Shown: positions 1 through 32,668 of the stretch, in pieces | Layout of the letters: the number at the start of each line of letters is the position of its first letter | Position numbering within the stretch: the stretch's first letter is position 1 | Origin: Ruminiclostridium sp. | Lineage (GTDB): Bacteria > Bacillota > Clostridia > Oscillospirales > Ruminococcaceae | NCBI GenBank assembly: GCA_017635095.1 | Contig: JAGBMA010000224.1 | Coordinates: 1-32,668, forward strand | Reading direction: 5' to 3' | Length of the DNA stretch: 32,668 nucleotides | Notes under the pieces: model-generated | The model's input: the letters and a program-made list of their open reading frames with translations, nothing else | Told to the model about the DNA's origin: nothing | Databases searched by the model: none | Made by a program: the position numbers and the translations under genes

Positions 1-151
1 AACTGGAAGACCCGTTTACGGGTAGCAAGTAACAGACTTTTCTGCAAGTGTCAGACCGTTTTTGCGTCTTTAGACGTTTGCCAGAACGGAGCCTTTTAGG
101 CTCATTTGAAAAGCCACCGGCTATGCCGGTGGATCTTTACTTTTTGCAGTC
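1..151. other. Left-edge non-coding stretch with several small hairpins
   Basis: No gene is seen here. The stretch contains four short inverted repeats in a row: ACCCG/CGGGT near 10-22, CGTCT/AGACG near 65-76, GAGCC/GGCTC at 89-103 and the stronger CCACCGGC/GCCGGTGG at 114-132. The pair CCGTT (56-60) and AACGG (85-89) could close a larger stem around the second hairpin. It may be the 3' part of a structured element cut by the window edge; this is inference. Confidence 0.35.
110..132 (-). terminator. Intrinsic terminator after the ZIP transporter gene
   Basis: Read on the minus strand, an 8-bp GC-rich stem CCACCGGC/GCCGGTGG with a 3-nt loop (114-132) is followed by CTTTTC. It lies about 20 bases after the stop codon of the ZIP gene, where the operon would be expected to end. 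The U-run is short, so termination may be partial. Confidence 0.6.
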
Positions 152-925
152 TCACCCCAGCGCCACGTCAAGGGACATCATGAGCAGAAACCCCACCGCA
201 AATGCCAGAACTCCGGTGTATGAGCGCCCGCCTTCCGTCATCTCCGGTATAAGCTCCTCCACCACCACATAGAACATGGCGCCTGCCGCAAAACTCAGAA
301 GATACGGCATAGCCGGTATCACATATCCCGCCGCGGCTATGGTTATGAGAGCTCCGAGCGGCTCTACCGCCCCCGAGAGCATTCCGCAGACAAAGGATTT
401 CATCTTTCCCGTTCCCGCCGCGTGCATGGGCATAGAGACTATCGCGCCCTCCGGCAGGTTCTGTATCGCGATACCGAGAGCGAGAGCAAGGGCAGAAGCT
501 GATGTTATATCCGCGCCGCCGTATATCAGCCCCGCGTACACTGCACCCACAGCCATTCCCTCCGGTATGTTGTGGATAGTCACCGCGAGTACCATGAGCC
601 GTTTGTCTCCGGTTCTCACCGCGTCGCCGTCCGCAATGTCGGGCTGGGGGATAAGCCGGTCAAGGGCGGTAAGGAACAGTATCCCGAGTGCGAACCCGAC
701 CGCGGCTGGCAGGAACGCAAGCTGACCGAGATCTGCGGCGCACTGCTCTATCGCGGGTATTATAAGGCTCCAGATGCTCGCCGCCACCATTATCCCGCCT
801 GCCGCGCCGTCAAGAGCACGTTCAAGGTTCCTGCCGAAAGACTTCTTCATAAACAGGACGCACGCTGAACCGAGCGCCGTACCTGCAAACGGGAGCGCAA
901 TTCCCGAAAAAACATCGTAAAACAT
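152..925 (-). CDS. ZIP-family divalent metal transporter (ZupT/GufA-like)
   Basis: A 257-residue polytopic membrane protein of the ZIP family, which moves Zn2+ or other divalent metals into the cytoplasm. The sequence shows the family's metal-site motifs: HNIPEG at about residues 118-123, NLPEG at 156-160, a conserved Glu near 189 (GAVEP) and EELIPE at 223-228. About eight hydrophobic segments are visible. An upstream in-frame ATG at 991 overlaps the stop of rnhA (ATGA), but it has no Shine-Dalgarno and adds a polar 22-residue extension. The ATG at 925 is preceded by GGAGG five bases away and gives the normal family N-terminus, so it is preferred. It is the last gene of the P-type ATPase-rnhA-ZIP operon, and the pairing with an ATPase fits a metal-homeostasis theme. 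The actual metal cannot be read from sequence. Confidence 0.9.
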   Translation of the reverse strand: MFYDVFSGIALPFAGTALGSACVLFMKKSFGRNLERALDGAAGGIMVAASIWSLIIPAIEQCAADLGQLAFLPAAVGFALGILFLTALDRLIPQPDIADGDAVRTGDKRLMVLAVTIHNIPEGMAVGAVYAGLIYGGADITSASALALALGIAIQNLPEGAIVSMPMHAAGTGKMKSFVCGMLSGAVEPLGALITIAAAGYVIPAMPYLLSFAAGAMFYVVVEELIPEMTEGGRSYTGVLAFAVGFLLMMSLDVALG

Positions 926-987
926 ATTACCCTCCAAAGGAATATTGCTCTTAGAGTTTATTCCTCCGGAGGGTATTTGGTTACTTG

Positions 988-1437
988 TCATCTGCCGGCG
1001 TAGATATCCCTCTGCGCCACCGCGAGCCTGTCACAGCGCTCGTTTTCTTCATGTCCCGCGTGCCCTTTTATCCAGGTGAACTCCACGTCATGCACCTTGA
1101 GCAGATCGAGGAGCCGCCCCCACAGATCCGGGTTAAGTGCGGGCTTCTTGTCGCCTTTTACCCAGCCCCGTTTTCTCCAGGACTCCGCCCAGCCCTTTGT
1201 TATGCCGTCCACAACGTATTTCGAGTCTGTCTGTAGCACCACATGACAGGGATATTTCAGGGCTTCGAGCCCTTTTATGCAGCCCGTCAGCTCCATGCGG
1301 TTGTTGGTGGTATGAGCTTCACCGCCGGAAAGCTCGGTCTCTTTGTCCCCGTACCGTAGTATCACCCCGTAGCCCCCGGGGCCGGGATTGCCGGAGCAGG
1401 CTCCGTCGGAAAATATATATACCGTCTTTTTTTCCAT
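988..1437 (-). CDS. rnhA: Ribonuclease HI
   Basis: A 149-residue RNase HI that cleaves the RNA strand of RNA-DNA hybrids, including R-loops and replication primers, with two-metal catalysis in the cytoplasm. The four catalytic acids are present in family order: Asp11 in [13 protein letters not shown], Glu49 in NNRMEL, Asp71 in QTDSKYV and Asp136 near the C-terminus; the flexible-loop histidine lies in KGHAGH (about 125-130). Length is typical (about 150). The ATG overlaps the TAA of the upstream P-type ATPase by one base (TAATG), so translation is probably coupled. It has no hybrid-binding N-terminal domain. Its place between two transporter genes looks like operon convenience rather than shared function. 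Confidence 0.95.
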
Positions 1438-4178
1438 TACTCGTCTTCCTTTTTCTGATTATGTGCATAAAGCTTCGCCGTTTTCTTTCCCGCAAGCGCG
1501 AGCAGGTTCGAGATAATGCCAGTTGAGATCACAACGCCGGATATTATTGCAATAACGCGTATCGTGAACAGCTCGGAACCGCAGAAATGCAGGGCGAAAA
1601 GGCTTCCCCAGATAAATGTTATCATGATAGCGATAACGGCGCATTTTTTTGTGATCTTCATGGGGCTGCTCACAAGGATTATCATGAGGAAAGCCGCCCC
1701 GGCAATGCCGTAGCTTGCAACAGCCGTAAGCTCGCCGGCGCTGAGCCCGTTCATATTGCCCCAGATAAGACAGCCGCCGATGGCAAGAACGCTTGCGATT
1801 ATCGCAGGCACGATCTTCAGCAGGACTGTCGTGATATACGGGGCGACTTTCTCCCGCCGCGTCACGATATCGGCGATGCTTACGACGGTGTGGTTCAGGA
1901 TCACCGTGAACAGTGCCGCTGCGCCCGTTATGATGAGCGTAACTGCGAACATGGGGTATGTGAAAGGCACAAAGCCGAAAAATTCCTCAAGGAATACATG
2001 ACCGCAGATGAATGAACCAATAAGAACGAACATCATTCCTATCTTCCACGGGCGCATGGGGTGGCAGGCAAGCAGCACGATCACGAAAGAGACTGCCGCG
2101 AGTATAAACGCAGCCACGGTGCTGAGCTGCTCAGTGGTGAAGCCGAGCGTCCGTCCGCAGATTATCGCAGCGGACAAAGCAAGCACAGCTGAGATACCGT
2201 TAGGTATCGCCCGGCGCAGAACGTTTGAGATGAAACTTCCGCGGATAAGCTCCTTATTGGGCTGGAGAGCGAGGAGGAAGCTCGGCGCGCCTATGCAGAG
2301 CGCGTTTATGAGCGTCATCTGTATCGGCTCAAAAAGGAACGGGAGCTGTATGATAACGAACATCACCGCAAGCAGCAGGCTGTATGTGGTCTTGGAAAGA
2401 AACAGAGATGCCGAACGTTCCACGTTGTTTATGGAGCGCCTGCCCTCGGCAACGACTTTTGGCATGGACGCGAAGTTGCTGTCTAGAAGAACGAGGTTCG
2501 ATACGTTTCTTGCAGCCTCGCTCCCGCTCTGCATAGCTATCGAGCAGTCCGCTTCTTTAAGGGCGAGGACATCGTTCACGCCGTCTCCGGTCATTCCGAC
2601 GGTATGGCCTTTTGCCTGGAGCGCCTTTACAAGCTCCAGCTTCTGAGGAGGCGTGACTCTGCCGAATATCGTGTATTCGTCAACCACTTCGCCGATATGC
2701 TCGACTGTCGATGCGTCTATGTACCTGTCGGCGTTCTTCACTCCGGCTTTTTGGGAAACAAAGCTTACGGTAACGGGGTTGTCACCCGAGATTATCTTTA
2801 TATCGACGCCCTGTTCCGCAAAATATCTGAGGGTATCGGGAGCTTCCGCGCGGATACGGTCGAAAATTGCAATAAGCGCAACGGGGGTGATATGCTCCGG
2901 GAGATCCTTTCCGTTGAAAGGTTCGTCGGAATGAGCGAGCAGTATAACTCTGCGCCCGCCGGCGGAGAAGTCTTCTACGGTCTGACGTATCCCGCTGTAC
3001 TTTTCACCGAGTATGAACTCACCCGCGCCCATGATATACGAACCTTTACCGGGGAAATGAGCCCCGCTCCATTTACGCGCCGACGAAAAGGGCATGACTG
3101 CGTCGGCGGTATATGTCGATGAGCCGTTCCAGTGCTCTTTCACCGCCATAAATGTGGGGTTCGTGTCCGAAAGCGCATTCACCAGCGCGGTCATTGCGCC
3201 GTCGATATCCGCGTCCCCGTCAAGGGGCTTCACTTCCGTGACCTGCATACTTCCCTCGGTTATGGTGCCGGTCTTGTCGAGGCAGAGGACATCTACCCGG
3301 GCGAGCGTTTCTATGCAGTACATATCCTGCACAAGGGTCTTATTCTGCGCAAGCCGTATCGAGCTTACCGCGAGCACGATACTTGTGAGGAGCACAAGTC
3401 CCTCGGGTATCATGCCTATGATCGCCGCGACGGTGCTTACCATGGCTCTGCCGAACTCCTGGGGCGGGTCTGTCATGTACACGCCGTTGTATATGAGGAG
3501 CGCCATGAGCGGCACTATTATGATCGAGATGCCCTTGAGTATCGTATTTATCGCGCGCATCATCTTTGAATCCGTCTTTTTGACGTACTTCGCACTGCTT
3601 GTGATCTTGTTGGCGAAGCTTTCCGCGCCGAGCCCGACCGCGACAGCCCGGCATTCTCCGCTCACCGCGAAGCTTCCCGAGAGGATCTTGTCGCCGGCTT
3701 TTTTGTATATCGGGTCGCTCTCGCCGGTGATGAGGCTTTCGTTGACCTCGCATTCACCGGATACGATCTCACAGTCCGCGGAAGCCTGGACGCCCGACCG
3801 GAACACCACGAGATCCCCCTCGACTATTTCGGAATTCGGTATCTCCGTCTCGACACCGCCGCGGATAACATGAGCCTTCGGAGCGGAAATGAGCGTGAGC
3901 CGGTCTATGGTGCGTTTTGCGCGGATCTCCTGGAAAATACCGATACCGGTATTGCAGAAGATAACGCCGATGAACATGGCGTTCTTGATATTGCCGAAAA
4001 TAAGCACGAGCGCGGCGAGAACGATGTTCAGGAAGTTGAAGAACGTGAGCGTGTTTTCACGGACGATCTGAGTTATGGATTTGGTCTTTATCTCTCCCGA
4101 GCCGTTCACCCTGCCCTCGGCAGCGCGCTTTGCGGCTTCTTCCGGCGAAAGACCGTTGATGATATCTGTATCTGTCAT
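1437..4178 (-). CDS. Cation-translocating P-type ATPase (CtpE-like)
   Basis: A 913-residue P-type ATPase. Visible hallmarks in order: two N-terminal membrane segments (about 45-85), the actuator motif TGES at 151-154, PEGL in the membrane core at 258-261, the phosphorylated Asp301 in DKTGTITEG, the hinge motif TGDGVND at 530-536, and six or more C-terminal membrane helices (about 600-900). There is no heavy-metal CXXC domain and no CPC motif, so it is not a P1B copper/zinc pump. The PEGL core and overall length resemble the calcium-linked CtpE group, a family-level inference; the ion is not certain. The start has an AAAGG ribosome site seven bases upstream, and a promoter lies at 4219-4247. 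It is the first gene of the operon with rnhA and the ZIP transporter. Confidence 0.9.
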
Positions 4179-4218
4179 TTCAATGCCTTTCTTTCTGCGA
4201 TATGCATTACAACACTAT

Positions 4219-4247
4219 ATTATACTATAACTGCGCGGATTTGTAAA
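4219..4247 (-). promoter_or_regulatory. Sigma-A-type promoter for the ATPase-rnhA-ZIP operon
   Basis: On the minus strand, TTTACA (4242-4247) and TATAAT (4219-4224) are separated by 17 bases. The predicted start is about 30 bases upstream of the ATPase ATG. The promoter sits back to back with the response-regulator promoter. Confidence 0.75.
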
Positions 4248-4258
4248 GCATAATATCA

Positions 4259-4287
4259 TTGACAAAATCACAGATTTTTGATATCAT
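4259..4287 (+). promoter_or_regulatory. Sigma-A-type promoter for the response regulator-addA unit
   Basis: TTGACA (4259-4264), a 17-base spacer, and TATCAT (4282-4287). The -35 is perfect and the -10 has one mismatch. Transcription should begin near 4294, inside the 18-bp tandem repeat. Confidence 0.75.
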
Positions 4288-4288
4288 T

Positions 4289-4324
4289 ATAAATGATCTA
4301 TTCATGATAAATGATCTATTCATG
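4289..4324 (+). repeat. Perfect tandem duplication of an 18-bp unit at the transcription start
   Basis: The unit ATAAATGATCTATTCATG occurs twice head to tail (4289-4306 and 4307-4324) with no mismatch. It begins two bases after the -10 box and ends 22 bases before the regulator ATG. Direct repeats are the usual operator form for OmpR-family regulators, so this is a candidate autoregulatory site or roadblock. A recent slippage duplication is the alternative. Confidence 0.7.
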
Positions 4325-4346
4325 CGGCTTACAGGAGGATAACAAA

Positions 4347-5024
4347 ATGCGTCTTCTTCTTGCGGAGGACGAGCGCACTTTATCGGACGCGCTCGTCACA
4401 CTTCTTTCACACAGCAACTACTCGGTAGATGCGGTATATAACGGTCAGGACGCGCTCGATTATATTGAAGCCGGCAATTACGACTGTGCGGTGCTCGATA
4501 TAATGATGCCGAAAATGGACGGTATCACGGTCCTGAAAAAGATACGCGCCGAGGGCATCACGATACCCGTGCTGCTGCTCACGGCAAAGAGCGAGATAGA
4601 TGACCGTGTCGAGGGACTTGACAGCGGCGCGGACGACTACCTCACAAAGCCTTTTGCATCAAAGGAGCTCCTTGCCCGGGTGCGCGCTATGACGAGAAGA
4701 ATGCCCGAAATGACGAATAATCTGCTGCAGTACGGCAACGTCGGGCTCGACAGGGGCGATTTCAGCCTTACCGGCCCCGACGGGAGCATGAGACTTGCAA
4801 ATAAGGAATTCCAGATGCTCGAAATGATGATGATGAACCCCAACCAGGCTATCCCCACAGAGCGCTTTCTTGAGAAGATATGGGGGTACGAGAGCGAATC
4901 CGAGATAAACGTCGTCTGGGTGAACATCTCCGGGCTCCGCAAAAAACTCGCCTCTGTCGGCGGGAACGTCGCCATAAAAGCTGCAAGAGGGATAGGATAT
5001 ATGCTTGCGCTGAGCGAGAACTGA
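4347..5024 (+). CDS. OmpR/PhoB-family response regulator (no adjacent kinase)
   Basis: A 225-residue two-component response regulator. The receiver domain (1-115) keeps the acidic pocket (Glu7-Asp8), phospho-acceptor Asp51 in LDIMMPKMDG, Thr79 and Lys101 (TKPF). Residues about 127-222 form a winged-helix DNA-binding domain ending in the family-typical RGIGYML. The longer reading from 4311 starts inside the tandem repeat without a ribosome site; the ATG at 4347 has AGGAGG eight bases upstream and gives the standard N-terminus. No histidine kinase gene is next to it; instead addA follows after nine bases, probably co-transcribed. Its targets are unknown, but its own promoter, with an 18-bp direct repeat, is a candidate. 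Confidence 0.92.
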   Translation: MRLLLAEDERTLSDALVTLLSHSNYSVDAVYNGQDALDYIEAGNYDCAVLDIMMPKMDGITVLKKIRAEGITIPVLLLTAKSEIDDRVEGLDSGADDYLTKPFASKELLARVRAMTRRMPEMTNNLLQYGNVGLDRGDFSLTGPDGSMRLANKEFQMLEMMMMNPNQAIPTERFLEKIWGYESESEINVVWVNISGLRKKLASVGGNVAIKAARGIGYMLALSEN

Positions 5025-5033
5025 GGGATAACG

Positions 5034-8000
5034 ATGGCAGAAGTAAAATGGACTCCGGAACAGGAGCGGGCTATAACATTCAGAGACGGTGCGGCTATCG
5101 TTTCCGCGGCGGCGGGAAGCGGCAAGACCGCTGTTCTTGTGGAGCGCGTAAGACGGCTCATACTCGATGAGACCGACCCCGTGAACGCGGACGAAATGGT
5201 CATCTCCACGTTTACCAACGAGGCTGCGGCGGAGCTTAAAGCAAGGCTCAACAAGGCTCTCGACGATGAGCTCGCAAAAGCTCCCGACAACCGGCACCTC
5301 ATGGAGCAGCGCCTTCGGCTTGAGGATGCTTACATCTCCACGATAAGCTCCTTCTGCCTTACGATACTGCGCCGGAACAGCACTCTTGCGGGGCTCCAGC
5401 CCGGGTTCTCCGTACTTGACGAGTCGGAAGCGAAGCTTATATACGCCCGCGCCGTTTCAACGGTAATGGAGGATTTCTGCGAGAACGGCAGCAAGGAAGA
5501 GCGGGAGCTGCTTTATGAATGGTTCGCAGGTGAAACGGACGCGCGTATCGTGGAAGCGGTGGATATCCTGTACCGCTTTTCAAAGAATATTCCCGATGCC
5601 GACAGGTTCTTTGCCGACCAGCTCGCCAAGTACCGTGACCCCGACAGCTCTTCCTGCAGCTCGGAACAGGCTGCGGAGCGCTTCTTTGAAACAAAGGTAC
5701 TTGCGGGGAAAGAGCGGCTGAACGAGCTTTGCGGGGAGCTGGAGCTGCTCGACGACCCGACTTCGGCTGCAAACGGCATGGTAAAACGGTATTCCGAAGA
5801 ATGGTACGGAATACGCGACGCGGTTCTTGAGATAAGCGATATCGCAAGCTGCACGGAGATCTACAATGATACCCTCGCCGACTTTGAGCCGCCGGCAATA
5901 CCGCGCAAGACCAAGGATTTCGACAACTCCTTTCTCAAAGACCTTCACTCGGAGCTTAAAGACGCATGGAACGAGCTTGTTCTCTGCGCCGGTCTTTTTG
6001 CAAGACGAAAGGGCGATATGTCAGTCTGCGCGCCGGTGCTCGGGATACTTATCGGGCTGGTGAAGAAGCTCGATGACGAATATTCCGCCCGGAAGCGTGA
6101 AAAAGGACGGGTGGATTTCAGCGATATCGAGCTTATGACACTGCGGCTGCTCAGGGGCGAGGACGGAAGACCGAGCGAGACTGCAAAAGAGATCGCAAAA
6201 GGCATAAAGATCATCATAGTCGATGAATTTCAGGACAGCAACGAGATACAGTACGAGATATTCCGGCTCCTTTCGGACAATAAGCAGAACCTTTACTTCG
6301 TCGGCGATATAAAACAGTCAATCTACCGGTTCCGCGGCGCAGACCCCCTGGTTTTCTCGCGCCTTACAAAAGACCGGGATTTTACTGTCATAGACCTCAA
6401 CAAGAACTTCCGGAGCTGCCGAGAAGTCATCGACTCGGTAAACGGCATCTTCATGGGCAATATGACGGAAGAGCTGGGAGATGTGGATTACGACAGCAAA
6501 TGCGCGCTCGTACAGGGCACAAGCTATGACACCGGCACCGAAAATATCACCGAGCTTGTGACCTTCGGAGGTAAAAATGCCGAGGAAAGCCGGAAAAGCG
6601 AAGCCGCGTATATTGCGGATCGTATAAAACAAATGGTGAGCGAGGGGTTCCGGGTAACGGAAAAGGGTGTGAAGCGCCCCTGCGGCTACGGCGATTTTGC
6701 AGTTCTCATGGGTCGCTACAGCGCCAACATCGAGATATATAAAGATGCTTTCGACAAGGCGGGCGTGCCGTATGACGCGAAGGACACCGAGGAATATACG
6801 GACTTTTCCGACGTGAAGCACGCGTTGTCGCTTCTCAGGGTGATAGACGATCCGTACCGCGACACCGACCTTGCGGCGGTGCTGATGCGGGAACCGTATA
6901 TGGTGCCGGAAAAGGAAATGGCGGAGATAAAGATCGCAGCAGGCCGCGGCAAAAGCCTGTGGTCGGGGCTCAACAAGTACGCAAAGACCAATAAGCGCGC
7001 AGCGTTCATACTGCACGAGCTCAACGGCTATCGTAAATTCTCGGAGGAAAACTCGGCGGAACGCCTTATCCGCAAGATCTGCGACGAAAGTATGCTTATT
7101 CCCGCCGCGGAGGTTTCGCCCAACGGCGCAAAAAGAAGCTCGAACCTGCATAAACTCATTTATTTCGCCGAGCGGTTCTCCGGCGGCGAGAGCGCAAGCC
7201 TGTACGATTTCATAAGCTACATGGACAATATCCGCAAGGGAAAGATCACCCTTGCCCAGGCGAAGGGCGACAGCACCGGAGCCGTGCGCATGATGACCAT
7301 ACACGGCTCGAAAGGACTTGAATTCCCGGTGTGCTTTGTATCTAACCTGTCGTCAAGACCCCGTAACTTCGCGGACGAGATCATCTGCGATCCGGTCTGC
7401 GGGATCGGTATGAAGATCTGCGACACGGAAAGAATGCTCAAAATAGAGACACAGACCTACAAAATGGTGGCGGACGAAAACAAGCGTCTGGACATGAGCG
7501 AGGAGATGCGCCTGCTTTATGTTGCAGCCACAAGAGCAAAGGAAAAGCTCATTTTCACTGCGCCCATGTCGCGGGGCGAGCCGGGTATGCATTACGGCTG
7601 GGTGCTTCGCAGCCGTGCCGTGAATAACGGGCTCATAACCGTGCGTAACTACGCGGAGTACAGTCCGGACGCGGCTGCTCTGACCGCGGAAGATACCGGG
7701 GAAGATGCGGAGCTCCCCGCGTTCACCGATTACGCTTACCGGAGCTTCTCATCGGTCCCGGCAAAGGTTACTGCCACACAGATAGGCGTAAAGAGCGTTG
7801 ACGACTATGCGGCCCAGTCCGACAAGATCGAGCGTTTCATGAGACTTCCGTCCTTCCTCGGGACGAGCGTGACCTCACGTCTCACCGGAAAGAAGCGGGG
7901 CGACGCTTACCACAAGGTCATGGAGATGCTTGATTTCAGCGCAAAGCCCGAGGACGTGCCTCATATTCTCGATACCCTCTGCGAAAACGGAAAGATCTCG

Positions 8001-8390
8001 GACATAGAACGGCTTTCGGTCTCGGAGAGCGATATCGCGTCATTCCTGACGAGCGACCTGTGCAGGCGCGCAGCGGAAAGCGGAGACGTGAACCGCGAAT
8101 TCCCGATATTCTGTGAGTATGTTCCGGAAACGGGAGAGTGGGGAGTTTCTGACTGGGACGGAGAAGAAAAGCCGTTTATCCAGGGTATCGCGGATATGTT
8201 CTTTGTCGAGGACGGCGAGATCGTGCTGGTGGACTACAAGACCAACGTGAATGTCACCGCCGACCAGCTCATAGAGGAGTACCGCGGTCAGCTCGATGTT
8301 TATGCGCGGGCGCTCTCGGAAGCTACCGGAATGAAGGTGCGGCAGAAACTTCTGTACTCTTTCGGGCTCGGAGAAGTGGAGATACCGTGA
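5034..8390 (+). CDS. addA: ATP-dependent helicase/nuclease subunit A (AddA)
   Basis: A 1118-residue AddA-type protein of the AddAB recombination machine, which unwinds and resects double-strand breaks until a Chi site. It has a UvrD-type Walker A (AAAGSGKT, residues 25-32), Walker B DEFQDSN near 397, further superfamily-1 motifs including MTIHGSKGLEFP near 755, and a C-terminal RecB-type nuclease domain with GDAYHKVME (about 957), GIAD (about 1052) and DYKTN (about 1070), so helicase and nuclease both look intact. It is slightly shorter than the usual 1200 residues. addB usually precedes addA in Bacillota; here a response regulator does, nine bases upstream, and no addB is seen in the window. 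The gap holds only a weak AGGG ribosome site. DNA repair role is confident; the partner's location is unknown. Confidence 0.92.
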   Translation: MAEVKWTPEQERAITFRDGAAIVSAAAGSGKTAVLVERVRRLILDETDPVNADEMVISTFTNEAAAELKARLNKALDDELAKAPDNRHLMEQRLRLEDAYISTISSFCLTILRRNSTLAGLQPGFSVLDESEAKLIYARAVSTVMEDFCENGSKEERELLYEWFAGETDARIVEAVDILYRFSKNIPDADRFFADQLAKYRDPDSSSCSSEQAAERFFETKVLAGKERLNELCGELELLDDPTSAANGMVKRYSEEWYGIRDAVLEISDIASCTEIYNDTLADFEPPAIPRKTKDFDNSFLKDLHSELKDAWNELVLCAGLFARRKGDMSVCAPVLGILIGLVKKLDDEYSARKREKGRVDFSDIELMTLRLLRGEDGRPSETAKEIAKGIKIIIVDEFQDSNEIQYEIFRLLSDNKQNLYFVGDIKQSIYRFRGADPLVFSRLTKDRDFTVIDLNKNFRSCREVIDSVNGIFMGNMTEELGDVDYDSKCALVQGTSYDTGTENITELVTFGGKNAEESRKSEAAYIADRIKQMVSEGFRVTEKGVKRPCGYGDFAVLMGRYSANIEIYKDAFDKAGVPYDAKDTEEYTDFSDVKHALSLLRVIDDPYRDTDLAAVLMREPYMVPEKEMAEIKIAAGRGKSLWSGLNKYAKTNKRAAFILHELNGYRKFSEENSAERLIRKICDESMLIPAAEVSPNGAKRSSNLHKLIYFAERFSGGESASLYDFISYMDNIRKGKITLAQAKGDSTGAVRMMTIHGSKGLEFPVCFVSNLSSRPRNFADEIICDPVCGIGMKICDTERMLKIETQTYKMVADENKRLDMSEEMRLLYVAATRAKEKLIFTAPMSRGEPGMHYGWVLRSRAVNNGLITVRNYAEYSPDAAALTAEDTGEDAELPAFTDYAYRSFSSVPAKVTATQIGVKSVDDYAAQSDKIERFMRLPSFLGTSVTSRLTGKKRGDAYHKVMEMLDFSAKPEDVPHILDTLCENGKISDIERLSVSESDIASFLTSDLCRRAAESGDVNREFPIFCEYVPETGEWGVSDWDGEEKPFIQGIADMFFVEDGEIVLVDYKTNVNVTADQLIEEYRGQLDVYARALSEATGMKVRQKLLYSFGLGEVEIP

Positions 8391-8394
8391 GATA

Positions 8395-8423
8395 TTGACA
8401 AAATCATACAATTATGGTAGAAT
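8395..8423 (+). promoter_or_regulatory. Sigma-A-type promoter for the DUF2156 gene
   Basis: TTGACA (8395-8400), 17 bases, TAGAAT (8418-8423). The -35 starts five bases after the addA stop codon, so this unit has its own promoter and no terminator separates it from addA. Confidence 0.75.
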
Positions 8424-8480
8424 TATGTTTATTGCAGGTAAAGCTGCGATCGTAATACCCTTCATCAAGGAAAGATATAA

Positions 8481-9380
8481 ATGCTGAAATGGATCACTCC
8501 CGACGCGGACTCAATACACGGCGGCGCGTGGAACGACAACCGGAGCCGGCGCTTCGGAAGCGACTCCGCACCTGCAAATATAGTGCTGTTAAGCAGCAAA
8601 TACGATACGAAAACAGCACTTCTGGACGGAGCGCTGCTCAGGTACTATAACGGCTCAAAGCCCAACCGCCGCGGCTACGGTTTCCCTTTGTTCAGCGGTG
8701 ACAAAGACCTCGGCGATATCGTTGCTGTTCTTCGCGACGACGCGGCTGAGCGCGGTGTGCAATTCGGGTTCTGTCTCTGCGACGAGCGCCAGAAAGCGGC
8801 ACTCGATGCGGTATGCAGGATAGACTGGAACTGCACCGACGACGACAGCGACTATATCTACAAGACAGAGAGTCTTGCGGCGCTTTCCGGTAAGAAGCTG
8901 CACCGCAAGCGCAATCATATCAACAACTTCCGGAAAATGTACGACGATGTGCGGTATTCTCCCCTGTCGGAAAGCAATGCCGCCGACGCGCTCACGGTAG
9001 CGCAGAAATGGTTCGAAGAACGCTCGGAAAACGTAACGGCAGATGAACTTTACGAGCTCGAAAGCATTCGCTTCGCACTTGCAAACACAGACAAACTCGG
9101 TATCTCCGGCGGAGTTCTGTATGTCGGCGGCGTCCCCGCGGCTATGACCGCAGCTTCACAGGTTTCCGACGCAGTCACCGATGTGCACTACGAAAAAGCC
9201 TGGGGTGAATTTGCAGCCAACGGCGCCTTCACGGTCATAAACCAGTGCTTCGCCGCCTCCGTCACAAGCGAATATATCAACCGCGAAGAGGATATGGGCA
9301 TAGAAGGTCTGAGGACTGCAAAAGAGTCGTATTTTCCGGCATTCAAACTGAAAAAGTATTACGGGGCATACAAAGGCTGA
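8481..9380 (+). CDS. DUF2156 (GNAT-fold, LPG-synthetase C-terminal-like) protein
   Basis: A 299-residue protein resembling DUF2156 proteins, whose fold is that of the catalytic domain of phosphatidylglycerol lysyltransferases (acyl-/aminoacyl-transferase type). Indicative segments are the basic KLHRKRNHINNFRKMY (about 138-153) and the C-terminal NREEDMGIEGLRTAKESY followed by FPAFKLKKYY. No membrane helices are present, so this is the soluble domain alone, not a full MprF. The substrate is unknown. An AAGGAAAG ribosome site precedes the ATG, and a promoter lies at 8395-8423. A cysteine-cluster protein follows, probably in the same transcript. Confidence 0.75.
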   Translation: MLKWITPDADSIHGGAWNDNRSRRFGSDSAPANIVLLSSKYDTKTALLDGALLRYYNGSKPNRRGYGFPLFSGDKDLGDIVAVLRDDAAERGVQFGFCLCDERQKAALDAVCRIDWNCTDDDSDYIYKTESLAALSGKKLHRKRNHINNFRKMYDDVRYSPLSESNAADALTVAQKWFEERSENVTADELYELESIRFALANTDKLGISGGVLYVGGVPAAMTAASQVSDAVTDVHYEKAWGEFAANGAFTVINQCFAASVTSEYINREEDMGIEGLRTAKESYFPAFKLKKYYGAYKG

Positions 9381-9438
9381 TGCTCCGCAGCGTATCATGG
9401 CGAAAGGAGCTGCACCCGCCCGGGTGCGGGGTAATATC

Positions 9439-9927
9439 ATGCTTGGTTCTGTTCTGTCCCGAGAGGACTGCGCAAATTGCAGATTCTGCTGTTCATTCCG
9501 GCGCAAGAGCCTTTGGGAGACCCCGCTTTTTGACGAAGAAACGGTAAGCCGGCTGTCCGCACGTTATCCGGACGCCCGTTTCAAGAAGCGCGGAGATGCA
9601 TATACGATAGATCTTGACGACTGCTACACGACCGCCGACCCGGAGGAAGAAGCGCCTTGTCCGTTCAATCACAGCGGCTGCATTCTCGGTGCGGACGAGA
9701 AGCCGTTTGACTGCAGCATATGGCCGCTTCGGGTAATGCGGTACAACGGCGGGCTCGCGATATGCCTTACGCCCACCTGTCCGGTGATCTCGGAAAAGCC
9801 GCCGGAGGTCATGCGGGAGCTTGCAGCCGGGACTGTCGGCGACAAGACGGCGGAGTATGCGAAACTTCACCCATATATGATAAAGGAGTACCGGGACAGT
9901 TTTCCGGTGCTCAGGATACTTGAATGA
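9439..9927 (+). CDS. YkgJ-like CxxCxxCC metal-cluster protein
   Basis: About 162 residues. The N-terminus carries the CxxCxxCC signature (CANCRFCC, Cys11/14/17/18), followed by further cysteines in APCPFNHSGC and FDCSIWPLR. This is the pattern of the YkgJ family, thought to hold a zinc or iron-sulfur cluster; the biochemical role is not established. The start is uncertain: an ATG at 9397 has no ribosome site, while the ATG at 9439 has only GGGG upstream. A good AAAGGAG at about 9402-9408 is separated from it by a small hairpin (GCACCC/GGGTGC, 9412-9427), which could bring it close. It ends eight bases before a strong terminator and follows the DUF2156 gene. Confidence 0.75.
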   Translation: MLGSVLSREDCANCRFCCSFRRKSLWETPLFDEETVSRLSARYPDARFKKRGDAYTIDLDDCYTTADPEEEAPCPFNHSGCILGADEKPFDCSIWPLRVMRYNGGLAICLTPTCPVISEKPPEVMRELAAGTVGDKTAEYAKLHPYMIKEYRDSFPVLRILE

Positions 9928-9935
9928 TACAGCAA

Positions 9936-9963
9936 AACAGCCCGCTGATGCGGGCTGTTTTTT
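9936..9963 (+). terminator. Intrinsic terminator after the DUF2156-YkgJ unit
   Basis: Perfect 10-bp stem AACAGCCCGC/GCGGGCTGTT with a TGAT loop, merging into a run of six T (9958-9963). It begins eight bases after the stop codon. Confidence 0.92.
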
Positions 9964-10086
9964 GTGGGCGGCGGACACGCCGCAGCGAATTGCTTTGCGT
10001 ATTTTATCGGAGATATGAGTGTATGTCACTCCCGCTTGGAGACACTCGTCGGCAAGACCGCTAAAAATAAGACGAAAATAACGGCT

Positions 10087-10457
10087 GCGAGGCAGAAAAA
10101 AACGTATAGAAGATAACTTTCATACGGTTTCGGTGGCGCCGTCGCGCCTGTGATTGCGTTACAAAAAGTATATCCGAACTCCGGACAGCGAGGCAGAAAA
10201 AAACCGTATAGAAGATAACTTCCATATGGTTTCGGTGGCGCCGTCGCGCCTGTGATTGCGTTACAAAAAGTATATCCGAACTCCGGACAGCGAGGCAGAA
10301 AAATATCCCGCCTCAGATAAGCCCGAGACGGGATTCGGTGGCGCCGTCGCGCCTGTGATTGCGTTACAAAAAGTATATCCAAACTCCGGACAGCGAGGCA
10401 GAAAAATATCCCGCCTCGGATAAACCCGAGACGGGATTCGGTGGCGCCGTCGCGCCT
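10087..10457 (-). repeat. 3.6 tandem copies of a 101-103 bp terminator-bearing repeat
   Basis: Copies are 10087-10187, 10188-10289, 10290-10392 and a partial 10393-10457 that runs into the tRNA-Arg 3' end. Each copy, read on the minus strand, has a constant GC-rich part containing GGCGCGACGGCGCCACC, then a hairpin followed by a T-run and CTGCCTCGC, then a constant spacer of about 40 bases. The constant parts are nearly identical, but the hairpin comes in two unrelated sequence versions: ATCCCGTCTCGG/CCGAGGCGGGAT in the two copies nearest the tRNA, and an AT-rich AAACC...GGTTT type in the two distal ones. All could terminate tRNA transcription. Confidence 0.85.
10399..10438 (-). terminator. 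First terminator downstream of tRNA-Arg
   Basis: Minus strand: stem ATCCCGTCTCGG/CCGAGGCGGGAT (12 bp with one G-U pair), loop GTTTAT, then ATTTTT. It lies inside the repeat copy that abuts the tRNA gene. Confidence 0.85.
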
Positions 10458-10533
10458 GGCGCGCCACAAGGGATTCGAACCCCTGACCCCTTGGTTCGTA
10501 GCCAAGTACTCTATCCAGCTGAGCTAGTGGCGC
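10457..10533 (-). tRNA. tRNA-Arg (anticodon ACG), CCA encoded
   Basis: A full cloverleaf on the minus strand. Acceptor GCGCCAC/GTGGCGC, D-arm with AGCTCAGCTGGATAGAG, anticodon stem CTTGG/CCAAG with loop CTACGAA (anticodon ACG), T-arm GGGGTTCGAATCCC, discriminator G at 10460 and an encoded CCA at 10457-10459. A34 is expected to be edited to inosine to read CGN codons. A perfect promoter lies at 10553-10581 and terminator repeats follow directly. Confidence 0.97.
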
Positions 10534-10552
10534 ACTGAAAATTTACTAATTT

Positions 10553-10581
10553 ATTATACACTATTGATCTCGTTTTGTCAA
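10553..10581 (-). promoter_or_regulatory. Consensus promoter for tRNA-Arg
   Basis: Minus strand TTGACA (10576-10581), 17 bases, TATAAT (10553-10558): a perfect consensus, about 13 bases before the expected transcription start and 20 before the mature tRNA 5' end. Confidence 0.88.
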
Positions 10582-10637
10582 GACTTTTTTTAAAAAACGT
10601 GTAAATGCAATATCGTCATTTTATACAAAACTTTTTG

Positions 10638-10666
10638 TTGACAAATAATAGTAAAAGTGATATAAT
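10638..10666 (+). promoter_or_regulatory. Consensus promoter for typA
   Basis: TTGACA (10638-10643), 17 bases, TATAAT (10661-10666). Perfect consensus with the predicted start about 45 bases before the typA start codon. Confidence 0.88.
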
Positions 10667-10719
10667 TTATCAGTCATTTTAAAGAACACAGCACGTTATG
10701 AAAAGAAGGAAGTACGAAA

Positions 10720-12546
10720 TTGAAAAGAGAAGATCTGAGAAATATTGCAATAATCGCCCATGTCGATCACGGCAAGACCACACTCGTAGATGAGATGCTC
10801 AAGCAGAGCGGCGTTTACCGCGAAAACCAGACTGTAGTTGACCGCGTAATGGACAGTAACGCCCTCGAACGTGAGCGCGGCATAACGATACTTGCAAAAA
10901 ACACGTCCGTAAAGTACAAAGACGTGAAGATAAACATTGTCGATACCCCCGGTCATGCCGACTTCTCCGGTGAAGTCGAGCGTATCCTCAAAATGGTGAA
11001 CGGGGTACTGCTCCTCGTTGACAGCTTCGAGGGTACCATGCCGCAGACGAGGTTTGTTCTGCAGAAAGCCCTTGAGCTCGGTCACAAGGTCATCGTCGTT
11101 GTAAATAAGACCGACCGTCCCGACGCGCGCCCGAAAGAAGTGGTGGACGAGGTGCTTGAACTGCTCCTCGATCTCGACGCGGACGACGAACAGCTTGAAA
11201 GCCCTGTGATCTACTGCTCCGGCAGAAACGGTACGGCTTCTCTTGACCCCGATGTAATGGGCGAAAACTTCATACCGCTGTTTGATATGATACTTGAGCA
11301 TATCCCCGCTCCCGAGGGTGACCCGGACGGTGAGCTCCAGCTCCTCGTATCGTCCATCGACTACAGCGAATATGTCGGCAGAATAGCTATCGGCCGCATC
11401 GAGCGGGGCTGCATAAAGCAGAACCAGGAAGTTACAGTCTGCGATTACCACGGCGCAGTCCAGCCGTTCAAGGGCAAGGTCGTTAGCCTTTACGAGTTTG
11501 ACGGCCTCGGAAAGACCCCTGTTCAGGAAGCGTCTGTGGGCGACATCGTATGCTTCTCCGGTATTGAGAATATCACAATAGGACAGACAGTCTGCTCACC
11601 CAACGCAGTGGAGCCGCTCCCGTTTGTTAAAATAAGTGAGCCAACGGTCGAGATGACATTTGCGGTCAACGACAGCCCGTTTGCAGGCAGAGAGGGCAAG
11701 TTCGTAACATCGAGACAGATCCGCGAGCGCCTTGAAAGAGAACTTCTCAAGGACGTTTCCCTCCGCGTGAAGGAAAGCGACGTGCGTGACGCGTACGATG
11801 TGGCAGGACGCGGAGAGATGCACCTCTCGATACTTATAGAGACAATGCGCCGCGAGGGATACGAGCTCTCCGTGAGCACGCCTCGTGTACTGTACAAGGA
11901 GATAGACGGTGTAAAGTGCGAGCCTATGGAAAAGCTCGTCATAGATGTTCCCGACGAGAGCGTCGGTGCGGTTATGGAGAAAATGGGCGTCCGCAAGGCA
12001 GAGCTGCTTGAAATGCACCCCGTCGGCTCACGCACAAGGCTTGAGTTCAAGATACCCTCCCGCGGACTTTTCGGCTACAGGAGCGAGTTTCTTACCGATA
12101 CAAAGGGCGAGGGCGTGCTCAACACCCTGTTTCTCGGCTATGAGCCCTATATGGGCGATATTCCCGTGCGTACGACCGGTTCTCTTGTTGCATTCGAGAC
12201 CGGTCCTGCAAGCGCATACGGCATATGGAACGTGCAGGATCGCGGCGCCATGTTCATAGATCCGGGCATCGACGTTTATGAGGGCATGATCGTCGGCGTA
12301 TCGCCTAAGCTCGGTGACATAACCGTAAACGTCTGCAAGAAGAAGCACCTCACCAACACCCGTGCAAGCGGAAGCGACGAAGCGCTCCGTCTTGTACCGC
12401 CAAAACACATGAGCCTCGAAGAGAGCCTTGAATTCATCTCCGATGATGAGCTCGTGGAGGTAACTCCGAAATCTATCAGGCTCCGCAAGCGCATTCTCGA
12501 CCATGATCTTCGCATGAAGGACGAGGCTAAGAGAAGAAAGAACTGA
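10720..12546 (+). CDS. typA: Translational GTPase TypA/BipA
   Basis: A 608-residue ribosome-binding GTPase of the elongation-factor family, implicated in 50S subunit assembly and stress or cold growth. Visible motifs: G1 AHVDHGKTT (13-21), switch region RERGITI, G3 DTPGHADF and G4 NKTDRPDAR, then the EF-G-like domains III and V and the TypA-specific C-terminal domain. The length is normal (605-615). The start is TTG, preceded by AAGGA nine bases upstream; the nearby ATG at 10698 is out of frame. It stands alone under a consensus promoter and ends in a bidirectional terminator facing the SDR gene. Confidence 0.97.
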   Translation: MKREDLRNIAIIAHVDHGKTTLVDEMLKQSGVYRENQTVVDRVMDSNALERERGITILAKNTSVKYKDVKINIVDTPGHADFSGEVERILKMVNGVLLLVDSFEGTMPQTRFVLQKALELGHKVIVVVNKTDRPDARPKEVVDEVLELLLDLDADDEQLESPVIYCSGRNGTASLDPDVMGENFIPLFDMILEHIPAPEGDPDGELQLLVSSIDYSEYVGRIAIGRIERGCIKQNQEVTVCDYHGAVQPFKGKVVSLYEFDGLGKTPVQEASVGDIVCFSGIENITIGQTVCSPNAVEPLPFVKISEPTVEMTFAVNDSPFAGREGKFVTSRQIRERLERELLKDVSLRVKESDVRDAYDVAGRGEMHLSILIETMRREGYELSVSTPRVLYKEIDGVKCEPMEKLVIDVPDESVGAVMEKMGVRKAELLEMHPVGSRTRLEFKIPSRGLFGYRSEFLTDTKGEGVLNTLFLGYEPYMGDIPVRTTGSLVAFETGPASAYGIWNVQDRGAMFIDPGIDVYEGMIVGVSPKLGDITVNVCKKKHLTNTRASGSDEALRLVPPKHMSLEESLEFISDDELVEVTPKSIRLRKRILDHDLRMKDEAKRRKN

Positions 12547-12567
12547 TTTTTTGCCCTACGCGGGCTG

Positions 12568-12680
12568 CGTGTCCGGCGCTCACGCGCTTGTGGGGCTTTG
12601 CCCCACGCCCCGGCAGGGCTTTGCCCTGCACCCTCAGCGCGTCTGCGGACGCGCTTGTGGGGCTCTGCCCCACACCCCGC
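12568..12680 (+). repeat. GC-rich mosaic repeat, copy R1
   Basis: Made of short palindromic modules: GGGGC-t-GCCCC, GGCAGGGC-ttt-GCCCTGC, and GCGCGTC...GACGCGC. The same modules occur inverted at 12873-13032 and in direct orientation at 32404-32668. It lies just after typA. Its translations give low-complexity proline/arginine reading frames that I do not regard as genes. Confidence 0.75.
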
Positions 12681-12681
12681 G

Positions 12682-12730
12682 GGGGAGAGAGAAAACCTTT
12701 TTTTGTAAAAAAAGGCTTTTCTCTCTCCCC
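12682..12730. repeat. Long near-perfect palindrome between typA and the bidirectional terminator
   Basis: A stem of about 23 bp: GGGGAGAGAGAAAACC plus seven T, a two-base loop, seven A, then GG-C-TTTTCTCTCTCCCC, with one extra C on the right. It would form a very stable hairpin on either strand. It joins repeat copy R1. Confidence 0.8.
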
Positions 12731-12807
12731 TCGACCCCTCTCTCTTTCCAAAAAAACTTTTGCAGCTGCCGCGCTGAGTGAGACAGTTTCTGCGCATAAC
12801 GTGAAAA

Positions 12808-12847
12808 ACAGCAGACTCGATTGTTACGAGTCTGCTGTATCTTTTTT
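12808..12847. terminator. Bidirectional terminator between typA and the SDR gene
   Basis: Perfect 12-bp stem ACAGCAGACTCG/CGAGTCTGCTGT (12808-12819 and 12827-12838). The plus strand continues ATCTTTTTT and the minus strand TTTTTCAC, so it can serve both converging genes. Outer inverted copies CAGTTTCT/AGAAACTG (12784-12791, 12855-12862) enclose it. Confidence 0.9.
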
Positions 12848-12872
12848 GCTGTGTAGAAACTGCCGGGAAAGT

Positions 12873-13032
12873 CGCGACAGCTACGGGTGCAGGGCTTGCC
12901 CTGCCGCGATCCAGCCGCGTAGGCTGGCCCCACTCGGGAGAGTAAAGCGCGGGAGCGCCGGACACGGGGCGTGGGGCAGAGCCCCACACGCGCGTCCGCA
13001 GACGCGCTGAAGGTGCAGGGCGGAGCCATGCA
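12873..13032 (-). repeat. GC-rich mosaic repeat, copy R2 (inverted)
   Basis: Read on the minus strand this copy shares, in the same order, the modules of the copy at 32404-32668: CTCCGCCCTGCACC, GCGCGTCTGCGGACGCGC, GGGGCTCTGCCCCACG, GTGTCCGGCGCTCCCGCGC, and at its far end GGCAGGGCAAGCCCTGC with CACCCGTAGCTG. The middle differs between copies. It abuts the SDR stop codon. Confidence 0.8.
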
Positions 13033-13035
13033 CCT

Positions 13036-13797
13036 TCAGATAGCGGGCATTACCCTGCCGCCGGCTACGGGAATGAACGCGCCGGTAGTGAATGAAGCAA
13101 GGTCGGACGACAGAAACGCCGCCATATTTGCGATATCACGGTCGGTCCCGCGCCTTGCAAGGGGGACTGTAGCGACATATTCCGGCGCCGGATTCACGCC
13201 GTTTGCACGCTCTTTATCAGTGATGGTCCAGCCCGGCGCTATCTGGTTCACGGTGATGTTGTCCGCGCCGACTTCTTTGGCAAGCACCCGGACTATACCG
13301 TCAAGCCCGCGTTTTGCGGAGGTGTATGCCGAGCAGGCAGGTTCCGCCATGACAGCACATTCGGTATTCATCACGACGATGCGGCCGTAGCGCTGTTCTT
13401 TCATGTGCGGAACGAACATCTTCGACATATACACCATCTGCATGACGCAGCTCTCGAACTGGCTGTAGTAATCCTTGATATCCTGCTCAAGAAGCGGCTT
13501 CCAACCGTACTGAATGACTGCATTCACGATCATGATATCCGGCATTCCGAAGTTTTTTTCCACTTCGTCCCGCATTCCCTTAACACTTTCGGGGTCGGTT
13601 ATGTCGCATCTGAATGCCGCCGACTTTCTGCCGAGGGCTCTTAACTCCTCCACGAGGGACTGGGCGCTCTTCTCGTCCGAGTTGTAATGCACTGCAACAT
13701 CGGCTCCGCATTCCGCGAGAGTGCGGACTATAGTTCTTCCGAGACCGCCGCTTCCGCCTGTGACTATCGCTTTTTTACCGCTGAGATCTATCTGCAT
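13036..13797 (-). CDS. SDR-family oxidoreductase with an altered catalytic tetrad
   Basis: A 253-residue short-chain dehydrogenase/reductase resembling 3-oxoacyl-ACP reductases. It has the cofactor motif TGGSGGLG (13-20), NAV at 92-94, and the active-site Tyr158 and Lys162 (YTSAK). The other two tetrad members look replaced: by ungapped alignment to FabG-type proteins the Ser 13 residues before Tyr is Thr145 (NTECA), and the helix Asn aligns with Cys117. The PGW motif after the active site and the C-terminal tail are typical. The substrate is unknown. Start supported by AAGGAG seven bases upstream. It lies downstream of the DUF1508 gene, separated by a hairpin, and converges on typA. Confidence 0.85.
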   Translation of the reverse strand: MQIDLSGKKAIVTGGSGGLGRTIVRTLAECGADVAVHYNSDEKSAQSLVEELRALGRKSAAFRCDITDPESVKGMRDEVEKNFGMPDIMIVNAVIQYGWKPLLEQDIKDYYSQFESCVMQMVYMSKMFVPHMKEQRYGRIVVMNTECAVMAEPACSAYTSAKRGLDGIVRVLAKEVGADNITVNQIAPGWTITDKERANGVNPAPEYVATVPLARRGTDRDIANMAAFLSSDLASFTTGAFIPVAGGRVMPAI

Positions 13798-13816
13798 GAT
13801 ACTCTCCTTAATGCAA

Positions 13817-13840
13817 ATGCCATCCCTTGCGGAATGGCAT
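13817..13840 (-). terminator. Hairpin between the DUF1508 and SDR genes
   Basis: Minus strand stem ATGCCATTCC/GGGATGGCAT (10 bp, one G-U) with a GCAA loop. Only TTT follows and the SDR ribosome site is nine bases further, so it may act as a partial terminator or control SDR translation. Confidence 0.5.
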
Positions 13841-13851
13841 CATAGTTTCTG

Positions 13852-14232
13852 TTACTTATTCTCGGGTTCGATGACCGGAGCGTTCACAGAGTTCTTCTTG
13901 ACGCTCTCTATGCCGTTCTTGCAGTTAGCCTTCGAGGTATAGCCTTCGCTTACTGCAATTACCTGACCGTTCCTGGCCTTGAGACGGAAGCGGAACTCGC
14001 CTGCCTTATCGCTGTAGATCTCGAACTTGGGGTTTTTCTCTGTCTGATAACCTTCGACGGTATGATCCTCCACCGCAGCTTCAGGCGCATTGGCTTCGAC
14101 GCTCTTTACGCCATTTCTGACTGAATCGAGACTTGAATAAACTTCTCCGCCGGTCGCTATGAGTTCACCGTTGGCAGCTTTAAGCCCGAAGGTATAACCC
14201 GTCTTCGTCTGATTAATAATGAATTTTCCCAT
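13852..14232 (-). CDS. Two-repeat DUF1508 (YegP-like) protein
   Basis: A 126-residue soluble protein built from two copies of the DUF1508 fold. Repeat 1 is about residues 3-50 (starts GKFIINQTKTGYTFGL) and repeat 2 about 68-115 (starts KFEIYSDKAGEFRFRL); each has the pattern of a strand pair, LKAxNGxxIA, then a helix ending in NGIxSVKxN. Small proteins of this family are common in bacteria and their function is not established. The longer reading from 14262 is rejected because the ATG at 14232 has AAAGGAAG six bases upstream. It is transcribed from a consensus promoter at 14317-14345 and may read into the SDR gene. Confidence 0.85.
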   Translation of the reverse strand: MGKFIINQTKTGYTFGLKAANGELIATGGEVYSSLDSVRNGVKSVEANAPEAAVEDHTVEGYQTEKNPKFEIYSDKAGEFRFRLKARNGQVIAVSEGYTSKANCKNGIESVKKNSVNAPVIEPENK

Positions 14233-14316
14233 AGCAATCTTCCTTTCTGGCGCTGACAGCAAATGATTATATTTCTACAAGCAAACTAAATTAAATTGTT
14301 TATAGCTCATATAATT

Positions 14317-14345
14317 ATTATAACAACATATTTTGAAATTGTCAA
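14317..14345 (-). promoter_or_regulatory. Consensus promoter for the DUF1508 gene
   Basis: Minus strand TTGACA (14340-14345), 17 bases, TATAAT (14317-14322). The 5' leader is about 75 bases, AT-rich and otherwise featureless. Confidence 0.88.
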
Positions 14346-14408
14346 GAGGAAATGTGCAAAAAACACTTACTGTTTTTATACTTTTTGTTGATTATTTACA
14401 ATTCAATT

Positions 14409-14444
14409 AAAAAAGGCGCAGGGTTCTACAGAACTCTGCGCCTT
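14409..14444 (-). terminator. Terminator after cellobiose phosphorylase
   Basis: Minus strand stem AAGGCGCAGAGTTC/GAACCCTGCGCCTT (14 bp, one G-U), loop TGTA, then TTTT. It starts 13 bases after the stop codon. Confidence 0.93.
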
Positions 14445-14456
14445 CCGGTATCATTT

Positions 14457-16958
14457 TCAGCCGAGTATGACCTCTACCTCATGGGTGCCGTTTGCAAATA
14501 CGGGGATAAGGTTGCCGTCAACGGGCTTTCCGTCCACTGTCATGGACTTTACGCCGCTCGATACATGATCGGGGTTCTTGACGGAGATGTTGTAGGTAGC
14601 GCCTCTGAACAGTCTTGAGACCCTGAAGCCGTCCCAAGCCTTCGGGATAGCGGGGCTTATCTCAAGTCCGTCATACTTCGGCTTTACGCCGAGGATATAC
14701 TGGGAGATAGCAACGAAGTTCCATGCAGCCGTACCGGTGAGCCAGCTGTTCTTCGCTTCTCCGTGTCTCGGAGCGTCCTTGCCGGCGATCATCTGTGCAT
14801 ATACATACGGTTCTGTTCTGTGCAGGTCGGAGTGCTCTTCTCTGAATGCCGGAGCGATCTTTGAATAGTACTCGAAAGCCTTGTCACCTCTGCCGACAGC
14901 AGCTTCCGCGCACATGATCCACGCGTTGTTGTGGCAGAAGATACCTGCGTTCTCCTTGTATCCGCCGGGATATGTGGAGATCTCACCGTACTGGATATAA
15001 TAATGTGTGAATGCGGGGTTATTTAGCACAAGACCGTGATCGGAGTTGAGGTACTTGTCAACGCTGTTGAGGGTCTTGATGTCGTCGCCTGTATCCTTGC
15101 CGAGACCTGCAAGCACGCAGAAGCCCTGGGGCTCGATGAAGATCTTGCCTTCCTCGTTCTCGTGGGAGCCGACCTTGTTGCCGTTGTGGTCGTATGCACG
15201 CAGGAACCACTCGCCGTCGAAGCCGTACTTCATGGTAGCTTCCTTCATCTTTGCAACTTCCGCTTCCGCACGCTTTGCTTCTTCCTCATCGCCCATGAGT
15301 CTGCACATTGCAGCGTACTCGGGTCCGATAAAACAGAACATACCTGCGATCATGACGGATTCAGCGATCTGGCTGTAGAACGGCGGATCCTTGAACATTT
15401 CCTTGTTGTTGTAGGTCTGGAAGCTCTCGCCGGGCTTGTCGGAGAAGCAGGAGAGGTTAAGGCAGTCGTTCCAGTCTGCACGTCCGCTCAGCGGCAGTCC
15501 GTGAGGGCCTACCTTGCGTACAACATGGTTGAACGCTCTCTTCATATGGTCGAGCATGGACGCAGCCTTGCTGTCATCATTCTCGTAGGGAACTACCTCA
15601 TCGAGTATCGACTTGTCGCCGGTCTCCTTGATATAAGCTGCAACAGCGAGTATCATCCACAGCGGGTCATCGTTGAAGTTGGAGCCGAGCTCGTGGTTGC
15701 CCTTCTTTGTGAGCGGCTGATACTGGTGGTAAGCGCCGCCGTCCTCAAGCATCGTAGCTGCAAGATCAAGAACACGCTCTCTTGCACGCTCGGGGATCTG
15801 ATGAACGAAGCCGAGGAGATCCTGGTTGGAGTCGCGGAAGCCCATTCCTCTGCCGATACCGCTCTCGAAGTAGGAAGCGGAACGCGACATATTGAATGTG
15901 ACCATACACTGATACTGGTTCCAGATGTTGACCATTCTGTTGACCTTCTCGTCGGGGGAGTCAACATGGTACTGGCAGAGCAGGTTGTCCCAGTAAGCCT
16001 TGAGCTCGTTGAAGAGCTTGTCCGCCTTCTCCGCGGTATCGCACATGGCGATCATCTCATGAGCCTTGGTCTTGTTTATGATATTCTTCTTTGAGTTTGC
16101 AGTTGTGATGATCTTGTCGTCAGGGGTGAGATCGGGAGCGAATTTCTCCGCTACGGGCATCTCGACATAACCGAGTACGAATACAAGATCCTTGCTTTCG
16201 CCGGCTTCAAGGCTTACATCAATGTAGTGGGACGCGATAGGCGACCAGCCGTCAGCCACGGAGTTGTTGGGAGAGCCCTTGATAACGGTCTGCGGCTCAC
16301 CGAAGCCGTTGTAAAGTCCGAGGAAGCTCTCGCGGTCTGTATCGAAGCCGCTTATCTTCGCATTTACGGAGTAGAATGCAAAATGATCGCGTCTTTCCTT
16401 ATATTCGGTCTTGTGGTAGATAGTGCTGCCTTCGATCTCGACTTCGCCGGTATTGAAGTTACGCTGGAAGTTCGTTGAGTCGTCCTGAGCGTCCCAGAGA
16501 CACCATTCAAGGAAGCTGAACAGCTTTATCTGCTTGAAAGATCCGGTCTTGTTCGTAATAGTAACTTTCTGGATCTCGCCGTTGAAGTTCTGAGGAACGA
16601 AGAATGTGACCTTAGCTTCGATGCCCTTGGATTCGCCCTTTATAATGGTATAGCCCATACCGTGGCGGCACTCATAGCTGTCGAGTTCGGTCTTTACGGG
16701 CGACCACCCGGGGTTCCATACATGGCCGTCGTCGTTGATGTAGAAATAACGCCCGCCCATATCCACGGGAACGTTGTTGTAGCGATAACGTGTGATACGG
16801 CGGAGCCTTGCGTCCTTATAGAAGCTGTAACCGCCGGCAGTATTTGAGATAAGAGAGAAGAAGCCCTGTGTTCCGAGGTAGTTGATCCACGGATAGGGGG
16901 TTTTGGGCGAGGTGATGACGTATTCTTTGTTGGCGTCGTCGAAATAACCGAATTTCAT
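14457..16958 (-). CDS. cbpA: Cellobiose phosphorylase (GH94)
   Basis: An 833-residue GH94 enzyme that splits cellobiose with phosphate into alpha-glucose-1-phosphate and glucose in the cytoplasm, saving ATP during cellulose use. The sequence follows known clostridial/ruminococcal cellobiose phosphorylases almost throughout: N-terminal [38 protein letters not shown], the catalytic-acid region [10 protein letters not shown] (Asp about 495), [10 protein letters not shown]-like segment, [12 protein letters not shown] and RGATY near the end. It is slightly longer than the 811-residue Clostridium thermocellum enzyme, partly through an insert near 515 ([12 protein letters not shown]). A GTG at 17033 would extend it by 25 residues but overlaps its own Shine-Dalgarno; the ATG at 16958 matches family N-termini and has AAAGGA 12 bases upstream. 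A promoter and a cre/LacI-like operator lie upstream. Confidence 0.96.
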
Positions 16959-17052
16959 TGGTTTTACCAGTCCTTTCTTTGGGAGGAAGTCCTGATGCGG
17001 GCACATGACCGCACCGAGTTGTCGAACGGACACTCCTTTGCATGATATTACA

Positions 17053-17081
17053 ATTATATATTATTTCGAGAAAAATATCAA
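17053..17081 (-). promoter_or_regulatory. Sigma-A-type promoter for cellobiose phosphorylase
   Basis: Minus strand TTGATA (17076-17081), 17 bases, TATAAT (17053-17058). Leader about 88 bases. Confidence 0.82.
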
Positions 17082-17085
17082 TATA

Positions 17086-17099
17086 TGTAAACGATTCCA
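17086..17099. promoter_or_regulatory. cre/LacI-type operator upstream of cellobiose phosphorylase
   Basis: TGTAAACGATTCCA matches 13 of 14 positions of the catabolite-responsive element pattern TGWNANCGNTNWCA. It ends five bases before the -35 box, which suits control by CcpA or a local LacI/GalR-family sugar regulator. A weaker related AAACG site lies at about 17109-17120. Confidence 0.55.
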
Positions 17100-17153
17100 A
17101 AAAATTTTACAAACGCTACAATATTTTTATGCGAATTTTGTGCAGGGTGACAG

Positions 17154-17183
17154 GTGACGGAGATGAATGAGATGTGATATAAT
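17154..17183 (+). promoter_or_regulatory. Promoter for the structured leader and secreted protein
   Basis: GTGACG (17154-17159), 18 bases, TATAAT (17178-17183). The -35 is weak, the -10 perfect. The predicted start (about 17190) falls at the first bases of the long leader stem. Confidence 0.6.
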
Positions 17184-17188
17184 TATTG

Positions 17189-17371
17189 TGCGACATAACA
17201 CATTTGAATATCAGTAAAATATGGCAGACATATTTTGTTCTATAAATGCCACTTTACCTCGGTAAAGGTGCAGGCTTTTTCGTGTGTATTTATAGGACGA
17301 AAAATGTGTTGTGTCGCAGCAATTCAGGCTTGTATTTTTACGGTGCGCGGCTTGAATTGCCGCGCATTTTT
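17189..17371 (+). promoter_or_regulatory. Riboswitch-like structured leader with antiterminator and terminator
   Basis: A 17-bp closing stem joins TGCGACATAACACATTT (17189-17205) to 17302-17318, with one G-U. Inside are a hairpin AAAATATG/CATATTTT (17216-17236) and an 11-bp stem 17237-17247/17288-17298 that holds a further hairpin TTTACC/GGTAAA (about 17251-17269). Immediately after, GCAATTCAGGC (17319-17329) can pair with GCTTGAATTGC (17350-17360). That pairing excludes the terminator TGCGCGGC/GCCGCGCA (17344-17366) with its T5 run. This is a receptor-plus-switch layout. By eye it does not match the conserved cores of the purine, c-di-GMP-I, cobalamin or T-box classes. A small inverted-repeat element is the alternative. 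Confidence 0.6.
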
Positions 17372-17411
17372 GATTGTGCAGATTTTGCGTGCCGTGGAAA
17401 GGGAATATAAT

Positions 17412-18569
17412 ATGAAAAAAGTCAGAAAAATATTGTCGCTCTTGCTTGTCGGAGTGGTAGCGATAACGTCGCTTGTATGCGGAGGTGTGACAGCGGGAGC
17501 AGAGTCGAACCCGAATTACTGGATAAACGGAGTGAACGGATTCTACGATAATTATTACACTGTATTTCTGGACGGCATCACTCAGGAAGAAATGAGCGCT
17601 GTGGTCAAAAGTATGCAGACGGCAAATAGTATGCAGGTGACAAATATAAGAGGTGGAGTACATATCATATTCAAAGACCACGAGTTGGTCGCAGTTTTGT
17701 CTGTGAATGAAAATAATGAGATAACGGGAACCGCCACTGCATTTAGCGGTGGAAACCAAACGGATATTGCTTTTTGGCATATTTATCTTACCGCGAATGA
17801 CGGCTTGACGCCGATTTCGACCACAGATGATATGCCCGACAACGGCACATACTGCATAGGCTTTTCCTTCGACATGAATGACAGCAAACAGAAACAGATG
17901 ATAGAAAAGCTCCAAAAGTATGAAATAGCGGATAAGGCGGGCTTTGGACTTGTTGTAGCCAATGAGGAGCCCGGAAGTGTGACATACGTAGGTACATACG
18001 GTGGAGCGTGGAATATTGGCGGTTTCTTTACCATAAACGTCCCTGCATATATGGACGCTGATTCCGAAACCACTTCAAAGGACATCTCCTCGCTCTCTTT
18101 CTCCTCTGTTTCCTCCAAAGCATACACCGGCAAATCCCTTAAACCCGCTGTTACCGTTAAAGACGGCACCAAGACCCTTGTAAAAGGGACCGACTACACC
18201 CTTTCCTACAAAAACAACAAAAACATAGGCACTGCAACAGTAACTATAACCGGAAAAGGCAGTTACACCGGCACCAAGGATATCACATTCAGGATCGTTC
18301 CTGCAGCGACCACTCTTACTGCAAAAAAATCGGGCAGCAAATACGCTCTTTCATGGAAAAAGGTAAGCGGCATAACAAAGTATCAGATACAGTACTCGAC
18401 CGACAGCGGCAAGACATTCAAGTCTGCGGGAACTGTGGCTGCATCAAAGACAAGCGCTGCTTTAAAACTTGATACAAGCAAGTCTTATACATTCAGAATA
18501 CGCTCATACAAGACGGTTGACGGAAAGAAGTATTACAGCAGCTGGTCAAAGGCAGTAACGGTAAAATAA
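17412..18569 (+). CDS. Secreted protein with Ig-like and fibronectin type III domains
   Basis: A 385-residue exported protein. Residues 1-30 are a Sec signal peptide (positive start, hydrophobic core, likely cut after TAGA); the SLVCGG stretch lacks a lipobox. Residues about 31-215 form a domain I do not recognise. Then comes a bacterial Ig-like repeat (about 225-295; AYTGKSLKPAVTVKDGTKTL, ending in GTKDITF) and an FN3 domain (about 300-385, with YQIQYSTDSGKTF, SYTFRIRSYK). Such tails are frequent on surface and polysaccharide-associated proteins of ruminococci, but no enzyme motif, dockerin or sortase signal is visible. The reading open from 17235 runs through the leader structures and is not used; the ATG at 17412 has AAAGGG upstream. 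Expression is probably set by the leader at 17189-17371. Confidence 0.82.
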   Translation: MKKVRKILSLLLVGVVAITSLVCGGVTAGAESNPNYWINGVNGFYDNYYTVFLDGITQEEMSAVVKSMQTANSMQVTNIRGGVHIIFKDHELVAVLSVNENNEITGTATAFSGGNQTDIAFWHIYLTANDGLTPISTTDDMPDNGTYCIGFSFDMNDSKQKQMIEKLQKYEIADKAGFGLVVANEEPGSVTYVGTYGGAWNIGGFFTINVPAYMDADSETTSKDISSLSFSSVSSKAYTGKSLKPAVTVKDGTKTLVKGTDYTLSYKNNKNIGTATVTITGKGSYTGTKDITFRIVPAATTLTAKKSGSKYALSWKKVSGITKYQIQYSTDSGKTFKSAGTVAASKTSAALKLDTSKSYTFRIRSYKTVDGKKYYSSWSKAVTVK

Positions 18570-18605
18570 CCAAAAGCCCCACATTCCCACAAAAAACAGC
18601 ATCAA

Positions 18606-18655
18606 ATCCCCCGAATTTTGTTAAATTTTACAAAAATCGGGGGATATTTTTTATT
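18606..18655 (+). terminator. Terminator after the secreted protein
   Basis: A 16-bp stem, ATCCCCCGAATTTTGT (18606-18621) with ACAAAAATCGGGGGAT (18630-18645), 15 positions paired, followed by ATTTTTTATTTC. Confidence 0.92.
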
Positions 18656-18664
18656 TCTTCGATA

Positions 18665-18693
18665 TTGAAAAATCGGGGCTGATGTGATATACT
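18665..18693 (+). promoter_or_regulatory. Promoter for the phosphoribosyltransferase-like gene
   Basis: TTGAAA (18665-18670), 17 bases, TATACT (18688-18693). The leader is about 110 bases. Confidence 0.75.
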
Positions 18694-18808
18694 AAAGTGT
18701 GAGAAAGCCACACGTTCTATCGCAAGGACGCGATAAAGAAGTTTTCCAAAGGCGTGCATGATGCGTGCATATAAAGAAAACTTCGAGACAGGAAAACGGA
18801 GGTCATAT

Positions 18809-19447
18809 ATGGAAAGCAGAAAACAGCTCATAAGCATGAAAGGCAACAAGAAAGTGCACATGGGTATTATCCCCGGTCATTTTGCCACAAACCACTCTCA
18901 CATCAACTATTATGTTGACCTTAACTCCATAAAGACGAGTTTCAGAATGTCCCGCGAGACCGCAAAGATGATCGCGGAGAGATATGCCACCACCCAGATC
19001 GACACCATAATCTGTGTCGAAGGTACCGAGACGCTCGGCGCTTTCCTTGCGCAGGAGCTTGCAGATGCAAACGTGGCTTCTGTCAATTCCGGCAAGGATA
19101 TCGACATTCTCACTCCCGAGATCAACTCCAATGGTCAGATAATCTTCCGTGATGATGCACAGAAAAAGATCTGGAACAAGCCCGTTCTTCTTCTCATCTC
19201 CTCTGCATCTACCGGCTGGTCGATAGAGAGATTCGCACGCTGCCTCGATTACTATAACGGCAAGCTCGTCGGCGCCTGCGCTCTGTTCAGCGCTATCGAC
19301 GAGATCATAGGCATAAAGGTCGAGGCTCTGTTCACTCCCAAGGATATCCCGGATTACAACACCTATCTTGCTGCGGACTGCCCGATGTGCAAGGCAAAGC
19401 AGAAGATCGACGCACTTGTAAACGCGTTCGGTTACTCGAAACTCTGA
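18809..19447 (+). CDS. Orotate-phosphoribosyltransferase-like protein with a degenerate PRPP loop
   Basis: A 212-residue protein with the type I phosphoribosyltransferase fold pattern: ICVEGTETLGAFLAQEL (about 68-84) in the place of the pyrophosphate-contact loop, and LLISSASTGWSIERF (128-142) in the place of the PRPP-binding loop. In active enzymes that loop carries two acidic residues before the S/G-T-G turn (VDDVxTTG); here both are serine (SS at 131-132), which questions PRPP binding or catalysis. A C-terminal CPMC pair (191-194) could bind metal. It may be a non-enzymatic regulator or a divergent enzyme. The ATG at 18809 has GGAGG eight bases upstream, preferred over 18758. It is a single-gene unit, without pyrimidine genes beside it. 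Confidence 0.75.
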   Translation: MESRKQLISMKGNKKVHMGIIPGHFATNHSHINYYVDLNSIKTSFRMSRETAKMIAERYATTQIDTIICVEGTETLGAFLAQELADANVASVNSGKDIDILTPEINSNGQIIFRDDAQKKIWNKPVLLLISSASTGWSIERFARCLDYYNGKLVGACALFSAIDEIIGIKVEALFTPKDIPDYNTYLAADCPMCKAKQKIDALVNAFGYSKL

Positions 19448-19461
19448 TAATTGCAGTAAAA

Positions 19462-19564
19462 ACCCCGTCTGTATCTCGAAGGTTTCTTTTTATACGCGCA
19501 TCGTGCGCGTCTTTGGAAACCTTCTGTACGACATCCTGTCGTCTGCAGGCGGGGTCTTTTTTAT
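19462..19564. terminator. Branched bidirectional terminator (three-way junction)
   Basis: An outer stem ACCCCGTCTG (19462-19471)/CAGGCGGGGT (19546-19555) encloses two arms: GAAGGTTTC/GAAACCTTC (19478-19486, 19516-19524) capped by ACGCGCA/TGCGCGT, and ACGACA/TGTCGT (19528-19542). The plus strand continues into CTTTTTTATT; the minus strand continues into TTTTTACTG. It separates the converging PRTase-like gene and flagellar operon. Confidence 0.8.
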
Positions 19565-20013
19565 TCTGCGTGTGCTTTTCTCCAGTCCGAATTCGAGACG
19601 AACTCCTCTATGAACTGCTCATTCTCTTTCTGCTCTGCGGCTTTGTAGTCCTCAAGCTGGTGCTCTTCGAGCTTTTCGAGTTTCGACACTTCTTTCGTCG
19701 CGTCGATTACAGCCTGGAGCTGCTGCTCGATCTTGCGGTTCTGCATAAGTATCTGGTGGCGCTTCATGTGAAGCTCCTGCTGTTTGTTGTTGATATAACG
19801 CTTATGAACAGCGATATCGTTCGCCGTTGTTCCTTTTTTGTAGAGCTCCATAAGCTCACGGTTGAGCCGCGCTATATCTTCGAGTATCTGCTGGAGCTCG
19901 GATTCAAGCTCCCGGAGTTCCGCGCGAAGCTCGGCAAGTGTACCTTTCTCGGTGTCGAGGGTCTGCTCGCGGAATTCTTTCAGTCTCTGAAGCGTAAACA
20001 CGAACTTCTTCAC
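19561..20013 (-). CDS. fliJ: Flagellar export chaperone-like protein FliJ
   Basis: A 150-residue, almost entirely helical coiled-coil protein, as expected of FliJ, the central stalk of the flagellar type III export ATPase that links the FliI hexamer to the FlhA gate. It begins MKKFVFTLQRLKEFREQ, the family-typical N-terminus, and shows heptad-rich charge patterns through residues 15-130. The start codon is GTG with AAGGGGG seven bases upstream. It is the last gene of the operon: its stop lies at the edge of a strong branched terminator, so fliK and flgD, which often follow in Bacillota, are elsewhere. Identification rests on the N-terminus, coiled coil and position after fliI. Confidence 0.9.
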   Translation of the reverse strand: MKKFVFTLQRLKEFREQTLDTEKGTLAELRAELRELESELQQILEDIARLNRELMELYKKGTTANDIAVHKRYINNKQQELHMKRHQILMQNRKIEQQLQAVIDATKEVSKLEKLEEHQLEDYKAAEQKENEQFIEEFVSNSDWRKAHAE

Positions 20014-20059
20014 TTACAGACCCCCTTACCCTGAACGCTGCTGCAGTTGATCCACTTCA

Positions 20060-21364
20060 TCAGTTCACTGCTTCTTTCAGCAGTCTTATCGTTTCATCGA
20101 GCGAAAAGCTCTCATCGGTTCGCTGGCACAGGAACCCGTTGATCTTGTCGATCTTGCTCACCGCCTCGTCAAGGCGCGGATTCGTTCCCGCCTTGTACGC
20201 GCCGATAGAGATAAGGTCGATGTTGGCATTGTAAAGAGCCTGCAGGTTACGGAGCTTGCTTGCCGCGGCCTTATGCTCCTCGTCACATATCATCGACATA
20301 AGTCGGGAAACGCTTACGGAGATGTCAATAGCTGGGTAGTGGTTCTGTGCGGCGATCTTTCTTGAAAGCACGATATGACCGTCGATGATACCGCGGACGG
20401 TATCTGCTATCGGCTCGTTGGTGTCGTCGCCCTCAACGAGAACAGCGTAAATGCCGGTGATGCTGCCCTTTTCAAAGCAGCCTGCACGTTCGAGCAGTTT
20501 CGGCATCTGTGCATAGATAGACGGGGTATATCCTCGTGCGATAGGCGGCTCGCCTATTGACAGCCCGACCTCGCGGTTCGCCATTGCAAAACGCGTCAGA
20601 TTGTCCATCATCAGGAGCACGTCTTTGCCCTGTGACATAAAGTACTCCGCAACAGCTGTTGCTGTCATGGGGCATTTGTATCTCATCATAGCCGGCTGGT
20701 CGGAGGTGGCTACTACCACGACCGAACGAGCCATTCCCTCATCGCCAAGGTCATTCTCTATGAACTCACGGACTTCTCTGCCACGCTCGCCCACAAGGGC
20801 GATAACATTGATATCCGCCTTTACCTTACGGGCGATCATACCCATGAGTGTGGACTTACCGACGCCGGAGCCTGCAAAAATACCGATACGCTGGCCCTTA
20901 CCGAGGGTAAGGATACCGTCGATAGCCTTTACGCCAAGCTCGATAGGCTCCGCTATTTTCGGTCGGGTGAGGGGATTTACCGGAACTCCGGAGATAGAGA
21001 TGCTTCCGGTATAGTTTATCTCGCCCTTTCCGTCGATAGGCTCACCGATCGCATTTATTATACGCCCGATCATAGCTTCGCCGGTCTTTACGCGGAGTTT
21101 ATCTCCCGTGTTGTCAACAATACTTCCCGGGCCAATGCCCTCGATGTCGGTATATGGCATGAGCAGCACTTTTTCCGACTGGAAGCCTACTACTTCGGCA
21201 TATATGAAGCTCTGCATATCCTTGGAGTATATACGGCAGATGTCGCCGATATTGCATTCCGGACCCGACGATTCGATGGTCATTCCGACGATCTTCTCTA
21301 TCTTGCCCATATAGCGGTACATATCAATGCCGCCGATCTCGGAACGGAATCCCCGAAGATCCAT
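20060..21364 (-). CDS. fliI: Flagellum-specific export ATPase FliI
   Basis: A 434-residue FliI, the hexameric ATPase of the flagellar protein export apparatus at the cytoplasmic side of the basal body. The F1-beta-like catalytic domain shows Walker A GSGVGKST (165-172), ALVGERGREVREF, Walker B LLMMDNLTRFA and the family signature PPIARGYTPSIYAQMP. The N-terminal barrel begins near residue 18. A longer reading to 21409 lacks a ribosome site; the ATG at 21364 has AAGGAG nine bases upstream and gives the usual length of 435-440. It follows fliH after about 90 bases and precedes fliJ by 46. Confidence 0.97.
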   Translation of the reverse strand: MDLRGFRSEIGGIDMYRYMGKIEKIVGMTIESSGPECNIGDICRIYSKDMQSFIYAEVVGFQSEKVLLMPYTDIEGIGPGSIVDNTGDKLRVKTGEAMIGRIINAIGEPIDGKGEINYTGSISISGVPVNPLTRPKIAEPIELGVKAIDGILTLGKGQRIGIFAGSGVGKSTLMGMIARKVKADINVIALVGERGREVREFIENDLGDEGMARSVVVVATSDQPAMMRYKCPMTATAVAEYFMSQGKDVLLMMDNLTRFAMANREVGLSIGEPPIARGYTPSIYAQMPKLLERAGCFEKGSITGIYAVLVEGDDTNEPIADTVRGIIDGHIVLSRKIAAQNHYPAIDISVSVSRLMSMICDEEHKAAASKLRNLQALYNANIDLISIGAYKAGTNPRLDEAVSKIDKINGFLCQRTDESFSLDETIRLLKEAVN

Positions 21365-21457
21365 AGATATTGTCTCCTTTATGTTATAATAGTACTGCCC
21401 CGCTGTCACCGGGTATGAAAACCCGCCGCAATGCAGTACGCTTCACGGCGGGAGCTA

Positions 21458-22681
21458 TCAGACTCTTTCCATCTGCTTTTCTATATCGTCATCGCCGCTG
21501 TCATCATCAAGACTTGCGGGATTTTTCGTTTCATATACTACTTTCGGTATAGCTGTATCATCATCGTCATCGAACACCTGCTCCGATGTTTCGGGTGCAG
21601 GCTCTTCTGTGCCGTCCTTTGATGCAGCCCTTCTTCTCCCGCCGCCGCGCTTGGGCTTCTGTGAAGCCTGACTTTCCTGAAGCATATCGGTGAGGTTCTT
21701 GTCACGGTACTTGCCTTTGCCGAGCTGCTCGACCATTTTGAGCTGAGTCATAACGCTTGCATCGGTTATCTCGGAGCCGTCGTCTATGAGCAGGGTGCCG
21801 GAGGGTGCGTCCTCCTGTATCTCGATCTCAACGTTGTCACAGTTCTTGAAAACGTCCTTGAGGAGTTGTTCATCTATCTCGGCTTCTTCGCTCACATCGA
21901 GCTTGGAAAGCGTTATCTTTACGTTTTTGCTGGTCTTGTACTTACGTCCCGCCTCGTGGATCATGCGGGTTATTATGCCCTTTTCCTTCTGGGCGAGAGC
22001 GCCGAGGGTAACGCGCTGGCAGATATCGAAGATAGTATCGAAAAGCTGACGCTCGTACTGCATCATTATCTCGTTCTTGTCCGCGGTGATCTGTTCTGCA
22101 AGGGATTTGAGCTCCACGAGAGTTTCCTTGCACTTTTTCAGAGCCTTGACATAACCGTCATCATAGCCCTTTTTCTGACCTTCCTCATAGCCGGCACGCT
22201 TTTCATTTTCCTTGAGCTTTTCAGCTTCGGACTTTGCGCTGTTAAGGATCTGTTCAGCCTCGCTTCTTGCGTCGAGAACGGTCTGCTGAGCTATTTCCTT
22301 GGTCTTATCGTATATCTCGGTGGCTTTCGATCTTGCACGGAGAACAAATTCCTCCGATTCCCGCTCGTACTTGTTGCGGATAGCTTCGTACTCGGCGATA
22401 AGCTTCTCACGTTCTACGCGGGCTTCTTCGGCGGATACCGAACCGCCTTCGTCTGCACTTTCCGCACCGCTCTGCTCATCGGCGGAGCTTTCTTCGGAAA
22501 GAAGCTTCTCTACTGCCGCGAGAGCCTTCGAGTTTCTGTCATTTCTCTGGGTTATCTCTTCGATCTTGTCTGCATTGGGACTCTTGCCGTAAACGGTCTT
22601 CATTACGGGCTCATCGGTGTCAAAGCTGTTGACATAGATATATCCCGTGCCGATACCGCCTTTTATAACACTGCCCGCCAT
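21458..22681 (-). CDS. fliH: Flagellar assembly protein FliH, with an acidic C-terminal extension
   Basis: A 407-residue FliH-type protein, the FliI-binding peripheral stalk of the export ATPase. A long helix (about 75-190) carries the family's run of small-residue repeats (GYEEGQKKGYDDGYVKA), followed by the FliI-binding C-terminal domain (about 195-335), with DASVMTQLKMVEQL at its end. It is much longer than the usual 230-280 residues. The excess is a charged N-terminal linker and a C-terminal tail of about 65 residues with a basic patch (KPKRGGGRRRA) then acidic clusters (DDDDD, DDDSGDDD). The ATG at 22681 has GGGGG eight bases upstream; the earlier in-frame start at 22726 has none. Name supported by sequence pattern and by position between fliG and fliI. 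Confidence 0.9.
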   Translation of the reverse strand: MAGSVIKGGIGTGYIYVNSFDTDEPVMKTVYGKSPNADKIEEITQRNDRNSKALAAVEKLLSEESSADEQSGAESADEGGSVSAEEARVEREKLIAEYEAIRNKYERESEEFVLRARSKATEIYDKTKEIAQQTVLDARSEAEQILNSAKSEAEKLKENEKRAGYEEGQKKGYDDGYVKALKKCKETLVELKSLAEQITADKNEIMMQYERQLFDTIFDICQRVTLGALAQKEKGIITRMIHEAGRKYKTSKNVKITLSKLDVSEEAEIDEQLLKDVFKNCDNVEIEIQEDAPSGTLLIDDGSEITDASVMTQLKMVEQLGKGKYRDKNLTDMLQESQASQKPKRGGGRRRAASKDGTEEPAPETSEQVFDDDDDTAIPKVVYETKNPASLDDDSGDDDIEKQMERV

Positions 22682-22762
22682 TACGACAACCCCCTTTGCG
22701 GTGATAGTGAAGATAGAAACGCACACGCCGCCGATATTTATGCTGCGTCACGCATTCCCGCG

Positions 22763-23797
22763 TTATGCGATGATCTCGTCCTCTCCGCCCTTGGAGATAG
22801 TGAGCTTGCCTTCGTCCTCAAGACGGCGGATAATTGCAACGATACGCTGCTGTGCTTCTTCAACGTCACGCATACGGACATTATGCAGATACTCGACATC
22901 GGTCTGAGTGGATTCCTTGTTTCTCGAAGACATATTCGCGTAGATAACTTCCGCGACTTCGGGTGTGGAACCCTTGATTGCGACTGCGAGATCTTTCGGA
23001 TCGACTTCGGTAATGAACGCCTGAATTGACATGGAGTCGAGGTTGACGATGTCCTCGAATACGAACATTCGGGAACGGATATCGTCCGCGAGTTTCGGGT
23101 CGCGGAGATTGAGTTCGTCGAAAATATATTTTTCTGTGGAACGGTCCACCTTGTTGAGAACATCTGCTATGTAGTTGATACCGCCGACTTCCATATTCTC
23201 GGTGGTAACAATGTTTGCGAACTTCTTTTCGAGGGTGGATTCAAGGCTCTTGACCACGTCCGGCGATGCGGATTCCATTTTCGCTATACGCTCAACGACC
23301 TCTATGCGCATTTCTTTCGGGAGCTCGGCGAGGATAGCCGAAGCCTGGTCGCTGCGGGCGTAGGAAAGAATGAGCGCTATTGTCTGCGGGTGTTCGTTCT
23401 GAACGATAGCGAGGAGGTTTTTATAGTCTGCCTTGCGCACAAAAGCGAAGGACTTGGATTTGAGCTGTTTTGTGATCTTGTCGAAGAGGGAAGATGCCGC
23501 CTGGGGTCCGAATGCTTTTTCGAGTATCTCGCGGGCATACTCCACGCCGCCCTCGGAGATGACCTTCTGGGTAAGGCACACCTCGTAGAAGTCGTTCAGA
23601 ACGTCCGTAACAACTTCCACCGGCCAGTAATCCATTTTTGCAACTTCGAGAGTAAGACGTTCTATCTCCTCGTCAGAAAAGAACTTGAACACACGGGAAG
23701 CGTTTTCCGAACCGATAGCCGATATTACCATAGCGGCTTTCTGCATCATATTTATGTCATTGGCAGTCTGTGGTGCCTGCTGCTGTTGTTCAGCCAT
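22763..23797 (-). CDS. fliG: Flagellar motor switch protein FliG
   Basis: A 344-residue FliG, the rotor protein that binds the MS ring through its N-terminal domain and meets the stator through its C-terminal domain. Visible are the N-terminal domain (15-105), the EHPQTIALIL motif (135-144), the middle armadillo domain, and the C-terminal torque domain. Against the Escherichia coli protein as I recall it, the charged ridge is largely kept (Lys in AIKG, Arg in NMSSR, one Asp, and a later Arg), with Thr where E. coli has Asp288. The ATG has an AGGGG ribosome site upstream. Just upstream is a small gene encoding a second copy of the FliF tail that binds FliG. Confidence 0.97.
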   Translation of the reverse strand: MAEQQQQAPQTANDINMMQKAAMVISAIGSENASRVFKFFSDEEIERLTLEVAKMDYWPVEVVTDVLNDFYEVCLTQKVISEGGVEYAREILEKAFGPQAASSLFDKITKQLKSKSFAFVRKADYKNLLAIVQNEHPQTIALILSYARSDQASAILAELPKEMRIEVVERIAKMESASPDVVKSLESTLEKKFANIVTTENMEVGGINYIADVLNKVDRSTEKYIFDELNLRDPKLADDIRSRMFVFEDIVNLDSMSIQAFITEVDPKDLAVAIKGSTPEVAEVIYANMSSRNKESTQTDVEYLHNVRMRDVEEAQQRIVAIIRRLEDEGKLTISKGGEDEIIA

Positions 23798-23841
23798 TCG
23801 TAAGATCCCCTTTCATAACGTTCCCCCGGCGGATCGCGGGG

Positions 23842-24015
23842 TCATTCTCCGCTGTTGATCCACGAGCGTATGAGCTGCGCAACGACCTCGGGCTGCAGAT
23901 TAGAGAAATCACTTATCTCTTTTCTCAGCAGATCGTCCTTCGAGTCCTTTTCCTTTTCGGTAAGGCTCTTTATCTCAAAGACGCGGTCGTCATTGTCATT
24001 ATATCGTCTGTCCAT
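23842..24015 (-). CDS. 57-residue stand-alone FliF C-terminal-tail protein
   Basis: An unlisted small gene between fliF and fliG. Its product (MDRRYNDNDDRVFEIKSLTE... ending AQLIRSWINSGE) aligns with the last 46 residues of FliF in the window: 25 of 45 compared positions are identical by eye, including FEI-SL, LL-KEI-DFS, PE-VAQLIR-W. That part of FliF is the helix pair that inserts into the FliG N-terminal domain. The protein has no membrane segment, so it would be a soluble FliG-docking peptide. ATG at 24015 has AAGGA ten bases upstream; it starts 30 bases after the fliF stop and ends 44 before the fliG start, like a true operon member. Many differences from the fliF 3' end are at third codon positions, suggesting selection on protein. 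A decaying duplication is the alternative. Confidence 0.8.
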   Translation of the reverse strand: MDRRYNDNDDRVFEIKSLTEKEKDSKDDLLRKEISDFSNLQPEVVAQLIRSWINSGE

Positions 24016-24045
24016 AAAAGATATGTCCTTATATCATGAGCGGGA

Positions 24046-25710
24046 TCATTCCTCGCCCTTCATCCATGTGCGTATGAGCTGTGCAACGATCTCGGGGTTT
24101 GAAGTCGAGAAGTCCCTGATCTCCTTCTTGAGCAGGGCATCTCTCGAAGCCTCGTTCTCGTCGCCGGAAAGGCTCTGGATCTCGAAATCGTAGTCTCCCT
24201 CGCTCTCGGCTCTTCTGCGCATTTCCTCCTCGTCGTAGGTGATGTTCGCGGCGGCAGGGTTCGCACCCGAGGAAGCCGCTACCGCAGCAGCCTTTCTTGC
24301 CTTCAGGCGCTTCTTGCTGGAACCCGCAGCAACAAGTGCGGTCACGAGCAGGATTATAAGCAGCAGACCAAGCGCTATGATGATGAACACGAGGGTATTT
24401 CTGCCGCCCTGTACGATAACTCCGCCGTCGCCTTCGCCGTCACCGGTCCTGTCAAGGGTGAAGTTCGTGGGTATGAACGATACCTTATCCACCGTTGTAC
24501 CGATGCAGTCCGCGATAAGCTTCTCCCAGTCGTCTATGTTCGCCTGTGTGAAGTTCTCCGGATCTCCGTCAACGATGACGGAAGCGGAGATGTTGTCGTA
24601 GCTGTAGCCGTCTTTCTCGACCTGCTTTATCGCTTCATTGACGAGATAGTGTATTTCATGCTGTGTTTCGTAGTAGAACTCATCGCCGTCGCCGATACGG
24701 AGCGTCGGGTAGTCCGGCGAGATATCGGAGTTGACCGTCGTTCCGACAAGACCGCCCTCTTCGGCATTACCGCCGCCTGCGGAAACGGTCTGCTCATCCT
24801 GCACCATACCGCCGTGAGTTCCTTCTTCGTCCACGGATGGGGTGTATTCCTTTATCTGGGCGACTTCGGCATCATAGTTGAGCCTTACGTCAACGCCTAT
24901 CCTGTAATCGGCGAAAACTTTTCTGAGCAGTTCGCCGAGCTTGGTGTCGAGAATGCCGGAGATCTCGTTCTGGAATTCGAGCCGTCTGTAGTAGAGTTCC
25001 ACCTCGTCCTCGCTGTCGAGGGCGTTCGCGACAGTCTCGGTAGTCAGGAGCTGGCCGGCGCTGTCGGTCACGGTGATGTTTTCCTGCTTCAATCTCGGTA
25101 CGGCAGTCCTTACGAGGTTATAGATGCCCTCAATGGTATTGACACTGAGGGGGTGGCTGAGCCTGAGAACGACCGACGCGCCGGGTTCGTCCCGGGTATT
25201 TGAAATAACGTAGTTGTCGTTTTCGGGTATATTGAGTATGACGAGCGCCGATTCAACGCCGTCGTAAGTCGCGAGGGTGGCGCGGAGGTTCTCCTGGAGC
25301 TGCTGGACCTGCTTTACGCGCTTGTCCGTCTCGGTGGAGAACATACCTATGCTGTTGTCCCAGATATCGTAGTTGAATGCGTTTTTCGGGTAGCCCTTTA
25401 CTGCAAGCTGAGCGCGCAGGGTATCCACCTTATCTGCGGGGACCATGATATCTCCGCCTATGTAGCGCACTTCGCTCTCTCCGAGCTCGCCCTGGAGCAC
25501 AGTCACGATCTCGGTCGCCTCTTCTGTGGTAGCGTTGCTGTAGAGCACGGCGTAGCGGGTTATGGAATTGATTATGATAAGGACTATGAGCGAAACTATC
25601 ACGACTGACGCAACAGATATTATCGCGATCTTTATCTTTTTGTCGAAAGCGTCCCAGCGGGTCTTTATCCCGCCGAAAAACTTGCCGAACATTTCTTTAG
25701 CTTTATCCAT
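24046..25710 (-). CDS. fliF: Flagellar MS-ring protein FliF
   Basis: A 554-residue FliF, forming the MS ring in the cytoplasmic membrane on which the basal body and export gate assemble. N-terminal membrane helix about 24-47, ring-building motifs through 50-280 (RYAVLYSNATTEEATEIV, GDIMVPADKVDTLRAQLAVKG), a variable acidic/glycine-rich stretch (about 285-340), third ring motif, a second membrane helix at about 435-458, and the cytoplasmic FliG-binding tail at 505-554 (FEIQSLSGDE... VAQLIRTWMKGEE). Length is normal. The tail is intact although a second copy of it is encoded by the next gene. It lies 47 bases after fliE. Confidence 0.97.
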   Translation of the reverse strand: MDKAKEMFGKFFGGIKTRWDAFDKKIKIAIISVASVVIVSLIVLIIINSITRYAVLYSNATTEEATEIVTVLQGELGESEVRYIGGDIMVPADKVDTLRAQLAVKGYPKNAFNYDIWDNSIGMFSTETDKRVKQVQQLQENLRATLATYDGVESALVILNIPENDNYVISNTRDEPGASVVLRLSHPLSVNTIEGIYNLVRTAVPRLKQENITVTDSAGQLLTTETVANALDSEDEVELYYRRLEFQNEISGILDTKLGELLRKVFADYRIGVDVRLNYDAEVAQIKEYTPSVDEEGTHGGMVQDEQTVSAGGGNAEEGGLVGTTVNSDISPDYPTLRIGDGDEFYYETQHEIHYLVNEAIKQVEKDGYSYDNISASVIVDGDPENFTQANIDDWEKLIADCIGTTVDKVSFIPTNFTLDRTGDGEGDGGVIVQGGRNTLVFIIIALGLLLIILLVTALVAAGSSKKRLKARKAAAVAASSGANPAAANITYDEEEMRRRAESEGDYDFEIQSLSGDENEASRDALLKKEIRDFSTSNPEIVAQLIRTWMKGEE

Positions 25711-25757
25711 AGGTTAATTGCCCCTTACGGGACGTCACTCCTTCGTCTCAGACGTTC

Positions 25758-26090
25758 TTATATGCTCATTCTCATTATCTCGTTGTACGCGTCAACGACT
25801 GCATTCTTTATGTTCACGAGCAGCTCCGTCGAGATCTCTGCCTTTGCTATGTTCATTTGTATCTCTTCGAGGTTGTCGGTGTCGCCGAGCATTATGTTCA
25901 TCATATCTTCGCTCTTCTGCGCCTGAGCTTCGTAAGCCTGATCCCAGAGCCCGGTGAGGGCATCGAGGAACGTGCCTGTTTTAAGCGAAGCCTCGGTGCT
26001 GTCCGGAGCCTCCGCAGCCTGCACATTACCGAAAAGTCTGTCCGCAGCCGCGATGGTATGTATCGTCGGCGACATTGGTATGATCTGCAT
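25758..26090 (-). CDS. fliE: Flagellar hook-basal body complex protein FliE
   Basis: A 110-residue FliE, the adaptor between MS ring and rod and the first substrate through the export gate. The C-terminal two thirds show the family pattern FLDALTGLWDQAYEAQAQKSEDM, then NLEEIQMNIAKAEISTELLVNIKNAVVDAYNEIMRM, which resembles rod-protein D0 helices. A TTG at 26096 is possible, but the ATG at 26090 has AAAGGA eight bases upstream and is preferred. It lies between flgC and fliF, the standard order. Confidence 0.95.
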   Translation of the reverse strand: MQIIPMSPTIHTIAAADRLFGNVQAAEAPDSTEASLKTGTFLDALTGLWDQAYEAQAQKSEDMMNIMLGDTDNLEEIQMNIAKAEISTELLVNIKNAVVDAYNEIMRMSI

Positions 26091-26118
26091 TGTCAATATC
26101 CTTTCAAGAACGGGTCAA

Positions 26119-26622
26119 TCACTGTTTTCCTATCGTAAGAGCCTTGTTTGCAATAGATTTAAGGCTGTTGAATATCGTAAGGTTCGCGGAGTACGACTGG
26201 GTCGCCGCGAGCATATCTATTTCCTCCTCTGCGACATCAACGTTCGGGCGGTAGTAGTAGCCGTCCTCGTCCGCGTCGGGGTGGGTGGGGTCATATACCG
26301 GGGTAGGCGGGGTCTGATCCTCGACGACCTGGGTGAGGAGAACGCCTTCCATGGTCTTTGTCCTTCCGCGTCCCGCAAGCCCGCGGAGTTCCTCAAGATG
26401 CTTTCCGAGCACAGTGCGGAATGATATCGCGCTCAGGCTCGTATCGGGGGAGCGGCGGTATGTTGTGTTTTCGGTGAACACCACGTTCTGCCGTACATAG
26501 GGTCCGCCCTCTGCGGTCCTTGTGGTGTCGGCATTGGCGACGTTCTGGGCTATTACGTCCATTCTCGCGCGTTCCGCGATCATGCCCGAAACAGCTATAT
26601 CAAAATTGCTCATAAAAGCCAT
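26119..26622 (-). CDS. flgC: Flagellar basal-body rod protein FlgC
   Basis: A 167-residue proximal rod protein. The N-terminal flagellar rod signature is clear (FDIAVSGMIAERARMDVIAQNVANADTTRT), as is the C-terminal helix (EEEIDMLAATQSYSANLTIFNSLKSIANKAL). The middle loop with QTPPTPVYDPTHPDADEDGY is somewhat longer than average (typical total 135-150). It is exported through the flagellar apparatus without a cleaved signal. ATG at 26622 with AAAGGA upstream; 20 bases after flgB. Confidence 0.95.
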   Translation of the reverse strand: MAFMSNFDIAVSGMIAERARMDVIAQNVANADTTRTAEGGPYVRQNVVFTENTTYRRSPDTSLSAISFRTVLGKHLEELRGLAGRGRTKTMEGVLLTQVVEDQTPPTPVYDPTHPDADEDGYYYRPNVDVAEEEIDMLAATQSYSANLTIFNSLKSIANKALTIGKQ

Positions 26623-26642
26623 TGTTCAGTTCCTTTCCCGCA

Positions 26643-27104
26643 TTACGACTTTCTCATCGCGGTACGCATCATGGTGAACTCGGAGTTTATCTGATTGATG
26701 AGAGCTTCATACTGGATAGCGCTCTTTGCGAACAGCGCCTCCTGGGTATCCGCATCAACGTTGTTGCCGTCGGGCTGGTCGGCGGTAGTTTCGTCCGTAT
26801 GTATCACGGAAGCGAGTTCGAGCCGTTTTCCGTCAATGGTAGGGGTGAATTCATAGGGCTTTTCGTCAGCTTCGCGCTCGAAACCCACGAAGCCCGTGCT
26901 GAACTTCTGTGTATTGTTTCCCGTATTCACCGCCGAAGCCTGTTCGAGTTTGTCCCTGAGGACGGCGGAGAAATAGAGGTACTTGCACTTATAGTCGGGG
27001 GTGTCCTGGTTAGCGATGTTCTGGGCGATGACGGCCTGCTGCTGTGACAGCAGCTTGAGTCCCTGGGTCGCTACGCGGAACGATGTGGTATCGAATAATG
27101 CCAT
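26643..27104 (-). CDS. flgB: Flagellar basal-body rod protein FlgB
   Basis: A 153-residue proximal rod protein and first gene of the flagellar operon. The rod signature is at residues 13-37 (QGLKLLSQQQAVIAQNIANQDTPDYK). The C-terminus ends in the usual helix (YEALINQINSEFTMMRTAMRKS). The ATG has GGAGG six bases upstream. A sigma-A-type promoter lies at 27181-27209, and the leader carries a stable hairpin (27127-27161). Order and orientation match the fla/che operon of Bacillota. Confidence 0.96.
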   Translation of the reverse strand: MALFDTTSFRVATQGLKLLSQQQAVIAQNIANQDTPDYKCKYLYFSAVLRDKLEQASAVNTGNNTQKFSTGFVGFEREADEKPYEFTPTIDGKRLELASVIHTDETTADQPDGNNVDADTQEALFAKSAIQYEALINQINSEFTMMRTAMRKS

Positions 27105-27126
27105 AAAGACCTCCGTTCATACAGCG

Positions 27127-27161
27127 CAGAATGTGAACAGGAGCTTTCCTGCCACATTCTG
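27127..27161 (-). promoter_or_regulatory. Leader hairpin of the flagellar operon
   Basis: Minus strand stem CAGAATGTG/CACATTCTG (9 bp), internal loop, then CAGGA/TCCTG with an AAGC loop. It sits about 12 bases after the predicted transcription start and ends ten bases before the flgB ribosome site, and has no U-run. It could stabilise the mRNA or bind a regulator; there is no direct evidence. Confidence 0.6.
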
Positions 27162-27180
27162 TTGTATTACATATATTTTC

Positions 27181-27209
27181 ATTATACTACATATCGTAAT
27201 AATTTTCAA
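27181..27209 (-). promoter_or_regulatory. Sigma-A-type promoter of the flagellar operon
   Basis: Minus strand TTGAAA (27204-27209), 17 bases, TATAAT (27181-27186). The operon therefore appears driven by the housekeeping sigma factor; I see no sigma-D/FliA-type motif here. Confidence 0.85.
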
Positions 27210-27246
27210 CATTTTTTTGTTATTTTTTTAATTTTTTTCGCAGAAA

Positions 27247-27972
27247 TTATTTCCATGTCCTGCTGAAATCAGGATTATCGGGAAGGCTCCGCCTGATGGG
27301 ACGCTTTTTGGGCGGCGGACGGAATTCATGCCTTTTCGGTTTCGGAAGCTCATCGAACTGCTTTTTCGCTTCGGCAAGCGCCTCGCATATCTTTGCGGGA
27401 TCGCCGAAGTATGCCGGGAACGCGGCGCCGGGGAGCTCATCGAAGCTCCCGACGTTGAGCCACATACGGTCGAATTCGATGTTTCCGCCGCGGACGTGGT
27501 ATCCGAGAAAATCGCTTTCCATGCCGTAATGCCGGATCATGCCGGTGATAACGAGCTTGCGCCCGTTCGGTGAGGGACGCGCCGACACGAAGCTGTCGAA
27601 GGGGATAAGGTAGAGCTCGCGGAACACCGCGTTTCTGCCGAGGATCTTCATTTCGCCGGAATAAACGCTTACGACCGCAGCTTTGAGCTGGATATCAAGG
27701 AAGGTATAGCGGCTGTGGCGGGAGGACCTTTTGTCCGCGGAAACGCTTGCGGCAAAACATATCCCAAGCCCCGACGCTATGAAAAGGAACGCGGTGAGGA
27801 GCATAGTGCCGGTGAAGCTGTCTCCGGCGGAGCTCTCGGGTCCGAGAGAGCCGAAGAACATCACGATGAACGATATGACAGCCGCCTCGGCAGCCACCGA
27901 ACCGACGAGAGTGAGCACCGTGGATCTGCGCCTGCGGTATCTCGCGGTCGAGCAGTGATAATATTTGCGCAT
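27247..27972 (-). CDS. Unknown two-TM membrane protein upstream of the flagellar operon
   Basis: A 241-residue protein I do not recognise. A short basic N-terminus (RKYYHCSTARYRRRR) is followed by two membrane helices (about 18-44 and 54-75), then a cytoplasmic domain of mixed strands (about 90-200, e.g. FLDIQLKAAVVSVYSGEMKI, LYLIPFDSFVSARP) that could be a bacterial PH-like fold, and a proline/arginine-rich tail (PKPKRHEFRPPPKKRPIRR). The start at 27972 has GGAGG six bases upstream; the longer frame to 28059 runs through the promoter. It has no terminator before the flagellar promoter 40 bases on, so some read-through into flgB is likely. Any flagellar role is only inferred from position. 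Confidence 0.7.
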   Translation of the reverse strand: MRKYYHCSTARYRRRRSTVLTLVGSVAAEAAVISFIVMFFGSLGPESSAGDSFTGTMLLTAFLFIASGLGICFAASVSADKRSSRHSRYTFLDIQLKAAVVSVYSGEMKILGRNAVFRELYLIPFDSFVSARPSPNGRKLVITGMIRHYGMESDFLGYHVRGGNIEFDRMWLNVGSFDELPGAAFPAYFGDPAKICEALAEAKKQFDELPKPKRHEFRPPPKKRPIRRSLPDNPDFSRTWK

Positions 27973-28018
27973 ACCCGACCTCCGTTCCTGCCGCAGAATA
28001 TACCTATATATAATACAT

Positions 28019-28047
28019 ATTATACGATATTTTTTCCTGTTTGTACA
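28019..28047 (-). promoter_or_regulatory. Promoter for the two-TM protein gene
   Basis: Minus strand TGTACA (28042-28047), 17 bases, TATAAT (28019-28024). The -10 is perfect, the -35 weak. Confidence 0.6.
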
Positions 28048-28199
28048 GCTTTTTCTCAAAATTTTGTTTTCTTTTAGCGTTTTCTACAAAAGAATCGCTT
28101 GTAAACCTGCCGAAAAGCGGGTTCGGTTGTGCATAATGCCGAAAAATGTGTACGATATGACGGTTTTACGCTTCCGATGAAAAAAATTGCGTGGTGCTA
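28048..28199. other. Divergent intergenic region, nothing further recognised
   Basis: An AT-rich stretch between the two divergent promoters. It holds a short CCGA/TCGG hairpin near 28115-28130 but no gene, clear operator or known RNA motif. Confidence 0.4.
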
Positions 28200-28229
28200 T
28201 TGACTTTTTTGTGCATTTTAATGTATAAT
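28200..28229 (+). promoter_or_regulatory. Promoter for the PilZ-GGDEF-ParA-ComFB unit
   Basis: TTGACT (28200-28205), 18 bases, TATAAT (28224-28229). Leader about 80 bases to the PilZ ATG. No strong terminator is visible between the four following genes. Confidence 0.8.
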
Positions 28230-28314
28230 TAATAATAAGCGGTCACGGGCGGATCATGAGAATGTCATGCTCCGCTCACTGTGCCGCAGGACTTTGAGTG
28301 AAGGGGGTGGCTTT

Positions 28315-29025
28315 ATGGTCGACAGAAGCGGTATTGTAAGCGTCAGAGTTACCGCGCTTGACGGAAAACTGCTGCTTGAAACAGACAGCGAACACTTCTC
28401 CTTTCCAAAGGTTTTCGTACACAATATGCCCGTGAACAATATCATAATGATAAAGAAGCGGGATCTTCCCGAGTTTGAGGCGGACTGCGGTGTCTATGTC
28501 ATAGCCTATATGAAGAACGGCGACCGCGTAAAATACCTCGGCAGAGTAAAGCTTTCCCTCGAAAACCAGCTCAACATACAGATCCGCGATGAGTTCGGCA
28601 CCGTTATGGAGGAACGCAGAAAGTACTTCAAGGTGCGCTCCGCCCTCAAATGCGTGATAAGCGGCTACGAGCGGGACGACACCGTTTATGAGTTCGATTC
28701 CCCTATGCTCGCCTTAATCAAGAACGTGAGCATCGGAGGCGTCTTCATAGAAGGCACGGATCCGCCTTTCAGAAAAGACGATGTGCTGCTCCTCAACTTC
28801 AAGGTCGAGAATGAGATCGTCGGTGCAGTCGTGAAAGTGCTCCGGCTCCAGCTCTTCAGCGACGGAAAACTTGAAGGCTACGGCTGTGAATTCGTCAACG
28901 TCGATAAACGAATGGAAGGCGTTCTCGCCAAACTCGTTTATAATATCCAGCTCCAGCAAAGGCAGGAAAAAATGGAAAAGGATCTCCGGAAGGAAGAAGC
29001 CCAGAAACGTATCAAAGGCAGTTAG
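28315..29025 (+). CDS. PilZ-domain c-di-GMP effector (YcgR-like architecture)
   Basis: A 236-residue cytoplasmic protein with an N-terminal YcgR-N-like barrel (about 5-95) and a C-terminal PilZ domain (about 98-212). The PilZ binding motifs are RRKYFKV (101-107) and NVSIGG (137-142). The second basic residue of the usual RxxxR is Lys here, which may change c-di-GMP affinity. The last 25 residues are a charged helix (QQRQEKMEKDLRKEEAQKR). YcgR-type proteins act as flagellar brakes by touching FliG/MotA when c-di-GMP is high, so the position beside the flagellar operon is fitting. ATG at 28315 with AAGGGGG upstream is preferred to 28267. It is followed by a GGDEF gene 68 bases on. Confidence 0.88.
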   Translation: MVDRSGIVSVRVTALDGKLLLETDSEHFSFPKVFVHNMPVNNIIMIKKRDLPEFEADCGVYVIAYMKNGDRVKYLGRVKLSLENQLNIQIRDEFGTVMEERRKYFKVRSALKCVISGYERDDTVYEFDSPMLALIKNVSIGGVFIEGTDPPFRKDDVLLLNFKVENEIVGAVVKVLRLQLFSDGKLEGYGCEFVNVDKRMEGVLAKLVYNIQLQQRQEKMEKDLRKEEAQKRIKGS

Positions 29026-29026
29026 C

Positions 29027-29042
29027 ACAGCCGGAAGGCTGT
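29027..29042 (+). other. Small hairpin between the PilZ and GGDEF genes
   Basis: ACAGCC/GGCTGT stem with a GGAA (GNRA-type) tetraloop, followed by only TTT. Too weak to be called a terminator; it may be an attenuator or mRNA-processing site. Confidence 0.4.
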
Positions 29043-29093
29043 TTCCCCGCGGCCGCGTGACCGCAAAATTTACATGATAGGAATGGTAGAGTT

Positions 29094-31064
29094 ATGAATA
29101 TCAAGGTAAAAACCGCCCTCAGGGCAATACTTATCGGCGCTACGGTAATACCGCTCATTGTGGTCGCTCTCGTCGCGACTCTCCAGATCTTCGGTTTTGC
29201 AAAGACCATGATCGGTGATGAATCCGCAAATGTGGGTGCAGCTCAGAGCGCTGTTGTCACCAATATCGTTGAGAGTTACGCAAACGATGTTACCGCTTTT
29301 GCCGCAATGGACACAGTAAACCGCTCCATAACCGACCTCAACAAGGTCAAGGACGGTCTCGATGACATAACCGCTGCACTCAAAAAGAGCGGAAGCGTGC
29401 TCGACCTCGTCGTAAGCGACAGCGAAGGCGGCGTTATCTACAGCTCCAAGGGTATTGCGGTAGGAACTCACTTCTTCGCACTCGACGACAACTCCGGTTC
29501 AAAGAGCTCCGCTTTCACATCGAAGTTCTTCCCCGGTGAATCTACATACGGCGCAGATGTGTTCGCGGTTACGGCTCCCCTCTCCGGCTCCGGTTCGGGA
29601 TTCGTTTCCGTAGTCGTTGATATCGCTAAGATCGCAGACCCCTTATCCAAAACCGGATTCCTCGGCAGCGGCAGATTGGTCGTTACCGATGCTGAGACAG
29701 TCGTAAACTACAACGGCGCGGCAGTTTCTTCCAACGCTGAACTCAGCGCGGCTCTTACTCCCGATATTCAGACCATGCTCTCAACAAATGCAAACGAAGT
29801 CGGCGAAAAGATCACAGAAGGTCAGTATCTCGGCGCCTACGGCAACGTAAAGAACACGAACTGGGTATGGATCTCGATCTATCCCGCTTCTGAAGCTACC
29901 GGTGCGGTGATGCTCGTATTCATCGTGGGTATGGTCATAATCGCAGCGCTCATTCTCGTATGTGTGCTCGTAATGGTCATAGCGACACAGAAAGTCATCG
30001 ACCCGATGCTCAATATGCTTTCGACTATGAAGGAGATCAACTCCGGAAACCACTCGGAGCGAATCACAACAGCTGGTATGGGCAAGGAATTCGCAGGTAT
30101 GTCCGAGGTGTTCAACACCATGATGGACGAATCGCTTATGAGCGAAGAGCTCCACAAGACGGTCTCCGATATTTCCGACAATATGCTCTTTGAATGGGAT
30201 TTCGCAAAGGAAAATATGTTCGTTTCCGACAACTTCAAGGAGAAGATCGGACTCAACGTTTCCGGTGCTACTCTCAATAACGGTAAATTCCTCGATTCGC
30301 TCATGGACGAGGACGATTCCGAGAAGTACAAGCGCGACATGAACACCCTCTTCAAGGATAAGGGCGATGTCGGCGGCGAATACAAGATCAAGAATGCAAG
30401 CGGTCAGGAAATGTGGGTATCCATGAGAGCACGCTGCATCACCGACCGTCTCGGCGAAGTTCTCCGTGTAATAGGCGTCCTTACGGATATCACAAGCGAA
30501 AAGAACGCAACGCTCAAACTTGCGGAGCGCGCAAGCTTTGACTTCCTATCTCAGCTCTACAACAGAAATACCTTCGAGCGCGAATTTGCGGCTGAGCTCG
30601 AAAGAAGCGTCGGCAAGAAGGTGGCTGCTCTGTTCATAGACGTCGATGACTTCAAGTTTATCAACGACCGTTACAGCCACGCAGTCGGCGATGAGGTCAT
30701 CAGATTCGTTGCAGATGTCATCAAGAGCAAGACCGGCGAGACCGGATTTGCAGGTCGTTTCGGCGGTGATGAGTTCGTTCTCTGCATCTCTGACCCGAAG
30801 CTTGTTGAAAATGTCGAAGTTCTTTCCATGGACATAATCGACGACCTGTACAGCGGCTACTACTCCAAGTCCGTTGATACGACCCTCAATATCAAGGCAA
30901 GTATCGGTATCGCGATCTATCCCGATCACAGCACCGACGGCAAGGAGCTTGTCGGCTGCGCGGACGCTGCGATGTACTTCGTTAAGAAGAACGGTAAGGC
31001 TAACTACCATATCTTTGTTCCCGAGGACAACCAGCTTGAGGGCAATCATTCCTACTCTCTCTGA
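29094..31064 (+). CDS. Membrane diguanylate cyclase: sensor-HAMP-PAS-GGDEF
   Basis: A 656-residue membrane protein. TM1 about 11-35; an extracytoplasmic Cache-like sensor domain (about 36-270); TM2 about 276-302; a HAMP-like linker (to about 350); a PAS domain (about 355-480, ending VIGVLTDITSEKNA); and a GGDEF domain (about 485-645) with FIDVDDFKFINDRYSHAVGDE and the intact catalytic RFGGDEFVL (motif about 557-561). It should make c-di-GMP from two GTP in response to an outside signal. No RxxD inhibitory site is seen five residues before GGDEF (GETG instead), so product inhibition may be absent. No EAL domain. The ribosome site is modest. Its product could feed the PilZ protein just upstream. 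Confidence 0.93.
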   Translation: MNIKVKTALRAILIGATVIPLIVVALVATLQIFGFAKTMIGDESANVGAAQSAVVTNIVESYANDVTAFAAMDTVNRSITDLNKVKDGLDDITAALKKSGSVLDLVVSDSEGGVIYSSKGIAVGTHFFALDDNSGSKSSAFTSKFFPGESTYGADVFAVTAPLSGSGSGFVSVVVDIAKIADPLSKTGFLGSGRLVVTDAETVVNYNGAAVSSNAELSAALTPDIQTMLSTNANEVGEKITEGQYLGAYGNVKNTNWVWISIYPASEATGAVMLVFIVGMVIIAALILVCVLVMVIATQKVIDPMLNMLSTMKEINSGNHSERITTAGMGKEFAGMSEVFNTMMDESLMSEELHKTVSDISDNMLFEWDFAKENMFVSDNFKEKIGLNVSGATLNNGKFLDSLMDEDDSEKYKRDMNTLFKDKGDVGGEYKIKNASGQEMWVSMRARCITDRLGEVLRVIGVLTDITSEKNATLKLAERASFDFLSQLYNRNTFEREFAAELERSVGKKVAALFIDVDDFKFINDRYSHAVGDEVIRFVADVIKSKTGETGFAGRFGGDEFVLCISDPKLVENVEVLSMDIIDDLYSGYYSKSVDTTLNIKASIGIAIYPDHSTDGKELVGCADAAMYFVKKNGKANYHIFVPEDNQLEGNHSYSL

Positions 31065-31157
31065 TTCAAAAGACTTTCACATTCGCGGCTTGTGTTTCGC
31101 ACTCAGCTTAACGGCTGGTGCTGCGCAGCCGCTTGTGTTTTAAAACGGCGGTAATCT

Positions 31158-31982
31158 ATGGCAAAAGTCATTACATTCACTAATCAGAAAGGCGGCGTCG
31201 GCAAGACCACGACTTGTGCGGGACTGTGCGGCTGTCTTTCAAAGCTCGGCAAGAAGGTGCTCGCGCTGGATCTCGACCCACAGGGCAACCTTAGTTTCAG
31301 TCTCGGCGCTGATACAGACTCCTCTTACACGATATACGACGTGTTCAAGAGCAGGGCTGATATTTACGATACGGTCCAGCACTGCGACTGCTGCGACGTG
31401 ATACCTGCAAATATACTGCTTTCGGGCGTTGAGCTTGAGCTTACGTCGGTGGGGAGGGAATATTTGCTCCGCGAACATCTCACCACGATCTCGGACGAAT
31501 ATGACTTTGTGCTCATAGACACTCCGCCTGCGCTCTCTATACTTACGATAAACGCGTATGCCGCCTCCGACCAGCTCGTGATACCTATGGTGCCGGAGAT
31601 ACTGTCGCTGCAGGGAATAGCCCAGCTTAAAGAAACGATCTTCGCGGTAAAGAAGTATTACAACCAGACTCTTGAGATACGCGGCATCGTTCTTAACAAG
31701 TATTCGCCGCGCCTTGTGCTCACGAAGGAAGTCGAAGAGCTTGCAAACATAATTGCGGAACAGCTTGACACAGATGTTTTCGAGCAGAAGATAAGCGGAA
31801 GCGTCATTATTGCGGAAGCGCCCGCGCACGCGAAGACGATCATAGAGTATGCGCCGCGCTCGAAGTCCGCGCACGAATACATGGATCTGACTTACGAGAT
31901 ACTTGGTATCGAGAAGCCGAAGCGTACTGTGCAGAAGCTCGGACGCGGCAGGCCTCCCAAGAACAGACCTGTGCAGTATTAA
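31158..31982 (+). CDS. ParA/Soj-family ATPase with a C-terminal AT-hook-like tail
   Basis: A 274-residue ParA-type P-loop ATPase. It has the deviant Walker A KGGVGKTT (11-18), Walker A' LDLDPQGN, Walker B FVLIDTPPALS, and the usual downstream VLNKY. These ATPases form dynamic gradients on nucleoid or membrane to position cargo (chromosome origins, plasmids, chemosensory arrays, flagella). The last 14 residues (LGRGRPPKNRPVQY) contain an AT-hook core, GRGRPPK, suggesting minor-groove DNA binding. No MinD-type membrane helix is visible at the end. No ParB gene follows; instead a ComFB-like protein begins nine bases later. The start has a weak GGCGG ribosome site. It could be a chromosomal Soj, but that is usually linked with parB near the origin. 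Confidence 0.9.
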   Translation: MAKVITFTNQKGGVGKTTTCAGLCGCLSKLGKKVLALDLDPQGNLSFSLGADTDSSYTIYDVFKSRADIYDTVQHCDCCDVIPANILLSGVELELTSVGREYLLREHLTTISDEYDFVLIDTPPALSILTINAYAASDQLVIPMVPEILSLQGIAQLKETIFAVKKYYNQTLEIRGIVLNKYSPRLVLTKEVEELANIIAEQLDTDVFEQKISGSVIIAEAPAHAKTIIEYAPRSKSAHEYMDLTYEILGIEKPKRTVQKLGRGRPPKNRPVQY

Positions 31983-31991
31983 GGAGACACA

Positions 31992-32390
31992 ATGGCACAC
32001 ACCGCCAAAACAGACAAGATCCTCAATCTTTTCGGCAGTTCATCACCGGCTCCGTCAGCCATGAATCCTGCCATCAAGCCGCCCGAGCGTGAAGCAGTTC
32101 CGCCGGTTTTCGTCAAGGCGGACAACGGCACCCAGTTCGTCAATATACCGTTTCTGCTCATCAACGAACAGCTTGGCAGCATCATGGAACGCTTTCACTG
32201 CTGCACCTGCGACAAATGCGTCGCTGCTGTCACAGAGGAATCGCTTAAGCAGCTCCCTGTCTCTGTTGTGCGCATCAAGCGCAAATCCGACGCAGACACA
32301 GTAAACCGCGCGGCTGCCGATGCCCGCAGCGAAGCTATCCGCATCATCACCAAAGCCGTCATGTTCGTCAAATCCAACCCCCGTCATTAG
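31992..32390 (+). CDS. ComFB-like protein with a Cys cluster
   Basis: A 132-residue protein. Residues 48-132 read like the ComFB family (named after the late-competence comF operon): VNIPFLLINEQLGSIMERF, then the cysteine cluster CCTCDKC (70-76), an ESLKQLP helix end, and the family-typical final SNPRH. The first 47 residues are a proline/serine-rich leader. ComFB-domain proteins have been reported, to my recollection, as cyclic-dinucleotide receptors in other bacteria; that is not shown here. AAGGAG lies eight bases before the ATG, and the gene is tightly linked to the ParA-type ATPase, so the two probably act together. The neighbourhood (PilZ, GGDEF, flagella) makes a c-di-GMP link attractive but inferred. 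Confidence 0.72.
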   Translation: MAHTAKTDKILNLFGSSSPAPSAMNPAIKPPEREAVPPVFVKADNGTQFVNIPFLLINEQLGSIMERFHCCTCDKCVAAVTEESLKQLPVSVVRIKRKSDADTVNRAAADARSEAIRIITKAVMFVKSNPRH

Positions 32391-32403
32391 AGGTGTGGCT
32401 CCC

Positions 32404-32668
32404 GGCAGGGCTCCGCCCTGCACCCTCAGCGCGTCTGCGGACGCGCTTGTGGGGCTCTGCCCCACGCCCCGTGTCCGGCGCTCCCGCGCTTGTGGGGCTC
32501 TGCCCCACGCCCCGTGTCCGGCGCTCCCGCGCGTCTTAACAGACGGTTTCGGGGCTTACGCTTCTGTCGGTCAGCCCCCTCTGGCTCCTTCGTCGCCACC
32601 TCCCCCCGTGGGGGAGACACCCCGAACCCCGCGGCAGGGCAAGCCCTGCACCCGTAGCTGCCGCGACT
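32404..32668 (+). repeat. GC-rich mosaic repeat, copy R3 (runs off the window)
   Basis: Begins 14 bases after the ComFB-like stop. Modules: GCAGGGC-tcc-GCCCTGC (32405-32421), GCGCGTCTGCGGACGCGC, then two tandem copies of a 43-bp unit with GGGGCTCTGCCCCACG and GTGTCCGGCGCTCCCGCGC, GTCTTAACAGAC, CCCCC-cgt-GGGGG, and at the edge GGCAGGGCAAGCCCTGC with CACCCGTAGCTG. It shares both ends with the inverted copy at 12873-13032. There is no U-run, so it is not a classical terminator. No gene is seen. Confidence 0.8.

Follow-up and report, generated by a model that had tools for sequence, protein, structure and literature searches.

A small gene between fliF and fliG of a Ruminiclostridium encodes a free-standing paralogue of the FliF tail, a candidate soluble ligand of FliG

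The window, a stretch of 32,668 nucleotides from Ruminiclostridium sp., is one contig of a 3.83 Mb genome in 236 contigs. Its flagellar genes follow the minus-strand order flgB-flgC-fliE-fliF, a small gene, and fliG-fliH-fliI-fliJ, where FliH falls slightly short of its Pfam cut-off and the names flgB and flgC rest on gene order and rod-protein domains (Table 1). A preliminary description of this DNA had drawn an ORF of 57 codons between fliF and fliG, set into the operon and with its own ATG and ribosome site. The frame lies exactly where it was drawn, on the minus strand between the two genes, both of them intact, and an AAGGA stretch sits 10 nt upstream of its ATG. In the other genomes that carry the small gene (carriers, see below), the corresponding duplex energies range from -3.9 to -8.4 kcal/mol, and in all five carriers the Shine-Dalgarno (SD) sequence of the small gene is weaker than that of fliG. 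On the plus strand, a mechanical ORF listing gives an open frame of 387 codons (21866-23029) that covers fliH and the 3' portion of fliG in antisense.

Table 1. Features of the fliF-fliG junction in the window.
Feature	Position	Strand	Basis or remark
Small gene, free-standing FliF-tail paralogue, 57 aa	23842..24015	-	ATG 24015 to TGA 23842; homologues in G060, G032, G030, G057
SD-like AAGGA of the small gene	24026..24030	-	Sequence and anti-SD duplex, -4.8 kcal/mol
fliF (MS ring), intact	24046..25710	-	Pfam YscJ_FliF and YscJ_FliF_C; NCBIfam fliF
FliF C-terminal FliG-docking tail, duplication parent	24049..24228	-	Sequence matches; tail-FliG_N structure (PMC6079021, PMC7355467)
In-frame ATG inside fliF, aligned with the small-gene ATG	24220..24222	-	Possible internal start in relatives
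fliG SD, AAAGGGG	23807..23813	-	Similar one in relatives without the small gene
fliG, single copy, FliG_N, FliG_M and FliG_C domains	22763..23797	-	Pfam

The small gene resembles the end of its upstream neighbour at both the DNA and protein levels. In a whole-genome search its DNA matched the 3' end of fliF with 71% identity over 147 bp (E 8e-13), and its product is 52% identical to the FliF tail of the same genome (E 2.6e-11). The paralogy that had been proposed is thereby borne out, but its extent had been set too short: it had been confined to the C-terminal 46 residues of FliF, and the similarity spans nearly all 57 residues of the small protein, whose first residue, a Met, pairs in the alignment with a Met inside FliF, 58 codons before the fliF stop. 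The NCBIfam fliF profile (TIGR00206) matches the small protein at positions 506-553 of 555 (E 8.6e-5), with a score of 21.7 bits that falls far under the cut-off of 129.75 because the small protein is the tail alone. No Pfam family was found in the 57 residues and there are neither YscJ_FliF or YscJ_FliF_C ring domains nor membrane helices; the product is therefore only a FliF tail and no FliF. Two other accounts of the arrangement were considered and rejected. A second fliF or fliG as the source was ruled out, as each of 11 genomes examined has one FliG and the genome of the window has one FliF. Readthrough of the fliF stop, which would give a double-tailed FliF, was ruled out by the different frames of fliF and the small gene in G057 and G032, where 31 and 23 nt separate the fliF stop from the small-gene ATG; extra in-frame stops between the two genes in G000, G060, and G030 also speak against it.

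We then surveyed the fliF-fliG junction of relatives, as the preliminary description had suggested, and the outcome mostly favours a maintained gene: five species keep the ORF, although ten close relatives lack it, so that this kind of motor can run without the gene. The small protein finds a match in 56 of the 71 genomes of the genus, each through its own FliF tail, and in five of these 56 there is a second, separate match. The junction could be read in 54 of the 56 (in G040 and G044 fliG is absent from the contig) and in three genomes outside the genus. Carriers account for five of the 54 genus junctions (G000, G060, G030, G057, and G032), with gaps of 216-293 nt, and ATG, stop and SD-like stretch are present in every one of their ORFs. 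No homologue or remnant of the small gene was found in the other 37 of the 42 gaps longer than 30 nt (36 from the genus and one from an outsider; best E 0.16), and from the whole-genome search of the genus no further copy is detectable elsewhere at E 0.01. Among 391 genomes of the class, a tail match occurs in 137 and two matches only in the genome of the window; the short-frame matches of G268 and G250 in this sample turned out to be FliF ends truncated by contig edges, with no intervening stop. When 84,980 species genomes were scanned with a pattern, 98 related stretches came out and 80 loci were retained. Four of these loci belong to the relatives described above, and the other 76 are the ends of long FliF-type frames of 410 to 587 codons, two of these loci being without fliG. 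Neither the 391 class genomes nor the 80 kept loci of the scan held an additional free-standing copy of the tail, and the small gene is known from only five species, through assemblies. The records of the four relatives read 'uncultured Clostridia bacterium' or 'Ruminiclostridium sp.', the latter two coming from the omasum and rumen of water deer.

The five small proteins form one group that excludes the FliF tails sampled (ultrafast bootstrap 98), in a tree that lacked 13 FliF tails and the three outsider genomes. In the tree of FliF and FliG, the carriers lie inside one clade of eight species (bootstrap 97, local support 1.000) that also holds G047, G002, and G023, all without the small gene. 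G032 groups with these three with a support of 71, and the alternative tree that makes the carriers monophyletic is not rejected (AU p 0.30); one gain without loss, or one gain and one loss, therefore suffices. Judged by sequence and phylogeny, the small gene is the product of a single tandem duplication of the fliF 3' end.

The preliminary description had named a dN/dS near 1 as the mark of a decaying duplication. On the tree of the five species, omega is 0.09 and a value of 1 is rejected (2dlnL 65.7). Pairwise, omega is 0.35 for G000-G060, where a value of 1 is weakly rejected (2dlnL 5.8), and 0.025 for G030-G057, or 0.17 with dS taken from FliF (2dlnL 42.5); all these values are rough because synonymous sites are near saturation, although their direction is clear. 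When the gene was halved, omega of 1 was rejected in both halves for G030-G057 (2dlnL 18.1 and 28.2), whereas for G000-G060 the N-terminal half rejected it (5.3) and the C-terminal half did not (1.5). In simulations of unconstrained drift the ATG and the open frame survived in 4% of runs at 0.5 substitutions per site, falling to 0.3% at 1.4. By these codon-based tests, the small gene is genuinely protein-coding and under purifying selection. It nevertheless evolves several-fold faster than FliF: between G000 and G060, dN is 0.35 for the small protein, compared with 0.02 for the tail of FliF and 0.04 for its remainder. This fast change, together with the lack of the gene in relatives, is what a functionless duplicate of the fliF end, decaying or neutral, would produce; however, frame, start and core residues are retained in five species at an omega far below 1, the remaining gaps hold no remnant, and such decay, largely contradicted by the present data, is very improbable. 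Selection on the amino acids also weighs against a cis-acting spacer or leader that tunes the translation of fliG and whose peptide is incidental. The location directly upstream of fliG in the operon would suit such a role, but in the five carriers, as in relatives, a strong SD of its own precedes fliG, and the RNA fold of the stretch between the small gene and fliG is unremarkable in five genomes (z-scores -0.3 to 1.2), so that we regard a cis-acting role as scarcely credible.

As described for the FliF tail, it co-folds with FliG_N into a complete domain (PMC7355467), and structures of the pair are available (PMC6079021, PMC7355467; PDB 5TDY, 5WUJ). The small proteins are homologous to this tail over nearly their full length, and in alignments they retain its two-helix form with the conserved P/E...A.L.R.W core; they differ from it in being separate and soluble, with their own start and without the periplasmic ring domains or membrane helices. 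A profile built from 17 tails found the solved FliF tails in the PDB (best E 5e-5), and phmmer with the 57-mer returned only a chance match (E 1.6). Of the 14 single-stop read-through rows, 12 were used, and L137 and L139 were left out as near-copies of L136. The AlphaFold2 model of the read-through of homologue L084, from one carrier, predicted helices at 3-42 and 44-56, the tail helices having a pLDDT of about 90 beside FliG_N (pTM 0.56; five-model means 63-72); in this model a linker tethers the tail to FliG, and AlphaFold2 may recall 5TDY. Some structural matches of the model extend over both the tail and FliG_N, at a low Z or a high rmsd, and the best cover FliG alone; among the matches listed, none pairs the tail helices by themselves with a flagellar FliF tail chain, an absence that is no evidence either way. 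Homology and fold prediction together make it plausible that the small protein docks on FliG_N.

Alternatively, the peptide might have left FliG for a new partner, of which FliH, FlhF or a second ring would be examples. Its N-terminal half is divergent, and there are changes specific to the small proteins, for example K to N after the Trp and the loss of the N before PE. These changes, however, run toward residues found in the FliF tails of other families and the FliG-facing core therefore looks kept, which leaves a change of partner rather improbable.

In the accepted view each FliF binds one FliG through its tail; this joint determines how the switch ring is templated by the membrane ring. 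We propose, tentatively and with a confidence just short of even, that the small protein is a soluble ligand of FliG_N that competes reversibly with FliF during assembly. The product would be the two-helix FliF tail in soluble form, folding together with FliG_N; in the cytosol it would occupy FliG_N in reversible competition with the ring-bound FliF tails, until the avidity of the many-subunit MS ring displaces it. In this way the free tail would buffer free FliG and set the time and place of its nucleation on FliF. We infer that the small protein is probably translated and would bind FliG, compete for it and affect assembly; the roles suggested in the preliminary description (a cap for free FliG, an assembly timer, an adjuster of stoichiometry) are likewise hypothetical. 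Competition is favoured because the SD of the small gene is weaker than that of fliG in the five carriers, because ring-bound FliF would have avidity, and because in Vibrio the formation of the FliF ring is reported to be promoted by FliG (PMC11481574).

The present data would fit competition, filling or activation alike; we favour competition, and its main rival is filling. There, the free tail would cap the FliG_N of FliG subunits left without FliF where the C-ring is the larger of the two rings, and the two counts need not match. C-ring symmetry is reported to range from 32 to 36, and the MS ring to hold 34 FliF in E. coli and Salmonella (PMC10128058), FliG_N and the tail fold together into a complete domain (PMC7355467), and the weaker SD would fit a minority subunit. 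On the other hand, the copy number of FliG in E. coli is reported to stay near 34 at any FliG level (PMC10128058), close relatives function without the small gene, and the ring structures come from outside this genus; we consider filling unlikely. In activation, binding of the tail would turn FliG to its polymerising form or signal the state of assembly, acting as a checkpoint. It has been speculated that the binding energy of FliF favours FliG polymerisation (PMC7355467), and for Bacillus subtilis it has been proposed that FliG conformation gates the export of hook protein (PMC4526659), but a diffusing activator would be expected to give FliG polymers off the ring, and we see activation as distinctly improbable.

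A soluble competitor of the joint would show that the joint can be regulated and, being natural and selected, would offer a ready tool for testing what sets the number of rings' subunits and the order of assembly. It would, in addition, clearly exemplify a ring-docking peptide freed by gene duplication, with a logic comparable to that of SctQ-C.

The duplications among the C-ring proteins of Campylobacter jejuni reportedly concern whole core components and not the MS-C joint. We know of no relation of SwrB of Bacillus to the FliF tail. The Campylobacter proteins share with the present case the diversification of C-ring parts through gene duplication (PMC6946799), and SwrB, if our reading is right, would share its place as a lineage-restricted factor at the FliF/FliG assembly step, although it is a membrane protein encoded at the end of the fla/che operon (PMC4526659). 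Spa33-C/SctQ-C of type III secretion is likewise a free copy of a ring domain that exists beside the long form as a separate subunit; it differs in having an unrelated domain and in arising by alternative translation of one gene, where here the gene is duplicated (PMC4832279). Engineered FliF-FliG fusions also alter the joint between the tail and FliG_N and change switching bias or ring size, but they lock it one to one, whereas a free tail would loosen it (PMC7355467). The preliminary description knew of no protein of this kind and, in agreement with it, the parts of the open-licence PMC literature available to us contained no report of a free-standing FliF tail. What is new is a known docking element set free as a separate gene, closest in sequence to the FliF tail and in logic to Spa33-C/SctQ-C and the Campylobacter duplicates.

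The fliF codon aligned with the small-gene start is itself of interest in relatives. An in-frame ATG is kept there in all ten nearest non-carriers, shifted by one codon in G059 and G048, and among the carriers in two of five, the other three having GTC, ATA, and GCG; as carriers versus non-carriers may represent one event, this reciprocal pattern carries no statistical weight of its own. In ten non-carriers (G047, G002, G023, G058, G055, G054, G059, G048, G022, and G039) codons ending in A and conserved synonymous codons surround the ATG, about 57-62 codons before the fliF stop, and this is the strongest such signal in their fliF. Windows at the aligned Met lead fliF in synonymous conservation among non-carriers, with ranks 1, 4, 5, and 8 of 559 for centres at +1, +2, 0, and -1, respectively. 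Over five independent pairs, codons for the same residue are identical in 24 of 29 cases at the Met versus 1320 of 2261 elsewhere (p 0.005), and carriers have no such excess at this site (10 of 19). After the Met, the mean frequency of A at third positions is 0.59 in non-carriers versus 0.25 in carriers, and the A-ending codons exceed synonymous shuffles in four lineages (p 7.5e-7).

These codons may mean that elsewhere a free tail is made from inside fliF, although other overlapping signals could explain their conservation. SD-like duplexes of -5.5 kcal/mol or lower occur near the aligned ATG in 21 of 26 cases versus 91 of 467 other fliF ATGs; against synonymous shuffles there is no excess in SD strength (combined p 0.65 in four lineages; 0.13 in the second subclade), so that the strength is accounted for by the acidic or Gly-rich residues encoded there. 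Synonymous conservation over the SD-like codons is unexceptional as well, windows centred at -3 to -7 ranking 76 to 266 of 559. GAG is uniform at codon -3 in 14 of 14 sequences, but three of the 23 Glu columns are uniform, including that one. The A signature is likewise not shown by the starts of the small genes (0.12-0.25) or of fliG (mean 0.26 of 15). Because of the null result against shuffles, the true starts without the A signature and the uniform Glu columns, we retain the internal start, with its mixed support, as a lead only. A fuller scenario, in which the free tail is a standing part of the motor in this lineage, made from an ancestral internal fliF start and then taken over by a dedicated gene in the clade of the window, after which the internal start decayed, is conceivable and somewhat unlikely. 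The FliF:FliG joint would then have three parties, a soluble docking subunit tuning the ring ratio or the timing of assembly in place of a fixed one-to-one pairing. Outside the genus, none of the 124 ATGs located 45-110 codons before the fliF stop in the 76 loci reaches -10 kcal/mol. In a second subclade (G070, G018, G036, and G020), a GGAGGAG precedes an in-frame ATG 56 codons before the fliF stop; there is no A signal there, and the SD-like stretch is no stronger than the residues predict.

Two fliF-fliG gaps of non-carrying loci have features of their own. The 440-nt gap of G029:C17 (L024/L038) encodes a stretch of about 30 residues, VPAFLQLCKDEECAERQ.RKIAERNN.KRAA, at least twice in different frames, and is therefore read as a repeated DNA unit and no copy of the tail. 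The 94-nt gap of G058 (L005) contains a nine-base inverted repeat, TGTACCGGA/TCCGGTACA.
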